Shown in pieces: positions 1 through 64,000 of a DNA stretch of 64,000 nucleotides. Both the position numbers and the translations under genes were made by a program. The stretch's first letter is position 1; each line of letters starts with the position of its first letter. The notes under the pieces were generated by a model, which searched no databases, had not been told where the DNA came from, and saw nothing but the letters and a program-made list of their open reading frames with translations. Source of the stretch: Bacteroides cellulosilyticus (GTDB taxonomy: Bacteria; Bacteroidota; Bacteroidia; Bacteroidales; Bacteroidaceae); assembly GCF_020091405.1 (NCBI RefSeq), contig NZ_CP081903.1, forward strand, positions 1,488,001 through 1,552,000, read 5' to 3'.

Positions 1-426
1 ATTAGTGTATTATTTCAAGGTGCTTTTGGTGCCTATGTCTACTACGGAGGGAGCAGTACTTATCCGTTTTCACAGAACAGTAGCGTCTTGGCAGAAGTAA
101 AAGATAACTATTTCAGCACCCAAAATCCTAATGTGAATGCCTTATATCCACGTATGACATCCAATGACAATGCCAATAACTATCGTGTATCAAGTTTTTG
201 GCACCGAAACAGCGATTATGTCCGGCTCAAAAATGCGGAAATAGGTTATACCTTTTCGAAAGCACTAATCAACAAGATTGGAATATCAAATGCCAGAATC
301 TATCTTACTGGTTTGAATTTGTATACATGGAGTAAAATCAAGACCTTTGACCCGGAAATACCCGATGGTACGGGCAGTTACCCACAACAACGTACTATCA
401 ACATGGGAATAAACTTTTCTTTTTAA
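1..426 (+). CDS. SusC-like TonB-dependent transporter, C-terminal end (5' truncated by window)
   Basis: The reading frame is open from the first base and stops at 426, giving about 141 residues that are the C-terminus of a SusC-type outer-membrane transporter. The tail shows the usual features of these proteins. A segment VRLKNAEIGYTFSK is followed by an SNARIYLTGLNLYTWSK strand, then a DPEIPDG segment, then YPQQRTINMGINFSF ending in an aromatic residue, as expected for the last beta-strand of the barrel. It lies 19 bp upstream of a SusD-like gene on the same strand, the standard susC-susD order. The TTG near base 88 is not a real start, because the frame continues upstream out of the window. 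The N-terminal plug and TonB box are outside the window, so the substrate cannot be judged. Confidence 0.93.
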   Translation: MSVLFQGAFGAYVYYGGSSTYPFSQNSSVLAEVKDNYFSTQNPNVNALYPRMTSNDNANNYRVSSFWHRNSDYVRLKNAEIGYTFSKALINKIGISNARIYLTGLNLYTWSKIKTFDPEIPDGTGSYPQQRTINMGINFSF

Positions 427-445
427 CACTATAAATTATCAGAAC

Positions 446-2332
446 ATGAAAAAAATATATTTCATCATTATATATTCACTATTAGTGACTTCATGTGACT
501 TCTTGGATATCGTGCCGAAAGAAGTTGTAATGGAGGAGGATATTTGGAATGACATCAAGAATGCTGAAAAAGTACTTGCAAAACTCTATAATGCTATACC
601 TAGCGAAACGATGAGCGATGATGTGTGGGGGGCATCAGACGAAGCCTGGCATCATTGGGAAAATAACAATCAGTCTTCATGGAAATACAATACCGGAAGT
701 TGGGGTCCAACAGACAACCCACTTGGAAACTGGAATTGGCGCTATCAAGATATACGCCGGGCAAACCTATTTATTGAACATATTGAGTCTGTACCTCTAC
801 AAGGAGACCAACAAGAGTATTATCAAGTAAGAATACCCGTATTTAAAGCCGAAGCTCGTTTTTTACGTGCATTCTACTATTTTGATTTACTTAAAAGATA
901 TGGAGCGGTACCTCTGATTACCGAGTCTATAAAAGATATCAATAACACCACTTCAACTTTAATAGAACGAAATTCTGTAGACGAAATAGTTCAATTCATT
1001 GTTAATGAATGCGATGACATTAAACACACTCTCAAAGTAGATTATACCGATGAGCCCTCTCAGACTGGTAGAGTGACAAGAGGAGCAGCCCTTGCACTGA
1101 AAAGTCGTACATTACTTTACGCCGCCAGTCCACTATTCAATGGCAATAAACTATATGAGAACATAACTAAACAAGACGGAACCCCGCTATTTAGTACAAA
1201 TTACGATCAAGAAAAATGGAAAAAAGCTGCTGACGCAGCTGAAGAACTATTAGCTTTGGTAGACCAAGATGTTTACGAACTCTATCAACCCAATCCCGAT
1301 AACCCAGTGGATAATTATGCACAATTATTCTACACTCGCGAATGGAAAGAAACAATTTTAGCTTATTCACAAGGTAATGGTAACGGTTATGAAATCGGAC
1401 ATTTTCCGAACGGATATCCCTTCAACGGACAGGGTAAAATGAGTGTATTACAGGAATTAGTTGACGCTTACGAAACAAATACAGGATTTCCCATAGACGA
1501 CCCACGAAGCGGTTACACAGAAAAAGGATTCTGGGATGGAGTCATGTGGGACGGAATAGAATTCTCTGATGTCCATAATGTATCCAACATGTATTTCAAC
1601 CGCGATCCACGATTTTATGCTTCTATCTATTTTCAATACTGTAACTGGGTGCTATCACGCCATAAAAGGCCTGTCAAGTTTGCTTATTACGGAAACAGAA
1701 ACTTCAACAATGATGACTCCGATGCGTGGCCTTGGTCAATGGGAACACACAACATGACAGGATACGGAGTTCGAAAATGGGGATCTCCTGAAGTAGATAT
1801 TTTAAACGGAACAGGAACTGCCCGAAGAAATATTCCCGTCTTCCGCTTAGCAGAAATCTACCTAAACTATGCAGAGGCATTAAATGAATATTTAGAGAAA
1901 CCTGATCAAAGAGTATACGATGCAGTGAACAAGGTAAGAGCACGTGTACAAATGCCTGCACTTCCTATCAAAGACAGAACGGAAGATTTAACTAAAGAAG
2001 GTATGCGAAAACGTATCAGAAATGAACGTCGTGTAGAACTAGCATTTGAAAGCCATCGTTTCTATGATGTAAGACGCTGGATGATTGCCGCCAATCATAA
2101 TGGCGTGAAAGGAACAGACAACGGAATTGTATACGGAATGAATAACCGCCCTTCGCAAGAAGAACTGGAAGCAACCGGATTAGATTGGAAAAGCGAGGCA
2201 GCAGGAGTGGCGGTATTCTACAAAAGAACTCCTATGCAAACTCGTGTATTTCAAGAAAAGCATTATCTCTTCCCGATTCCTAAATCGGAAATAGATAAAA
2301 ATCCCAATTTAAAGCAAAATTATGGTTGGTAA
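446..2332 (+). CDS. SusD-like surface glycan-binding lipoprotein (RagB/SusD family)
   Basis: 628 residues. A short hydrophobic signal segment ends in a lipobox (LLVTSC, Cys around residue 17), so the protein is an outer-membrane lipoprotein. The N-terminal part carries the SusD pattern of an early DFLD motif, then a TPR-like helical region with EARFLRAFYYFDLLKRYGAVP. The C-terminal part has RLAEIYLNYAEALNE, a VRARVQMP segment, IRNERRVELAFESHRFYDVRRW and a final FPIPKSEIDKNPNLKQNYGW, all diagnostic of the RagB/SusD family. The length is somewhat above the common 500-600. The protein would cap the SusC barrel and hand glycan to it. The downstream lipoprotein gene begins 17 bp after its stop, so the genes are probably one operon. 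Substrate is not identifiable from sequence. Confidence 0.96.
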   Translation: MKKIYFIIIYSLLVTSCDFLDIVPKEVVMEEDIWNDIKNAEKVLAKLYNAIPSETMSDDVWGASDEAWHHWENNNQSSWKYNTGSWGPTDNPLGNWNWRYQDIRRANLFIEHIESVPLQGDQQEYYQVRIPVFKAEARFLRAFYYFDLLKRYGAVPLITESIKDINNTTSTLIERNSVDEIVQFIVNECDDIKHTLKVDYTDEPSQTGRVTRGAALALKSRTLLYAASPLFNGNKLYENITKQDGTPLFSTNYDQEKWKKAADAAEELLALVDQDVYELYQPNPDNPVDNYAQLFYTREWKETILAYSQGNGNGYEIGHFPNGYPFNGQGKMSVLQELVDAYETNTGFPIDDPRSGYTEKGFWDGVMWDGIEFSDVHNVSNMYFNRDPRFYASIYFQYCNWVLSRHKRPVKFAYYGNRNFNNDDSDAWPWSMGTHNMTGYGVRKWGSPEVDILNGTGTARRNIPVFRLAEIYLNYAEALNEYLEKPDQRVYDAVNKVRARVQMPALPIKDRTEDLTKEGMRKRIRNERRVELAFESHRFYDVRRWMIAANHNGVKGTDNGIVYGMNNRPSQEELEATGLDWKSEAAGVAVFYKRTPMQTRVFQEKHYLFPIPKSEIDKNPNLKQNYGW

Positions 2333-2349
2333 ATAAACAATATAAACTC

Positions 2350-3426
2350 ATGAAATTACATAAAATCATATTATCAATAGTTACACTAACAGCAAGTATC
2401 ATTGCTTGCGAGTCATTACCTAAAGAAGAAGGCATTGCCAAAATCTACTTTACAGGAGGAACAAATGGAGTAGCTGAAATAAGCCCTGATGATGTAATCA
2501 TCGACAAAGAAAATAAAACCATGACTTTTGCTTTTGGCATCAGTCGATCAGGTTTACAACCTGCTATCGGTTTCACAGTGAACTGTGAGATTGATAACAC
2601 TAAGGTGCCTGCCAACACAGTACCCTTATCCGAAAATGAATATACCCTGTCTACCAAAGATGGAGAAATGGGAAATACCATTAAGTTTGATAATGAAGAA
2701 ATAAGCAAGACACTATATCTGACCGTCTCTGAAGAAACCTTCGCAAAATACAATGGGAAAAAGATGGCTATCCACCTCCATATGTCTGAACCTTCACTTT
2801 ATGAATTGAATGCTTCTCTTTCCGACATGGATATCGTGATAGACGTAATAAATTTTTTGGGTGCCTACGAAGATATAACAGAAAGTGTACTAAAAAACTT
2901 CAAAAGTCCATTCGAAGTCACCCCGGACTCTCCTCCTTTAGGAAGCTGTGATCCCGAGCAACATACTCCTACAGAATGGATTGTGAATGATGCTGTAAAG
3001 ATTCACCTATATAATGGGAAAATGCATGGCGGAGTAGATGCCCGATGCTGGGGAAATAGAAATTGGCTCAGTGCAGGAAACTTCGACTTTTTTAATGAGA
3101 AAGAAGTGTTAAACGGAAAAATCTATCAAACAGCAAAGCTTGTAGCTGGTCAGTATCGCATCGAATACGAAATAGGAGAATCCTTTGGAGGCCCCAATCA
3201 TGCCGCATTAGTCATTACCAATGGAGAGACCCTACCTGATTTCGACCAAAAAGAAAAAGAAACCATCGCCTGTCATGAATTCACAGCAGGCACAAGTAAG
3301 GACTTCAGTTTGGAAGAAGATAAAACTGTATCTATCGGGTTTGTTTATTATATCCCCAAAGGAGTACAATGTGCATATGCCATTAGCTCTATAAGAGTAA
3401 AACGACAAATTAATGTATTTAACTAA
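2350..3426 (+). CDS. Surface lipoprotein, DUF1735/DUF5013-like, SusE/F position
   Basis: 358 residues from the ATG at 2350. A longer reading from a TTG at 2326 would overlap the susD stop and spoil the signal peptide, so I chose the ATG that begins MKLHKI. The lipobox is TASIIAC with Cys near residue 20. The N-terminal region (about 20-150) is beta-rich with an EISPDDVIIDKENKTMTFAFGISRSG pattern typical of DUF1735-type Ig-like domains of PUL lipoproteins. The C-terminal region (about 165-355) resembles a DUF5013-like carbohydrate-binding domain, with a conserved-looking TPTEWIVNDAVKIHLYNG block and an aromatic-rich centre. It lies between susD and a GH127 gene, the place of a surface glycan-binding protein. 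The domain names are from memory and moderately sure; the lipoprotein nature is clear. Confidence 0.7.
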   Translation: MKLHKIILSIVTLTASIIACESLPKEEGIAKIYFTGGTNGVAEISPDDVIIDKENKTMTFAFGISRSGLQPAIGFTVNCEIDNTKVPANTVPLSENEYTLSTKDGEMGNTIKFDNEEISKTLYLTVSEETFAKYNGKKMAIHLHMSEPSLYELNASLSDMDIVIDVINFLGAYEDITESVLKNFKSPFEVTPDSPPLGSCDPEQHTPTEWIVNDAVKIHLYNGKMHGGVDARCWGNRNWLSAGNFDFFNEKEVLNGKIYQTAKLVAGQYRIEYEIGESFGGPNHAALVITNGETLPDFDQKEKETIACHEFTAGTSKDFSLEEDKTVSIGFVYYIPKGVQCAYAISSIRVKRQINVFN

Positions 3427-3439
3427 TAAAAAGAGACAG

Positions 3440-5470
3440 ATGAAAAAGAAATTCTTACTTTTATCCCTATGCGTGGCAATAAATACATTTATGACGCCAA
3501 CAACTAATGCTTCTAATCCAATAAAGATTAAGGACAACTATCAAAATAACAGATTTCCATTACAAAGAAAGCCTTATGTGCAGCTTCCCTTAGGAAGCAT
3601 CAAACCCAAAGGCTGGTTAGAAGAAATGCTGATAAGACAGAGGAACGGATTAACCGGCCAGATGGACAAATTGTACCCACTCATGGGAGAACGAAACGGA
3701 TGGCTTGGTGGAAATGGGGATCAATGGGAGAGAGGTCCTTATTGGATAGACGGATTACTGCCTCTGGCCTACATTCTGGATGATAAAGCAATGCAAAAGA
3801 AAGTTCAACCCTGGGTGGAATGGGCACTGAAAAGCCAGAACGATGAAGGATTTTTCGGTCCGGCAACAGATTATCCCGGCGAAGCCGGTCTACAGCGCGA
3901 CAACTCACATGACTGGTGGCCACGCATGGTAATGTTAAAGATTCTGCAGCAATATTATTCGGCAACCGAAGACCAAAGAGTTATCAGCTTCATGAGAAAT
4001 TATTTTGCTTATCAGCTGAAAACATTACCCGAAAAGAAATTAGGGCATTGGACTTTCTGGGCCGAGTTCAGATCTGCTGATAACTTACAAGCAGTCTACT
4101 GGCTATACAATATTACAGGAGATGCTTTCTTACTGGAATTAAGTGAGTTGATTCATAATCAATCTTTCAGTTACCTTGACATGTGGAAACGGGGAGATCT
4201 GAAACGTATCAAGACCATCCACTGCGTAAACTTGGCACAAGGCATTAAAGAACCTGTCATTTATTACCAGCAAGCTAATGACGCAAAATATCTGCATGAA
4301 ACCAAAGAAGCCATTAAGGACATTTGCGAATTTCATGGACAACCCCAAGGAATGTATGGAGGAGACGAAGCCTTACATGGAAGTAATCCTACACAAGGTT
4401 CAGAATTATGCTCTGCCGTAGAGTTCATGTTTTCTCTGGAGAAGATGGGCGAAATTACAGGAGATATAGACTATGCCGACCATTTAGAACGAATAGCCTT
4501 CAATGCACTGCCTACTCAAATTTCTGATGACTTCATGAGCAGACAATACTATCAACAAGTGAATCAGATTGCCGTAACTCGCCAACGCCGCAACTTCGAT
4601 CAGGAACACGAAGGCACAGACAATCTCTTCGGCTTACTGACAGGATATCCATGCTGCACCTCAAACCTTCATCAGGGATGGCCTAAGTTCGCGCAAAGTT
4701 TATGGTATTCCACACCCGATAATGGTCTGTCAGCATTCATATATTCTCCATCCGAAGTTACAGCTAAAGTTGCCGACAACTGTACGGTGACTATTGAAGA
4801 AAAAACTCATTATCCTATGGATGACAAAATTACATTTATCATCCGCTCCATTGATAACAAAGAAAAGAAAGTGGAGTTTCCATTTCACCTGCGCATACCC
4901 AAATGGTGCAAACAAGCTGAAATTACAGTTAATGGAGAAAAAGTACGCACCGCAGAAGGAGGCAATATAGCCGTTATCAAGCAAACCTGGAAAAAAGGAG
5001 ATACCATTGAACTATTCTTGCCAATGGAAGTTTCAGCCTCTACCTGGCACGAAAGCTCCGTAGCTATCGAAAGAGGGCCTCTGGTATATGCACTGAAGAT
5101 GGAAGAAAACTGGGAGCGTAAAGAAATGGACAATAAAGTTTATGGCGATTATTATTATGAAGTAACTTCGTCTTCTCCATGGAATTATGGTTTGGTTGAG
5201 TTTGACCGGAACCGGGCGAATGAAGTAGCCGAGGTTATTATTGATAAGGAAAAACAGAAAACAAACTATCCATGGAACACAACAAATGCCCCGATTGAAA
5301 TAAAGATGAAGGCAAGACGCATCCCCTCATGGCAAATATACAATGGCTCAGCCGGACCTCAGCCATTCTCTTTCTGTCCACTTGCCGAAGGTGAACAACA
5401 AGAAATAACTTTAATCCCATACGGATGCACTACACTAAGAATAACAGAGTTTCCAATGGTTGGTCGATAA
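3440..5470 (+). CDS. GH127-type (DUF1680) beta-L-arabinofuranosidase, secreted
   Basis: 676 residues from the ATG at 3440. The frame is open from an ATG at 3413, but that start overlaps the upstream gene and precedes the signal peptide MKKKFLLLSLCVAINTFM. The protein is of DUF1680 type: an alpha/alpha-barrel with PYVQLPLGSIKPKGWLEEM near the N-terminus, then GPYWIDGLLPLAY. A SELCS motif places Glu322 and Cys324, and a PCC pair places Cys405-Cys406. In characterized GH127 enzymes a Glu-x-Cys and a Cys-Cys pair bind zinc, and one Cys of the pair is the nucleophile. All four positions are present here, so an active hydrolase is likely. The expected reaction is release of terminal beta-L-arabinofuranose in the periplasm, although related GH127 members cleave other pentose-type sugars. 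It is the last gene of this PUL; a perfect palindrome follows it. Confidence 0.85.
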   Translation: MKKKFLLLSLCVAINTFMTPTTNASNPIKIKDNYQNNRFPLQRKPYVQLPLGSIKPKGWLEEMLIRQRNGLTGQMDKLYPLMGERNGWLGGNGDQWERGPYWIDGLLPLAYILDDKAMQKKVQPWVEWALKSQNDEGFFGPATDYPGEAGLQRDNSHDWWPRMVMLKILQQYYSATEDQRVISFMRNYFAYQLKTLPEKKLGHWTFWAEFRSADNLQAVYWLYNITGDAFLLELSELIHNQSFSYLDMWKRGDLKRIKTIHCVNLAQGIKEPVIYYQQANDAKYLHETKEAIKDICEFHGQPQGMYGGDEALHGSNPTQGSELCSAVEFMFSLEKMGEITGDIDYADHLERIAFNALPTQISDDFMSRQYYQQVNQIAVTRQRRNFDQEHEGTDNLFGLLTGYPCCTSNLHQGWPKFAQSLWYSTPDNGLSAFIYSPSEVTAKVADNCTVTIEEKTHYPMDDKITFIIRSIDNKEKKVEFPFHLRIPKWCKQAEITVNGEKVRTAEGGNIAVIKQTWKKGDTIELFLPMEVSASTWHESSVAIERGPLVYALKMEENWERKEMDNKVYGDYYYEVTSSSPWNYGLVEFDRNRANEVAEVIIDKEKQKTNYPWNTTNAPIEIKMKARRIPSWQIYNGSAGPQPFSFCPLAEGEQQEITLIPYGCTTLRITEFPMVGR

Positions 5471-5565
5471 GACTAATTAACGAATAAGTGCCAATCACAA
5501 ATCAAACTGTATTACAATCTCAGGGACTCAATAATAAGGATGCCAACCTATTAAGTTCTTGTATA

Positions 5566-5595
5566 AAGGCTGAAAGAATTAATTCTTTCAGCCTT
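5566..5595. terminator. Perfect 15+15 bp palindrome, likely terminator of the first PUL
   Basis: AAGGCTGAAAGAATT at 5566-5580 is followed directly by its exact reverse complement at 5581-5595. It lies about 95 bp after the GH127 stop. No long T-run follows, so it could equally be an RNA-end hairpin or a protein site. The same CTGAAAG/CTTTCAG core recurs in hairpins at 6842-6874 and 10631-10663. Confidence 0.6.
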
Positions 5596-5758
5596 CACCA
5601 CAGAAACATCCCCCGGCTCTCTGCCACCGAAATTTATTTCTCCGTCAAAGAAGCTGTGATGAAGTCTCAAGGCTGACATACAGTTTCCCAAGAACAGAAG
5701 AACACGAACAAGAAAGTTACTGTTTTTCCGAATATTCCCAAATAAACCGGGCTATTGT
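5596..5758. other. Intergenic stretch between PUL end and Abi_2 promoter
   Basis: No convincing gene. A 42-codon minus-strand frame (5551-5679) runs through the palindrome but has no recognizable relative I can name. A plus-strand frame of 62 codons at 5488-5676 is also unsupported. Confidence 0.4.
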
Positions 5759-5789
5759 TTTGTTTTTTGAGAGAATCGTTTTATCTTTG
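5759..5789 (+). promoter_or_regulatory. Bacteroides promoter for Abi_2 leader RNA
   Basis: A -33 TTTG at 5759-5762, a 19-nt spacer and a -7 box TATCTTTG at 5782-5789 match the Bacteroides housekeeping promoter in both sequence and spacing. Transcription should begin at about 5796, just before the hairpin at 5799-5840. Confidence 0.8.
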
Positions 5790-5795
5790 CGTCAA

Positions 5796-5851
5796 CATGC
5801 TTACCCCGCTTCCCGTCAGATCAGCGCGCTCAGGGTAAGCCTTTTATTTTT
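5796..5851 (+). ncRNA. Putative small structured RNA upstream of Abi_2 gene
   Basis: From the predicted start (about 5796) the transcript forms a hairpin: GCTTACCC at 5799-5806 pairs with GGGTAAGC at 5833-5840. A CGC at 5807-5809 can extend the stem against GCG inside the loop, and a self-complementary AGCGCGCT at 5823-5830 adds possible structure. The hairpin is followed by CTTTTATTTTT at 5841-5851, an intrinsic-terminator-like tail. The Abi_2 ATG comes 9 nt later. The unit therefore looks like a roughly 55-nt RNA with its own terminator, partly read through into the gene. Promoter, stem and U-tract are visible; function is inference. It could be an RNA antitoxin/guide-like partner of the HEPN protein, or simply an attenuator. 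Confidence 0.55.
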
Positions 5852-5859
5852 ACACCCCT

Positions 5860-6756
5860 ATGACTAAAATTCCCTATCCCAAAAATCTCATATCTTTTGC
5901 AGATCAGATTACCTTACTGAAACAACGTGGACTTTGCTTCGGCGATGAATCCAAAGCGTTACACCTATTGCAGAATATTAGCTATTATCGTTTGAGCGGC
6001 TATTGGTATCCTTTGTTAGCGAATAAACAGAACCATATTTTCAAATCCGGCAGTACGTTTGAAACTGCTTACAATATTTATAAGTTCGATAATGAACTCC
6101 GCAAACTGATTATTGCAGAGTTAGAAAAAATAGAAATAGCAGTACGTACACAAATCACTTATATACTTTCTTCACAGTACAATGGTTATTGGTTTACCGA
6201 TGCTTCTCTTTTCAATAATCCTGTGCGCCATGCCCACATGGTAGCCAAGATAGATGAAGAATATCAGCGTAGCGATGAAGAATTTGTAACGGCTTTCAAA
6301 ACTAAATATTCAGACCACTTTCCTCCAAGTTGGATAACAATGGAAATTACCTCTTTCGGTACGCTGTCTATTCTGTATAATAACTTAAAACCCGGACGGG
6401 TAAAACGAAATATTGCGACCTATTTCGGGCTACCGGATACCGTTTTCGCCTCATGGCTGCATAGTATTGTCTACATTCGCAACATTTGTGCGCACCATTG
6501 CCGCTTATGGAACAGGACATTAAGCATTCGTCCCCTGATGCCCCGTTCGCCCCACAAACCGTTTATATCTCTTCCTGCCGGTGGCACACAACAGGTTTAC
6601 TTTATATTGAGCATGATCACTTATCTGCTGAATATCATTAATCCCAACCATTCTTTCGTAGTAAGGCTTAAAGACCTATTAGCAACCTACCCCTCGATTG
6701 ATATACGGGCTATGGGTTTTCCTGCCAACTGGGAAAATGAAGATATTTGGAAATAG
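5860..6756 (+). CDS. Abi_2 (AbiD/AbiF-like) HEPN-type abortive infection protein
   Basis: 298 residues. The N-terminus has the Abi_2 signature: PYPKNLISFADQITLLKQRGL, then a YYRLSGYWYPL block and FDNELRKLIIAELEKIEIAVRTQI. Near the C-terminus RNICAHH (Arg207, Asn208, His212) fits the R-x4-6-H motif of HEPN ribonucleases and is followed by RLWNR. No signal peptide or membrane segment is seen. Abi_2 proteins are known phage-exclusion factors that are thought to cut RNA and stop growth. The gene stands alone between a PUL end and a converging gene, with its own strong promoter and a structured leader RNA immediately upstream. No typical protein antitoxin gene is next to it, which makes the leader RNA the obvious candidate for a control element. 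The family assignment is firm; target and regulation are inference. Confidence 0.9.
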   Translation: MTKIPYPKNLISFADQITLLKQRGLCFGDESKALHLLQNISYYRLSGYWYPLLANKQNHIFKSGSTFETAYNIYKFDNELRKLIIAELEKIEIAVRTQITYILSSQYNGYWFTDASLFNNPVRHAHMVAKIDEEYQRSDEEFVTAFKTKYSDHFPPSWITMEITSFGTLSILYNNLKPGRVKRNIATYFGLPDTVFASWLHSIVYIRNICAHHCRLWNRTLSIRPLMPRSPHKPFISLPAGGTQQVYFILSMITYLLNIINPNHSFVVRLKDLLATYPSIDIRAMGFPANWENEDIWK

Positions 6757-6841
6757 ACCACATTGCATTTACCGGAATATATTTGCAACCGGAGCACCAA
6801 TTCTTTCAGCCCTCCTATCACCCTTATTTATAAGATTTTAC

Positions 6842-6874
6842 GCTGAAAGTATCCTCTGAAGGGATACTTTCAGC
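6842..6874. terminator. Hairpin between converging Abi_2 and DUF3874 genes
   Basis: GCTGAAAGTATCC at 6842-6854 pairs perfectly with GGATACTTTCAGC at 6862-6874, with a 7-nt loop. It lies in the 160-bp gap between two convergent genes and can serve both strands. No strong T-run follows. Confidence 0.6.
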
Positions 6875-6916
6875 TTTCAGTCGTCACCACAACCGCAGAA
6901 ACATTTTTCAGCCCCA

Positions 6917-8182
6917 CTATCTTCTCACCACCTGATACACATTTCCATACTCCGTGTGCCGACGCACCACCCCCGCTTTCAGCAGCACTTGGCCGAAGCG
7001 CATAGGATTGACACTGCGCATGGCAACGGAATTCTTTTGCTGAAGCTCCCTGAAAATCTGGGCAGCCGTAAGGCCGAGACTCTTCTCACCGGGATTCGCC
7101 ACACGAAAATAACTATGAAAAACATCCTCTGCGGGACAAACACGGTAGAACGCCGCATTCTGCGCTTGCAACACCTGCTCCTCTTCTTTGGTGAACCAAT
7201 CACGCCTCCCCGCAAGCAGTTCCGCCTTCAGTTGCGCATAGATCTGGTCGTGCTCTATGTGGGTACAATCGATTATCCGCTCCACTTCCACGCAGAGAAA
7301 ACGACGGCTTCCCGTAGGGTCGGTAAGTAAGTCGAAACGGTTACTGGTACCAATAAAAGAGGCGACACGAGGCAATTGGCGGAAACTCTGCTGATAGGCT
7401 TTACGAATATTCAAATCAGACATTTGCATCAGGTTTTTCAGCAACGGCATTTTGTTTTCAGCATATTTATCGAACTCGTCCATATTCAGCAAGCCCATTT
7501 CCGCCAAAAGGCGTTCCGCCTGCCCTTGCGAAGTAAGCTTCAGATTATCCACATAATATCGCCGCAGAACCATCGGCATCAATGACTTGCAAAATGTGGA
7601 TTTCTGCCGTCCCTGCTCTTGACTTACAAGAATAGGCGCCACACTGTTGGCATGTATACCTGCCAGCCCCGACCATTGCGCGGCAAGCCCCAGCATCCAG
7701 GTGTGAAATCCCTGCACCCAATGCGGACAGCCGGAAACCCGCAAGGCAAGCTGTGTCAGGCGGTCAACACCGTCCCATTGCGGCAATTCCTCCATATAGA
7801 GGTGGAAAGGGTGATAGTCAGAAATATAAGTGGAATAGATATAGCGGTTCAGGTCTTTGTCCCAGCAAGGGATACCCTCAGTATGAGCCTCAATGCAGAA
7901 AGCATTCAGGTTTCGCTTACCCACAGGCAGGAAAGCAAAATCACGCTGTCCGGCAGGACGGAATTCGGTCTCCTCCGTCAACAGATTATAACGGAAATCA
8001 TAACGTTTCGTCAGGAAATCCATGACCTGCCTCGTCAGGCGAACCGTTGTATTCGTGTTGTCTCCGGACTCCGATGCTTCCGGTGTTTTCTTCTTTGCTT
8101 TCCGTTTTTCCGAGAAAGCCAGCAACTGTTGTGCCTCGCACAGCAAGCGGCGTTGTTCCAATGTCATTAATTTCTTTTTCAT
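6917..8182 (-). CDS. DUF3874/VirE-like P-loop protein
   Basis: 421 residues, minus strand. A basic N-terminal stretch (KRKAKKK) precedes a domain with an FHLYMEELPQWDGVDRL segment. A Walker A-like loop follows, SQEQGRQKSTFCKSL, in which the usual GK is replaced by QK, and a Walker B-like LLNMDEFDK comes next. FIGTSNRFDLLTDPTGSRRFL resembles the sensor region of VirE/primase-helicase type ATPases. The C-terminal part (about 360-421) looks like the DUF3874 winged-helix tail. Such genes are frequent in Bacteroides accessory regions and are often divergent from an HU-like gene, as here. The role is unknown; a link to mobile-element or phage-derived DNA replication functions is inferred from the VirE family. 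It has no obvious operon partner. Confidence 0.75.
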   Translation of the reverse strand: MKKKLMTLEQRRLLCEAQQLLAFSEKRKAKKKTPEASESGDNTNTTVRLTRQVMDFLTKRYDFRYNLLTEETEFRPAGQRDFAFLPVGKRNLNAFCIEAHTEGIPCWDKDLNRYIYSTYISDYHPFHLYMEELPQWDGVDRLTQLALRVSGCPHWVQGFHTWMLGLAAQWSGLAGIHANSVAPILVSQEQGRQKSTFCKSLMPMVLRRYYVDNLKLTSQGQAERLLAEMGLLNMDEFDKYAENKMPLLKNLMQMSDLNIRKAYQQSFRQLPRVASFIGTSNRFDLLTDPTGSRRFLCVEVERIIDCTHIEHDQIYAQLKAELLAGRRDWFTKEEEQVLQAQNAAFYRVCPAEDVFHSYFRVANPGEKSLGLTAAQIFRELQQKNSVAMRSVNPMRFGQVLLKAGVVRRHTEYGNVYQVVRR

Positions 8183-8347
8183 AACTTCTTTTCATTTAAA
8201 TAGTAAACAGGTTTCGTTTTGCCAGTACCGACGCTACGAATTTACTACAGCGTGGAAGCGTTTTGCAAGCGTTTCACCAACTATTTTTCTTAAAACACAG
8301 TTAGAAAGAAAGTAAGGACTTCCATAGGAAAATCTTACTAATATCAC
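8183..8347. other. Divergent intergenic region, DUF3874 side
   Basis: This is the upstream half of the 338-bp gap between the divergent DUF3874 and HU genes. I see no minus-strand TAnnTTTG box and no supported ORF. The right half is described under the -7 box and repeat entries. Confidence 0.4.
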
Positions 8348-8355
8348 TACCTTTG
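8348..8355 (+). promoter_or_regulatory. -7 box upstream of HU-like gene
   Basis: TACCTTTG matches TAnnTTTG. There is no TTTG at the expected -33 spacing. Transcription would begin near 8362, leaving a leader of about 160 nt that contains the inverted repeats at 8372-8451. Confidence 0.5.
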
Positions 8356-8371
8356 TGTGCTGACTTAGAAA

Positions 8372-8451
8372 CGACCGACTGGAGTTATTCACTCGAACAA
8401 CTTCAGTCGGTCGCTCTACCAACTCCAGTCACTCATCCGACCGACTCCAGT
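8372..8451. repeat. Cluster of inverted and direct repeats in HU-gene leader
   Basis: CGACCGACTG at 8372-8381 and CAGTCGGTCG at 8404-8413 form a perfect 10-bp inverted repeat. CGACCGACT recurs directly from 8438. ACTGGAGT (8378-8385) is inverted relative to two copies of ACTCCAGT (8422-8429 and 8444-8451). The block lies between the -7 box and the start codon of the HU-like gene. It could be an RNA regulatory structure or an autoregulatory binding site of the HU-like protein. Confidence 0.75.
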
Positions 8452-8520
8452 GGTTCACTTTCAAAACAGCACCTTCGGGTCAACAAGCATATACATTTAA
8501 AGCATTAAAATACAAGCATT

Positions 8521-9159
8521 ATGGCAATAGTTTACGACTGGTACGAGAACCCCAACGCAGAAGGGGAACCGGAAGAAAGAGGACTGCACCCCCGCCCACT
8601 GCTCAACGGCAAGGTAAGTATGGAGAAACTGTATTATCGGGTACATGAACGTAGTTCGCTCAGCGTGGGTGACGCAAAAAGTGCAATAGACACCTTGGCA
8701 CAGCTTTGCGGAGAAGAGCTACGCGAAGGTCGTGAGGTACACATCGAAGGATTGGGATACTTTGCCCCTACCCTGGAGGCCACACAGAAAGTAACCCGCC
8801 AAACCAAGAACAAACATTTGAAACTACGTTTGAAAGGCATCAGCTTCCGCCCGGACATCCGCCTGAAAGCTGCGCTGACAGGCGTTACCGCCACCCAAAG
8901 CAAATACACGCGCCACTCCCTGCGACTCTCCGAAATAGAGATCGACATGCGCCTGAAAGAGTATTTCGCGGAACATGACCTGCTGCTTCGCATCGACTTT
9001 CAGGAATTGTGCGGCATGGCTCGCACCACCGCCAACAACCATCTGCAACGGTTGCAAAAAGAAGGTAAACTGATGAACGTGGGAAGACGTGCACAACCCA
9101 TCTATCGGCCTATGCCGGGATATTACGGAATGTCAAGGGATGCAGCACCCAAAAGATAA
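8521..9159 (+). CDS. HU-like (HU-HIG type) DNA-binding protein with C-terminal winged-helix-like region
   Basis: 212 residues. Residues about 1-125 match the Bacteroidetes HU-type domain: IVYDWYENPN at the start, SVGDAKSAIDTLAQLCGEELREGREVHIEGLGYFAPTL, then a KLRLKGISFRPD arm segment. Residues about 140-205 contain IDFQELCGMARTTANNHLQRLQKEGKLMNVG, a helix-turn-helix with a winged-helix look. That tail is longer than in plain HU proteins (about 90-100 residues). The protein should bind DNA as a dimer. It is divergent from the DUF3874 gene and preceded by a repeat-rich leader that it may recognize. Directly after its stop lies a short copy of the CTGAAAGCACTTCC repeat shared with the next two modules. 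Confidence 0.85.
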   Translation: MAIVYDWYENPNAEGEPEERGLHPRPLLNGKVSMEKLYYRVHERSSLSVGDAKSAIDTLAQLCGEELREGREVHIEGLGYFAPTLEATQKVTRQTKNKHLKLRLKGISFRPDIRLKAALTGVTATQSKYTRHSLRLSEIEIDMRLKEYFAEHDLLLRIDFQELCGMARTTANNHLQRLQKEGKLMNVGRRAQPIYRPMPGYYGMSRDAAPKR

Positions 9160-9161
9160 AT

Positions 9162-9175
9162 CTGAAAGCACTTCC
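9162..9175 (+). repeat. Short copy 1 of module-end repeat
   Basis: CTGAAAGCACTTCC, identical to segments at 10635-10648 and 12327-12340 that belong to two longer 94-bp repeats. It lies 2 bp after the HU-gene stop. Confidence 0.85.
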
Positions 9176-9220
9176 CTAAACAAGTAAGAGAAAACGCATC
9201 GTCCCTACAAGAACTTTTGT

Positions 9221-9228
9221 TATCTTTG
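9221..9228 (+). promoter_or_regulatory. -7 box upstream of AAA-ATPase gene
   Basis: TATCTTTG, a perfect TAnnTTTG match, 53 bp before the start codon. No TTTG lies at the standard -33 spacing. Confidence 0.6.
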
Positions 9229-9281
9229 TATCGTTGCGTGACAAAGTAACAGATTTAAAAACAATAGCAGGAGGGTAAAAC

Positions 9282-10629
9282 ATGGATCCATTGGAATATA
9301 TAGTACCGGACAGAAAGAGACTTCCCTACGGAATGATGAACTTTGCGGTTATTCGCCGCGACAATTATTATTACGTAGATAAAACCCGCTTTATCCCCCT
9401 GATAGAGCAAGCAGACCCTTTCTTCTTTTTTATCCGCCCTCGGCGCTTCGGCAAAAGCCTGACGCTGAACATACTGCAACACTACTACGATGTGAGTACG
9501 CACGACAAGTTCGATGAACTCTTTGGTGGTCTCTATATCGGACAACACCCCACACCAAACCGCAACAGCTACTTGGTGCTCTATCTTAACCTCTCCGGTA
9601 TCAGCGGAGAGCTGAATGATTACCGCAAAGGGTTGGATGAACACTGCGGCACCACCATCGAAAGCTTTTGCAAGAAATATGCCGACCTCCTTCCCCCGGA
9701 GACATGGGAAGAACTGCACACCAAAAAAGGAGCTGTAGCGCAACTGGAGTTCCTCTATCAGGTATGCGAACGTGCCAACCGTAACATCTACCTCTTTATC
9801 GATGAATACGACTACTTCACCAACGCCATTCTCGCCAACCCTGAAGGTTCACATCATCACACTAACGAAACGTATGGCGAAGACTATCTGCGTGCTTTCT
9901 TCAGCAAGGTGAAGGCTGGAACTTACTCCAGTATCAAGCGTTGCTTCATCACCGGCGTAAGCCCTGTGACCATGAACGACCTAACCAGCGGATTCAACAT
10001 TAGCACCAACTACTCCCTCTCACCGAATTTTAACCAGATGATGGGCTTCACAGAGGAGGAAGTACGCGAAATGCTGACTTACTATTCAACAAACAGCCCT
10101 TTCCATCACACAGTGGACGAACTGATAGAAATAATGAAGCCTTGGTACGACAATTACTGTTTTGCACAGGAGTGCTATGATGAAACCACGATGTACAATC
10201 CCAATATGGTGCTATACTTTGTCAAGAACTACATCATCCACGGCAAAGTGCCGGAAAGCATGGTAGAAGACAATATCCGCATTGACTTCGAGAAACTGAA
10301 CATGCTCATCCGTAAGGACACCCATAATGCTTCTATTCTCCAAAGTCTGATGAGCCAGGGATACATCATCGGGGAGTTACAGGAAGGATTCTCTCCTACC
10401 AACATCACCAACCCGAATAATTTTGTGAACCTACTCTACTACTTCGGCATGCTTACCATCAGTGGCAAATATCAAGGAAGAATCAGGCTGACCATCCCTA
10501 ACTTAGCGGTTCAGGAACAACTTTATACCTTTCTACAGTCAGTTAACTATCCTATAATGGCGATTACGGCACAAGATTGTAGTGGTATATAAAGGAATAG
10601 AAATGCGGGTATGCAAGGAAGTGACCTAA
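9282..10629 (+). pseudogene. AAA-ATPase_like/PDDEXK_9 protein, nuclease domain deleted and tail out of frame
   Basis: The open frame (9282-10592, 436 residues) carries the AAA-ATPase_like domain. The start region is PYGMMNFAVIRRDNYYYVDKTRFIPLIE. Walker A is RRFGKSLTL (Lys58), Walker B is IYLFIDEYDYF (Asp174, Glu175), and the sensor is ITGVSP. The family normally continues into a C-terminal PD-(D/E)XK nuclease domain and is over 500 residues long. Here the frame ends abruptly after VQEQLYTFLQSVNY with an unrelated 15-residue tail. In another frame, 10570-10629 encodes HKIVVVYKGIEMRVCKEVT followed by TAA, which I recognize as the usual C-terminus of this family. So roughly the whole nuclease domain was lost by an internal deletion that also shifted the frame. 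The ATPase part may still be made. The family's role is unknown; its wide scatter in accessory regions suggests mobile or defence-linked functions. Confidence 0.8.
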
Positions 10630-10716
10630 TCCGCCTGAAAGCACTTCCTTGTCTTTCAGGCGGTAGTTTCAGCGGAAAAGCCGATGAATAAGGCAACGAT
10701 GAAAGATGAAAGAACT
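10623..10716 (+). repeat. 94-bp direct repeat, copy A
   Basis: This segment aligns without gaps to 12315-12408; by eye there are about 12 mismatches (about 87% identity), nearly all transitions. It begins at the stop of the AAA-ATPase remnant and contains the hairpin 10631-10663. It also contains the ATG at 10684, which therefore is probably not the real start of the next gene. Confidence 0.9.
10631..10663 (+). terminator. Hairpin after AAA-ATPase remnant
   Basis: CCGCCTGAAAG at 10631-10641 pairs perfectly with CTTTCAGGCGG at 10653-10663. It begins 1 bp after the ancestral stop codon. No T-run follows. In repeat copy B the matching stem is degraded. Confidence 0.6.
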
Positions 10717-10740
10717 CCATACTATTTTATAAATAATGAG

Positions 10741-10748
10741 TACTTTTG
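10741..10748 (+). promoter_or_regulatory. -7 box of AlbA_2 gene
   Basis: TACTTTTG (TAnnTTTG) ends 19 bp before the ATG at 10768. Its position implies a short leader and argues for 10768 rather than 10684 as the translation start. Confidence 0.55.
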
Positions 10749-10767
10749 TAAATCAAAAGTATACGCA

Positions 10768-12219
10768 ATGAAAATAGATAGCATTGAAGATATAAAGGAG
10801 CAGATAGCCCAAACTGAAAATGAGCAGGTGGAATTTAAAGAAACTACCGGACAGCTAGAGCGCGGTATGGAAACACTTTGCGCTTTCCTTAACAGGGAAG
10901 GTGGAACCGTCTTGTTTGGAATCTCCGACAAAGGCAAGATAATCGGACAAGAAATAGCAGATAGTACCAAAAGAAGCATCGCAGAAGCAATCAACAGACT
11001 GGAGCCAACGGCAATTGCACAAATATCATATATACCTATTCCTGACAACAATAAAAAAGTAGTAGTCCTCCATGCTGAAGAATCAAGTATGAATCGCCCG
11101 TTTTGCTATAAAGGACGTCCATATTACCGAGTGGAAAGTGTGACCACTACGATGCCGCAAGCTGTATATAACGAATTACTAATACTACGTGACGGAGCAA
11201 AATATCGTTGGGAGCTATTCAGGAATCCAGACTTCACATTGCAGGATATAGACGAGAACGAGGTACTGAAAACCGTAAGGTTAGGTATCGAATACGGTCG
11301 CTTGCCTGAAAATACTGGTAATAACATACCTGTGATTCTAGAGAAATTCGGGTTGTTGAAAAATGGTATGTTGAACCATGCGGCAGCTGTACTGTTTGCC
11401 AACCGGGAATTGGTGGAATACCCACAGTGCCTTTTGAGACTAGCACGCTTCAAAGGTACAGATAAAACCGTCTTTATGGATAATCAGCGCATACAAGGTA
11501 ATCTGTTCAAGCTATTGGATGCGGCTATGGCCTTTATTTTCAAACACCTTTCATTATCTGGTGTAACAGAAGGACTGGAGCGAGAAGAACATCTGACTAT
11601 ACCTTATAAAGCAATACGCGAAGGAGTAGTCAATAGCTTATGCCACAGGAACTACCGCACAGCTGGAGGTTCAGTAGGCATTGCCATTTACGATGACCGT
11701 GTAGAGATAGAAAACCCCGGTACATTTCCGCACAATTGGGATATGGAAAAGATGAAATCCGAATATTGTTCTGAACCTCAAAATCCGTTCATTGCCAATG
11801 TCCTCTACAAGCGTAAACTGTTAGAAAATTGGGGACGAGGTATCAGCTTGATGACAGAAGAATGTAAGAAAGCCAGATTGCCCGAACCCGAATACAAGTT
11901 AGGCGATGGCTTTGTAGTACTTGTATTCCGATTTGCTAAATCTGATCCGACAAGTACCCGACAAGCACCCGACAAGTACCCGACAAGTACCCGACAAGTG
12001 GAATCGCTCATCAGATTGATTGGTGAAAATCTATATTCGGTAAAGGAAATGATGCAACTGATGCAACTGAAAGACAGAGAAAATTTCTTGAATAATTATC
12101 TGACCCCCTCCATTTATGCGGGATGGGTAGAACCCTTATATCCTAACCAGCCCAAGCATCCTAAACAGAAATACTATCTTACAGAGAAGGGGAAAGCATT
12201 GCTTACAAACGGTATATGA
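10768..12219 (+). CDS. AlbA_2 (Schlafen AAA_4) ATP-binding putative transcriptional regulator
   Basis: 483 residues from the ATG at 10768. An open frame exists from 10684, but it begins inside a repeat and upstream of the likely -7 box. Residues about 15-130 are an AlbA_2/Schlafen-type domain: ENEQVEFKET, LCAFLNREGGTVLFGISDKG, then YYRVESVTTTMP. Residues about 275-390 are a GHKL-like ATP-binding region with REGVVNSLCHRNY (Asn289), IENPGTFP and LLENWGRGISLM. Residues about 393-411 are a TSTRQ-rich linker encoded by five 11-bp tandem repeats. After it comes a winged-helix-like tail (SVKEMMQLMQL...YYLTEKGKAL). Proteins of this family are annotated as regulators or as parts of defence modules. 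The gene sits between two remnants of AAA-ATPase/nuclease genes, as if it had replaced one of them. Family is sure, function is not. Confidence 0.85.
   Translation: MKIDSIEDIKEQIAQTENEQVEFKETTGQLERGMETLCAFLNREGGTVLFGISDKGKIIGQEIADSTKRSIAEAINRLEPTAIAQISYIPIPDNNKKVVVLHAEESSMNRPFCYKGRPYYRVESVTTTMPQAVYNELLILRDGAKYRWELFRNPDFTLQDIDENEVLKTVRLGIEYGRLPENTGNNIPVILEKFGLLKNGMLNHAAAVLFANRELVEYPQCLLRLARFKGTDKTVFMDNQRIQGNLFKLLDAAMAFIFKHLSLSGVTEGLEREEHLTIPYKAIREGVVNSLCHRNYRTAGGSVGIAIYDDRVEIENPGTFPHNWDMEKMKSEYCSEPQNPFIANVLYKRKLLENWGRGISLMTEECKKARLPEPEYKLGDGFVVLVFRFAKSDPTSTRQAPDKYPTSTRQVESLIRLIGENLYSVKEMMQLMQLKDRENFLNNYLTPSIYAGWVEPLYPNQPKHPKQKYYLTEKGKALLTNGI
11947..12001 (+). repeat. Five 11-bp tandem repeats inside AlbA_2 coding sequence
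   Basis: The unit CCGACAAGTAC occurs at 11947, 11958 (one C for T), 11969, 11980 and 11991 (last two bases differ). Because 11 is not a multiple of 3, gain or loss of one unit would shift the frame and replace the C-terminal winged-helix-like region. Confidence 0.95.
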
Positions 12220-12383
12220 CAATAGCAGAGATGAACTATGCCAAGTACAAAGACCCCGAAACCCGCGTGGAAGAGCTGCGTCAGGAAGCCATTGCACAAG
12301 CCAATCGCTACGCCGACTTAATCCTCCTGAAAGCACTTCCCCATCCTTCAGACGGCAGTTTCAGCGGAAAAGCCAATGAATGA
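12216..12383 (+). pseudogene. Fragment of PD-(D/E)XK nuclease domain (second AAA-ATPase-family remnant)
   Basis: A 55-codon frame whose ATG overlaps the AlbA_2 stop encodes TIAEMNYAKYKDPETRV and EELRQEAIAQANRYAD. This matches, from memory, the nuclease-core region of the AAA-ATPase_like/PDDEXK_9 family, where the active-site strand reads E-x-K. Here it reads Glu-Met-Asn, so the catalytic Lys appears lost. After RYAD the sequence passes directly into the 94-bp repeat, which supplies the remaining codons. The ATPase part and the family C-terminus are missing, so this is a decayed remnant. Confidence 0.7.
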
Positions 12384-12408
12384 GACAACAATGAAAGATG
12401 AAAGAACT
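12315..12408 (+). repeat. 94-bp direct repeat, copy B
   Basis: Second copy of the repeat at 10623-10716, same length. It follows the nuclease fragment just as copy A follows the AAA-ATPase tail, so both are probably the 3' flank of ancestral tandem gene copies. It runs into the strong terminator at 12401-12453. Confidence 0.9.
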
Positions 12409-12453
12409 TTGCAGATAATCAGTACGTACTGAATTATCTGCAAAGTTCTTTTT
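12401..12453 (+). terminator. Strong terminator ending the accessory region
   Basis: AAAGAACTTTGCAGATAAT at 12401-12419 pairs with its exact complement at 12433-12451. The inner CAGTACGTACTG extends the stem, with one bulged A. The right arm ends in a T-run. Confidence 0.85.
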
Positions 12454-12478
12454 AATTGTCACGAAAGAAGACATATAC

Positions 12479-12525
12479 GTCACAAATGTGTAACACGCAA
12501 ATCACTATAAACCACCATATTTGCA
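12479..12525 (+). promoter_or_regulatory. Promoter region of GH92 gene with motif shared with GH97 promoter
   Basis: GTCACAAAT at 12479-12487 lies 41 bp upstream of the TTTGCA of a near-consensus -7 box (CATATTTG, 12516-12523). The GH97 promoter at 15659-15704 has the same GTCACAAAT 40 bp before TTTGCA, and both have a CTATAAA block in between. This suggests common regulation. Confidence 0.5.
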
Positions 12526-12554
12526 GGAAATATTATATCAATAAATCCAATAAC

Positions 12555-14718
12555 ATGAAACAAAAGATTCTTTTCTTATCATTCTTATTGGGAGCCAGTT
12601 CTCTCTTATTCTCCCAAAGCAAGAAAGATATAGTAGACTATGTAAACCCACTACACCTATGCATCTAACCGTATCAGAGGTTTCAAACAAACACATCAAC
12701 CCAGTCCCTGGATAAACGACTACGGACAGTTCGCCATCATGCCCATTACAGGTGAGCCCGTATTCGACCAAGACAAGCGTGCAAGCTGGTTCAATCATAA
12801 ATCTGAGGTATCTACACCCTATTACTACCGCGCATTCCTTTCTGATCACAATATTACAACCGAAATTGTCCCTACGGAGCGTGCAGCCATATTCCGCTTC
12901 ACTTTTCCCGAGAGCAAAGATTCTTATGTAGTAATTGATGCATTCGACAATGGTTCGTATGTGAAAGTGATTCCGGCCGAGAATAAAATCATCGGTTACA
13001 CGACCAAAAACAGCGGTGGTGTACCGGCCAACTTTAAGAATTACTTCACCATTACTTTCGACAAGCCCTTCACTTACTCGGCAACCGTAAGCAATGGTGA
13101 AATCAAAATGGGCCAACCGGACGTTAAGGAAAATCATGCCGGAGCCATTATCGGATTCGCAACCCGCAAGGGAGAGAAAGTATGCGCCCGCATCGCATCT
13201 TCTTTCATCAGTCCCGAACAGGCAGAGCAGAACCTGAAAGAACTCGGCTCTATGAATCTGGAGGAACTGAAGCAGAAAGGTAAAGAGCGCTGGAATGAGG
13301 TACTGGGCCGAATAGAGGTTGAATCGGACAGTGAAGAGCAACTTCGCACCTTCTACTCCTGCTTATACCGCAGCGTATTATTTCCCCGGACGTTCCATGA
13401 GATTGATGCGGCGGGAAACATCCTGCATTATAGCCCGCACACCGGCAAGGTGATGCCCGGACGCTTCTTTACAGATACCGGCTTTTGGGACTCCTTCCGC
13501 GGAGAACTCCCAATGATTAACCTGATATACCCTTCCATGAGCCAACAAATGGAAGAAGGTTTCCTGAATGCCTATCTGGAGAGTGGTTTCTTCCCGGAAT
13601 GGGCCAGTCCCGGACATCGCGACTGTATGGTAGGCAATAATTCCGCATCGGTAGTGGCAGATGCCTATGTGAAAGGCAACATCAAACAGAATGCCGAGAA
13701 AATGTATGAAGGTCTGTTGCATGGAGCCAACAACCAGCATCCCACGGTTCCTTCTTCCGGCCGCATGGGCTACAAGGAATACAATGAATTGGGATATGTA
13801 CCTTCCGATATCGGTCAGAGTGCAGCCCGTACCCTTGAATACGCCTACAATGACTGGTGTATCTATCAGATGGGAAAGAAACTGGGCAGACCGGCATCGG
13901 AACTGGACATCTACAAGAAGCGCAGCCAGAACTATAAGAACCTGTTCTATGCTCCTTACAGCCTGATGAGCGGCAAAGACCGCAACGGCAACTTCCCGCA
14001 GCACTTCGATCCGGTGGAATGGTGGGGACCTTTCACTGAAGGAAACAGCTGGCATTATTCCTGGTCCGTATTCCATGATATGCGGGGCTTAATAAACCTG
14101 ATGGGAGGCGACAAGAACTTTGTGGCTATGCTCGACTCTGTATTTACTACACCGCCCGTATTCGGTGCAAACACCAATACCCGGCAAAGCCTGATACACG
14201 AAATGCGCGAAATGCAAGTCATTGATATGGGACAGTACGCACATGGCAACCAGCCCATACAACACATGATTTATCTCTATAACTACGCCGGACAACCCTG
14301 GAAAACACAGTATTGGGTACGCGAAGTAATGAACCGTCTATACCAGCCAACCCCTGACGGGTATTGCAGAGACGAAGATAACGGACAAACTTCAGCCTGG
14401 TATGTCATGTCGGCATTGGGCTTTTATTCCGTCTGCCCGGGTACGGACGAATATGTGTTGGGAGCACCACTCTTCAAGAGTGTAAAGGTTCACCTGGAGA
14501 ATGGCAAAACAATCGAGATATCAGCACCGGAAAACAGTGATGAGAACCGCTATATCGGCAATATACGATACAATGGCAAGAAGTATGACAAGAACTATCT
14601 GAACCATTCCTTATTGATAAAAGGCGCCAAAATCAGGTTCGACATGAGTAGTGAACCCAATTATAAACGCGGTACGGAACCGGATAGTTTCCCTTATTCT
14701 TTCTCAGATAAAGAGTAA
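12555..14718 (+). pseudogene. GH92 alpha-mannosidase gene with internal deletion and frameshift near N-terminus
   Basis: The signal peptide MKQKILFLSFLLGASSLLFSQ and the GH92 start KDIVDYVNPL are read from 12555, but that frame stops at 12666-12668. The GH92 body continues in a different frame from about 12652 (TYASNRIRGFKQTHQPSPW) to 14718. Between DYVNPL and YASN, family members carry roughly 35-40 residues (the IGT...PWGM...GWTYT region) that are absent here, so a deletion of about 115 bp shifted the frame. Without repair only a leaderless 659-residue product from an internal ATG (12739) is possible. The catalytic region has NGQTSAWYVMSALGFY with the DxD pair DED. At the general-acid position the usual GNEP reads GNQP, with Gln at 14251-14253. 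A Glu-to-Gln change here is known from GH92 enzymes acting on mannose-phosphate links. Reported as broken with high confidence; specificity is inferred. Confidence 0.8.
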
Positions 14719-14740
14719 TAATCATGATATATTAAGCAAT

Positions 14741-15598
14741 ATGAAAAGAAAAAGAACACTTTGGTTAATGTGCCTGCTACTATGTGCAGGTACACTTCTG
14801 GCACAAGAATACAGAACGGATAAGGCTATCAGTTATCGTCCTGATAGCAAAAATGAATATGTACAGAAGAAATGTTTGTTAGATGTTTACTATCCGGCAA
14901 ATAAGACAAACTTTACGACTGTAGTATGGTATCACGGTGGTGGACTGACGGTAGGTGACCGTGAACTCCCGAGAGAGCTGCAAGGGCAAGGTCTCTGTAT
15001 TGTCGGGGTAAGCTACCGTCTCTGCGCAGGCAACAAGGACCCGAAAGCCATAAACGCCGGTATCACTACTGATGATTGCGTGGATGATGCTGCCGCAGCG
15101 GCTGCCTGGGTAATGAAGAATATCGAACGTTATGGAGGAGACCCCAACAAAATTTACTTAGCCGGACATTCCGCTGGTGGTTACTTAGTCTCCATGATAG
15201 GGTTAGACAAACGACGTCTGGCTAAATATGATGTAGATGTTGATAAGTTTGCAGCGCTCATACCATTCAGTGGACAGATGATCACACACTTCCAAAACCG
15301 TAGAGACAGAGGCATACCCGATCTTCAGCCATTGATTGATGAGGCTGCTCCTTTATACTACGTCCGCAAAGATTGTCCGCCTATTCTGTTGATTTGTGGT
15401 GATCGTGAACGTGAAATGTTGGGCCGCTACGAAGAAAATGCTTATATGTGGCGTATGCTTAAGCTAACAGGCCATCCGGCAGCGTATCTGTATGAACTGG
15501 ACGGATTCGACCATGGTACAATGTCACGCCCCGCGCACTACATTTTACTGGAATATATTCGTAATCGGGAGTCTGAAAAGTACACTTATTATAGGTGA
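14741..15598 (+). CDS. Secreted alpha/beta-hydrolase esterase
   Basis: 285 residues from the ATG at 14741; the longer frame from 14651 overlaps the GH92 gene and lacks a proper start. The signal peptide is MKRKRTLWLMCLLLCAGTLLAQ. The alpha/beta-hydrolase fold shows an oxyanion motif WYHGGGL, the nucleophile elbow GHSAGG and a C-terminal GFDHGTM with the catalytic His. The arrangement is that of the hormone-sensitive-lipase/BD-FAE-like carbohydrate esterases found in PULs. The likely role is removal of acyl groups (acetyl or similar) from glycans in the periplasm. It sits 22 bp after the GH92 gene and so is probably co-transcribed with it. The downstream GH97 gene has its own promoter. Confidence 0.8.
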   Translation: MKRKRTLWLMCLLLCAGTLLAQEYRTDKAISYRPDSKNEYVQKKCLLDVYYPANKTNFTTVVWYHGGGLTVGDRELPRELQGQGLCIVGVSYRLCAGNKDPKAINAGITTDDCVDDAAAAAAWVMKNIERYGGDPNKIYLAGHSAGGYLVSMIGLDKRRLAKYDVDVDKFAALIPFSGQMITHFQNRRDRGIPDLQPLIDEAAPLYYVRKDCPPILLICGDREREMLGRYEENAYMWRMLKLTGHPAAYLYELDGFDHGTMSRPAHYILLEYIRNRESEKYTYYR

Positions 15599-15658
15599 AG
15601 AGGGCTAGCATACAAGTATGCCCAACCTTACAATAATGCCAGAGAAATATACAACTAT

Positions 15659-15704
15659 GTCACAAATACATAATTATAAATCTATAAAACCCATTACTTT
15701 TGCA
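15659..15704 (+). promoter_or_regulatory. Promoter of GH97 gene with shared GTCACAAAT motif
   Basis: The -7 box TACTTTTG is at 15695-15702. GTCACAAAT at 15659-15667 lies at the same distance upstream as in the GH92 promoter. TATGT/ACATA around it forms a 5-bp inverted repeat with a 7-nt spacer. Confidence 0.6.
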
Positions 15705-15732
15705 CACAAAGAAAATTAAAAAAACAAATACC

Positions 15733-17682
15733 ATGAAGAAACATTTTTTCCTATTAGCAAGTCTTTGTGCAACCCTGCACATCTATGGGCAAAAGATACA
15801 GAAACTCCAATCTCCGAATGGAAATATACAGGTGTCGATCAGCCTTTCAGACAAAATCAGTTATGATATCATTTGCGGGAACGACACTTTACTGAAACAA
15901 TGCAATCTCCAAATAGAGGTAGGTAACCAACAACTGGGTAACCACCCAAAGCTCATAAAAACAAGCTCCAAAAATGTAGAAGAATCACTTACACCGGTAA
16001 TTCCACTAAAATATTCCATCGTGTCCAACACATACAATCAACTACTACTGAAATTCAAAGGAGATTATTCTATTGAATTCCGTGCATTCAATAACGGAGT
16101 CGCCTATCGTTTCATTACAGACAAGAAAGGAATAATCGACGTGAACAGCGAAACTCTTCAGATAAACTTCCCGGAGAATTATCTGCTTCACGTGCAGCAA
16201 CCGGGTGGCTTTAAAACAGCTTATGAAGAAGAGTACCGCCACATACAAAGTAATGAATGGAAAACATCAGATCCAATGGTACTCCTACCTGTACTTATAG
16301 ATACACGGAAAGAATATAAAATCCTGATCAGCGAATCAGATTTGACAGACTATCCGGCTTTATTTTTTAAAAGTAATGGCGATAACAGCATGTCTTCCAT
16401 ATTTCCCAAAGTTCCTTTGGAATTCGGTGAAGACGGAGATCGTAGCCTCAAAATAGAGAAAGAAGCAAGCTACATTGCCCGAACCAATGGAAAACGCAGT
16501 TTTCCCTGGCGCTACTTTGTCATCAGCACAAACGACGAACAATTGATAGAGAATACCATGACCTATCAGCTTGCGCAAAAAAATGTATTGGAAGATACTT
16601 CTTGGATTAAACCGGGATTGGCAAGCTGGGAATGGTGGAATGGTGCCACTCCTTACGGACCGGATGTAGACTTTGTAGCAGGCTGTAATCTGGATACTTA
16701 TAAATACTTTATTGACTTTGCCGCCCACTATGGAATACCTTATATCATCATGGATGAAGGCTGGGCCATGTCCACAAGAGATCCTTATACTCCCAATCCA
16801 ACAGTAGATGTACATGAGCTTATCCGCTACGGTAAAGAAAAGAATGTAGGAATTGTACTTTGGCTGACATGGTTAACGGTAGAAAAGAACTTCGGCTTGT
16901 TCGAGACATTTGAAAAATGGGGTGTGAAAGGTGTCAAAATTGATTTTATGGACAGAAGCGACCAATGGATGGTAAACTATTATGAAAAAGTTGCCAAAGA
17001 AGCTGCCAAACATCATCTGTTCGTCGATTTTCATGGATCATTCAAACCGGCAGGGCTGGAATACAAATATCCCAATGTCCTTTCTTATGAAGGGGTAAGA
17101 GGTATGGAGCAAATGGGGGGCTGCCGACCGGATAACAGTGTCTACCTTCCCTTCATGAGAAATGCAGTAGGCCCGATGGATTATACTCCGGGCGCTATGC
17201 TGAGCATGCAACCGGAGATTTACCGTTCCGAGCGTCCCAATTCAGCCAGTATCGGTACACGCGCCTATCAGATGGGGCTATTCGTTATATTCGAAAGCGG
17301 AATTCAAATGATGGCAGACAATCCAACTCTCTACTACCGTAACGACGAATGTACACGCTTCATCACACAAGTGCCACAAACCTGGGATGAAACCATTGCC
17401 CTGAAAGCCAAAGTTGGCGAATACGCTATCGTAGCCAAACGCAAAGGAGATAAGTGGTATATCGGTGGCATGACCAATAATAGAGAGCAACAACGAGACT
17501 TTGAACTAAACCTGAACTTCCTGAAAGAAGGACAAACCTACCGTATGACCTCTTTTGAAGACGGAATAAACGCCAACCGCCAAGCTATGGATTACCGCAA
17601 GAAAGAGCGTACACTCAGAAAGGGAGATAAGTTAACTATAAGTCTGGCACGCAATGGTGGCTTTGCAGCTGTAATTGAATAA
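15733..17682 (+). CDS. GH97 glycoside hydrolase, probably of the retaining alpha-galactosidase type
   Basis: 649 residues from the ATG at 15733, with signal peptide MKKHFFLLASLCATLHIYGQ. The N-terminal beta-sandwich (about 25-280) has QSPNGNIQVSISLSDKISY and the calcium-site-like FRAFNNGVAYRF. The TIM barrel follows (PGLASWEWWNGATPYGPDVDF, YIIMDEGW). The strand KIDFMDRSDQ (Asp404, Asp407) and SYEGVRGMEQ (Glu453) are in the positions of the catalytic residues. Retaining GH97 members use an Asp nucleophile in this strand, whereas inverting SusB-type alpha-glucosidases have a Gly there. The C-terminal part (from about 560) is the usual beta-domain. The periplasmic enzyme probably releases alpha-linked galactose. 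The assignment to GH97 is firm; the mechanism call rests on my memory of the motif. Confidence 0.85.
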   Translation: MKKHFFLLASLCATLHIYGQKIQKLQSPNGNIQVSISLSDKISYDIICGNDTLLKQCNLQIEVGNQQLGNHPKLIKTSSKNVEESLTPVIPLKYSIVSNTYNQLLLKFKGDYSIEFRAFNNGVAYRFITDKKGIIDVNSETLQINFPENYLLHVQQPGGFKTAYEEEYRHIQSNEWKTSDPMVLLPVLIDTRKEYKILISESDLTDYPALFFKSNGDNSMSSIFPKVPLEFGEDGDRSLKIEKEASYIARTNGKRSFPWRYFVISTNDEQLIENTMTYQLAQKNVLEDTSWIKPGLASWEWWNGATPYGPDVDFVAGCNLDTYKYFIDFAAHYGIPYIIMDEGWAMSTRDPYTPNPTVDVHELIRYGKEKNVGIVLWLTWLTVEKNFGLFETFEKWGVKGVKIDFMDRSDQWMVNYYEKVAKEAAKHHLFVDFHGSFKPAGLEYKYPNVLSYEGVRGMEQMGGCRPDNSVYLPFMRNAVGPMDYTPGAMLSMQPEIYRSERPNSASIGTRAYQMGLFVIFESGIQMMADNPTLYYRNDECTRFITQVPQTWDETIALKAKVGEYAIVAKRKGDKWYIGGMTNNREQQRDFELNLNFLKEGQTYRMTSFEDGINANRQAMDYRKKERTLRKGDKLTISLARNGGFAAVIE

Positions 17683-17772
17683 TCTAACAGTTAATCCGGA
17701 GAAGTTTTTTGAATCTCCTCCCCTGAGAATTACCTTAATACAAAATTATTAACAGAAATATTCAAATAAAAA

Positions 17773-18861
17773 ATGAAACGTATTGTTTTTTTAGATTATG
17801 TACGCGTATTCGCATGTTTCCTTGTCATTTTGGTCCACGCCAGTGAAAACTTTTATGGCGCTGCCGGATCTACAGATATGGTAGGACCTCAGTCTTATTT
17901 GGCCAGTGAAACAGACCGGCTATGGGTAGCAGTTTACGACGGTTTCTCACGCATGGCAGTACCACTGTTCATGATTGTTTCCGCCTTTCTCCTTGCACCG
18001 ATGAAAGAAGAACAGACCACATGGCAATTTTACCGCCAGCGCTGCTTACGCATCCTGCCACCATTTTTTATTTTCATGATACTCTATAGTACCTTACCAA
18101 TGTTGTGGGGAGCAATCAATAGAGAGACATCATTGAATGATATGTCGCGAATATTACTGAACTTCCCATCACAGGCCGGACACTTATGGTTTATGTATCC
18201 TTTGATCAGTCTTTATTTGTTCATACCCATCATATCACCGTGGTTGAGTAAAGCCACAAAGAAAGAAGAACGTTTCTTCATTGGGCTATTCCTGTTATCA
18301 ACGTGTATGCCGTATCTCAACCGCTGGTGCGGTGAAGTATGGGGGCAATGTTTCTGGAATGAGTACCACATGTTATGGTACTTTTCAGGCTACCTGGGAT
18401 ATCTGGTATTAGCACATTACATACGTGTTCACCTTACATGGAACCGTTCCAAACGTCTCACCGTAGGAGGTATTCTAATGATCATCGGAGCTGTATGGAC
18501 CATTTACTCATTCTATATTCAGGCTGTACCCGGAGAAATTCTTTCCACACCTGTAATAGAAATAGGATGGGCTTTCTGTACAATCAATTGTGTGCTTCTT
18601 ACAACGGGTACATTCCTTATTTTCACATGCATCAATCGCCCAAATCCCCCACGGATTCTAACAGAAGCATCAAAACTCAGCTATGGCATGTATCTCATGC
18701 ATATATTCTGGCTCGGGTTGTGGGTAACAGTATTCAAGCACACTCTGGCACTGCCTACCGTTGCGGCTATACCTTGTATTGCAGTGAGTACTTTCATTTG
18801 CTGTTTCGTAACAGCAAAGATCATCTCATTTATACCGGGCAGTAAATGGATAATAGGATAA
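17773..18861 (+). CDS. Acyltransferase family 3 integral membrane protein
   Basis: 362 residues with about ten hydrophobic segments. The start MKRIVFLDYVRVFACFLVILVH fits the acyltransferase-3 (OafA/WecH-like) family, including the conserved His in the first segment; a YRQRCLRILPPF segment and a GHLWFMYPLISLYLFIPII motif follow. Such proteins move acetyl or similar groups from the cytoplasm onto surface sugars. It follows the GH97 gene by 90 bp on the same strand and may be read through from it. Its presence beside an esterase and glycosidases is notable, but acyltransferases of this type usually modify the cell's own glycans. The gene ends before a palindrome shared with the converging GH38 gene. 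Confidence 0.88.
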   Translation: MKRIVFLDYVRVFACFLVILVHASENFYGAAGSTDMVGPQSYLASETDRLWVAVYDGFSRMAVPLFMIVSAFLLAPMKEEQTTWQFYRQRCLRILPPFFIFMILYSTLPMLWGAINRETSLNDMSRILLNFPSQAGHLWFMYPLISLYLFIPIISPWLSKATKKEERFFIGLFLLSTCMPYLNRWCGEVWGQCFWNEYHMLWYFSGYLGYLVLAHYIRVHLTWNRSKRLTVGGILMIIGAVWTIYSFYIQAVPGEILSTPVIEIGWAFCTINCVLLTTGTFLIFTCINRPNPPRILTEASKLSYGMYLMHIFWLGLWVTVFKHTLALPTVAAIPCIAVSTFICCFVTAKIISFIPGSKWIIG

Positions 18862-18905
18862 ATATCAAATTGTTTATGAAAAATTGGGTGGCTGATCCTA
18901 AAGAA

Positions 18906-18947
18906 ATTCTAAGATTTGCGCAAATCTTTGCGCAAATCTTAGAATTC
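18906..18947. terminator. 20-bp-arm palindrome between converging genes
   Basis: The arms 18906-18925 and 18928-18947 are exact reverse complements separated by 2 nt, and each contains the self-complementary TTTGCGCAAA. It sits between the acyltransferase and GH38 stops. On the minus strand a T-rich TTTCTTT follows, so it best fits a bidirectional terminator. Confidence 0.75.
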
Positions 18948-19004
18948 CGTGTCTAAAATATATTCATAACCCTACAGAAAGACATTAATTCCGTCAACGA
19001 GTTA

Positions 19005-22000
19005 TTAAAAAACTGCAAACTCATAAATTCGCGTATCTTTCCCATTAGCAGCCTGTACCGGTTGAGTAACCAACAGACGCAGATAGCGTACCTTCTCAGT
19101 CTTACCCAAAGAACGGTTAATTACATTCTGCTTATTTCCGGTTACAAAGTCCAATGTGCGCCATGCTTCATTCGGGTTATTCCGGCCTTGCAAGAAGCAA
19201 CTGCCGGTGATGTAAGAATAGCTTTCCTGAGCAGCATTCACCATCTTCCAACCGCTTATTTCCTTTTCCATTCCTAAATCAAAATCAATATAGTTAGGGA
19301 GCATAGAGGTATCGCACCATTTAGTATTCTCGTTTCCATCAATGAGAAATGCAGGTTTCTCATTGTCGTTGGTATATCCCGACCAAGCAACGATATGTTC
19401 CGGTTTCAACAGATTGATCTTCAGTTCTGCTGTCTTCTGCAAGCTGGCATCATCTTCATTGGCAGTCTGGAATAAAGTAGATAGTGCTTTAACAGGTGCA
19501 TACGGTTCTTCAACCAATGTAGCAGCAAAAATAACAATATCTTTATTATCGGGCAGGATAACCTCAGTTGCTTTAGCAGGGATGTCAATGGCAAACTTGA
19601 ACATATAAGTAAACTCATAAGCATGATCTCCCTCAGCGGAATGGCGGTGTGTACCGACATAGCCCACTTCTGCATCTTTCAAATAGCCTTGTGTATGGCC
19701 TGTATACCCCCATTGTCCGATGAAACCGGTATAAGAAGGAACGACAATCTCCTGCAAATTCTTCCCTGCCTGGAATACGCCTCTAACATCTTCTTCAGCA
19801 GTTGCCGCAGCAGCCAGTATATACAAACGGTTATAGGAATGTCCGGCAGGCAGTTGCAAGGTATTTCCGCTACATAACATACCATTCATTTCTTCTTTTG
19901 TTTCCAGATGGAAAGGAACACGATTAACAGTTATATCGGCAGGTATTAATTCAGCGGCATAAGAATAACCGGCTTCGAAATTAGCCTCCCAACGGAATTC
20001 GTTCCAGCTGAAACATTTACGGTCATAATTGAGAGGCAGTTGTTCGCATCGCAATTCTTCCTTCTTATTATCATTGAAACGGACTTTATAGGTCCTGATG
20101 CTGTTGGGCTGTATGGAGACTTCCAGCTGATTACCGCTAAAGTCCGCACTTCCTATATTCTTCTCCGTACCATCTGCTTCAACGGCACTTGTAATAGTTC
20201 CTGCAAATGTCAGCACTGCATTTTGTGGAGCTTTGCCACCCGTTTCGTACACACGCACCACATATTCGTCCGAACTTTCCGCTTTCTTCAAAGCTTTGAT
20301 GACAACGTTACTATTGTCCGAAGATGCGAAAGAGAAGGTTTTGCCCAATGTTCCGGAATGTTTCCCGGCAGCAAAAGCCTTCAAACGCTGATTTAATACT
20401 TCAGACTCCTTAACGACCTGCGCCTTATCCAAACCGCCGGCGTGCCCTACCAAACTATAAGTGAAAGTATGATATCCCAGGTCCTGACGGTCCTGATACG
20501 GATAGTTGTTCTTAGTCTCGGGTGTATGAAGCAATGTCAGGCGGAGTGTATGATTATCAGGTTTATCCCAGCCATATTTACTGTCATTCATAATAGAAAC
20601 ACCATAACTGCCGTCACTATCGGTTAAATCCGCCCAATATTGGGCATACACTTCATAAGCGGTCAATATATTATTACCTCTCTGAACGCTGCCTATACCC
20701 AAATCGTAGGTCGCCTTTTCGTTATCAACATTCAAGGGGAATTCTGCTTTCAGCAGTGCATTCGTTGACTGCCAGTCTATCTCATTGTAAAAGTCTATAC
20801 GGTCAGCCAATTCTCCCTCGTAAAGCCGGATATACTGACGGAACAACGATTTGCCATGGCGCTTTTCTATACACAAAGTCTTGCGCAGGGCACCGTTCTC
20901 ACACAGATTCATTTTCACGTCTTCAGTAATAGAAACAGGTGCACGGTCAATAGTCTTTTTCAGAATCTCCCAAGCTGGCCAATTATATGATTCATTCTCA
21001 GTAAAAAGAGCCAGACGAATAGATTTGCCGTCCTTAACAAGTTCTTTATTATTTTTCTTATCGTAAAGCGAGATTATATCTCCTTGCTTATCCAATGAGA
21101 TTTTATAGACAGAGTTCTCCACTGTTGTTTCTGAAACAAAAGAATCTGCCTGCTTCTGGTTTCCGGAAAGCCGGATATCATACACGGCATATCCTGTAGC
21201 AGGTACAGTTGCTTCTATCAATAAATACACAGTTCCATTCCGGTAAGACAGTAATTGGGAAGCTACTTGCTTGCCTTCCGCATTATAAACACTGACACCT
21301 TTGGGGAATTTGGGAGCTTCAATCGCTACCTCCGCTACATCCGTAACCGGAAATCCGAGTGCATTGTAAAGCACAACCGGAATACCCTTGACGCGAGTAT
21401 CCATTTTCTCAGAAACAGCCCCTACCGAAGCTGTCAGGACACCTGAAAATTGCTTTAATGAAAGCAATTCATCATTCCACGAAAACTCATAAGCGCGTGG
21501 GATACTGGTACCGGTAAGGTCATCATGGAATTGGTGGAAAATGAAACGCTTCCATGCTTCTGTCAGACTTTCACCCGGATAGCCGGCTATACCCAACCAA
21601 TCCGCTGCTACGGCCGCTCTTTCGGCAGCATCTCCCAAAAGTTCATTCTGACGGTTATAAAGCTTCATGGCAGCTTGCGAAGTATAACATCCGGTTCCAT
21701 GTACATCCATCAGCAATTCGCCGTTGAAAACGGGCAATTCCGAATGTTTTTCATAAGGAAGATAATCCTTGAATAGCTGATCGCTCGTTGCGCTGATTAT
21801 TTCTAACGGTCCGTTCCCCTTGATACCTTTCTCTACAGAATTGACAGAGCCTATTGAGGGAGAACCACCCGTATCACCCGTGCCATAATAGCGATAAACC
21901 GTATTCAATGGAGTGCGCTTAGTCAGTCCCATCAATTCTTTATCTTCCGACAGGTCGATGTTATTCCAGCGCTTACCATAATCATAGCCATGAGCAAGCA

Positions 22001-22613
22001 TAATAGAAGAACCGTCAATCCCCTTCCACAATCCAAGCATAAAAGGATGTTTGCTCTCTCCATAAAAAGGATGGTTACGCCAGTCGAGTTTCTGCGAAGA
22101 AAAGCCGATGAGACCGCAATGTTTGGCAATAGTAGGCAGCGTCCAGCCAAAGCCAAAACAGTCGGGCAAGAAAATATCCGTGCTTTCTGTCCCAAACTCT
22201 TTTCTGTAATATTCCTGTCCAAGCAGGATGTTACGAATAGAAGACTCAACAGAGGGTACCAGCACATCCGATGCTTCCCAACTACTGCCACTGATATGCC
22301 AGCGACCTGAACGCACAAATGCTTTGAGTTGCTCATATTCACTGGGAAAGTATTCTTTCATCCAAGCATATTTGACACCTCCTTCAAAATTGAAGATATA
22401 ATCGGGATACTTCTTCAACAAAAACAGATTACGGGACAAGGTATTCCAAACATACTCTTTGATGGTGGTTTGGACATCCCAATTCCATTGGGTATCCAGG
22501 TGGGCATCTGCCACCATATAAGCTTTCGCTTTTTTCTCCGGTTTTGCACTCTGTGCATGCATACTACCTGAACAAAGCAGCGTAGATGCTAATAGGATAA
22601 CTGGTAATTTCAT
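19005..22613 (-). CDS. GH38 alpha-mannosidase with C-terminal F5/8-type C domain
   Basis: 1202 residues, signal peptide MKLPVILLASTLLCSGSMHAQ. The zinc site DAHLDTQWNW gives His38 and Asp40. FLPDCFGFGWTLP gives the nucleophile Asp151, and IFHQFHDDLTGTS gives His363. These are the GH38 landmarks. The barrel and helical domain are followed by long beta-domains (about 400-1050), and the last roughly 125 residues (AWSGYTNDNEKPAFLIDGNENTKWCDT... to VRYLRLLVTQ) form a discoidin/F5-8 type C (CBM32-like) domain that probably binds sugar. The protein is secreted to the periplasm or surface and acts on alpha-mannosides. It is transcribed divergently from an HTCS, so that regulator is the likely controller. 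No susC/D pair is near, unlike in most mannan PULs. Confidence 0.93.
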   Translation of the reverse strand: MKLPVILLASTLLCSGSMHAQSAKPEKKAKAYMVADAHLDTQWNWDVQTTIKEYVWNTLSRNLFLLKKYPDYIFNFEGGVKYAWMKEYFPSEYEQLKAFVRSGRWHISGSSWEASDVLVPSVESSIRNILLGQEYYRKEFGTESTDIFLPDCFGFGWTLPTIAKHCGLIGFSSQKLDWRNHPFYGESKHPFMLGLWKGIDGSSIMLAHGYDYGKRWNNIDLSEDKELMGLTKRTPLNTVYRYYGTGDTGGSPSIGSVNSVEKGIKGNGPLEIISATSDQLFKDYLPYEKHSELPVFNGELLMDVHGTGCYTSQAAMKLYNRQNELLGDAAERAAVAADWLGIAGYPGESLTEAWKRFIFHQFHDDLTGTSIPRAYEFSWNDELLSLKQFSGVLTASVGAVSEKMDTRVKGIPVVLYNALGFPVTDVAEVAIEAPKFPKGVSVYNAEGKQVASQLLSYRNGTVYLLIEATVPATGYAVYDIRLSGNQKQADSFVSETTVENSVYKISLDKQGDIISLYDKKNNKELVKDGKSIRLALFTENESYNWPAWEILKKTIDRAPVSITEDVKMNLCENGALRKTLCIEKRHGKSLFRQYIRLYEGELADRIDFYNEIDWQSTNALLKAEFPLNVDNEKATYDLGIGSVQRGNNILTAYEVYAQYWADLTDSDGSYGVSIMNDSKYGWDKPDNHTLRLTLLHTPETKNNYPYQDRQDLGYHTFTYSLVGHAGGLDKAQVVKESEVLNQRLKAFAAGKHSGTLGKTFSFASSDNSNVVIKALKKAESSDEYVVRVYETGGKAPQNAVLTFAGTITSAVEADGTEKNIGSADFSGNQLEVSIQPNSIRTYKVRFNDNKKEELRCEQLPLNYDRKCFSWNEFRWEANFEAGYSYAAELIPADITVNRVPFHLETKEEMNGMLCSGNTLQLPAGHSYNRLYILAAAATAEEDVRGVFQAGKNLQEIVVPSYTGFIGQWGYTGHTQGYLKDAEVGYVGTHRHSAEGDHAYEFTYMFKFAIDIPAKATEVILPDNKDIVIFAATLVEEPYAPVKALSTLFQTANEDDASLQKTAELKINLLKPEHIVAWSGYTNDNEKPAFLIDGNENTKWCDTSMLPNYIDFDLGMEKEISGWKMVNAAQESYSYITGSCFLQGRNNPNEAWRTLDFVTGNKQNVINRSLGKTEKVRYLRLLVTQPVQAANGKDTRIYEFAVF

Positions 22614-22656
22614 AGTAAAATATTCTATTGTGAATAATACAGATATTTATCAATCG

Positions 22657-22664
22657 CAAAAATA
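22657..22664 (-). promoter_or_regulatory. -7 box of GH38 gene (minus strand)
   Basis: CAAAAATA on the plus strand reads TATTTTTG on the minus strand, 44 bp upstream of the GH38 start. Confidence 0.5.
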
Positions 22665-22803
22665 GCGGCACTTACCTAAAAGCATACCTATATTTATGCC
22701 ATAAAAGTGTAATTACATGGCTATGGCTGTAAAACGCACAAAAAAGTCAGAAAAGTATTACTCTTTTTTCTATGCTTCCCAACCATATCCGACCATAATT
22801 CTC

Positions 22804-22811
22804 TATCTTTG
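22804..22811 (+). promoter_or_regulatory. -7 box of HTCS gene
   Basis: TATCTTTG, perfect match to TAnnTTTG, 28 bp upstream of the HTCS ATG. No TTTG at the standard -33 spacing. Confidence 0.6.
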
Positions 22812-22839
22812 CAATACCTAATTAGTCCGATATACAGAT

Positions 22840-25800
22840 ATGAAAAACAGACACTACTTCCCCCAAGTTTCACTGCTTATCTGCATCTTATGCTGCTTTC
22901 CGCATTTGATTCATGCATACAGTCTGCGGCAATTTTCAAACAAGAACGGTTTATCCAACAGTGCTATCTTATCCCTTTACCAGGATCATCAGGGAGTTAT
23001 CTGGATCGGTTCATGTGACGGTTTGAATATTTTCGACGGTACCAATATCCATGTGTACAATCCTGCCAACCCGACGAAAGCCTCGCTATCCGGAAATCTG
23101 ATTAACGACATCATGGAGACTGAAAAGGAGGTATTATGGATACAGACCAACTATGGACTGGACCGTCTGGATACCAAACACCAGACATCTAAAAGCTTTA
23201 CGGAGTTCAAAGACAAGAACTATATGGCAAAAAGCAGGGATAATGACCTTTTCATCGTAAAAGACGACGGATATATCTATTACTATCAACCGGAAAAGCA
23301 ACTCTTCCAAAAGCTGGAAGTACCTCAAATAGCATTTGGACACGTATTATCCACCATCATCGACGAAAACAATATTCTATGGATATTCACTTCGGATAAT
23401 GACACCCGCAGCTATCAGATAAACAAGAATAAAGAAGGAATAACCCTCACCCCCAACAATCTTTTCAAGCACCCCGAACAGTTACTATGGGCATTCGCAG
23501 AAGAAGATCTGGTCTATTTCATCGATAAGACTTACTCACTCTATGAATATGACTTCGGCAATCAACAGCAATACTTTATTGCAGATCTCAAAGCAGAAGT
23601 CGAAACTCGCGGAGAAGTTTCTTCCATCATCAAACAACAAAACGACTATTACATTGGCTTCAAAAGCAGCGGATTGATCGTATTGAAATATATGTCCGAT
23701 CAGAAAATAAAATACCAGATGCAAGATACGGAAATCCATTCCGGCATCTTCTGCCTGATGAAGGACAAATATCAGGATATTGTTTGGATAGGAACAGACG
23801 GACAAGGGGTATACATGTACTTCAATGATGCTTTCTCCATTACCAATACGCTGCTGGATACTCCTGTATACCAGATAAACAACCCCGTACGTACCGTTTA
23901 CTACGACGAGGAACAAACCTTATGGATAGGAACCAAAGGAGGAGGTATATTGCGTATCAGGAATTATTCTCCGGAAACCAATGCAGCAGCTTCTTTCGAC
24001 CGGATCTCCATCAGCAACAGTACCTTAACCGACAACACCGTCTATTGCTTTGCCCCCGGTTCTGCGAACAGGTTGTGGATTGGAACAGAAAACGGCCTCA
24101 ACTACTATTCATACCAAAATAAACAGCTGAAAGCATTTACAGTGATAGCCGATGGAAAGAAGGTGAAATATGTACATTCCATCAACGAATTAAATGATAC
24201 CACTTTATGGGTATCCACTGTAGGTGAAGGTATCGTAAAAGTTATTTTGGATAAAGCCGGTAACTCTCCTTCCGTTAAATCGGCTACCAGAATTGTTCTG
24301 GATGACGGGCGTATGGCTTCCAATTATTTCTTTACCTCCTTCCAAGAGAATGATTCTATCCTTTGGTTCGGTAATCGTGGTTATGGAGCCTACCGGCTCA
24401 ATGTCGAAACCGAACAGCTAACTCCATACAGATTTGATAATGTAGTGAACAGTCAGACGGCCAATGATATTTTCGCCATTTATAAAAATGAGAAAGGATA
24501 TTGGCTGGGAACCAGCTCCGGACTACTTCACTTCAATGAAGATTACTCACATTATCATGACAGGGCTGACCTTTTCTCAAACAACACAGTACATGGCATT
24601 TTGGAAGACCAGCAAAATAACCTTTGGATCAGCACGAATCAAGGACTGGTAAGGTTCAACCCTAAAACCAATACCGGGCAGACTTACGACCGGGAAAACG
24701 GACTGGAAGTCACTGAATTCAGTGATGGAGCTTTCTATAAAGACTTGCGGACCGAAACTTTGTTCTTCGGAGGGACAAACGGGTTTGTCACCGTCAAGCC
24801 TAACGCTTATATTATGGCAGACTATATGCCTCAAATAAACCTGAAGGGATTATCTATCTTCGGAAAAGAATACAATATTCATGATTTTCTTCACGACAAG
24901 AAAGGAAAGAAGATACTTCAGCTGGATTATAGCCAGAACTTCTTCTGTATCGACTTTATGGCAATAGATTATATAAATGGTAACAATTACTCTTATTCTT
25001 ACAAATTGGACGAAGTAAGCAGCCAGTGGATAGAAAGTGGAATATCGGCCAGCGCCATCTTCTCCAATCTTGCACCCGGACAATATACCCTGTTAGTGAA
25101 ATACAAGAATAACATGAATGGAAAAGAGTGCGAACCGCAGAAACTTCTGATTCAGATTACTCCTCCCTGGTATTTAAGTAACTGGGCGTATATTCTCTAT
25201 TTCATATTAATCGCTTTGTTCTGCATTCTTGCTGTTTACAGGATAGTTCATCAATACCGCCGGAAGCAACACCGCATGATTGAGAAATTGAACCGGGAAA
25301 AGAAAGAAGAAGTCTATGAGTCCAAGCTGCGCTTCTTTACCAACATCACGCATGAATTCTGTACGCCGCTGACGCTGATTTATGGTCCGTGCGAAAAGAT
25401 ACTTGCCTACCCGCAATCTGATTCGTATATCCGCAAATACGGGAAGATGATACAGCAGAATACAGAAAAACTGAATGGCTTGATTCTGGAACTGCTGGAA
25501 TTCCGCAGGCTGGAAACCGGTCATAAAGTGCTTTCTATCCAAAGATTATCTGTATCGGACAAACTCCGGAACATAGCGGAATCCTTCTGTGAATTGGCTG
25601 AAAATAAGAATCTGAACTATCGGTTGGATATTGAGCCGGACATTGAATGGAACACGGATATCAGTTGTTTCAGCAAGATCGTCAATAACCTGATCTCAAA
25701 TGCTTTCAAATATACTCCGGAAGAAGGGAATATCACCATCGACCTGAAAGTAGAAAACCAGCTTCTAACCCTTAATATATCCAACTCAGGAAAGGGGATA

Positions 25801-26895
25801 GCGAAAGAGAATCTTGCAAAGATATTCGATCGCTATAAGATATTGGATTCTTTTGAAATGAATGGCAAGAATTCACGGAATGGGCTGGGATTGGCTATTT
25901 GTAAGAATATGGTTACTCTGTTGAACGGTGAAATCAATGTCAGCAGTATTCAGAATGAGATAACGACATTTACAGTCACTTTACCGGAACTATCGCCCAC
26001 TGCACAGGAAGCGGAAACACCCCAAAAAGTGTATGAAACAGGACCTCTGAATACAAATACGGAGCCCATGGAACTGGAACAGACCGCTGTTAATTTCGAC
26101 ACTTCCAAGCACACGGTTATGATCATTGACGACGATCCTTCTATGTTATGGTTCGTCTCGGAAATATTTGTAGATAAATACAATGTATTATCTTTCAATA
26201 ACGCTGCAGAAGCTTTGGCCAGTCTGGAACTGAAACAGCCGGATCTGATTATTTCAGATGTGATGATGCCTGAAATAGACGGACTTTCCTTTGCCCAGAA
26301 AATCAAGCAAAACAAGTTATGGAGCCATATTCCACTCATTCTACTGTCTGCCCTTCATCACGAAGACGATCAGGTGAAAGGCATTGAGGCTGGTGCAGAA
26401 GTGTATGTGACGAAACCTTTCAATGTAAAATACTTAGAGAAAGTAGTCTACCGGTTGATTAAAAGAGAATCGGACCTGAAAGAATATTATAGTTCCATAT
26501 TCAGTTCATTCAAAGTGGAAAACGGGAACTGTATCCACAAAGAAGATCAGGAATTCCTGGATAAGGTGATAGAAACCATAGAAAAGAATATCACAAACCC
26601 TGACTTATCCGTTGAACTATTGAGCAGTGACCTGGGCTATAGCACCCGTCAGTTCTACCGTAAATTAAAGCCTATAACGGACAAATCTCCTGCTGATATC
26701 ATCAAAGAATATCGCCTCACAATGGCCGAGCGACTGTTGCTGACAAAGAACTATACCATTGAGGAAATAATGGACAAGACAGGTTTCAATAACCGCGGAA
26801 CGTTCTATAAGTTATTCTCCCAGCGTTTCGGTATGCCACCACGCCAATATAGGGAACAGCAGAAGGATAGTGTGAAGAAGGAATTGACAGACTAA
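22840..26895 (+). CDS. Hybrid two-component system regulator (HTCS), orphan from SusC/D
   Basis: 1351 residues. After a signal/anchor segment come about 14 propeller repeats of Reg_prop type (LWIGTxxGL/I, as in GVIWIGSCDGLNIFDG). A Y_Y_Y-like Ig domain (YSYSYKLDEVSSQWIE) and one membrane helix at about 781-805 follow. The kinase has FFTNITHEFCTPLTLIYGP with the phospho-acceptor His838, an N-box NNLISNAFKYTP and a GLGLAICKNMV G-box. The receiver has DDDPSM and DVMMPEIDG with Asp1140. The C-terminal AraC helix-turn-helix ends with TGFNNRGTFYKLFSQRFGMPPRQYRE. Periplasmic oligosaccharide sensing and direct DNA binding lie in one chain. It is divergent from GH38 and probably controls GH38 and perhaps the GH92-GH97 group. 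The HELRTPL of many HTCSs reads HEFCTPL here, still with His and Thr-Pro. Confidence 0.95.
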   Translation: MKNRHYFPQVSLLICILCCFPHLIHAYSLRQFSNKNGLSNSAILSLYQDHQGVIWIGSCDGLNIFDGTNIHVYNPANPTKASLSGNLINDIMETEKEVLWIQTNYGLDRLDTKHQTSKSFTEFKDKNYMAKSRDNDLFIVKDDGYIYYYQPEKQLFQKLEVPQIAFGHVLSTIIDENNILWIFTSDNDTRSYQINKNKEGITLTPNNLFKHPEQLLWAFAEEDLVYFIDKTYSLYEYDFGNQQQYFIADLKAEVETRGEVSSIIKQQNDYYIGFKSSGLIVLKYMSDQKIKYQMQDTEIHSGIFCLMKDKYQDIVWIGTDGQGVYMYFNDAFSITNTLLDTPVYQINNPVRTVYYDEEQTLWIGTKGGGILRIRNYSPETNAAASFDRISISNSTLTDNTVYCFAPGSANRLWIGTENGLNYYSYQNKQLKAFTVIADGKKVKYVHSINELNDTTLWVSTVGEGIVKVILDKAGNSPSVKSATRIVLDDGRMASNYFFTSFQENDSILWFGNRGYGAYRLNVETEQLTPYRFDNVVNSQTANDIFAIYKNEKGYWLGTSSGLLHFNEDYSHYHDRADLFSNNTVHGILEDQQNNLWISTNQGLVRFNPKTNTGQTYDRENGLEVTEFSDGAFYKDLRTETLFFGGTNGFVTVKPNAYIMADYMPQINLKGLSIFGKEYNIHDFLHDKKGKKILQLDYSQNFFCIDFMAIDYINGNNYSYSYKLDEVSSQWIESGISASAIFSNLAPGQYTLLVKYKNNMNGKECEPQKLLIQITPPWYLSNWAYILYFILIALFCILAVYRIVHQYRRKQHRMIEKLNREKKEEVYESKLRFFTNITHEFCTPLTLIYGPCEKILAYPQSDSYIRKYGKMIQQNTEKLNGLILELLEFRRLETGHKVLSIQRLSVSDKLRNIAESFCELAENKNLNYRLDIEPDIEWNTDISCFSKIVNNLISNAFKYTPEEGNITIDLKVENQLLTLNISNSGKGIAKENLAKIFDRYKILDSFEMNGKNSRNGLGLAICKNMVTLLNGEINVSSIQNEITTFTVTLPELSPTAQEAETPQKVYETGPLNTNTEPMELEQTAVNFDTSKHTVMIIDDDPSMLWFVSEIFVDKYNVLSFNNAAEALASLELKQPDLIISDVMMPEIDGLSFAQKIKQNKLWSHIPLILLSALHHEDDQVKGIEAGAEVYVTKPFNVKYLEKVVYRLIKRESDLKEYYSSIFSSFKVENGNCIHKEDQEFLDKVIETIEKNITNPDLSVELLSSDLGYSTRQFYRKLKPITDKSPADIIKEYRLTMAERLLLTKNYTIEEIMDKTGFNNRGTFYKLFSQRFGMPPRQYREQQKDSVKKELTD

Positions 26896-26908
26896 AAGAA
26901 CAAAAAAT

Positions 26909-26934
26909 GAGGTTGTAACCTTTGTTACAACCTC
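26909..26934. terminator. Bidirectional terminator between HTCS and dinD
   Basis: GAGGTTGTAAC at 26909-26919 pairs with GTTACAACCTC at 26924-26934 around a 4-nt loop, between convergent genes. Confidence 0.8.
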
Positions 26935-26952
26935 AACATATAAATCCATAGA

Positions 26953-27786
26953 TTATTTCCTTTTGGTTTCCTTCAATACTTTCTTTTCCGTACTGTCCAG
27001 TTTCCTCTGTACTTTTTTCACATCTTCAGCAGGAGGAAGACTTTCAGGAACAATCCCTCTCTGTAACAGCATATTTCTAACAGCAGTATTATTATCTACA
27101 TGCTCCTGACCAATCGGATTAATCCCTCTTAAATCTTTAGTCTGTATATTTACACTTGTCATTTCAGCAGCCAAATCTTTTGCCTTAATACTGATAGTAG
27201 GAAGAAAATCAGCTACAGGACGACTATCGGGAACTCCCATTTTACGTTTTAATTGTTGTGTACTCAAACGGAACAGCGCTTGGTCACCTTTAGAACGTAT
27301 AAGGGCAAATCCTTTACTATCTACCCCTCTTTCATAAATAACACCTGATAACTGCTTTTCAGTCTGTCCAAGCTTTTCACGAGCTTTTACACGTTCATAC
27401 TCAAGTAAACGCTGTTCTATCAATTCCGCTTTCCGGGTTTGCACCGCAAAATAATTCTGCGCAAAAGAGATCTGTTCTTTACGGCTATCACCATTTTGTG
27501 CAATTAGATAACAGGCATAGCGGGTAAGCATCATGTCATCAATAGCTTTTTCGGCTCCTTTAGGCATTGCGATCGTTTTCCTGACGTCAGGAAAATGATC
27601 GGGAACATGTTCTGAGGCATGTTCACAAGCTTCTTTAGCTTTATCAATCACCTTGACGAAGTTCTCCCACTTAGAGTAACCCAACAAAACCTGCAATTCT
27701 CTTGCACTCCAGCATTCTACACCTTCGTATTCGGAAGCGGCCTCTTCAAACTGGCGGAATAAGGCTAAAATTTCATTTCCTTTCAT
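26953..27786 (-). CDS. dinD: DNA damage-inducible protein D
   Basis: 277 residues, minus strand. The N-terminal part resembles the BRO-N/DinD fold (FEEAASEYEGVECWSARELQVLLGYSKWENFVKVIDKAKEAC), followed by the DinD-typical DDMMLTRYACYLIAQNGDSRKEQISFAQNYFAVQTRKAE. The C-terminal half has GSKGFALIRSKGD-like and HVDNNTAVRNMLLQRGI segments. In Escherichia coli DinD is SOS-induced and acts against RecA filaments. Here it begins 18 bp after the mutS stop on the same strand, so mutS-dinD is probably one transcript, linking mismatch repair and a damage-response gene. I see no SOS box of a type I could be sure about. Confidence 0.9.
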   Translation of the reverse strand: MKGNEILALFRQFEEAASEYEGVECWSARELQVLLGYSKWENFVKVIDKAKEACEHASEHVPDHFPDVRKTIAMPKGAEKAIDDMMLTRYACYLIAQNGDSRKEQISFAQNYFAVQTRKAELIEQRLLEYERVKAREKLGQTEKQLSGVIYERGVDSKGFALIRSKGDQALFRLSTQQLKRKMGVPDSRPVADFLPTISIKAKDLAAEMTSVNIQTKDLRGINPIGQEHVDNNTAVRNMLLQRGIVPESLPPAEDVKKVQRKLDSTEKKVLKETKRK

Positions 27787-27804
27787 TTATTTATAGTAGT
27801 TGGT

Positions 27805-30423
27805 CTATTTCCCCTTTACAATCCTCTTAATATCATTCAACTTATTCAATGCCTCCAGCGGGGTCAGATTATTCACATCCAGATTCAAAATCTCGTCACG
27901 TATCTGGCAGAGCACAGGATCTTCCAACTGGAAAAAGCTAAGCTGCATGCCGCCACGCGTCTCTCCTACTTCCGCCATCGGCTTACTTGCAATACCTTGC
28001 TGACGATTGTCTGCCTCAAGCTGTTTCAGAATGTCATTCGCACGTTTTACGATACTTTTCGGCATACCCGCCATCTTTGCCACATGGATACCAAAGGAGT
28101 GTTCACTACCGCCACGTTCCAGTTTACGCAGGAAAATGACCTTATTATCCACCTCCTTAACGGAAACATTGTAGTTCTTGATACGCTTGAAGCTTTTCTC
28201 CATCTCGTTCAACTCGTGATAGTGCGTAGCAAACAACGTACGCGCCTTTGCTTTAGGATGCTCATGGATATGCTCTACAATCGCCCAGGCAATAGAAATA
28301 CCGTCGTACGTAGATGTACCTCGTCCCAACTCGTCAAAGAGCACCAGACTGCGCGAAGAAAGGTTATTCAAAATATCAGCCGCCTCATTCATTTCCACCA
28401 TGAAAGTAGACTCTCCGACAGAAATATTATCACTGGCACCTACACGGGTAAATATCTTATCCACCAAACCGATATGTGCACTCTCGGCAGGTACGAAGCT
28501 ACCAATCTGTGCCAGCAGCGTTATCAACGCCGTCTGTCTCAGCAATGCAGACTTACCCGCCATATTCGGACCGGTAATGATGATGATCTGTTGCGAGCTA
28601 CTATCCAGCACCACATCATTGGCAATGTACTTCTCTCCTATGGGAAGTTGCTTCTCGATAACCGGATGTCGTCCCTGGCGGATATCCAGTACATCGTTGT
28701 CTTCGATGACAGGACGTATATAATTATTCTCACGTGCCACATTGGCAAAAGACAGCAAACAGTCCAGACGCGCGATCTGGTTTGCATTCACCTGAATGGC
28801 AGGAATAAACTCACTTAAAGCCTGCACCAGTTCCATGTAGAGCTGGGTTTCCAGTATCAATATCTTATCTTCGGCACCGAGAATTTTCTCTTCGTACTCT
28901 TTCAGCTCTTGTGTAATGTAACGTTCGGCATTGGCCAAGGTCTGTTTACGTATCCACTCCTGTGGTACCTTATCCTTATGTGTATTGCGCACTTCAATAT
29001 AGTAACCGAATACATTGTTGTAACCGATTTTCAGACTGGGAATTTCAGTCAGCTCACTTTCCCGTTGCTGTATCTGTAGCAGATAATCTTTACCGGAATA
29101 AGCTATCTGGCGTAATTCATCCAATTCGGCATTGACGCCCGACTTCATAACACCACCTTTGTTTATCAGCAACGGAGGATCATTATTAATCTCTTTTTCA
29201 ATGCGGTCGCGAATGGACTTACAGATATTCAGTTGCTCACCGATACGGTTCAGACTGGCATTATCCGCCTCCATACAAGCTTCCTTAATAGGCTCGATAG
29301 CCTGCAAAGCCACCTTTAATGCAACTACTTCACGAGGAGAAACACGTCCTACAGCCACTTTAGAGATGATACGTTCCAGATCGCCTATCAGATGCAACTG
29401 CTCTTCGATCAGTTCTTTGAAATCCGGCTGACGAAAGAAGTATTCCACCACGTTCAGACGTTCATTGATAGGCAGTACATCTTTCAACGGAAACACCAAC
29501 CAGCGCTTCAGTAAACGGGCACCCATCGGACTGATAGTCTTATCAATCACATTCAGCAAACTGCTGCCTCCATCATTCATGCTGCCTATCAACTCAAGGC
29601 TACGGACCGTGAATTTATCCAGACGGACGTATTTATCTTCTTCAATACGTGCCAAAGAAGTGATATGCCCGATTTGGGTATGCTGCGTCATGATGAGATA
29701 TTGCAGGATAGCTCCCGAAGCGATGATACCATTCTTGAGATGCTCTACACCAAAACCTTTCAGATTCTTCGTTTCAAAATGCTTCAGAAGTTTCTCCCGG
29801 GCGGTAGTCTCTGTAAACACCCAGTCGTCCAGTTCGAAAGTAAAGAACTTACTTCCGAAATTCCCCTCGAACATGCCCCGCTTACCACGCTCAAAAAGTA
29901 CTTCTTTAGGCGCGAAGTTATTCAATAGCTTGTCTACATAGTCGAAAGGCCCTTCTGCTGTGAGGAACTCACCCGTAGATATATCGAGAAATGCCACACC
30001 GCACGTTCCCTTACCAAAATGTACGGCAGCCAGGAAGTTATTCTCCCGGTAATTCAGTATATTATCATTAATAGAAACACCGGGAGTTACCAGTTCCGTA
30101 ATACCCCGCTTCACCAGTTTCTTGGTCATTTTCGGGTCTTCCAACTGGTCACAGATGGCTACACGCTTCCCGGCACGTACCAGTTTAGGCAGATACGTAT
30201 CCAGTGCATGATGAGGGAATCCCGCCATTTCAACAGTCTTCCCTTTACCATTGGCACGCTTAGTCAGGGTAATTCCCAGGATTTCGGCTGCAACAACAGC
30301 ATCGGTAGAATAAGTTTCATAGAAGTCGCCGCAACGAAACAGCATAACGGCATCAGGATGCTTGGCTTTCAGGTCCAAGAACTGTTTCATCATCGGGGTA
30401 AGGACAATATCTTCTTCGCTCAC
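27805..30423 (-). CDS. mutS: DNA mismatch repair ATPase MutS
   Basis: 872 residues, full length for bacterial MutS1. The mismatch-reading motif is GDFYETY (Phe34, Glu36). A connector and lever region follows, and the ATPase carries Walker [15 protein letters not shown] (Lys624), signature STFMVEM, Walker [17 protein letters not shown] and the ATHYHEL His switch. The C-terminal tail is standard. The protein recognizes mispaired bases as a dimer and recruits MutL in the cytoplasm. dinD follows directly; upstream lie a minus-strand -7 box, a putative small RNA and the next HTCS promoter. This is core-genome sequence separating two PUL-rich stretches. Confidence 0.98.
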
Positions 30424-30482
30424 AGTAGTTGTTCTTTATAAATTTATTAATATGCAAAAGTGCAGCTATTTCCGCAGCCATG

Positions 30483-30490
30483 CAAAGATA
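30483..30490 (-). promoter_or_regulatory. -7 box of mutS
   Basis: CAAAGATA on the plus strand is TATCTTTG on the minus strand, about 60 bp upstream of the mutS start. Confidence 0.6.
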
Positions 30491-30600
30491 ATTCTTTTTT
30501 AGAAAACAAGTACTGGGGGGACTCAAATCCTTAGTAAGCCTTAACAAAAACAACACTTTTACTAAAACATGTTATAAAACACTCTTTTTTATTTGTTTTA

Positions 30601-30631
30601 TTTGCAGATATTCCAAAAGTCCGTATCTTTG
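30601..30631 (+). promoter_or_regulatory. Bacteroides promoter for putative small RNA
   Basis: -33 TTTG at 30601-30604, exactly 19-nt spacer, -7 TATCTTTG at 30624-30631. This is one of the two best-spaced promoters in the window. Confidence 0.8.
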
Positions 30632-30637
30632 CACTGT

Positions 30638-30699
30638 GTTTTTCATAGTATTAGATTTAAGGTTAACAAAGGTTGGAGTACAGCGGTACTCCTTTTTTT
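30638..30699 (+). ncRNA. Putative free small RNA (about 60 nt) with intrinsic terminator
   Basis: A short AT-rich transcript starting near 30638 would end in a hairpin GGAGTAC (30675-30681) / GTACTCC (30686-30692), loop AGCG, followed directly by seven T (30693-30699). No ORF of note lies inside. The next gene (HTCS at 30807) has its own -7 box at 30766-30773, so this unit need not be its leader. I have the impression that similar leader sequences occur at other Bacteroides loci, but I cannot verify that here. Alternative: an attenuated long leader of the HTCS gene. Confidence 0.6.
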
Positions 30700-30765
30700 A
30701 TGCCCATACCTTACAGGGAGGTTCACAAAAATGCCATTTTGATTGAAGTATTGCCAATAATACCC

Positions 30766-30773
30766 TATTTTTG
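30766..30773 (+). promoter_or_regulatory. -7 box of second HTCS
   Basis: TATTTTTG ends 33 bp before the ATG at 30807. It overlaps a TTG start (30771) of a longer frame, so the longer start is unlikely. Confidence 0.55.
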
Positions 30774-30806
30774 CAATCGCCACCAAAGAAAATACCTTGT
30801 AACATT

Positions 30807-33800
30807 ATGGAAAACAGAATGCATCGTACAGAAATTCAGATATATGTATCCCCCTTTCTCATTGTCATCTTCCTATTAATGAGCATTTTCTCATATGCAC
30901 AGCAAATAATAGCCAAACAAATGCCTTTTCTGGAACAGCTGCCTTCCAATGAAGTAATAGACTTACATCAGGATCAGAATGGATTCATCTGGTTAGGAAC
31001 TAAAAACGGCTTAGGGCGATATGACGGATACCAACTCCAGACTTTCAAATCAGATTTTAACCAGCCTCATTTATTAACCGATGATTTCATCTGGTGTTTT
31101 GCTGAGGATGATAATTGCCTGCTGGTAGGAACAAGACAGGGAGTTAATTTGGTGGATAAAAGTAACTATCAGATACGGCCATTCCCAGATACAGAAATCC
31201 AGAATACATGGATAAACTTCATGTTGGTAGATAGCCGGAAAGAACTATGGATATGTACCCGTAATCAGGTTTCTCACTACAATTCCGACTATTCGTTGAA
31301 GAAACGTTACGGAAATTTGATCCCGGCGGTTCCCAATAATGGTATAAACTCAATATATGAAGATCATTTCGGCAATATATGGGTATGCACATGGGGAGGA
31401 GGTTTATATAAGTATCTCAAGAATACAGATACATTTATGAGTTTCCCTACACTCGGAGTGAATAATAATCCGTTTAAAATATTTCAGGACAGAGATGACC
31501 AATATTGGATATTGACTTGGGGAGACGGTATCTACCGTTTTCATCCGGATGCAACAGAGGATAAAATGTACACGCATCAAGAAATCTTCAATGAAAAACT
31601 GCACCTGCCTGAAACCGCCTTCTTCAGTGTAGTACAAGATGATGTTTACGGCTATATATGGGTATTCGGCTACCACGAACTCTATGCTTTCAAAGTGGTG
31701 GACGGACATCTGGAAAAAGTGGACCTCAGCTCGTATATGTTCGATTATAACAAAATGTTCAGCCAGATCATTAAAGACAGGGAAGGCAACCTTTGGGCCG
31801 GGGCTTATGACAGCGGGTATCACTTGCTAATGGGAAATCCTGCCATAGCTAATAACTTCCTGCCCAAACTGAAAAGACATGTAGGTTTCGACACGAATAT
31901 AACCACTCTGGGTATTGACCCCAACAATGGGCTCTGGTTCAATCAGGAACGTTGGGGACTCTGCTGGTATGACATAGAACAGGATAAATTCTATGACTAC
32001 TCGAATACAAATTCCGGAGTGCATAATGTAGGATATATCCTCCGTTCGAAACAGCCGGGAGAATTCTGGTTGGGATGCAGAGACCAGCCTACTCTCTACA
32101 AAGCAAAACTAAACAGTAAAAGAGAAATTGAGTACCTACTGGCAAAGGACTTATATACACCAAAGGGGACTACAGGCAACATTACATCCATGTATGAAGA
32201 CAGTAAGGGAAATTTATGGGTAGCTACTACCGGACAGCTCTATCTAAAACCGGATGGCAAAGACTTTATCATCCCCGAATTCTCTCTGCCCAACATTACA
32301 TCTATTGCAGAAGACGGACACGGTAACATCTGGTTGGCAACCGAAGATTCCGGTTTACATAAGGTTTCTTTACGGGATAAGCTGAAACCGATTAAACAAT
32401 ACTCAACCCAGAATTCATCCTTACCCAGTAACAATATTGATAAGATAGTGATCCAGGAAAACCATCTATGGATCGCCACTACTCAAGGTTCCATCCTGAA
32501 AATGGATTTCAACTCAGAGACAATGAAGGACTTCAGTAGCTCATGCGGAATGACCGGACAGTCTATTTTAGGGATGAAACATGACAGGAATACCCTTTGG
32601 ATACTAACAAACCGACAATTGACTGCCTATGATATCCAGTCAGATAGATACATTCATTATTCAAATTCAGACGAATCCGTTCAGATAAACTCGTTCAAGA
32701 AGGACGTCATAGACTTGTTCAATGGCAAGCTTTATGCCGGTGGGCATGGTGGCTTTGTATCGATGGCTTCCTCAAAATTCCCGTCTAAGAAGATCAATTC
32801 CAATCCGGTCATCATAACAGATATCAAAGTATCCAATAATTCTTTCTTCTTCAATCCCCAGCGCCAGTCGAAAGATTTATCAACCCGAAGCGTCTGGTTG
32901 GAGTCCGAAGATAACAATCTTGAAATCTTCTTCTCCGCTCTTCAATTTACAGCAACATCGAGAATAAGATACGCCTACAAGATGGATGGCGTGGACAAGG
33001 AATGGGTATACACCGAAACCGGCAACCGATCAGCTTTCTACAATAAAATCCCTAAAGGATACCATACTTTCAAAGTGCGTTCTACAGACGAATACGGCTA
33101 CTGGAAAGACGACGTCACAGAACTGCGTATCTATAAAAAGCCGGCTTGGTATGAAACATGGTGGGCATATGGTACCTATATAACTCTCACCATCCTGATT
33201 CTTTATTCCATCATGTTCTATTACTTGCACAGGGTAAGGCAGTCCGACCAGGTCAGATTCCAGAAAGAACTGACCAAGACTAAACTGGAATATTTCACCC
33301 ATATAAGCCATGAATTACTCACCCCACTTACTACCATCAGCTGCGTAGCGGACAACCTAAAAGAAACAAAGGTTTCTCCACAGGAAGATGTACATATATT
33401 GAAAAGTAATGTGCTCCGCTTAAAACGCTTAATCCAGCAAGTGCTAGATTTCCGGAAAGTAGAAAACGACTCGTTTGTACTTACCCCTACCTATGGCAAT
33501 ATCAGCAGCTTCATCCGTGAAATCTACCATACAGGCATACGACCGATCATTGAAAAGAAAAACCTTCATTTCAGTCTTCATCTGGAAGAAAAAGACATTT
33601 GGGGATATATGGACTTTGACAAAATAGATAAGGTTCTGTACAACATACTCTCGAATGCAGCCAAATATACACCTGCCGATAAAAAAGTAGAACTGAATGT
33701 ATCGACTCTGCAAAAGGATAATTTCCGATTCCTCCGGATAGAGGTGCAGGATGAAGGAATAGGCATAGACCAGAAAGAAATATCCAAGATATTCACTCCA

Positions 33801-34805
33801 TTCTATGTGAACAAAACAGCTTATGCGCCTCAATCAAACGGTGTAGGGCTTTCATTAACCAAGAAACTAGTCACCTTGCACAAGGGAGGCATCCAGGTAG
33901 AAAGCAACATCGGAGAAGGTTCCAGATTTACAGTTCTAATCCCTATCGACCGGAATTATTATCCGGAAATAAAGGACATTATCGAAACCAGTAAAATGCC
34001 GTCAACAGTACCAAATGAAGCAATAGAGGAAACAGAAGGGAAAGAAGGTACGATATTACTGGTAGATGACAATGAAGAGTTCCTGCTACTGATGAAAAGA
34101 AAACTGGCAATACACTATAATGTACTCACCGCTACAAATGGGAGAAAAGCACTGGAGATTGTAAGGGCCGAAGACGTAGATCTGATGGTCAGTGACTATA
34201 TGATGCCCGAGATGGATGGAATCGAACTTTGTGAAACTATGAAACAGGACATCAACACCAGCCACATACCGGTACTGATGCTCACGGCAAAAAATTCAGT
34301 AGAAGACCAAGTGAAATGTTTCAATGCGGGAGCAAACGGATACCTGACGAAGCCATTCGATATGAAAATGCTCAATGCACGCATTGATAATCTGATGAGA
34401 GCCAACCAGAAACGGCAAGAGAAGTTCAGAGTCGATACAGAAATCAACGTTGTAGCACTGGAATATCAGAGTACTGACGAGCAATTCCTGGAAAGAGCTA
34501 TAGAATGCATCGAACACCATCTGATTGAAACAGAATTTGACATAGACACCTTTGCTTCGGAACTTAGCGTATCCAAGTCCACCCTAAACAGAAAGATGAA
34601 AGCGATGACTGGACTCTCTCCAGTAGAATTTATCCGCAATATCCGACTTAAACATGCCTGCACACTCCTGAAAAGACCTTTCATTAATGTTTCAGAAGTT
34701 GCTTATGCAGTGGGCTTCAGCAACCCTAAGTATTTCACAAAGTGTTTCAAAAAAGAGTTTGACGTAACACCTACCGAGTATCAGAAAAAGGAAGAAGAGA
34801 AATAG
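30807..34805 (+). CDS. Hybrid two-component system regulator (HTCS) of second PUL
   Basis: 1332 residues from the ATG at 30807 (an ATG at 30819 is also possible). A hydrophobic leader ends SYAQQ. Reg_prop propellers follow (GFIWLGTKNGLGRYDG onward), then a Y_Y_Y-like domain (IRYAYKMDGVDKEWVYTETGNRSAFYNKIPKGYHTFKVRS) and a membrane helix. The kinase has YFTHISHELLTPLTTISC with His835, NILSNAAKYTPADK and GVGLSLTKKLV. The receiver has VDDNEEF and SDYMMPEMDG with Asp1130, and an AraC HTH closes the protein (AYAVGFSNPKYFTKCFKKEFDVTPTEYQ). It lies upstream of, and on the same strand as, the susC at 35140, which it presumably activates. A hairpin (34839-34871) separates the two, so the susC operon has its own promoter. 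Confidence 0.95.
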   Translation: MENRMHRTEIQIYVSPFLIVIFLLMSIFSYAQQIIAKQMPFLEQLPSNEVIDLHQDQNGFIWLGTKNGLGRYDGYQLQTFKSDFNQPHLLTDDFIWCFAEDDNCLLVGTRQGVNLVDKSNYQIRPFPDTEIQNTWINFMLVDSRKELWICTRNQVSHYNSDYSLKKRYGNLIPAVPNNGINSIYEDHFGNIWVCTWGGGLYKYLKNTDTFMSFPTLGVNNNPFKIFQDRDDQYWILTWGDGIYRFHPDATEDKMYTHQEIFNEKLHLPETAFFSVVQDDVYGYIWVFGYHELYAFKVVDGHLEKVDLSSYMFDYNKMFSQIIKDREGNLWAGAYDSGYHLLMGNPAIANNFLPKLKRHVGFDTNITTLGIDPNNGLWFNQERWGLCWYDIEQDKFYDYSNTNSGVHNVGYILRSKQPGEFWLGCRDQPTLYKAKLNSKREIEYLLAKDLYTPKGTTGNITSMYEDSKGNLWVATTGQLYLKPDGKDFIIPEFSLPNITSIAEDGHGNIWLATEDSGLHKVSLRDKLKPIKQYSTQNSSLPSNNIDKIVIQENHLWIATTQGSILKMDFNSETMKDFSSSCGMTGQSILGMKHDRNTLWILTNRQLTAYDIQSDRYIHYSNSDESVQINSFKKDVIDLFNGKLYAGGHGGFVSMASSKFPSKKINSNPVIITDIKVSNNSFFFNPQRQSKDLSTRSVWLESEDNNLEIFFSALQFTATSRIRYAYKMDGVDKEWVYTETGNRSAFYNKIPKGYHTFKVRSTDEYGYWKDDVTELRIYKKPAWYETWWAYGTYITLTILILYSIMFYYLHRVRQSDQVRFQKELTKTKLEYFTHISHELLTPLTTISCVADNLKETKVSPQEDVHILKSNVLRLKRLIQQVLDFRKVENDSFVLTPTYGNISSFIREIYHTGIRPIIEKKNLHFSLHLEEKDIWGYMDFDKIDKVLYNILSNAAKYTPADKKVELNVSTLQKDNFRFLRIEVQDEGIGIDQKEISKIFTPFYVNKTAYAPQSNGVGLSLTKKLVTLHKGGIQVESNIGEGSRFTVLIPIDRNYYPEIKDIIETSKMPSTVPNEAIEETEGKEGTILLVDDNEEFLLLMKRKLAIHYNVLTATNGRKALEIVRAEDVDLMVSDYMMPEMDGIELCETMKQDINTSHIPVLMLTAKNSVEDQVKCFNAGANGYLTKPFDMKMLNARIDNLMRANQKRQEKFRVDTEINVVALEYQSTDEQFLERAIECIEHHLIETEFDIDTFASELSVSKSTLNRKMKAMTGLSPVEFIRNIRLKHACTLLKRPFINVSEVAYAVGFSNPKYFTKCFKKEFDVTPTEYQKKEEEK

Positions 34806-34838
34806 TTCATTCCTCTTGTTGCTGACTCGACCTCCACT

Positions 34839-34871
34839 TGTCGCTGACTTGACATCGTCTTGTCAGCGACA
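34839..34871 (+). terminator. Hairpin after second HTCS
   Basis: TGTCGCTGAC at 34839-34848 pairs with GTCAGCGACA at 34862-34871. Related GCTGACTYGAC sequence is repeated just before it. No T-run, so it may act with another factor. Confidence 0.5.
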
Positions 34872-35139
34872 CGACACAGCCTTGCCAAATACGTCTGAAA
34901 ATACAGTAATGAATAAATATCTTCCCCGTCATTAAGTGTATTTTTGACGCAATTAAGGTATAAATATAGCGCATTCCCCTCACTGTACTCCTTTCTGCCT
35001 TATTTGAATACTCTCCCCAGATCTTTTCTATATTTATTTGCACCGATCTTAAAATCTTATAAGAATACATATAGGTAATAAGATGGTTTCTCAAGATAAC
35101 AAACATCTTTATATTATTAAACTAAATTTATTCAAGTAA
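34872..35139 (+). promoter_or_regulatory. Upstream region of second-PUL susC
   Basis: AT-rich, no ORF. A -7-like TATTTTTG is at 34939-34946. CATTCCCCTCACTG at 34972-34985 resembles CATCCCCTCACTG at 49402-49414 upstream of the third PUL. A clear promoter next to the gene is not visible, which is common for HTCS-activated operons. Confidence 0.4.
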
Positions 35140-38100
35140 ATGGAAAAACACAAATTTCTAATGTGGTTTACCTTCCTATTTATAGGAATGGTAAATGTGT
35201 ATGCTCAACAATCCACACTTAATGGCAAAGTGCTGGATGGAAATGGAGAACCATTGATAGGTGTATCTATCCAAGTGAAGAATACTCCTCGCGGAACCAT
35301 TACCGATTTTAACGGTAATTTTTCAGTTGAGGTGACTTCCGGGGAAACGTTGATCATATCCTATATAGGGTATCTCCAGCAAGAAATTGGAATTACCAAC
35401 CAAAAGACCTTAAACGTTACCATGACAGAAGACAGTCAAACACTGGATGAAGTAGTTGTTGTTGGTTACGGTTCTCAGTCAAAAAGGAAAGTTACTACAG
35501 CTATCAGTAATGTGGATTCTGAAACGCTGACCCGCTCTGCATCTACCACTACGGCTGGGGCTCTCTCCGGTAAAATGTCCGGATTATCTACCCGTGCCAA
35601 AGATTCACGCCCCGGAAGAGGTATCCAATTAGAAATACGCAATATGGGAAAACCCTTGTACGTAATTGATGGCGTTCCTTATGGAGGAGAAGCAGAAAGA
35701 GATTGGCTGGGCTTAACGCGCATATCCGGTGAAGACGCCTTTAATGCACTGAATTTGGAAGACATCGAGAACATCTCTATCCTTAAAGACGCTTCGGCAG
35801 CTATCTACGGTTTGCGTGCTGCAAACGGAGTTGTATTGGTAACTACCAAAAAGGGACGCAAAGATGAAAAAGTTTCGATCAACATTAATGGATATTATGG
35901 CTGGCAAAATCTGACCCGTTTCCCCGAAATGGCAAATGCAGCTCAATATGTACGCGGCAGGGTGGAAGCCGAGCAAAATGCAGGAGCTGATCCCAGCCTG
36001 CTTTATTCAAAAGAAGAACTAGCCAAGTGGCAGGCAGGGACAGAGCCCGGTTATCAGAGTTACGACTACTATGACCTAATCATGAGAAAAAATGTACCTC
36101 AATATCATCTTAATGCAAATATAACGGGAGGCTCTGCACGTTCAAACTATTACATGTCTCTCTCCCGTACAGGGCAAGAAGCACAAATGGAGGATTTCGA
36201 TTACAACAGAACCAATTTTCAAGTTAATCTGTCAAGCAATGTTTATAAAGGATTAACTATAGGAACACAAACATCTTTAAAAATGGAAAAAACAAGAGAT
36301 GTAGGATTAGGGGATAGCGACAGTTACTTCGGTGCTGTGTTAGCTGTAATGGCTAACAGACCGACAGCAGGCCCTTACGCAAATGGAAATCCTGATTATA
36401 TTAATAACACTCCCAACAGATCAGACCTGAACCCTGCTCTGTTTTCCAGAGACAAAATGGGATATAAGGACTTTCACACTAAAGAAGCTAATGTTAATCT
36501 TTTCGCCGAATATAAATTTGATTTCGGATTAACTGCAAAGTATACTTATTCGCAAAATTATACAGACGTTATGTTCGACGGGTTTCGTTATTCCTATGAT
36601 CTGTACACGTATGATTCAAATAATGACACGTATAATAGAAGTGGTGGTTTAAGCGCACCATGGAGATTCCAGAATAAGGCTAAATCAACATCCCATTATC
36701 ACAATTTCCAAGTGAACTACACAAAAACGCTCTGGGAAGATCACTATATATCTGCCGTTTGGGGATATGAAAGGAGCGATTGGGAAAGAGACCTAACCTG
36801 GCTGCAAGGAGCACCCGATAACAACTTTATCCCTTTGATTACAGGTACCGATAAACTTACAGGTTACGGTGATGAATGGACCTATCAGGCAAGAGTTGGC
36901 CATATCGGAAGAGTCAACTACAGTTATAAAGACAAGTATCTGTTAGAATTACTTTGCAGATATGACGCTTCCTATTTATACGCTCCCGGCAAACGTTGGG
37001 GATTCTTCCCGGGAGTTTCTGCCGGATGGCGTATCTCTGATGAAAAATTCTTCAAAAAACTAAAACCTGTAGTGAATGATTTGAAGTTAAGATTTTCTGT
37101 TGGACAAACCGGTCAGGAAGCTGGAGTAAGTGCTTTCGGCTATTTGGTTGGATATGACTATGGGCGCTTCACCAACAACGCACTGGTTGGAGGCACGGTT
37201 CTGGATGGTGAGTACGTAACAGGTATGCAACCCAAAGGTCTTCCTGTAACCAACCTATCGTGGGAAAAACATACTACTTGGAATATTGGCTTTGACGCTA
37301 AACTTTTTGATAATAAACTATCAGTCACAGCAGATGCCTTTAAAAAAGTTATCTCAGGCATCCCGGCCGGACGTTATGATGTACTCTTACCAAGTGAAGT
37401 AGGATATAGCCTACCAAATGACAATCTGAATAAAAATGAGTACAGAGGGTTAGAAGGTATGATTACCTATATCGATAAAATCGGGGAACTAAATTATACT
37501 ATAAGTGCCAATATCACCTACTCGAGATTCAGAGACATGGAAAGATATAAGCCTCGCTATGGTAGTTCCTGGGATGAATACCGTAATGCCCCCTTAGATC
37601 GCTGGGGCGGTATCTTATGGGGGTACCAAGTAGTGGGAAGATTCCAATCGGAAGAAGAGATTCGAAACTATCCGATTAATAACGACGGGCAAAACAACCG
37701 GACACAACTCCCCGGTGACTTGATCTACAAAGATGTCAACGGTGATGGTATGATCGACTATTTAGATGAAAGACCTATCGGATATCCAGACAGTTGGGCT
37801 CCTATGCTTTCTTTCGGAGGCAATATAGGTTTGCAATGGAAGAATTTTGATTTAAACTTGGACTTTGCAGGTGCTGCCATGCAATCGTGGAATCAAAATT
37901 ATGAATTAAGAAACGCTTTCCATGCCAATGGAAACTCACCTGCCTATCTTCTGGAAGACAGATGGCACCGAGCCGATCCGTATAATCCCAATAGTGAATG
38001 GATATCAGGTTACTATCCTGCAATAAGGTATAATACAAGTTCAAACAATGGAAAGACATCCGATTTCTGGATACACGATGTTCGTTTTCTTCGGCTAAAG

Positions 38101-38304
38101 AATGCAGAACTGGGATACAGTTTACCTAAAAAGATACTGGAAAAAGTCAGTATCACCAAAGCCCGTTTCTTCGTAAGTGCTTCCAACTTATTTTCAATCG
38201 ACAATGTAAGCAAGTACGGTATAGATCCCGAAATTCAAGCAAGCGGAGGAGCTGTATATCCACAACAAAGAACAATCATGTTAGGATTTAATGTAACCTT
38301 TTAA
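35140..38304 (+). CDS. SusC-like TonB-dependent outer-membrane transporter
   Basis: 1054 residues, signal peptide ending VNVYAQQ. A carboxypeptidase-regulatory-like domain (about 25-110: LNGKVLDGNGEPLIGVSIQVKNTPRGTITDFNGNFS) precedes the TonB-box-like TLDEVVVVGYGSQ and a plug domain with PLYVIDGVPYGG and ILKDASAAIYGLRAANGVVLVTTKKG. The barrel ends YPQQRTIMLGFNVTF. This is the complete SusC/RagA layout. It imports oligosaccharides together with the SusD encoded 14 bp downstream, energized by TonB. Regulation is presumably by the HTCS at 30807-34805. Confidence 0.97.
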   Translation: MEKHKFLMWFTFLFIGMVNVYAQQSTLNGKVLDGNGEPLIGVSIQVKNTPRGTITDFNGNFSVEVTSGETLIISYIGYLQQEIGITNQKTLNVTMTEDSQTLDEVVVVGYGSQSKRKVTTAISNVDSETLTRSASTTTAGALSGKMSGLSTRAKDSRPGRGIQLEIRNMGKPLYVIDGVPYGGEAERDWLGLTRISGEDAFNALNLEDIENISILKDASAAIYGLRAANGVVLVTTKKGRKDEKVSININGYYGWQNLTRFPEMANAAQYVRGRVEAEQNAGADPSLLYSKEELAKWQAGTEPGYQSYDYYDLIMRKNVPQYHLNANITGGSARSNYYMSLSRTGQEAQMEDFDYNRTNFQVNLSSNVYKGLTIGTQTSLKMEKTRDVGLGDSDSYFGAVLAVMANRPTAGPYANGNPDYINNTPNRSDLNPALFSRDKMGYKDFHTKEANVNLFAEYKFDFGLTAKYTYSQNYTDVMFDGFRYSYDLYTYDSNNDTYNRSGGLSAPWRFQNKAKSTSHYHNFQVNYTKTLWEDHYISAVWGYERSDWERDLTWLQGAPDNNFIPLITGTDKLTGYGDEWTYQARVGHIGRVNYSYKDKYLLELLCRYDASYLYAPGKRWGFFPGVSAGWRISDEKFFKKLKPVVNDLKLRFSVGQTGQEAGVSAFGYLVGYDYGRFTNNALVGGTVLDGEYVTGMQPKGLPVTNLSWEKHTTWNIGFDAKLFDNKLSVTADAFKKVISGIPAGRYDVLLPSEVGYSLPNDNLNKNEYRGLEGMITYIDKIGELNYTISANITYSRFRDMERYKPRYGSSWDEYRNAPLDRWGGILWGYQVVGRFQSEEEIRNYPINNDGQNNRTQLPGDLIYKDVNGDGMIDYLDERPIGYPDSWAPMLSFGGNIGLQWKNFDLNLDFAGAAMQSWNQNYELRNAFHANGNSPAYLLEDRWHRADPYNPNSEWISGYYPAIRYNTSSNNGKTSDFWIHDVRFLRLKNAELGYSLPKKILEKVSITKARFFVSASNLFSIDNVSKYGIDPEIQASGGAVYPQQRTIMLGFNVTF

Positions 38305-38317
38305 CGTAAAAAACAAT

Positions 38318-40135
38318 ATGAAAAATAAAGTATATATTTTATCGCTTGTACTGGCAGTTCTGACTTCATTGGCCGGTTGTGATAATGATGCATGGCTGGA
38401 AAGAACCCCTAAGAATAGTGTTACCGATGATCAAGTATGGGATAATCCTACTATGATAAAAAGTTTATTATCCAACTTTTACAACAGATTGCCTGGCCCG
38501 GTATTCAATAGTGGAGCAAGTTGTGAGGCAGATGATGCTATGTGGTCGGGGCATGCAGATCAAGATCCCGGTAAGAACAACCGTATAGAATATCCGTTTG
38601 ATTACGCCAGGAGCTGGGAATATGGATTAGTAAGAGATATTAATTTAGCATTAGAAAAGCTAGAATCAGAATCCAATCTTTCGGAAACACTAAAAAAACA
38701 ATTTAGCGCTGAATTCAGATTTATCCGGGCTTTTCATTACTTTGATATGATTAAACGCATGGGAGGAGTGCCCTTAGTCACCCAGTTGTTAATCTATGAC
38801 GGTAGTGGAGACCCCACTCCCCTGCAAACTCCTCGCTCCAAAGAATCGGAAGCTTATGATTTTATCTATAACGAACTTCAGGAAATAAAAAATGAGTTTT
38901 CAGAAACAGGAAACAGCAGAACCCGCGGTAATAAGTTTGCAGTATTGGCTTTACAAAGTAGATCGATGCTTTATGCTGCCTCGATTGCCAAATACAACAA
39001 TCTAATGAGCTCACCTATTTCTACCATCGGAGGAGAAGTGGGTATTCCAGCAGATAAGGCAAACGATTATTATCAAAAATCGCTTGCTGCATCAAGAGAA
39101 ATCATAGAAAGTGGCAATTTTGAATTGAGTACCAATTTTTATAATCTCTTTGTAGACAAAACTCTGAAAGAAGTGATATTTGCCAAAGATTTTATGAGCG
39201 CAGCTGAAAAACAACATGCCTTTACTTATGACAATATCACCAGAAGTTTCAGCTCAAGTGCTTCAGGTTCTTCTATATCCCCCTCGCTAAGTTTTGTGGA
39301 ATGTTTTGACTATTTGGATGGAAGCAAAGGCACTTTAAAAGATAAAGATGCAAATGGTAACTACATTGCATATGCAAATCTACAAGACATTTTTGCCAAC
39401 AAGGACGCCCGCTTATATGGAACGGTCATTTATCCGGGAAGTACATTCCGTTCGCAGCAGGTAGACATCCTGGCAGGAGTTGCCATATGGAACGGCACTA
39501 GTTACGAATTTCGGACAGGAGAATTGGGAAGTACTTATAGCGATGGTGGAAAGTTAACCGGACATGACGGCCCTCGAAATGGTGAAACATATGTCAGTAA
39601 TTCAGGCTTTTATCTTCGGAAATTCGTATGCGAAGACCCAGTAGCCGCCGTACAACCAACATTGGCAGAAAATTGGTGGCCCTGGTTTCGTCTAGGCGAA
39701 ATCTACCTGAATGCAGCAGAAGCTGCCTTTGAATTAGGCGACCCAAGTGCCAAAGACTATATTAATACCCTAAGGGAAAAACATGGAGGTTTCCCAGCCA
39801 ACAGTATATCGGTACTTACCAATGACATTATACGCAATGAACGCCGTATAGAACTGGCATTCGAAGATCATCGCTTCTTCGACCTGAAACGATGGAGAAT
39901 AGCACACGAGGTATGGGATGCCGATCCTAATGATTCAAATGCAGTAATCCACGGCCTGTACCCGTACAGAGTAATACGCCCGGGGCATGCAGATGATGGA
40001 AAATATATTTTTGAAAGGATACGCCCCACTCGATTCTTGTATCCCAGATACTTCAGGATGGCTAATTATTATTCATCCATAGCCGATAATGTATTGAACA
40101 ATAATCCTAAACTTGTTAAAAACCCATTCCATTAA
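38318..40135 (+). CDS. SusD-like surface glycan-binding lipoprotein
   Basis: 605 residues with lipobox SLAGC (Cys near residue 21). SusD/RagB landmarks are EFRFIRAFHYFDMIKRMGGVPL, LALQSRSMLYAAS, RLGEIYLNAAEAAFELGD, INTLREKHGG, IIRNERRIELAFEDHRFFDLKRWR and a final FLYPRYFRMA...NNPKLVKNPFH. It is the partner of the SusC just upstream. A DUF3823 lipoprotein gene begins 7 bp after its stop, indicating one operon. Confidence 0.96.
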   Translation: MKNKVYILSLVLAVLTSLAGCDNDAWLERTPKNSVTDDQVWDNPTMIKSLLSNFYNRLPGPVFNSGASCEADDAMWSGHADQDPGKNNRIEYPFDYARSWEYGLVRDINLALEKLESESNLSETLKKQFSAEFRFIRAFHYFDMIKRMGGVPLVTQLLIYDGSGDPTPLQTPRSKESEAYDFIYNELQEIKNEFSETGNSRTRGNKFAVLALQSRSMLYAASIAKYNNLMSSPISTIGGEVGIPADKANDYYQKSLAASREIIESGNFELSTNFYNLFVDKTLKEVIFAKDFMSAAEKQHAFTYDNITRSFSSSASGSSISPSLSFVECFDYLDGSKGTLKDKDANGNYIAYANLQDIFANKDARLYGTVIYPGSTFRSQQVDILAGVAIWNGTSYEFRTGELGSTYSDGGKLTGHDGPRNGETYVSNSGFYLRKFVCEDPVAAVQPTLAENWWPWFRLGEIYLNAAEAAFELGDPSAKDYINTLREKHGGFPANSISVLTNDIIRNERRIELAFEDHRFFDLKRWRIAHEVWDADPNDSNAVIHGLYPYRVIRPGHADDGKYIFERIRPTRFLYPRYFRMANYYSSIADNVLNNNPKLVKNPFH

Positions 40136-40142
40136 AAAAGAT

Positions 40143-40826
40143 ATGAAAATGAAAATAAAATCAATATGTCTTGCAACCATTGCAATTTTATTACTTGCCA
40201 GTTGCGAATATGATAATTATGATATGCCAAACGCAATACTTTCAGGCAGAGTTGTTTACGAAGGGACTCCGGTAGGAGTACGAGCCACGGCCACCCGTTT
40301 GGAATTGTGGCAGGATGGCTATGCCAACAGAACTAAAATAGATGTAAATATAGCACATGACGGTACTTATTCGGCAGCCCTGTTTAATGGACGATATAAA
40401 ATCGTCAGAGTTGCCGGAGCTCCTTGGGAAGCACAGTCATCTGATACAATAGTTGTTGATGTAAAAGGCAACACAACCAAAGATGTTGAAATAAATCCAT
40501 TTATTGCAATTAGCAATGAGAATATCCATAAGGAATCCGGCAATACAGTCCAAGTACAATTTACAGTCAAGAATGTAGTTCAAGGTTCGAAGTTGGAAGA
40601 AGTGAAACTCTTCTTCAGCAAAAATATGATACTGGACAATAATTTAAATGATGGAACAGAAAGCTTAGATATTTCAACTATCGAGTCCGGCCATGAAACA
40701 ACTGCTACAGTGAATATTCCTGTTGCATTAGTTTCAGAAAATTATATTTTTACAAGGCTTGGCGTGCGTTCAGATAAATCAAATGAATTCTATTATACGC
40801 AAGTGCAGAAATTACAATTAAAGTAA
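40143..40826 (+). CDS. DUF3823-type surface lipoprotein
   Basis: 227 residues from the ATG at 40143 (the ATG at 40149 is equally possible; the frame is open from 40113, inside susD). The lipobox is LLLASC. AILSGRVVYEGTPVGVRATATRLELWQDGY followed by DGTYSAALFNGRYKIVRVAGAPWEAQSSDTIVV resembles DUF3823, an Ig-like domain seen in PUL lipoproteins after susD. The C-terminal half (about 120-227) is a second beta-domain ending FTRLGVRSDKSNEFYYTQVQKLQL. It is likely a surface glycan-binding or spacer protein. A hairpin at 40862-40891 follows. Confidence 0.8.
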   Translation: MKMKIKSICLATIAILLLASCEYDNYDMPNAILSGRVVYEGTPVGVRATATRLELWQDGYANRTKIDVNIAHDGTYSAALFNGRYKIVRVAGAPWEAQSSDTIVVDVKGNTTKDVEINPFIAISNENIHKESGNTVQVQFTVKNVVQGSKLEEVKLFFSKNMILDNNLNDGTESLDISTIESGHETTATVNIPVALVSENYIFTRLGVRSDKSNEFYYTQVQKLQLK

Positions 40827-40861
40827 TATTTGTTTGCATATACATTAGATTTCATTATATT

Positions 40862-40891
40862 GCGGTGGGGAGCGTTTAAAACTCCCCCCGC
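40862..40891 (+). terminator. GC-rich hairpin between lipoprotein and GH43 genes
   Basis: GCGGTGGGGAG at 40862-40872 pairs with CTCCCCCCGC at 40882-40891 (one mismatch). It is followed by a weak T-rich stretch. It may partly terminate, lowering enzyme expression relative to susCD. Confidence 0.6.
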
Positions 40892-40930
40892 TATTTATCC
40901 ATAAGCTAACTATCAATTCAATAAACTATA

Positions 40931-42868
40931 ATGATACATCGTCTAATTTCAATTGCTATAATTTCCCTTTGTGCAAATATAGCAATCAGTGCACAAAACT
41001 CATCCAAAAAATCTACCTGCGAAGGCTATCTATTCGCCTATTTCGAAGGTTCAGGAGAACTTGCCAAACAAGAGCAAATACGTTTTGCCGTAAGTGCCGA
41101 TGGTATAAACTGGAAAGCTCTGAATAACAATGAGCCCATAATTTCTTCAGCAGATATATCGCAAACCGGTGGAGTACGCGATCCTCATATACTCCGTGGT
41201 GAAGATGGAGAAACATTTTATATGGTTGCTACAGACATGTTTACAAGAAAGAATGGCTGGGATTCCAATCCCGGAATAGTATTGTTGAAATCAGGAGATC
41301 TAATTAACTGGACTCATGGAATAATCGATCTTGAAAAGACCTATCCTGAACGATTTGCAAATACCAAATGGGTATGGGCACCCCAGACTATTTATGACCC
41401 TACCGTAGGAAAATACATGGTTTATTTCACCGTCAGGTTCCATTATAACGAAAAGCTTGATTTTTATTATGCCTATGCCAATAAAGATTTCACAGCCTTT
41501 GAAAGCGAACCTACCCTTATGTTCAGTACCAAATACGGAGCAATTGACGGTGATATTATCTTTAAAGACGGAATGTATCACCTTTTCTATAAAGGTAATA
41601 CCAAGAATGAGCAAGGAGAGGAGGTCATCAATGGCATTCAGCAAGCTACAAGCAAATCATTACATGGTCCATGGACAGAAGACTTTACATACCTCGACGC
41701 TTATGCCGGTACCCGTACCCATGTAGAAGGTTCCAGTATATTCAAACTAAATAATTCGGAAGAGTATATCCTTATGTATGACTTGTACAGTAGTGGCCGC
41801 TATGAATTCCAACGCAGTACGGACCTCTATAACTTTACCAAAACACCCGAATCATTTAGCAAGGACTTCCATCCGCGTCACGGTTCTGTTATCGGTATAA
41901 CCCGCAAAGAAGCCATCCGCCTAAATAAAAAATGGGGCAGTACTCCTTTATCTACCCAAATGGATAGCATTTATAGTTTCAAGTCCGATGGCAACCCCAT
42001 CATCACCCATAAATTTACAGCCGATCCGGCTGCATTGGTAGTGAAGGATACACTTTGGCTTTTTACCGGACAGGATGGAGGAGCTGATTCACCAAGATAC
42101 AATCTGAAAAACTGGTGTGTGTTCTCAACTACCGATATGAAGAATTGGACCGAATATCCTATTCCTCTACGAATAAGCGACCTATCCTGGGATCGTAGCA
42201 AGAACGCTTACGCCTCGCATGTAGTCGAGAAAAACGGTCTTTATTATTGGTACATCAGTACAAACGGTTCAGGTATCGGCGTAGCTGTAAGCCATCGCCC
42301 CCAAGGTCCCTACAAAGATGCCTTAGGCAAACCTTTATTGACAAGAGAAGATTGTTTTGCTTCGACACATGGCTGGGCCTGCATAGACCCTGCCATATAT
42401 ATTGAAGATGACGGACAAGCATGGATTTTCTGGGGAAACCGGGAATGTTACTATGCAAAGTTGAAAGACAATATGATAGAAATTGATGGTGAAATCAAAC
42501 AGATTAAATTTAATGGCTTCAGCTTTACCGAAGCCCCATGGGTACATAAATACAAAGGCAAGTACTACTTGACGTATGCCACTGATTTTCCCGAAAAAAT
42601 AGCTTATGCCATGGCTGATAATATAGAAGGACCATGGGAATACAAAGGTCTTTTGAATGAAGTAGCCGGCAATAGCACCACCAACCATCAAGCTATTATT
42701 GAATACAAAGGTAACTGGTATTTTATATATCATAATGGTGCATTGCCCGGTGGTGGTGGAGCAAGCCGTTCTGTCTGTATAGACCATTTATATTACAACA
42801 AAGACAAAACACTGAAACGTATCATTATGACTTCCGAAGGGGTTCCTGCTATAAAAAAGAAACGATAA
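40931..42868 (+). CDS. Two-domain GH43-GH43 glycoside hydrolase
   Basis: 645 residues, signal peptide ending NIAISAQ. Two five-bladed GH43-type propellers are in tandem. Domain 1 (about 30-320) starts GYLFAYFEGSGELAKQEQIRFAVSADG. It shows GGVRDPHIL (Asp84), GAIDGDIIF (Asp206/208) and HVEGSSI (Glu266). Domain 2 (about 350-640) shows FTADPAALV (Asp365), ACIDPAIYIEDDGQAWIFWG (Asp486) and SFTEAPWVHKYKGKYYLTYA (Glu534). Each domain thus keeps the base, pKa-modulator and acid triad, so both may be active, possibly removing two different arabinose or xylose decorations. The subfamilies cannot be fixed from sequence by eye. It lies in an operon-like run with a GH30 gene 43 bp downstream. Confidence 0.88.
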   Translation: MIHRLISIAIISLCANIAISAQNSSKKSTCEGYLFAYFEGSGELAKQEQIRFAVSADGINWKALNNNEPIISSADISQTGGVRDPHILRGEDGETFYMVATDMFTRKNGWDSNPGIVLLKSGDLINWTHGIIDLEKTYPERFANTKWVWAPQTIYDPTVGKYMVYFTVRFHYNEKLDFYYAYANKDFTAFESEPTLMFSTKYGAIDGDIIFKDGMYHLFYKGNTKNEQGEEVINGIQQATSKSLHGPWTEDFTYLDAYAGTRTHVEGSSIFKLNNSEEYILMYDLYSSGRYEFQRSTDLYNFTKTPESFSKDFHPRHGSVIGITRKEAIRLNKKWGSTPLSTQMDSIYSFKSDGNPIITHKFTADPAALVVKDTLWLFTGQDGGADSPRYNLKNWCVFSTTDMKNWTEYPIPLRISDLSWDRSKNAYASHVVEKNGLYYWYISTNGSGIGVAVSHRPQGPYKDALGKPLLTREDCFASTHGWACIDPAIYIEDDGQAWIFWGNRECYYAKLKDNMIEIDGEIKQIKFNGFSFTEAPWVHKYKGKYYLTYATDFPEKIAYAMADNIEGPWEYKGLLNEVAGNSTTNHQAIIEYKGNWYFIYHNGALPGGGGASRSVCIDHLYYNKDKTLKRIIMTSEGVPAIKKKR

Positions 42869-42911
42869 TCACGAAAACCAACTAAATATTAATCATATAA
42901 AAACGATAGTT

Positions 42912-44393
42912 ATGAGAAGAAATTTAAAAAGTATTATTCTGACTGGATGCCTAATGACTATATCTCTACCAAATTCATTTGCGCAATCCTATACTTGGGT
43001 CAGCAGCACCGAAGGCGACACTTGGAAACAAGCAAAAGTAAAATTACAATCGAGTGCTGGCCAAACCCCGCTTTTAGATATCAGCGGAACCGAAGAAGGC
43101 ACTACATTCAAAGCATGGGGAACCACCTTCAACGAACTGTGCTGGGATGCCTTGAACATGCTCACCCGTGATGAACAGGACGACCTCTTGAAGAAAATGT
43201 TTTCCCCCCAAGGAGAACTCCGTTTCAACAGAGGCCGTATTTCGATGAATGCCAATGACTATGCCCGCGACTGGTATAGTTGCGACGAAGTATCGGGCGA
43301 CTTCCAACTGAAGTACTTCAACATCAACCGTGATAAACTGGCTATTATCCCCTTTGTCCGTGCAGCGCAAAAATATAATCCGGATATGACTTTCTGGATG
43401 TCTCCCTGGTCACCTCCCAGCTGGATGAAGGTTAATAACGACTATCCGGTACGCAGTGACAGGACTAATAAGATGTCGCCTCTGTCTGATGTAGTACTCT
43501 ATGAGGACAACACGGAAAAACGCGGAGACGTCTTCCCCCGGCAATTAGCAGTGAATGACTACATGATTCAGGACCCGCGCTACCTGCAAACCTATGCCAA
43601 TTTCTTCTGTAAATTCATCGATGCTTATAAAGAACAAGGAATTCCCATCGATATGATCATGTATCAGAACGAAGCATACAGTTATACCCCGTATCCCGGT
43701 TGTGCCTGGACTGCTGAAGGTACTGTACGTTTCAACGTAGAGTATCTGGCGCCCACATTAAAGAAACATCATCCGGAAGTAGCTCTCTACCTTGGTACTT
43801 TCAATACCAACCGCTATGACTATGTTGATAAAATACTTTCCGATCCACGCATGCCGCAAAGCATTCAAGGAGTCGGTTTCCAGTGGGAAGGAGGACAGAT
43901 ATTACCTAAGATACGTGCCAAATACCCCCAATACAAGTATATGCAGACAGAAAGCGAATGCGGTGGGGGTACCTTCGACTGGAGAGCGGGCGAACACACC
44001 TTCCATCTGATTAATCACTACCTGGGTAATGGCTGCGAAGAGTACACCTTCTGGAACAATACCCTCTGCGATAACGGTGAAAGTCCCTGGGGTTGGAAAC
44101 AGAATGCTTTGATACATGTTGATTCAAAATCCCGTACGGCAACTCTTACACCGGAGTATTATGCTGTAAGACATTATAGCCAGTTCGTAACACCCGGTTC
44201 ACGCGTTATAGCTTACAAGCCTTCAACAGAAGGAAGAATACCGGTCTTGGTAGTGGAAACTCCGGAAAAGAAAAAGGTAGTGATAGCCGGCAACTTCAAC
44301 AACGAAGCCAAGAAAATAATCCTGAAATTAGGCAATCGCTATCTGAATGTAGAGCTCCAGCCACATTCGTTCAATACGTTCGAAGAGAAATAA
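42912..44393 (+). CDS. GH30-family glycoside hydrolase, second PUL
   Basis: 493 residues, signal peptide ending SFAQS. GH30 TIM barrel: FKAWGTTFNELCWDALNML near the start and FWMSPWSPPSWMK. The acid/base Glu254 is in MYQNEAYSY and the nucleophile Glu347 in MQTESECGGG, with YTFWNNTLCDNGESPWGWKQN after it. The C-terminal beta-structure ends ELQPHSFNTFEE. Members hydrolyse beta-linked glucose, xylose, galactose or fucose; the subfamily is not certain. It is the last gene of this PUL and is followed by a hairpin. Confidence 0.88.
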   Translation: MRRNLKSIILTGCLMTISLPNSFAQSYTWVSSTEGDTWKQAKVKLQSSAGQTPLLDISGTEEGTTFKAWGTTFNELCWDALNMLTRDEQDDLLKKMFSPQGELRFNRGRISMNANDYARDWYSCDEVSGDFQLKYFNINRDKLAIIPFVRAAQKYNPDMTFWMSPWSPPSWMKVNNDYPVRSDRTNKMSPLSDVVLYEDNTEKRGDVFPRQLAVNDYMIQDPRYLQTYANFFCKFIDAYKEQGIPIDMIMYQNEAYSYTPYPGCAWTAEGTVRFNVEYLAPTLKKHHPEVALYLGTFNTNRYDYVDKILSDPRMPQSIQGVGFQWEGGQILPKIRAKYPQYKYMQTESECGGGTFDWRAGEHTFHLINHYLGNGCEEYTFWNNTLCDNGESPWGWKQNALIHVDSKSRTATLTPEYYAVRHYSQFVTPGSRVIAYKPSTEGRIPVLVVETPEKKKVVIAGNFNNEAKKIILKLGNRYLNVELQPHSFNTFEEK

Positions 44394-44400
44394 ATTGATA

Positions 44401-44446
44401 AAAGTAATCATTATCTGGGTAATCGTATCCGAATAATGATTACTTT
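44401..44446 (+). terminator. Terminator of second PUL
   Basis: AAAGTAATCATTAT at 44401-44414 pairs with ATAATGATTACTTT at 44433-44446, beginning 8 bp after the GH30 stop. The right arm overlaps TACTTTTG (44441-44448), a possible -7 box for the next gene. Confidence 0.75.
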
Positions 44447-44536
44447 TGCCATGAAATTCAATCGTAGTCATCACAAAAGAAACACTGAACTTCTATTTTG
44501 AATAAAGATAACTGCCTTGGAAACAACAAAACAACC

Positions 44537-44971
44537 ATGGAAGAAGAACATCATTTTACGAACGTACCCTACAATTACCCCTTATGCCTCAACCGTCAGT
44601 GTCCCAAAGCATCTACCTGCCTGCGGCAACTGGTAGAGCAAGAAGTACCGGACAGCGCGGAGTACTGGGTAGTCATCAGCCCCAAATACCAAGCTAAACT
44701 GAAGGGTGCATGTCCCCATTATCGCTCCAGTCAAAAAGTGCAATATGCCAAAGGCTGCATGAATATCCTTGATAACCTGCCCCACAAGCAAAGACAACTC
44801 GCCATAATCCATCTGATGGAATACTTCAGCCGAAGAACCTATTACCGCATCCGCAAAGGCGAACGCCTCCTCAGCCCGGCCGAACAAAGGGACGTACAGA
44901 AAATCTTAAAACAGTGCGGTGCAACTGGAAAACAGGAGTTTGACGCTTACGTAGAAGACTACGAATGGTAA
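44537..44971 (+). CDS. DUF6078-like small cysteine-containing protein
   Basis: 144 residues from the ATG at 44537; the frame is open from 44498. Cysteine pattern: LCLNRQCPKASTCLRQ, then ACPHY and KGCMNIL, which could bind a metal or iron-sulfur cluster. A helical region follows with HLMEYFSRRTYYRIRKGERLLSPAEQRDVQKILKQCG. It matches, from memory, DUF6078, small Bacteroidetes proteins of unknown role. No signal peptide. It stands alone between two PULs, possibly with a -7 box at 44441-44448. Confidence 0.65.
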   Translation: MEEEHHFTNVPYNYPLCLNRQCPKASTCLRQLVEQEVPDSAEYWVVISPKYQAKLKGACPHYRSSQKVQYAKGCMNILDNLPHKQRQLAIIHLMEYFSRRTYYRIRKGERLLSPAEQRDVQKILKQCGATGKQEFDAYVEDYEW

Positions 44972-45022
44972 CAATCTCCCCCATCTGCAGGTTAGCTACC
45001 TCCCATCTATAGATCCATGCTT

Positions 45023-45062
45023 TTGCCATGCCTATGGCACGACTGTGCCAAAGCGGTGGCAA
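45023..45062. other. Nested hairpin in intergenic region 44972-45280
   Basis: TTGCCA (45023-45028) pairs with TGGCAA (45057-45062), and inside it TGGCAC (45035-45040) pairs with GTGCCA (45045-45050). No promoter or T-run is clear. The remaining intergenic sequence shows no gene. Confidence 0.4.
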
Positions 45063-45204
45063 GAATCAGGCACAACTCTACGGTTTCGACAACGCCGCAT
45101 TCCCGGCAGATTAAAGCTGCAAGGCAGCAAAATGATCAGGCAGGAGGAATAAATACTTCGTTTCTATAATTATGCCCATCTACTTAAACGATTAATTTGA
45201 TGAT

Positions 45205-45248
45205 AAACAAGTTTGTTACAAACAAAGTTGTTTGTAACAAACTTGTTT
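45205..45248. terminator. 19-bp-arm hairpin after third HTCS, bidirectional
   Basis: The arms 45205-45223 and 45230-45248 are exact reverse complements with a 6-nt loop. The hairpin lies 33 bp beyond the stop of the minus-strand HTCS and faces the DUF6078 gene from the other side. Confidence 0.7.
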
Positions 45249-45280
45249 GATAACATTATATCATTACCACCTGCACCCCT

Positions 45281-48200
45281 TTACGGCTGTTTCAGATAAT
45301 CCGAAGGCAACACTCCGAACTCCTCTTTAAAACATTGCCGGAAGTAAACCACACTATTTATACCTACTTTGAACGCAACCTCGGATATATTATACCTGCC
45401 CTCCAGCAACAACCGTTCGGCATACCGCATCTTTATCTTACGGACATACTCATTAGTGGAAAGTCCCGTCAGCGCTTTCATCTTACGGTAAAGCGTAGAT
45501 TTACTCATATACATATTGTCAGACAAGTAGCCGATATCAATCTTCTCGGACGACAGCCGGTCTTCTATCAGCTTGTTTATCTTCTCAAGAAATTCATTAT
45601 CCAGCTTATTCATGGACTCTGCCAGCTGGGCACGCTTCTCATCCAGACTGTGATGAGACGTCGAACCGGCAAAGCGTTCCGCCAGCAGCTTGCGCGATTC
45701 AAGCAAATTATTGATGCGGCTATGCAGAAGGGTAGCGCTGAAAGGCTTGGTCAGATAAGAGTCCGCTCCCACCTGGTATCCCTCTTCCTTATCTTGCAGA
45801 GAGTCTTTGGCAGTCAGCAGGATGATGGGAATATGGCTGGTGCGCACGTCTTCTTTCAGCTGCTTACACATCGTGATTCCGTTCATCACGGGCATCATGA
45901 TATCGCTCACGATGATGTCGGGGATACAACTCAACGCTTGCTCTATTCCCAGTTCGCCGTTGGCGGCGGTCTTCACTTCAAAATCATCGGAGAAGGACTC
46001 GACGATATAGTTGCAAATGTCCTCATTGTCCTCCACAATCAGCAGAATACGCTTTCCACCGGACACTAATTCCGGAATCTCTTCCTTTTCCTCCTTTTCA
46101 TCGGCCGGTTTCTCCGGTGAGTCGGTATGCAACACACCGGGATAGGTATTGCCCGTCAGCAGGCTGAAGTAGAACGTGCTGCCTACGCCCAAAGTGCTTT
46201 CCGCCCTTATTTCCCCTTCGTGAAGGGTAACCAGATTCTTCACCAATGCCAGACCGATGCCCGTACCGGAAGCCTGGTGATCACCGCCCTCCTGATAATA
46301 ACGGTTAAAAATATGGGGCAATGAGTCGGGGCTGATGCCGTAACCGGTATCGCTGATTTTAATCTCGGTATAGTCAATGTTGTTCCGCACCACGTGATAC
46401 AGGCCCAGTGTAATGATACCCTTTTCAGTATATTTAATCGCATTGGAGATCAGATTGTCCAGGATAATGGTCACCACTTCCTTATCAAAGTACAGGGACA
46501 TATCCTCCTGTTCCAGTTCGATGTGGAACTCTATATCCGGTTTGCGGTTCAATTCCTTATATTTGAGGCCGACTTCATGCACCAGATTAGCGATATTGTC
46601 ATGAGCCACACAGAGTTTCTTATTCTGCGTTTCCGTCTTTCTGAATTCCAGTATCTGATTTATCAGGTTCAGCAACCGGATGGCACTCTGATGAATCACC
46701 GATATCTTTTGGGAATCTTTGCTAGACAGTGAGTTACCTTTCTGCATATCTTCCAATGGTCCCAGTATCAGCGTCAGCGGTGTGCGGAGTTCGTGCGTGA
46801 TGTTGGTATAAAAACGCAGACGCTCCTGGTTCAGTTCCTGCTCCTGCTCATGATTCTTCTTTTCCAGATCGTACAGAACTTCCATATCGAGCTTCTTCTT
46901 GTAAGCATAAAGAATGAGGAACAGGATGGCTCCACTCAACAATATATAGCTGCATTTCGCCCACCAGGTAAGCCACAAAGGCGGAACAATATGGACATCC
47001 AAAGTTGTAACCTCATCCGACCATTCCTGGTTCTTGATACGGGTTTTTACCATAAAGTGATAATCACCGGGAGGCACATTGCGGAAGGTAACGTTATTGG
47101 GATCCGTCACCGTATACCATGCATCTTCCAGTCCTTTCAGCATATAGGCATACTCCACCTGGTTGACCAATGCATAGTTGCGTATATTAAAGGTTATATT
47201 AAAGCTATTCTGCATATACTTCAGCCTTACTTTCGACTGACCGTCAATACTGACCACCTCTTCATTGTCTCCCGCATTACCCAAAGGAGCAAATATCTTC
47301 ATTTCCGTAATAACAGCCGCAGGAGACTCACGCTTTGCCAGAACAAAATCCGGATTAAAGCGGCAAAGTCCATTGATGGAACCGAAATAAATCTCTCCAT
47401 TCTGATCCTTAGCTACACTGCCACTCATAAAATTTCCCATCGGCACATTATCCCAATGGTCATAGTTATAGAAAACATCCTTATCCCGCAACAGACAACT
47501 GATTCCTTTATTGGTGCTCACCCAGATATTATGGTTGGCATCTTCCGTTATAGCACGTATATGTGTATTGGTCAATCCTTCTTCACGGCGGTAAACCTTA
47601 TATTCCCAATCGGATGGCGAAGAGAAACACACCAAACCTTCTCCTGTCCCGACCCATACATTCTTCCTGCTGTCTTCATAAATTGCATTGATGGTATTGG
47701 AAGGGAACAGGTTCTCCATATTAAAGAGCTTGATATCCTGCAATTCATCGTCTCCTATCCCCAGACCGCTCCCGAAAGAGCCTATCCACAGACGTCCCTG
47801 AGAGTCCTTCATAACGCACCGCACCAGATTATTCTCGAACTCATAATGTCCCACGATCTTCTTATCAGCCAGACTAACCTTGTAGATACCACGACTGGTA
47901 CCAATCCACAGAATATGCCGATCGTCTTCATAGAACGAACGGATATCCTCATACTCTAATTCTTTAAGGAAGTTCCGGTGGAATATCTTTCTCTTCGCAT
48001 CGTAATAATTCACTCCACCCATAAATAAGCCGAACCACAGATTATCTTCCGAGTCGCGCAGTGAGGCCAGCACAGAGTTTCCACTCATATCTTCAATCTC
48101 TTCCTGATAAACGGATACCCGTTTACCTTGATCAAAGACATTGATTCCTCCCCCATCTGTTCCAATCCACAATTTACCTTGGCTGTCCACACAAACGCTG

Positions 48201-49321
48201 CTTGCTGTTTTATTATTCAGGCGACTCATTGAATTCTGATTGGGAGAATAGTAATAACCGCTGAACAAAGGTGGCTCATAGCTTAAGAAGTTTATGCCAC
48301 CGCCCCATACACCCGTCCAGATATTCTTGAATGAATCCTGAAAAATGCACCTCGTACTTGAATTGGAGAGACTGTATCCGTCATCTCCTTCCCTGATATA
48401 ATGAAATTGAGTCTGTTCGGGTAACAGGAACAAACGCTGCGATAAGTCCATTATGGCTATTCCGCCAAATTCCATAGCTATCCACAACTTATTCCCGTCA
48501 AGCTGCTTAATGTCGTAGATATAGTGCGAAAGATTCCCGTCTGAATTAAACTGGATGAAATTCTCTGATTCGGGATTAAACAATGCCAGACCTTTGTTTG
48601 TCCCTACCCAGATATTATTATTCAGATCCTTATATACGCATCTCACTTCATTACCCGGCAAGCTGTGCGGATCCCCCGGATCATGCACGAAGTTCTTCGC
48701 CCTCCTATCTTTAATGGAAAGAATACTAAAACCATTATGGACATGACCTACATATAACTTACCATTCCCCCCGTCAGCAACAGTCCAGATGTTATCACTG
48801 GCAAGCCCCGGTACATTTGCCGTATTATAATGAGAAAAGTGACCGGTTTCTTTATCGAAATATTCAATTCCTTTCCAATAAGTTGTCACCCATAGATTTC
48901 CATCAGCAGCGGCAATAACATTGGTTACGTCATCCGTAATGATACTTTCAGGCACAGCCTCATTATGCCGGTAGAATGTAAAGGTGTCCTTTACATAATT
49001 ATAAGCATTCAGCCCCGCCCTCTGTGTGCCAATCCATAAGATGGAATCCTTCGGATCATCCATCAGGCAGTTCAGTTCATTCCCCGTAATGCCATAGCCG
49101 TTCTTTGTTTCATTCTTATAGTAAGTAATGAAGCGCGTTCCATCGAACTTATTCAAGCCCTCTTCTGTCGCAAACCATAAAAAGCCCTCCTTGTCCTGGG
49201 CTATACTGACCACATAGTTATTGGATAATCCCTTCTCAATTCCCAATTGCCTGACAGCATAAGGTTGTGCCCGCAGAAGGGCAGGTAACAACAGTAAGTA
49301 AAGTAATAATCTGCTTTTCAT
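45281..49321 (-). CDS. Hybrid two-component system regulator (HTCS) of third PUL
   Basis: 1346 residues, minus strand, signal peptide MKSRLLLYLLLLPALLRAQ. Reg_prop propellers (GFLWFATEEGLNKFDG and many LWIGT repeats) are followed by a Y_Y_Y-like domain (VEYAYMLKGLEDAWYTVTDPNNVTFRNVPPGDYHFMVKT) and a membrane helix. The kinase has FYTNITHELRTPLTLILGP with His843 and GTGIGLALVKNLV. The receiver has SDIMMPVMNG with Asp1140, and an AraC HTH closes the protein (AFKVGINSVVYFRQCFKEEFGVLPSDYLKQP). It is transcribed divergently from the lipoprotein-susC-susD operon at 49523. The 200-bp gap between them holds a perfect 22-bp-phased direct repeat, a likely binding site. Confidence 0.96.
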   Translation of the reverse strand: MKSRLLLYLLLLPALLRAQPYAVRQLGIEKGLSNNYVVSIAQDKEGFLWFATEEGLNKFDGTRFITYYKNETKNGYGITGNELNCLMDDPKDSILWIGTQRAGLNAYNYVKDTFTFYRHNEAVPESIITDDVTNVIAAADGNLWVTTYWKGIEYFDKETGHFSHYNTANVPGLASDNIWTVADGGNGKLYVGHVHNGFSILSIKDRRAKNFVHDPGDPHSLPGNEVRCVYKDLNNNIWVGTNKGLALFNPESENFIQFNSDGNLSHYIYDIKQLDGNKLWIAMEFGGIAIMDLSQRLFLLPEQTQFHYIREGDDGYSLSNSSTRCIFQDSFKNIWTGVWGGGINFLSYEPPLFSGYYYSPNQNSMSRLNNKTASSVCVDSQGKLWIGTDGGGINVFDQGKRVSVYQEEIEDMSGNSVLASLRDSEDNLWFGLFMGGVNYYDAKRKIFHRNFLKELEYEDIRSFYEDDRHILWIGTSRGIYKVSLADKKIVGHYEFENNLVRCVMKDSQGRLWIGSFGSGLGIGDDELQDIKLFNMENLFPSNTINAIYEDSRKNVWVGTGEGLVCFSSPSDWEYKVYRREEGLTNTHIRAITEDANHNIWVSTNKGISCLLRDKDVFYNYDHWDNVPMGNFMSGSVAKDQNGEIYFGSINGLCRFNPDFVLAKRESPAAVITEMKIFAPLGNAGDNEEVVSIDGQSKVRLKYMQNSFNITFNIRNYALVNQVEYAYMLKGLEDAWYTVTDPNNVTFRNVPPGDYHFMVKTRIKNQEWSDEVTTLDVHIVPPLWLTWWAKCSYILLSGAILFLILYAYKKKLDMEVLYDLEKKNHEQEQELNQERLRFYTNITHELRTPLTLILGPLEDMQKGNSLSSKDSQKISVIHQSAIRLLNLINQILEFRKTETQNKKLCVAHDNIANLVHEVGLKYKELNRKPDIEFHIELEQEDMSLYFDKEVVTIILDNLISNAIKYTEKGIITLGLYHVVRNNIDYTEIKISDTGYGISPDSLPHIFNRYYQEGGDHQASGTGIGLALVKNLVTLHEGEIRAESTLGVGSTFYFSLLTGNTYPGVLHTDSPEKPADEKEEKEEIPELVSGGKRILLIVEDNEDICNYIVESFSDDFEVKTAANGELGIEQALSCIPDIIVSDIMMPVMNGITMCKQLKEDVRTSHIPIILLTAKDSLQDKEEGYQVGADSYLTKPFSATLLHSRINNLLESRKLLAERFAGSTSHHSLDEKRAQLAESMNKLDNEFLEKINKLIEDRLSSEKIDIGYLSDNMYMSKSTLYRKMKALTGLSTNEYVRKIKMRYAERLLLEGRYNISEVAFKVGINSVVYFRQCFKEEFGVLPSDYLKQP

Positions 49322-49344
49322 GACATCAATTTTCTATTGCAATC

Positions 49345-49352
49345 CAAAAGTA
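49345..49352 (-). promoter_or_regulatory. -7 box of third HTCS (minus strand)
   Basis: CAAAAGTA on the plus strand reads TACTTTTG on the minus strand, 24 bp upstream of the start codon. Confidence 0.55.
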
Positions 49353-49390
49353 TAAATAAATTCTTTATTTCAGATACACAAATCGTTCAT

Positions 49391-49423
49391 TGCAAGATTT
49401 ACATCCCCTCACTGCAAGATTTA
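49391..49423 (+). promoter_or_regulatory. 11-bp direct repeat with 22-bp period, probable HTCS operator
   Basis: TGCAAGATTTA occurs at 49391-49401 and again, identical, at 49413-49423. The period is 22 bp, two helical turns, so both copies face the same side of DNA. The second copy ends 26 bp before the -7 box at 49450, next to the -33 position, an activator site. Confidence 0.7.
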
Positions 49424-49449
49424 TGCAGTCCAAGAAACTTAAGATAGCT

Positions 49450-49457
49450 TACATTTG
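49450..49457 (+). promoter_or_regulatory. -7 box of third PUL operon
   Basis: TACATTTG matches TAnnTTTG, 66 bp before the first gene. There is no TTTG at -33, as expected for an activator-dependent promoter. Confidence 0.6.
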
Positions 49458-49522
49458 CATCATCTAAAAGTGATATTTTAGTAAAGAATGTATCTAATTG
49501 TTTAACTTTAAAAGTAATATGT

Positions 49523-51034
49523 ATGAAGAAGCATTTATTCAATGCTGCCCTACTCTGGGCATTCTTATCACTGACTTTATGGACTACAGGATGTAGCGAC
49601 GATGATGGCTATCCTGATGTGGACGGACAAGCACCTTCCATAGAAATGACACTCGAACACATTCAGACTGCAAATGGTCGCACATTTACATTGGAAGGAA
49701 CGATTAAAGATGCTGATGGTATTTCAACCATTCAACTGCAATGTGCCGACCTGAACCTCAACAAAACAATCGATTTGATCGAGATTTATGAGAAACCTCT
49801 CGAAACTTACGAATTGAGCTACGACTTCAAAATTCAACCGGATGAAATCGGTGAACAGTTCACCGTAAAAGTTACCGTAACCGACGTAGGCGGACGTACT
49901 GTTTCACAAGATGTACTTGTAACGTTGGACGGAGACTTTGAAGACCCTGTATTCGTTATTGCACCCGAAAAGGGTGGTATGGTCACCGTATTGCTGAGAG
50001 AAGGTGAAATCCCTACACTCAACATGAATATCTCGATAACTGACGACCGCGGGCTGGATTATCTATTGGTAAATATCGAAGGCATCGAAGGATATGAAAA
50101 CCTAAAAATAGATGCTGATGGCGAAAAAGCTTTTGAGCACTCATTCAACATCACAATGCCTAATGAAAAGAAGGACTATCCGATGACTCTTACCGCTGTC
50201 GACAAGACAGGAAAAAGCACAATGATAGAATGTACCGTATCTGTAACCGATGTGCAGGATTTCGAAAAGATGTATCTGGCAGACGTAGCTACCGAAACTG
50301 AACTAAACAGCGATGTATTCGGCGTACCGATGCGCATAGATCATGTGGGCGAATTCCAATATCAAGCTCTCTATTATTGCCAGAAAGCTAATACAGAAAT
50401 CTTCTTCTTACCGCAGAAGACAAGTTTTTCTCCTGTTTGTTATGGTATTGATCCGACAGATGAAACCATGTTGACCGATGATCCGGCACTGGCTAAACCA
50501 ATTGTACTGACTGAAGCTAATGTATACTATAAAATCAATATTAATATCTTGCTGAAGACGTATGAAATGGAAACTTATTCACTTGCAGAAGCTGTAGACC
50601 CATGGCCTGCAAGCATGAAATACGGCTTACCTACCATGGATAAATGGAACAACAACAGCGGTGAGATGATGGACTTTACGTTCGGTCTGACACCTGACAA
50701 TCCTACCGGAGTAGTCTCTTTCAAACAGGATGCCACTAACCCGCACTTGTTCTACAATGAGCCTATGTCACTGACAGCAGGAGAATCAATGAACTTCATT
50801 ATTCACAACTATCACACAGATCAATGGTGGAACTTTGTTCGCTGGTGCAGCGATACTGAAGAAGAGCCTGAAATATTCGGCTATTACACCGGAAGTGCAT
50901 TTAAAAATTCCAATTACACCGGTCCCACTACAACACAAGATGTATGGTCTAAACCTAAAGTGACTGTAACAGGCACCTATCAATTCTGGTTTGATTCCCA
51001 CCTGGGTAGAGCGAAATTAGTACGAGTAAATTAA
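49523..51034 (+). CDS. Surface glycan-binding lipoprotein, Ig-like domains (first gene of third PUL)
   Basis: 503 residues with lipobox TLWTTGCSDDD (Cys near residue 24). Two Ig/cadherin-like repeats follow (about 40-130 and 140-245: FTLEGTIKDADGISTIQL, FTVKVTVTDVGGRTVSQDVLVTLDGD; TLNMNISITDDRGLDYLLVNIEG, YPMTLTAVDKTGKSTMIECTVSVTD). The C-terminal part (about 255-503) is aromatic-rich with an NYHTDQWWNFVRWCSD segment and ends FWFDSHLGRAKLVRVN, suggesting a sugar-binding domain as in SusE-like proteins. I cannot name a precise family. Unusually it precedes susC rather than following susD. The susC start is only 19 bp downstream, so it is in the same operon. Confidence 0.7.
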   Translation: MKKHLFNAALLWAFLSLTLWTTGCSDDDGYPDVDGQAPSIEMTLEHIQTANGRTFTLEGTIKDADGISTIQLQCADLNLNKTIDLIEIYEKPLETYELSYDFKIQPDEIGEQFTVKVTVTDVGGRTVSQDVLVTLDGDFEDPVFVIAPEKGGMVTVLLREGEIPTLNMNISITDDRGLDYLLVNIEGIEGYENLKIDADGEKAFEHSFNITMPNEKKDYPMTLTAVDKTGKSTMIECTVSVTDVQDFEKMYLADVATETELNSDVFGVPMRIDHVGEFQYQALYYCQKANTEIFFLPQKTSFSPVCYGIDPTDETMLTDDPALAKPIVLTEANVYYKININILLKTYEMETYSLAEAVDPWPASMKYGLPTMDKWNNNSGEMMDFTFGLTPDNPTGVVSFKQDATNPHLFYNEPMSLTAGESMNFIIHNYHTDQWWNFVRWCSDTEEEPEIFGYYTGSAFKNSNYTGPTTTQDVWSKPKVTVTGTYQFWFDSHLGRAKLVRVN

Positions 51035-51053
51035 TCTAATAATAGTCTGACAA

Positions 51054-54000
51054 ATGAGAAAGCAACTATTAATTGCATGTCTTTTGTTACTGTCAATATG
51101 CAGCTATGCACAACAGATAACAGTAAAAGGTATAGTGACTTCAGCTACCGATAAGGAACCTTTGATCGGAGCTACAATTCAAGTGAAAGGTAGTGGAACA
51201 GGCACCATCACAGGCATCGATGGTGATTATACACTGATGAATGTTCCTGCAAACGCCATACTTGTGTATTCTACCATCGGTTACCAGACACAAGAAATCA
51301 AAGTGAACGGACAGACCACCATCAACGTTGTGCTGTCGGAATCTGCCGAACTACTGGACGAAGTGGTGGTTATCGGATATGGTGCCGTGAAAAAGAGTGA
51401 CCTGACCAGTTCCATCGCTACAGTAAAAGGCGATGAAATCACCGAAACTGTAACCGGTAACGCTATGGACGCCTTGCAAGGTAAGATCAACGGTGTACAA
51501 GTAACCAGCGGTGGTGGCCCGGGTACACAACCCAAAGTATTGATCCGTGGTGTAACTACGGTTAACGGAACCGATCCGCTCTACGTGGTAGATGGTATGC
51601 CGGTAGGTACGAACATCAACTTCCTAAACAGTAATGATATCCAGTCCATGGAAGTTCTAAAAGATGCTTCTGCAGCTGCTATCTACGGTACGCGTGCCTC
51701 TAACGGTGTAATCCTGATTACTACCAAGAAAGGTATTGCCGGAAAAACAAATATCAGTTTCAGTGCATCGGCAGGTTTCCAAACGTTGGCTAAGCCCAAG
51801 ATGGCCAATGCTGCCGAATACAAAGAAGTGTTCAATACCCGCTATACAAATGATGGAGGTACCTCTATCTGGAATGACACCGGTGCCACTACCAATCCGA
51901 ATGGTACCGACTGGTGGGATGAGGTAATCAATAAGACTGCTTTAGTACAGAATTACTCACTCAACATCTCCGGTGGTAATGACAAATTGGTTTATAATCT
52001 TAGCTTAGGTTATTTCCGTAACAATTCACAATACGACTACGGATACTGGGATAAAATCAATGCACGTCTCAATACGGAATATACCTTCAACAAATACGTG
52101 AAGATGGGTTTTGACATTGCACCGCGCGTAGAATCATGGGATGATACTCCCAACCTTTTCTCAGCTGCTATGTCCATGGACCCGACAACTCCTGTATTTA
52201 AACCACAAGATCAATGGGTGGACAATGAGTTTAACAACTATCAGCGTTCTTATAACAACCAGGAATGGAACCCAGCCGGTTCGTTGTCACGCCAGAATGG
52301 ACATTCACGTGAAATGGGTGCCATTGTAAACACCTATTTACAAGTAAATCCGATTGAAAAGCTTACCTTACGTACACAATTCGGAGCCAATGCCCACTTC
52401 CGTCGCTCGGATGGATTCACGCCCGAATTCTATATCGACGCTTTGGAACAATCTACATTGAGTAATGTTTCCCGTGAGATGCAAGAATGGCTCGACTGGA
52501 ACTGGACCAATACCGCAACTTATTCTGACACTTTTGCTTCAAAGCATAACATCAATATAATGGGTGGTTTCACTGCAGAACGTTTTGCATGGTTCCAGAC
52601 CAAAGCTTCACGCGACGATGTGCCCAACAATATGGACATCATGCAGGAAGTAAATGCCGGTACACAGAATCAGAAAGGTGACGGTACTACCACCTACAAC
52701 ACGTTGATATCATACTTAGGACGTATCATGTATAACTATGATAACCGTTACTATGTGACAGCATCTATCCGTGCCGATGGTTCTTCCCGCTTCCCTAAAG
52801 GAAACAAGTATGCTATCTTCCCTGCGGTATCTGCTTCATGGCGTATCATCAGCGAAAGCTTTATGCAAGACCAGAAGGTATTCAGCAATCTGAAACTACG
52901 TGGTGGTTGGGGACGTGTAGGTAACCAGAACATCGACAACGATGCTACTCTTACCCTTCTGGGACAAGCTGACTATGTATTTGGTTCAACTCCCGTCCGT
53001 GTACCCGGTACCATGATATCAGGTGTAGGAAACAATCAGTTGCAATGGGAAACAGTAGAAGACTGGAACGTAGGTGTGGACATGTCATTCCTAAACTCTC
53101 GCCTAGGTGTAACTTTTGAATATTTCCAAAAGAAATCCAGCAACATGCTCTATCAGAAACAGAATATCTTCGCTATCGGTTATCCCGATTGGAACAGCAC
53201 TGTATGGATGAACATCGGTAGTATGAAAGCCAGCGGTTGGGAATTAAGCCTGAACTGGCAGGATAAAGTATCTGATTTCTCTTACAATGTAGGTGTAAAC
53301 CTTTCAGCTGTGAAAAACAGAGCTATCAAATTCTCTGGAGACGGACCTATTCAGACAGGTGGGTTCAATAGTGATCAGATCATCCGTAACGAAGACGGCG
53401 GTTTAATTTCACGGTTCTACGGCTACGTGGCAGATGGTATCTTCCAAAACTGGAGCGAGGTATATGCTCATACCAACGAACATGGAAAACAGATACAGGA
53501 TAAAGCACAGCCAGGTGATATCCGCTTCAAAGACTTGAATCATGACGGTGTACTGGACGAAAACGATAAGACATGGATCGGTAACCCTTATCCAGACCTT
53601 ATGGTAGGTTTGAATCTGGGCTTCAATTACAAGGACTTCGACTTCACAGCCAACTTCTACGGAACACTCGGCAACGATATCTTTAATAAAACCAAAGGAT
53701 TATATTCCGGTGTAAGCGGACAGAACGTATGGGCAGGTACGCTGGAAAAAGCATGGCATGGCGAAGGTACCAGCAATGACATTCCACGCTTGTCATACAA
53801 CGACCTGAATCAGAACTATACACGCGTATCCAGCTTCTTTGTAGAAGATGGTTCGTACATGCGATGCAAACTACTCCAGGTAGGCTATACTCTTCCCAAG
53901 AAGCTGTTGCGTGGAACAGAGTTGCGTCTTTCATTCTCAGCACAGAATCCGTTCACTATCACCGGTTATTCAGGTATGGACCCCGAACGTCCGCAAATTG

Positions 54001-54092
54001 GTAATGATGGAAGTGTAATCGAAACAGGTATCGATGGCATTGCCTATCCCAACCCACGTACATTCTTGTTTGGTATTGACTTTAAATTTTAA
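51054..54092 (+). CDS. SusC-like TonB-dependent outer-membrane transporter
   Basis: 1012 residues, signal peptide ending CSYAQQ. The carboxypeptidase-regulatory-like domain VKGIVTSATDKEPLIGATIQVKGSGTGTITGIDGDYTL is followed by LDEVVVIGYGAVKKSDLT. The plug has DALQGKINGVQV, PLYVVDGMPVG and EVLKDASAAAIYGTRASNGVILITTKKG. The barrel terminates in PNPRTFLFGIDFKF. It is a complete SusC/RagA protein. The susD start is 12 bp downstream. It imports the oligosaccharides released at the surface. Regulation is probably through the direct repeat at 49391-49423 and the HTCS at 45281-49321. Confidence 0.97.
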   Translation: MRKQLLIACLLLLSICSYAQQITVKGIVTSATDKEPLIGATIQVKGSGTGTITGIDGDYTLMNVPANAILVYSTIGYQTQEIKVNGQTTINVVLSESAELLDEVVVIGYGAVKKSDLTSSIATVKGDEITETVTGNAMDALQGKINGVQVTSGGGPGTQPKVLIRGVTTVNGTDPLYVVDGMPVGTNINFLNSNDIQSMEVLKDASAAAIYGTRASNGVILITTKKGIAGKTNISFSASAGFQTLAKPKMANAAEYKEVFNTRYTNDGGTSIWNDTGATTNPNGTDWWDEVINKTALVQNYSLNISGGNDKLVYNLSLGYFRNNSQYDYGYWDKINARLNTEYTFNKYVKMGFDIAPRVESWDDTPNLFSAAMSMDPTTPVFKPQDQWVDNEFNNYQRSYNNQEWNPAGSLSRQNGHSREMGAIVNTYLQVNPIEKLTLRTQFGANAHFRRSDGFTPEFYIDALEQSTLSNVSREMQEWLDWNWTNTATYSDTFASKHNINIMGGFTAERFAWFQTKASRDDVPNNMDIMQEVNAGTQNQKGDGTTTYNTLISYLGRIMYNYDNRYYVTASIRADGSSRFPKGNKYAIFPAVSASWRIISESFMQDQKVFSNLKLRGGWGRVGNQNIDNDATLTLLGQADYVFGSTPVRVPGTMISGVGNNQLQWETVEDWNVGVDMSFLNSRLGVTFEYFQKKSSNMLYQKQNIFAIGYPDWNSTVWMNIGSMKASGWELSLNWQDKVSDFSYNVGVNLSAVKNRAIKFSGDGPIQTGGFNSDQIIRNEDGGLISRFYGYVADGIFQNWSEVYAHTNEHGKQIQDKAQPGDIRFKDLNHDGVLDENDKTWIGNPYPDLMVGLNLGFNYKDFDFTANFYGTLGNDIFNKTKGLYSGVSGQNVWAGTLEKAWHGEGTSNDIPRLSYNDLNQNYTRVSSFFVEDGSYMRCKLLQVGYTLPKKLLRGTELRLSFSAQNPFTITGYSGMDPERPQIGNDGSVIETGIDGIAYPNPRTFLFGIDFKF

Positions 54093-54104
54093 TCCTTGAT
54101 AACA

Positions 54105-55763
54105 ATGAAACAGATATTAGCAATATTGACATTGATTGCCTCGCTGACATTCACCTCTTGCGAGGACTTCCTGACCGAGGAAGTGCGTGGGCAACAAAAT
54201 CTCGACACCTATTTCCAAAGTGTAGAGGAAGCCGAGTCATTCATCACCGGTTGCTACCAGGCTATCACCTTCGGTGGCTGGTGGAACATCAATACGGTGT
54301 GGTTACTTTCTGAAATGTGCAGCGACGACGGTTGGATGGGAAATACAACCCAAAGCCAGAGTGATTATATCTCTTTAGCACATTATCAGGGTACAGGACA
54401 GAGCAACGGAGCCATCTCAAACTTCTGGCAATACCGTTATAAAGGCATCTTACGCTGCAACGTAGCCGTAGAACGCATCTCACAATCCGAGTTCTCGGAC
54501 GAAGACATGAAGAACCGTCTGATAGGTGAAGCCCGTTTCCTGCGCGGATACTTCTACTTCGAACTGGTAAGAAACTTCGGCGGTGTACCTCTCGTTACGA
54601 GCTTCCTCTTGCCCGAAGAGATACAAGGCATCACCCGCGCTTCTGCCGAAGATGTATATAAGTTCATTGAAGATGACCTGAAAGCTGCTGCCGACGCTTT
54701 GCCAAAACGTAGTGAATATGCTGCCACCGATATGGGACGTGCAACCAGTGGTGCAGCCTTAGGCCTGCTGGGTAAAGTTTATCTCTATCAGGAAAAGTGG
54801 CAAGAGGCACATGATGTATTGGAAACCGTTATCGACAGCAAAGAGTACGAACTGCTTGATAACTTCGGTGACGTATGGAGTGTTGATCACAACAACAGCA
54901 AAGAGAGTATGTTTGAAGTACAGTATATGTACGACGGTACATATTCATTAGGCGGTTCACTGACAATAATCACCGGTGCACGTAATGGTCCCGGCGACGG
55001 ATGGTCTTGGGGGCAACCTACTGCCAACCTCGAACAGGCCTACATTGATGCAGGTGATACCGAACGCCTCCGCTGGACTATCATCAAAACCGGATGTACC
55101 GAAATTGCCGGCGAAGATAACTTCGATAAGTTTATTGAAAACAGCAAAGACATGGCTAATTACAAGACTTATATCGAGAAATACGGTTGGGATCCAGATT
55201 GCTATATAATTGACCCTGCACAACATAAATCGGCACGTATCGTCCGCAAATATTTCGTACCTATCGAAAAGCGTCCGGAAGTGTACAATACAGACAAGAT
55301 TCCTTTGGATCACCGCATCCTGCGCTATGCCGATGTATTGCTAATGTATGCCGAAGCATGCAACGAACTGGGTGATGATGCTACAGCACGTAAATACCTT
55401 AACGAAGTACGTAACCGCGTAAACCTGGCCGATGTGAAATCAAGTGGCAACGATCTCCGCAAGGATATTCGTCTGGAACGTCGTTTGGAATTAGCATGGG
55501 AACAAAACCGTCTGTATGACATCCGCCGCTGGACCGACGACAATGGCAAAAAGGTGATTTCCAATCTGCTGGGAACCAATGGTACTTTCGTTAAGTATAA
55601 CACAGATGCCGCTACCCGCGACCTCTATGAATGGGAGAATCAGGGCGAAGCAAGTAATAAAGGCGCTGGCTTCGATGAAAACCGCGACATGGTATTCCCC
55701 ATTCCTTTGTATGAAATCACAATGTCTAATGGTTCTATCGTTCAGAATCCGGGTTGGAATTAA
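54105..55763 (+). CDS. SusD-like surface glycan-binding lipoprotein
   Basis: 552 residues from the ATG at 54105; the TTG at 54096 would put three residues before the natural MKQILA start. The lipobox is LTFTSC. Family landmarks: EDFLTEE, GEARFLRGYFYFELVRNFGGVPLV, ALGLLGKVYLYQEKWQEA, RYADVLLMYAEACNELGD, LNEVRNRVNLADV, RLERRLELAWEQNRLYDIRRW and FPIPLYEITMSNGSIVQNPGWN. It is the partner of the SusC upstream. A strong terminator at 55809-55855 follows, separating it from the hydrolase genes. Confidence 0.97.
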   Translation: MKQILAILTLIASLTFTSCEDFLTEEVRGQQNLDTYFQSVEEAESFITGCYQAITFGGWWNINTVWLLSEMCSDDGWMGNTTQSQSDYISLAHYQGTGQSNGAISNFWQYRYKGILRCNVAVERISQSEFSDEDMKNRLIGEARFLRGYFYFELVRNFGGVPLVTSFLLPEEIQGITRASAEDVYKFIEDDLKAAADALPKRSEYAATDMGRATSGAALGLLGKVYLYQEKWQEAHDVLETVIDSKEYELLDNFGDVWSVDHNNSKESMFEVQYMYDGTYSLGGSLTIITGARNGPGDGWSWGQPTANLEQAYIDAGDTERLRWTIIKTGCTEIAGEDNFDKFIENSKDMANYKTYIEKYGWDPDCYIIDPAQHKSARIVRKYFVPIEKRPEVYNTDKIPLDHRILRYADVLLMYAEACNELGDDATARKYLNEVRNRVNLADVKSSGNDLRKDIRLERRLELAWEQNRLYDIRRWTDDNGKKVISNLLGTNGTFVKYNTDAATRDLYEWENQGEASNKGAGFDENRDMVFPIPLYEITMSNGSIVQNPGWN

Positions 55764-55808
55764 CCCCGGTGAATGTCTAAATAGAATTCTTCAATAGGTC
55801 TTTATACT

Positions 55809-55855
55809 CTGTCGCGGATAGTTTCATAACAGATTATCCGCGACAGTCTTTTTTT
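55809..55855 (+). terminator. Strong intrinsic terminator/attenuator after susD
   Basis: CTGTCGCGGATA at 55809-55820 pairs perfectly with TATCCGCGACAG at 55835-55846, followed by a run of seven T at 55849-55855. It lies inside the PUL, only 17 bp before the GH30 gene, so it probably lowers hydrolase expression relative to susCD. Confidence 0.9.
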
Positions 55856-55871
55856 AAACCATCGAATATTT

Positions 55872-57479
55872 ATGAAACTAAAATATTATTTCACTCTGCT
55901 GTCCCTGCTTTCCTTTATGGCTTGCAGTGACGATTCTCCTTCTACACCCGATACCCCCGATCAACCGGATGTACCGAATAGTGTAGAGAAACTGGTCACC
56001 ATTAATGCCGGAAAAACCTATCAGACTATCACAGGATTCGGTGCATCAGACTGCTGGAATCCTTCCTATGTAGGTAAATACTGGACCAACAGCCGTGACA
56101 AAATCACCGAATTGCTCTTCTCTTCCGAAATCCAGGCAGGAAACCCCAAAGGTATCGGTCTCTCCATGTGGCGTGTAAACCTGGGTGGTGGAACTGCCGA
56201 ACAAGGCGATGCAAGCGGCATTACCGATAAATCCCGTCGCGCAGAGTCATACCTGACAAACGATTTGATCCTTGATTGGAATCGTTGCGAAGGACAACGT
56301 TATTTCCTGAACCGTGCTAAAGAGTTCGGTTGCGAAAGTATCGTCCTTTTCAGCAATACACCACCCGTACAATATACACAGAACGGCAAGGGTTTCTCCA
56401 ACCAAGGAGGAGTATCAAACCTGAAAAACGATTGCTACGATGACTTTGCCGCTTACATGGGCGATGTAGCTCAATACTACATAGATAAAGGTTATCCTGT
56501 GACGCACATCTCACCGGTCAACGAACCGCAATACAACTGGGATGGCGGACAAGAAGGAAGCGGCTGGACCAATGACGAAGTTGCCAGATTGGCCCGCGAA
56601 CTGGATGATGCCTTAACCGAACGTAATTTGTCTACCGATATCCTGCTCGGTGAATCGGGCGACTGGGAATACTTATATAAGACCAAAGACGATGCCAATC
56701 GCAGTAACGTTATGTCTGCCTTTTTCACCCCCGGCTCGTCAGCTTATGTAGGTGACTTAAATCATGTAAAGAAACTAATCTGCGGTCATAGCTACTGGAC
56801 CGATGGCACCTGGGACGGTATGCGCAGCGTACGTAAACAAGTGTCACAAGCAGCAACGCAATATGGTGTAGATGTATGGCAAAGTGAATGGAGCATGCTG
56901 GGAGACAACTACAGCAACACAGAATTTGCAGGATATGACAATGCTACAGAAATGGATATCGCATTTTATATGTCGAGAGTGATACACAATGACCTTACTG
57001 TAGCAGGAGTATCTTCATGGAGCTACTGGACTTCCATGGACGTAGCCCGTTGGGGACATAAAAACCGTTTTCTTCTGATATCCCTCGTACCCGGTGGAGG
57101 AATCAACGACAACAATGACAACATAGAAAAAGAAGGTACCTTCCAACCCACAGCGACCCTTTGGGTATTAGGTAATTACAGTCTGTTCATCCGCCCCGGA
57201 TACCAACGTATCAACATGCAGCTGACCGAATCGCTCAACTTCTTTGGATCGGCATGGCTATCCCCGCAAGGAGATAAAATAGTAGCTGTTTTCACCAACA
57301 TGTCCAGCAAGAATGTCCGCCTGAGCGAAACTCATGAAGGATGGAGCAACGAAGCTACATCAATCCGGACCTACACCACTACCAATAGCAAAAAACTGAC
57401 AGAAGCCACCGTATCTGCCGGAGAATCTGTACTTTTGGAAGCGGAAAGTGTAACCACAGTAGTGTATAATCTAAAATAA
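55872..57479 (+). CDS. GH30-family hydrolase, possibly endo-beta-1,6-galactanase-like
   Basis: 535 residues, lipobox SFMAC, hence a lipoprotein probably at the cell surface. GH30 barrel: QTITGFGASDCWNPSYVG, GIGLSMWRVNLGGGTAEQGDAS, ESIVLFSNTPPVQYTQNGK. The acid/base Glu218 is in ISPVNEPQYNWDG and the nucleophile Glu339 in VWQSEWSML, followed by SSWSYWTSMDVARWG. The C-terminal beta-domain contains WVLGNYSLFIRPGYQRI. The GFGASD and VNEPQYNW forms are those I associate with GH30_5-type beta-1,6-galactanases. That subfamily call is moderate. Together with the GH2 and the second GH30 it suggests a beta-galactan or arabinogalactan substrate. Confidence 0.85.
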   Translation: MKLKYYFTLLSLLSFMACSDDSPSTPDTPDQPDVPNSVEKLVTINAGKTYQTITGFGASDCWNPSYVGKYWTNSRDKITELLFSSEIQAGNPKGIGLSMWRVNLGGGTAEQGDASGITDKSRRAESYLTNDLILDWNRCEGQRYFLNRAKEFGCESIVLFSNTPPVQYTQNGKGFSNQGGVSNLKNDCYDDFAAYMGDVAQYYIDKGYPVTHISPVNEPQYNWDGGQEGSGWTNDEVARLARELDDALTERNLSTDILLGESGDWEYLYKTKDDANRSNVMSAFFTPGSSAYVGDLNHVKKLICGHSYWTDGTWDGMRSVRKQVSQAATQYGVDVWQSEWSMLGDNYSNTEFAGYDNATEMDIAFYMSRVIHNDLTVAGVSSWSYWTSMDVARWGHKNRFLLISLVPGGGINDNNDNIEKEGTFQPTATLWVLGNYSLFIRPGYQRINMQLTESLNFFGSAWLSPQGDKIVAVFTNMSSKNVRLSETHEGWSNEATSIRTYTTTNSKKLTEATVSAGESVLLEAESVTTVVYNLK

Positions 57480-57488
57480 TCACCCAAA

Positions 57489-59924
57489 ATGAAAAACGCT
57501 ATATTCACGCTGGCTGTACTCATGACAGTCCTGCTCACCGGCCTCCCGGCACAGGCGCAGGTTTCATTTGGTAATGCCACCAAATTCAATGAAGACTGGC
57601 TCTTCCGACTAACCGATGACTCAACCATTGTAAATCCCGCCTTCAATGACAGCGAATGGCGCAAACTCAGGCTTCCACATGATTGGTCTATTGAAGGGCA
57701 ACTTTCACCTTCTTTAGCAAGCTGCACCGGCTACTTACCTGGCGGAATTGGCTGGTATCGCAAACATTTCAAGATCACGGATAATGCCCCACGCCATTAC
57801 ATCTATTTCGAAGGGGTATACAATCGCAGTGAAGTCTATTTAAACGGGCATCTGCTCGGTAAACGTCCTAACGGTTATATCTCATTTCTCTACGACATGA
57901 CTCCTTATCTGAAAGAAGGGGACAACGTGTTGAGCGTACGTGTGGATCATAGCCGCTATGCTGATTCCCGCTGGTATACAGGATCGGGGATATATCGCGA
58001 CGTATGGCTAATTGCCGCTCCCGAAATACACCTGGCACAATGGGGCATAGGTTGGCATGCTACTTCTCTGACCGACCGGCAAGCTACCATAGCCGTAGAT
58101 ATGGAAGTACAGAAACACATAACAACCGGCAACAGACTTGAACTTTCGGCTACACTATACGATGCTACCGGCAAACAAGTAGCGCAACGGCGCACTCGTG
58201 TTTCTGATGGCAAAGAAGGTATTACTAAAGAAAATCTCACACTGAAAATAACTAAACCCCACCGTTGGAATCTGGACGATCCTTACCTTTATACACTAAA
58301 AACAGAATTGCTCAGCAATGGAAAACGTATTGATGAATGTGAGACTAAAGTAGGGCTCCGTACACTGAAGTTTGACCCCAATAAAGGATTTGCGCTCAAT
58401 GACAACTGGATGAAAGTCAAAGGTGTATGTCTGCATCATGATGCCGGTGTACTCGGTGCCGTAGTACCTCCGGAAGTATGGGAGCGTCGTTTGAACAATC
58501 TGAAAGAGATAGGTGTAAATGCCATCCGCATGAGCCACAACCCACAGGCTCCCGTCGTATATGATCTATGCGACCAACTGGGACTCCTCATCATGGATGA
58601 AGCATCCGATGAATGGGAATTCCCGAAACGTAAATGGGTAAAAGGCTGGAATAAAGGTGAACCCGCCTATGACGGTTCTTTCGATTTCTTCGAAGAATGG
58701 ATTGAACAGGATGTAACCGACATGGTACGCCGTGACCGCAATCATCCCTCCATTTTCATGTGGAGTATTGGTAATGAAGTAGATTATCCGAATGATCCTT
58801 ACTCACATCCCATTCTTGACGGATCAACCATCAATCAACCCATGTTTGGCGGTTACAAACCGGATGCTCCTGATGCTATGCGCATCGGAAAGATAGCCAA
58901 ACGACTGGCTGCATGCGTCCGTGCTGTCGATACGTCACGCCCCGTAACGGGAGCACTGGCAGGAGTTGTCATGTCCAATCAAACAGAATATCCCGAAGCC
59001 ATCGACGTAGTAGGATACAACTATACTGAAAACCGTTATGATGAAGATCATGCCACCTACCCCGACCGTGTCATTTACGGAAGTGAAAACGGTTCGGGAC
59101 TTGATGCATGGTATGCTGTGAAAAACAAAGAGTTTATCTTCGGCCAATTCATCTGGACGGGTACCGACTATCTCGGTGAATCGGGCGCATGGCCCTCACG
59201 CGGACTATATACCGGATTGCTCGACTTTGGCAGTTTCCCCAAACCCCGCGGACACTTCCGTGCTTCCTTATGGTGCGAAAAACCGGTTACTTATGTGGGT
59301 ACTTATCCCATACCGGATCGTTTTAAAAACTCCCGACGCACCTTCCTGTCGCCCGATGCATGGGATATCTGGAATTATGATCCCGGTCAGGAAATACGTG
59401 TAGTCTGCTATACCAATGCCCCACAAGCACGTCTGTTACTTGATGGAAAAGTGCTAGGTGAGATGAAACCCTATGATGAAAAGACAGGTATCATCTACTG
59501 GGATATTCCCTATCAGGCGGGTGAGCTGAAAGCCGAAGGCTGCGATAAAGACGGAAATATATTGTCCAGCTATTCCATCAAAACCTCCGGTCGTCCCTAC
59601 GCTCTCCGTGTAAGTGCCGATCGTACCAATCTATCCTGCAACCGTGCTACAGCACATCTCATTGTAGAAGTGATAGATGAAAAGGGTGTCGTAGTGAAAT
59701 TAGGCGACAATGACATTACTTGCACCATCGAAGGTCCGGCACATTTACTGGGGCTCGAAGGTTCCGATAACAGCGACATGAGTGACTACACCGATAATCA
59801 CCATCGTGCCTTCCACGGACGCCTGCTTACCTACCTACAGACCGTCGGTGAAAAAGGTCAGATTCGCGTAAAGTTTACTTCACCACTTTTACGAGGAACA
59901 GAGATTGTCTTGAATGCTAAATAA
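57489..59924 (+). CDS. GH2 beta-galactosidase-like enzyme
   Basis: 811 residues, signal peptide ending PAQAQ. The sugar-binding jelly roll (about 30-190: PHDWSIEG, GGIGWYRKHF, YFEGVYNRSEVYLNGHLLG) is followed by an Ig-like domain and a TIM barrel with KGVCLHHDAGVLG and IRMSHNPQAP. The acid/base is Glu430 in MWSIGNEVDYPN, the nucleophile Glu533 in YGSENGSG. A DUF4982-like domain follows (about 625-690), then a C-terminal beta-domain. This layout fits GH2 beta-galactosidases. It lies 9 bp after the first GH30 and 22 bp before the second, clearly one operon, and would act in the periplasm on imported oligosaccharides. Confidence 0.92.
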   Translation: MKNAIFTLAVLMTVLLTGLPAQAQVSFGNATKFNEDWLFRLTDDSTIVNPAFNDSEWRKLRLPHDWSIEGQLSPSLASCTGYLPGGIGWYRKHFKITDNAPRHYIYFEGVYNRSEVYLNGHLLGKRPNGYISFLYDMTPYLKEGDNVLSVRVDHSRYADSRWYTGSGIYRDVWLIAAPEIHLAQWGIGWHATSLTDRQATIAVDMEVQKHITTGNRLELSATLYDATGKQVAQRRTRVSDGKEGITKENLTLKITKPHRWNLDDPYLYTLKTELLSNGKRIDECETKVGLRTLKFDPNKGFALNDNWMKVKGVCLHHDAGVLGAVVPPEVWERRLNNLKEIGVNAIRMSHNPQAPVVYDLCDQLGLLIMDEASDEWEFPKRKWVKGWNKGEPAYDGSFDFFEEWIEQDVTDMVRRDRNHPSIFMWSIGNEVDYPNDPYSHPILDGSTINQPMFGGYKPDAPDAMRIGKIAKRLAACVRAVDTSRPVTGALAGVVMSNQTEYPEAIDVVGYNYTENRYDEDHATYPDRVIYGSENGSGLDAWYAVKNKEFIFGQFIWTGTDYLGESGAWPSRGLYTGLLDFGSFPKPRGHFRASLWCEKPVTYVGTYPIPDRFKNSRRTFLSPDAWDIWNYDPGQEIRVVCYTNAPQARLLLDGKVLGEMKPYDEKTGIIYWDIPYQAGELKAEGCDKDGNILSSYSIKTSGRPYALRVSADRTNLSCNRATAHLIVEVIDEKGVVVKLGDNDITCTIEGPAHLLGLEGSDNSDMSDYTDNHHRAFHGRLLTYLQTVGEKGQIRVKFTSPLLRGTEIVLNAK

Positions 59925-59946
59925 TCCTCTAAAAACAAATATTTAT

Positions 59947-61515
59947 ATGAAATACAAAGTATTATTACTCGCCCTCGCCGCAATAACTACTTCGTGTTCC
60001 CCACAAGCAGATATAAACTATCAGATTATTCCCGAACAGCCTCAGCAAACCATGGATCATTTCAGTGCTTCGGATGCCTGGAGCATGCACATCATAGGCA
60101 AATGGCCTCAGGAGAAACAGGACCAAGTAGCCGACTGGTTGTTCAGTACAGAAAATGACGCTAACGGAAAGCCCAAAGGAATCGGGCTTTCTCTGTGGCG
60201 CTTCAATGTAGGTGCAGGAAGCACGGAACAAGGCGAAGCCAGTCAGATAAGCTCCCCTTGGATGCGTACCGAATGTTTTCTGCAACCGGACGGAAGCTAT
60301 GACTGGGACAAGCAACAGGGACAGCGTAATTTCCTCCGGTTAGCAAAGGAACGTGGAGTCAATAAATTCCTTGCTTTCCTAAACTCTCCACCCGTTTATT
60401 TCACTCAAAACGGGCTTGCCACCAACACCGGACGTAACGGCACACTGAATCTGAAAGCGGAACATTATGAAGACTTCGCCCGTTTCCTGGCAAATGTGAT
60501 AAAAGGAGTTGAAAAGAAAGACGGCATTAAGTTCGATTACCTCTCCCCTTTCAACGAACCGGACGGACACTGGAATTGGATAGGTCCCAAACAAGAAGGC
60601 ACCCCGGCAACAAAGAAAGAAATTGCCCGTGCCGTACACCTCATCAGCAAAGAGTTTGTGAAAGAGGGTATTGATACGGAAATCACCATCTGCGAAGCGT
60701 CAGACTATCGTTGTATGTTCTCCACACACATGACAAACCATGAACGTGGATACGAAATACAATCTTTCTTCTGTCCCGACAGTGTAGATACTTATCTGGG
60801 AAATACCCCGAATGTCCCCCATCTCATTGCAGGACACAGCTATTGGACCAATACGCCTTTAAAAAGTCTGAGAGATTACCGTCGTCAGTTACGTGATACA
60901 CTGGACAAATACAAAGTCGACTTCTGGCAAACGGAAACCTGCATTATGGGGAACGATGAAGAAATTGGCGGAGGCGGTGGATTTGATCATACAATGAAAA
61001 CAGCTCTCTATGTGGCCCGTATCATTCATCACGACATTGTTTATGCAGGAGCACGTAGCTGGCAGTGGTGGCGTGCCATAGGAGGTGACTACAAAGACGG
61101 ATTGCTACGCGAATACACTGATCCCGATCTTCATGACGGTAAAGTGGAAGACTCTAAATTATTATGGATATTAGGTAATTACAGCCGCTTTATACGTCCG
61201 GGAGCTGTACGCATGTCTATTAAGGCAACAGACAAATCCGGACAGGTAATCCCGGAAGGAGATACTGATCCCCAAGGGCTCATGTGTTCTGCTTATCAGA
61301 ATACAAACGGACAATGGGTAATGGTAGTTATCAACTACGCTGATCAGGAGAAAAATTTCACTTTCAAAGTGGATGGTCCCAAAGTAAAGTCATGGCAAGG
61401 CTACCGCACCTCAGATGAAGCAGGTGAAGATCTTCTACCCATTAAGAAACTGAAAAATGAACAGATAGCAGTGATTCCTGCACGTTCCGTTATCACTTTT
61501 GTTTCTCAGGATTAA
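59947..61515 (+). CDS. Second GH30-family hydrolase of third PUL
   Basis: 522 residues from the ATG at 59947 (the frame is open from 59914). Lipobox AITTSC. The sequence follows the first GH30 closely in layout: HFSASDAWSMHIIG, GIGLSLWRFNVGAGSTEQGEAS, KFLAFLNSPPVYFTQNG. The acid/base Glu204 is in SPFNEPDGHWNW and the nucleophile Glu330 in FWQTETCIMG, then ARSWQWWRAIGGD. The C-terminal beta-domain has WILGNYSRFIRPGAVRM. It is probably a paralog with a different chain-length preference or exo action. A palindrome at 61521-61559 ends the PUL. Confidence 0.87.
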   Translation: MKYKVLLLALAAITTSCSPQADINYQIIPEQPQQTMDHFSASDAWSMHIIGKWPQEKQDQVADWLFSTENDANGKPKGIGLSLWRFNVGAGSTEQGEASQISSPWMRTECFLQPDGSYDWDKQQGQRNFLRLAKERGVNKFLAFLNSPPVYFTQNGLATNTGRNGTLNLKAEHYEDFARFLANVIKGVEKKDGIKFDYLSPFNEPDGHWNWIGPKQEGTPATKKEIARAVHLISKEFVKEGIDTEITICEASDYRCMFSTHMTNHERGYEIQSFFCPDSVDTYLGNTPNVPHLIAGHSYWTNTPLKSLRDYRRQLRDTLDKYKVDFWQTETCIMGNDEEIGGGGGFDHTMKTALYVARIIHHDIVYAGARSWQWWRAIGGDYKDGLLREYTDPDLHDGKVEDSKLLWILGNYSRFIRPGAVRMSIKATDKSGQVIPEGDTDPQGLMCSAYQNTNGQWVMVVINYADQEKNFTFKVDGPKVKSWQGYRTSDEAGEDLLPIKKLKNEQIAVIPARSVITFVSQD

Positions 61516-61520
61516 AAGAT

Positions 61521-61559
61521 TTCACCACAGAGTGACACAGAGTATCACTCTGTGGTGAA
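61521..61559. terminator. Bidirectional terminator at end of third PUL
   Basis: TTCACCACAGAGTGA at 61521-61535 is the exact reverse complement of TCACTCTGTGGTGAA at 61545-61559, with a 9-nt loop, between convergent genes. Confidence 0.8.
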
Positions 61560-61562
61560 TCT

Positions 61563-63785
61563 CTATTCTTCCGGCCGACCAAATCCCTCGCAGACATTCA
61601 AACGATGAATATCTACCACTGCACTTATTTCTCCCATCTTCCCTAACAATGTTTCCGCACCATTCTGAATCTTGAAGTTGACTTCTTCTTCGTACAGTGG
61701 AATCATCTGATAGAAATTCACTTCTTCCCCATTAGGCAATTGGCAAACAGCAGCTCCTTCTCCCACATTCTCCGGATTGATCAATAATACACTGGAAAGC
61801 TGAGTATTCTCTGCAAACGGTTTCCCGTTGGGTACAGAATGCCCCCAACCTAACCAAGAGTCCTCTTCTAACGGCAGACGGGCAAGTATCTTCAGCCAAC
61901 GTAGCGGCCAGTAATTCTTTTCTTCATGGTCAGAAATATTCCAGTCGGCAGGTAAATATACCACTATCTCCGCACGCTCCAACTTATACTCAGCCAGTTC
62001 CTTGGGTACATTCATCCGATGGGCACCCATGCCCGATGTGACCAGCGTGTAATAATTCCTCTCAGCCGTCGGCTCGACAATAAAGATATCCACATGGATA
62101 TCCGGTGAAGCGATCTCATGGAACACATGATCCGAATGACCGAAGAACTTGTCAATATGCGCTTCAAGAGCATCCAATTCCTCCTCTTCGTACATCTCAG
62201 GATGAGGCAAAACACCATTCTTACAATTTTCAATATACTCCCTCGCATCTTCATCGCTGGGATCCAATTCCAATGAACGTTCAAAGGCTTTCTGTGCCCT
62301 ATCCAGTTGATTCAGATAATAATAAGCATAACCCAGCCGATAGAACCAAAGTGCGTCTTCCTTACATTCTTCCTTTACTGAAAGGAGCTGTTCAATGGCT
62401 TCATTATAATTCCCCTGATTATTGTATGAACGCGCCAAAAGTCCCGTCAACTCAGCAGTCCTCTCCTCTTCAGGAACTTCCAGGATGGCGTCAATTATCT
62501 TCTGTTCTTCATCGTCCGCATTCCATTGTTCTATTTGCTGGAGCAATTTATCATGCTTGTTCGTTTTAGTAGCAGTCAGATGATCGATAAAGTTGGCTGA
62601 AAAGCCCATCGCTTCATCCTTTCCCTCGCACGAAAGGGTAAACAGGGTGAACTGATGCTCAGTGATAATCTGGCATTGGCACACATATTCATCATTGTCT
62701 TCCTCTTCTTCTCCACCCAGATCATAAAGCCTGCACTTACCGTTTTCAAAAAACTTCTCCTCAATCAGCACATTCTCATCGTCTTCCAGATAGTCCGCTT
62801 CGTCATCGGGCATAGAATACGCCAACATCCGCACTACATGCCAATTTTCGTCTTCTCCATCATAATACCCGCGAGAATCATCCTCTTCAAAATAAAGGTA
62901 ATTACCCGGAAGATCAAACTTCAGATTTCCTAATGTATAGGTCACTTTGTCCTTGCGATAACCAATCGGAAATTCACTTATGAAATCCGGCAATGCAGAA
63001 ACATCTACCGGCTCCTTTTCCGCCAAACGACAAAGCAACAGATAGTCTTCTTTCGGGAAAGCAAGAGACGTATCCATTGCGGCAGCCTTCTCCAGGTTTT
63101 CTATAATGAACGAATTGATTTCCATGTCTTCTTCACTACGTGCGGAAAGCATAAAATAGCAATCTTCCCACAAGGCACTCAAAGCCGTATTCCGATAGAA
63201 TAATGCATCACGCTCTTCATTATTCCACATGAAAAATTCGCTTGCCAACCTCTCGATACCCTCATCCTTTATCCGTTCGATGAAATGCTCCGGACATATT
63301 CTTCCGAAAGGAGATACCACCGTTCCTTCTATCTCACGGGGCATGTACTTATTACAATCCCAACAAATGGCAGACATGCTGCAATTCTCTTTCATACGTT
63401 CACAGCAGAGTTCTACAATGGCGTTCAGCCAACGATAGAAATGTTCGGAACGCATCCGCTCAAAGTCCCTGTGTTCATAATATTCCGTATCGTCCTCCAC
63501 CTCAGTAGAGGAGTCTCTCAGTTCCACCAACTCGTCAACGATATCTATCGCAGCCTTATGAAAACCTGCTCCCAACAGGTTAGTCTGACAATCACCTATG
63601 ACAGCTATATCATCTTCTTCCTGTTCATAATTGAAGAATATATTTCCTAAACGGCAGACTGATAATTCAGAATAATCTTCTGTATGACTGACAGATGCCT
63701 CGTGCCGGGCAGCAACTACATCCAACAATTTCTGAAATGAAGAAACGCTTTTGCATTTCGTTGTTAATCTGAAACCTATACTCAT
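61563..63785 (-). CDS. TPR and SUFU-domain protein of unknown function
   Basis: 740 residues, minus strand, no signal peptide. The N-terminal region (about 1-270) is acidic, with a possible metal site CWDCNKY...ICPEHF around residues 142-165. The middle (about 275-420) has a separate mixed region (YTLGNLKFDLPGNYLYFEED). TPR repeats lie at about 450-520 (LLARSYNNQGNYNEAIEQLLSVKEE, ALWFYRLGYAYYYLNQLDRAQKAFERSLELDPSDEDAREYI). The C-terminal part (about 570-735) reads HVDIFIVEPTAERNYYTLVTSGMGAHRMNVP...ERAEIVVYLPADW and resembles the suppressor-of-fused (SUFU) domain. Bacterial SUFU proteins are often found as immunity proteins in polymorphic toxin systems. No toxin is visible here. An incomplete gene with a similarly acidic C-terminus lies upstream. 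Confidence 0.75.
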   Translation of the reverse strand: MSIGFRLTTKCKSVSSFQKLLDVVAARHEASVSHTEDYSELSVCRLGNIFFNYEQEEDDIAVIGDCQTNLLGAGFHKAAIDIVDELVELRDSSTEVEDDTEYYEHRDFERMRSEHFYRWLNAIVELCCERMKENCSMSAICWDCNKYMPREIEGTVVSPFGRICPEHFIERIKDEGIERLASEFFMWNNEERDALFYRNTALSALWEDCYFMLSARSEEDMEINSFIIENLEKAAAMDTSLAFPKEDYLLLCRLAEKEPVDVSALPDFISEFPIGYRKDKVTYTLGNLKFDLPGNYLYFEEDDSRGYYDGEDENWHVVRMLAYSMPDDEADYLEDDENVLIEEKFFENGKCRLYDLGGEEEEDNDEYVCQCQIITEHQFTLFTLSCEGKDEAMGFSANFIDHLTATKTNKHDKLLQQIEQWNADDEEQKIIDAILEVPEEERTAELTGLLARSYNNQGNYNEAIEQLLSVKEECKEDALWFYRLGYAYYYLNQLDRAQKAFERSLELDPSDEDAREYIENCKNGVLPHPEMYEEEELDALEAHIDKFFGHSDHVFHEIASPDIHVDIFIVEPTAERNYYTLVTSGMGAHRMNVPKELAEYKLERAEIVVYLPADWNISDHEEKNYWPLRWLKILARLPLEEDSWLGWGHSVPNGKPFAENTQLSSVLLINPENVGEGAAVCQLPNGEEVNFYQMIPLYEEEVNFKIQNGAETLLGKMGEISAVVDIHRLNVCEGFGRPEE

Positions 63786-63818
63786 GGTTGCGATATATTT
63801 ATAGTTATGGATTCATTT

Positions 63819-64000
63819 TTATTCCTCAGACTCGTCATCCTCCGTTTCATACAGCCTGAACAAATCACTACCCTGAAGGAAGTCGGAAAGATAGAAGTGA
63901 TATTGGGGGAGAATGTGAATTCATAGTCTCCACCCAGGTTAAAATGCACATCCTCATCTATCAAATTCGTACCGGCGGTAACAAACTCAACAGCATCACC
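63819..64000 (-). pseudogene. 3' part of an unidentified gene with apparent one-base frameshift (truncated by window)
   Basis: On the minus strand the frame is open from the window edge: GDAVEFVTAGTNLIDEDVHFNLGGDYEFTFSP. At a run of five C (plus strand G 63905-63909) it then passes into an implausible basic tail running into the next gene. If the run had six bases, the frame would continue as QYHFYLSDFLQGSDLFRL, YETEDDESEE and stop at 63819, a natural acidic end. A missing base, in the genome or in the assembly, is the simplest reading. The protein is not identified. The stop lies 34 bp upstream of the TPR-SUFU start, so they could be co-transcribed. Confidence 0.55.

Follow-up and report, generated by a model that had tools for sequence, protein, structure and literature searches.

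A system composed of an AbiF toxin and a non-coding RNA antitoxin was described in 2025, and the accessible part of that report states that the RNA, RCd22, neutralises AbiFCd by direct binding, in cis as well as in trans, and that mutations of the RCd22 structure abolish neutralisation whereas compensatory ones do not (PMC12373285). For the Prevotellaceae AbiF-ncRNA complex (8VZ6), the accessible text gives a dimer whose monomers each bind one RNA, and two bulge nucleotides of this RNA are reported there to block the RNase (PMC12737573). Free-standing RNAs of this kind are also on record in phages; in the portions available, the paper on cyanophage S-CREM1 further mentions three phage genomes in Rfam and leaves the role of the phage abiF RNA open (PMC9964418), and a review describes it as 'unconfirmed' (PMC12197685).

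The locus considered here (positions 5759-6756, forward strand) lies in a window of 64,000 nucleotides from the genome of Bacteroides cellulosilyticus, which amounts to 6.94 Mb in one contig. A sequence-only reading had noticed a promoter, a hairpin, a T-rich tract and a HEPN gene at this place, and all four are confirmed. The Bacteroidetes promoter consensus is TTTG-N19-TAnnTTTG. Direct reading gives a -33 element TTTG at 5759-5762 and, after a spacing of 19 nt, a -7 element TATCTTTG at 5782-5789, the promoter spanning 5759-5789 and fitting this consensus. It is followed on the same strand by a predicted antitoxin RNA with putative ends at 5796 and 5851, which includes a compact hairpin (5799-5840) and a T-rich tract, TTTTATTTTT (5842-5851), the presumed point of termination or read-through. 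The Abi_2/AbiD-F HEPN ribonuclease toxin gene (298 aa) begins with an ATG at 5860 and its stop codon ends at 6756; the order of T-rich tail and Abi_2 start was thus read correctly, whereas the distance between them, given as 9 nt, is in fact 8 bases. The upstream neighbour is a GH127 gene and the downstream neighbour a VapE-domain gene on the opposite strand. A 62-aa ORF at 5488-5676 lies upstream of the promoter.

The protein matches PF07751 over the complete profile (1-184 of 184; 201.7 bits against a cut-off of 25.6, E 1.7e-59), PADLOC AbiD (E 3.6e-80) and, over residues 3-298, PDB 8VZ6_A (265.7 bits, E 3.8e-78). The HEPN motif RNICAHH previously read in it is present at residues 207-213 (6478-6498, forward strand), where it aligns with the 8VZ6 motif and has the R-N-x3-H form; R207, N208, H212 and H213 are invariant across 20 homologues. 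From these matches, the protein is predicted to be a toxic anti-phage ribonuclease.

The 42-nt hairpin reads GCTTACCC-CGC-(14 nt)-GCG-CGCTCA-GGGTAAGC on the forward strand. It is made up of an 8-bp P1 stem, in which GCTTACCC (5799-5806) pairs with GGGTAAGC (5833-5840) and which shows compensatory changes among relatives; a 3-bp P2 stem formed by CGC (5807-5809), invariant in alignments A2 and A3, and GCG (5824-5826); a 14-nt loop, TTCCCGTCAGATCA (5810-5823), mostly invariant in linked and orphan copies; and a 6-nt 3' bulge, CGCTCA (5827-5832), at the position of the CAAAU bulge of RF03085-type RNAs, both 3' strands being supported by alignments of relatives. Its minimum free energy is -15 kcal/mol (z -2.46), with 3 of 200 shuffles equally good; folding energy taken by itself is modest evidence, and the hairpin is accepted as real because it is conserved in relatives. 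A generic terminator scan did not list the hairpin, with its 6-nt bulge; a T-rich tract does follow it, both here and in linked relatives. Judging from the sequence and by analogy with the C. difficile relative, the RNA would be discrete and terminated. No tandem array of the kind seen in ToxI was found for the antitoxin RNA, the core pattern occurring once in the 64 kb at up to 3 mismatches, and no second copy was found in the genome, in which the RNA model R1 matches once at E ≤ 0.001.

A protein search of genome contigs yielded 28 loci, of which the 17 closest (L033-L049; 49-88% identity to the window protein over the best segment) were examined in detail; where named, relatives of the gene come mainly from Bacteroides, Parabacteroides and further Bacteroidota. 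The block of promoter, hairpin and T-tract is kept nearly letter for letter in all 17, each time before the gene, and in 18 of 18 loci (the window and these relatives) the distance from TAnnTTTG to the stem is exactly 9 nt. The block is still present at 49% protein identity (L047, L048), it reaches Saprospiraceae (L046), and by eye the sequence farther upstream diverges in many of the 17 (L036, L039 and L042 share some of it). The toxin frame is broken or interrupted in two, L049 and L047. Among the other 11 relatives, abiF-like hairpins with different cores were seen by eye at L050-L053 and L056, the remaining loci having different hairpins, no hairpin, or being unread. Of 59 Abi_2 ORFs, with duplicate loci included, 43 were assigned the RNA by automatic parsing; at least 5 of the 16 misses carry the RNA by eye (L042, L045, L016, L026, L011), and at L002, L009, L032 and L054 inspection by eye found none. 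In the linked set A3 (12 distinct copies, with L063 in place of L041, which has an identical RNA), 99.2% of stem cells are paired and three pairs are altered on both sides, and pair types show no greater variety than after shuffling (463 of 500 shuffles as high), so that covariation within this close set is slight. L047 and L048 were omitted from A5 and A6, a stop being reported in L047, and L054 and L058 from A6, with stops reported in L058.

Lack of hairpin conservation upstream of homologues had been named by the sequence-only reading as the result that would speak against it; the hairpin proved to be conserved, and its stem pairs co-vary. That reading had proposed either an RNA antitoxin or a cofactor. 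The antitoxin half is upheld by this conservation and by the AbiF relatives, and a cofactor role is less likely. The hairpin could instead be merely a cis attenuator, restraining read-through into the toxin gene and inactive in trans. Hairpin and T-rich tract do sit between promoter and ORF at linked loci, and the accessible part of the RCd22 report describes an action by termination as well (PMC12373285); this account is nonetheless quite improbable, given that RCd22 is active in trans, that the mostly invariant loop and bulge exceed what a terminator needs, and that stem-supported copies exist without an Abi_2 gene in the surrounding sequence examined. The RNA could also serve as a guide or an activating cofactor by which the HEPN nuclease is aimed, in the manner of Cas13. 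The kinship of Abi_2 and Cas13, mentioned in the sequence-only reading, is in print (PMC12165695), and AbiF is proposed as an ancestor of Cas13 in the available portions of two papers (PMC12165695, PMC12737573). Against a guide stands the absence, on inspection of the locus, of any repeat-spacer array or variable spacer of the Cas13/CRISPR type: there is a lone hairpin with a near-constant loop and bulge, its variable P1 is paired with itself, and the RNAs of relatives function as antitoxins. A guide carries very little probability and was rejected as unlikely, a variable segment being absent.

The antitoxin RNA of the window has the P1-P2-loop-P2'-bulge-P1' order of RF03085, a family said to originate from Weinberg et al. 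2017; stem, 3-bp inner stem, loop and a 3' bulge of about 6 nt are shared in identical order. The window type differs in its loop (UUCCC..AGANCA), its bulge (CGCUCA), its 8-bp P1 and the lack of a 5' A bulge, and intermediates (L016, L030, L031) bridge the two. The RF03085 model, whose threshold is 37 bits, found nothing at E ≤ 10 in 1281 bases of the window locus; elsewhere in the genome it gave a single 19-bit match, and 7 window-type loci searched at E ≤ 5 gave none. It matches 11 of the 16 Abi_2 loci searched, the five misses being the window-type L005 and four loci with CGCTTC cores. Since the model detects these 11 loci but neither the window RNA nor those of the 7 window-type loci, the window RNA is considered a sister subtype missed by the Rfam model. 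Remoter AbiF genes (32-45% identity) are preceded by hairpins of the same layout with cores CGCCTCT..GCG-NACC and AGCCTCT..GCT-CAAAT, plus intermediates. On a tree of 64 Abi_2 proteins built by a quick method, 57 were labelled with an RNA type by pattern (26 window type, 20 CGC/NACC and 11 AGC/CAAAU) and the 7 unlabelled ones, of which at least L045 and L016 carry the RNA by eye, were left uncounted. The three types require two changes, the minimum possible, against a mean of 25.2 for shuffled labels (0 of 200 as low), a comparison which overstates independence since long branches and near-copies are present. A paralogous Abi_2 clade served as a negative control: by eye, no such hairpin precedes the gene at any of 10 loci, namely the second Abi_2 gene of this genome (G000 C1:6050846) and 9 relatives, and in several of them the promoter nearly abuts the ATG. 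Taken together, the 8VZ6 match, the RF03085 layout that escapes the model and the minimal number of changes on the tree show that the window locus is a new RNA subtype within the known AbiF RNA-antitoxin system. It adds a Bacteroidota subtype, overlooked by the current Rfam model, to an RNA-antitoxin system thought to be ancestral to Cas13.

It is highly likely that 5759-6756 forms a two-part RNA toxin-antitoxin or abortive-infection module of the AbiF kind, and the hairpin RNA very probably acts as the antidote of the toxin; the points counted against such a module are the missing RF03085 match, the slight covariation, the unlisted terminator and the lone hairpin. The mechanism proposed is based on the protein matches, the reported role of the bulge in 8VZ6, the invariant HEPN residues and the RCd22 results. 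A single promoter would drive both the RNA and the toxin gene, with most transcripts expected to end at the hairpin and T-rich tract as an RNA of about 55 nt and read-through yielding the toxin mRNA. As reported for relatives, the hairpin would bind the HEPN protein, a dimer in 8VZ6, through the conserved loop and 3' bulge and would thereby block the R207/H212 active site. Upon infection, loss of the short RNA would free the RNase, and the cell would be stopped before phage maturation. Free-standing RNA copies in phages may then be decoy antitoxins directed against host AbiF.

Such toxin-less copies were sought in viral contigs. An exact-pattern scan of IMG/VR for the window-type hairpin found it at 6 loci, and at 5 of these the surrounding sequence contains no Abi_2 match; three core patterns returned 58, at least 120 and 86 loci; reversed-pattern controls, run for the first and third patterns, gave 12 loci against 58 and 0 against 86. 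Among the 268 matches listed, P1 is paired at 6 or more of 7 positions in 198 (43/59, 102/123 and 53/86 for the three patterns), where 20%, 31% and 15% would be expected from swapped 3' contexts; the other 70 include chance matches. These 198 reduce to 160 copies with distinct letters, which are not independent events, and 154 of them lack an Abi_2 ORF in the surrounding locus (6 have one) in viral records that may be fragments and some of which, by their lengths, appear to duplicate named isolates (L310 and Acj61, L301 and LittleE, L304 and Lolly9). When whole records were searched with Pfam, Abi_2 turned up in 2 of 50 for the window-type pattern and in 3 of 39 of the other types, the latter mostly purposely chosen long contigs, two of them already known to be linked. 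The model R1, which was built from toxin-linked copies alone, matches 24 of 57 viral loci at full length (E ≤ 5.1e-5; L072 among them has Abi_2) and the remaining 33 over the core or less; at E ≤ 1 it matched none of the 12 reversed-pattern control loci. Of 10 orphan-contig proteins, 3 matched no PHROG family; the 7 that matched one, in one case at the borderline, include terminases (L067, L087) and a tail fibre (L073). A TAnnTTT(G/A) promoter stands 7-10 nt before the stem in 8 of the 22 window-type viral orphans listed, while 7.6% of random 45-mers contain this motif anywhere. Most window-type orphans are without a recognisable promoter.

Complete genomes of named phages carry the RNA too. 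A blastn search of 50,697 phage records with the RF03085 consensus returned 74 records at E ≤ 10, many of them weak; 53 are mycobacteriophages, and the others include cyanophages and Acinetobacter, Aeromonas, Salicola, Arthrobacter, Roseobacter and Rhizobium phages. A further search with the RF03085-type consensus returned 24 records among phage isolates, mostly weak, and the window RNA nothing convincing in INPHARED (3 weak matches, E 2-5). In ten complete phages inspected (Thibault, Acj61, CGphi29, PZL-Ah8, S-SZBM1, S-CREM1, Mimi, CRP-143, T7-Ah and Lolly9), exactly one RF03085 match at E ≤ 0.01 was found in each, above the curated threshold in nine (the exception is Mimi, 33.0 bits); 14 control genomes gave no RF03085 match, and Pfam found Abi_2 in none of the ten. 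In the T7-like Aeromonas phages the RNA occupies the connector-scaffold gene gap, where on our reading a phage-type promoter sequence (CTGACTATAGGG) precedes it, and in CRP-143 the scaffold-capsid gap; the related gaps of vB_Eco_Mak and JELG-KS1 contain different hairpins instead. Between PZL-Ah8 and T7-Ah a compensatory change is seen in the connector-scaffold gap (CCCGCC/GGCGGG versus CCCGAC/GTCGGG). The CGphi29 RNA is identical to that of PZL-Ah8 at 43 of 44 letters (97.7%), the rest of the 401-base query being unshared.

The RNA lies within or beside tRNA genes in S-SZBM1, S-CREM1, Mimi and Lolly9 and no more than 300 nt away in Thibault, and 30 of the 154 viral orphans listed are within 300 nt of a tRNA, compared with 6.1% for positions drawn at random from these loci. 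GIY-YIG genes adjoin the RNA in Acj61 and in plasmid pPP10. These neighbourhoods could point to a different function of the phage copies, for instance in binding a phage protein or in processing within tRNA arrays, which is possible but unlikely: the other 124 of the 154 are not near a tRNA, and what is conserved is the loop and bulge, as in toxin-linked copies.

Bacterial chromosomes also hold orphan RNAs, some of them remnant-like, so that toxin loss alone can create an orphan. R1 matches 20 of 158 same-genus and 44 of 395 same-phylum genomes, and an Abi_2 ORF is present at 33 of the 55 best bacterial R1 loci and absent from the surrounding sequence of 22, a few of these being at contig ends. 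At L351 and L369 the RNA is followed by the apparent start of an AbiF frame, whereas other bacterial RNAs (L354, L359, L376, L387-L394) look solitary. The phage copies might accordingly be decaying remnants or passengers from former toxin-antitoxin pairs, which we consider rather unlikely, since the viral stems maintain their pairing through compensatory change. In window-type orphans, a set of 11 viral and 2 plasmid copies selected to fit a single alignment length with 7 or more of the 8 P1 pairs formed, 97.2% of cells are paired and 7 of 8 P1 pairs are altered on both sides, with 0 of 500 shuffles as high in pairing or score. In two RF03085-type orphan sets that were unselected for pairing, 459 of 606 cells are paired against 340.2 (sd 8.7) after shuffling, and 326 of 438 against 221.8 (sd 8.3). 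The RNAs moreover recur in complete genomes of unrelated phages without Abi_2, and viral contig L277 carries two of different subtypes 71 nt apart.

The toxin-less copies suggest that phages may carry the antidote in order to disarm AbiF defence. It is reasonably probable that stand-alone abiF-type RNAs constitute a widespread phage RNA counter-defence, matched by subtype to the AbiF clades of the hosts and neutralising AbiF HEPN toxins on infection. Two single-protein searches (73 and 64 records) place phage Abi_2 genes in records from Streptococcus, Clostridioides, Listeria, Lactococcus and similar hosts, which differ from the hosts of orphan-RNA phages, in searches that do not list all phage Abi_2. 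Plasmid Abi_2 genes occur in Acinetobacter, Synechococcus, Arthrobacter and Rhizobium, which are also host genera of orphan-bearing phages; no general link of plasmid Abi_2 to the RNA was found, since the window-type RNA has one strong place on plasmids, pPP10, and the RF03085 consensus found just 2 plasmid records at E ≤ 1. By its title, Rince et al. 2000 concerns a DNA region of lactococcal phage sk1 that protects phage 712 from AbiF. RF03085 has no match at E ≤ 5 in the sk1 and 712 genomes, and in this limited search the idea that the sk1 region is an abiF RNA was not supported, a loose structure scan giving the same two spurious matches in both. A counter-defence role for phage abiF RNAs is not proposed in the accessible parts of the open-licence literature consulted (PMC9964418, PMC12197685, PMC12165695, PMC12737573, PMC12804078 and PMC12948488), a set that excludes Zilberzwige-Tal et al. 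2025; single phage copies have been annotated previously, and no priority is claimed for this role. If stand-alone abiF RNAs do neutralise AbiF, many phage genomes would contain a very short, protein-free counter-defence element of about 37-42 nt, and the RNA subtype of a phage would predict which AbiF is defeated.

Compared with known systems, the window locus shares with ToxIN an RNA antitoxin and an RNase toxin. ToxN does not belong to the HEPN proteins; ToxI forms a repeated pseudoknot, and the antitoxins of classical type III systems come as repeat arrays, whereas the window has one hairpin. Phages can in principle escape ToxIN by supplying antitoxin RNA. T4-like phages counter it with a protein, TifA, according to the part of the report available (PMC10853763). 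Prevotellaceae AbiF/AbiFr (8VZ6; Zilberzwige-Tal et al., Cell 2025) resembles the window in its homologous HEPN protein with the same catalytic motif and, as far as the accessible description in a review goes, in a hairpin RNA with an inhibitory single-stranded bulge. AbiFCd/RCd22 of the C. difficile phage phi027 resembles the window in its RNA antitoxin, here a predicted one, between promoter and Abi_2 gene, in its HEPN toxin and, presumably, in leader termination; in the accessible account, RCd22 has two RF03085 motifs, whereas the window has one hairpin that RF03085 does not match and a Bacteroidetes-type promoter (PMC12373285). The abiF sRNA of cyanophage S-CREM1 shares with the orphans described here its free-standing position in a lytic phage, but in the available text it is a single annotation (PMC9964418), while the present analysis brings together many toxin-less viral records, their covariation and a proposed role.

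The module is bracketed by short direct repeats resembling CTTTCAGCCTTCACCACA, one set of which lies at 5581-5596, 6799-6814 and 6863-6878 of the window and the other at 5585-5602 and 6874-6891. These repeats may delimit an inserted unit; alternatively, they may be shared parts of terminators. The module is adjoined by a VapE-domain/DUF3874 gene and an HU-HIG gene (6917-9159), a pair which suggests a mobile or integrated segment. Elsewhere in the window, the Rfam sRNA BTncRNA_FopS is matched at 30636-30702 (78.2 bits).

RNAs of the abiF type also occur without an intact toxin gene. Solitary window-type RNAs are found in Bacteroidota chromosomes (L354, L357, L359, L376 and L387-L394), with no Abi_2 gene within the stretch examined; the one at L388 stands 5' of a gene whose product appears ATPase-like by eye. 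At L049, which is the same stretch as L017, the RNA precedes a broken Abi_2 gene with an interrupted toxin frame and itself carries a mismatch at the first P1 pair, as if RNA and toxin gene were decaying jointly. The Persicobacter plasmid pPP10 (L336) lacks Abi_2 and carries window-type RNAs at 4008-4049 and 4901-4942, on either side of a GIY-YIG nuclease gene (4069-4893); these RNAs may have been taken over by another gene, or the pair may be mobile as one.

Imperfect closure of the outer stem P1 is encountered among viral copies. In the AAGCCTCT..ATGCTCAAAT copies (L260, L248, L291, L292, L281, L318 and L253, as well as L262, L276 and L295), P1 is incompletely closed on the 3' side, which runs on into other sequence common to these copies, and they look like larger RNAs in which the abiF loop is embedded. 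The GTGCCAGACA-core-(TCC) form, with an imperfect P1, is borne by a family of similar viral contigs (L069, L070, L071, L076, L080, L082, L083, L088, L092, L095, L099, L101, L102, L104, L106, L109, L112, L113 and L115), most of which have a 3' sequence in common that leads into a possible start codon.

Tandem arrangements were also observed. Viral contig L277 carries an abiF RNA of the CGC type together with one of the AGC/CAAAU type at 8180-8330, adjoining a tRNA, and the arrangement in L279 is similar. On a Mcinerneyibacteriota contig (L052), two consecutive abiF-type RNAs (about 550-800) lie 5' of an Abi_2 gene, a pair resembling RCd22, the two-motif RNA antitoxin of AbiFCd in Clostridioides difficile.
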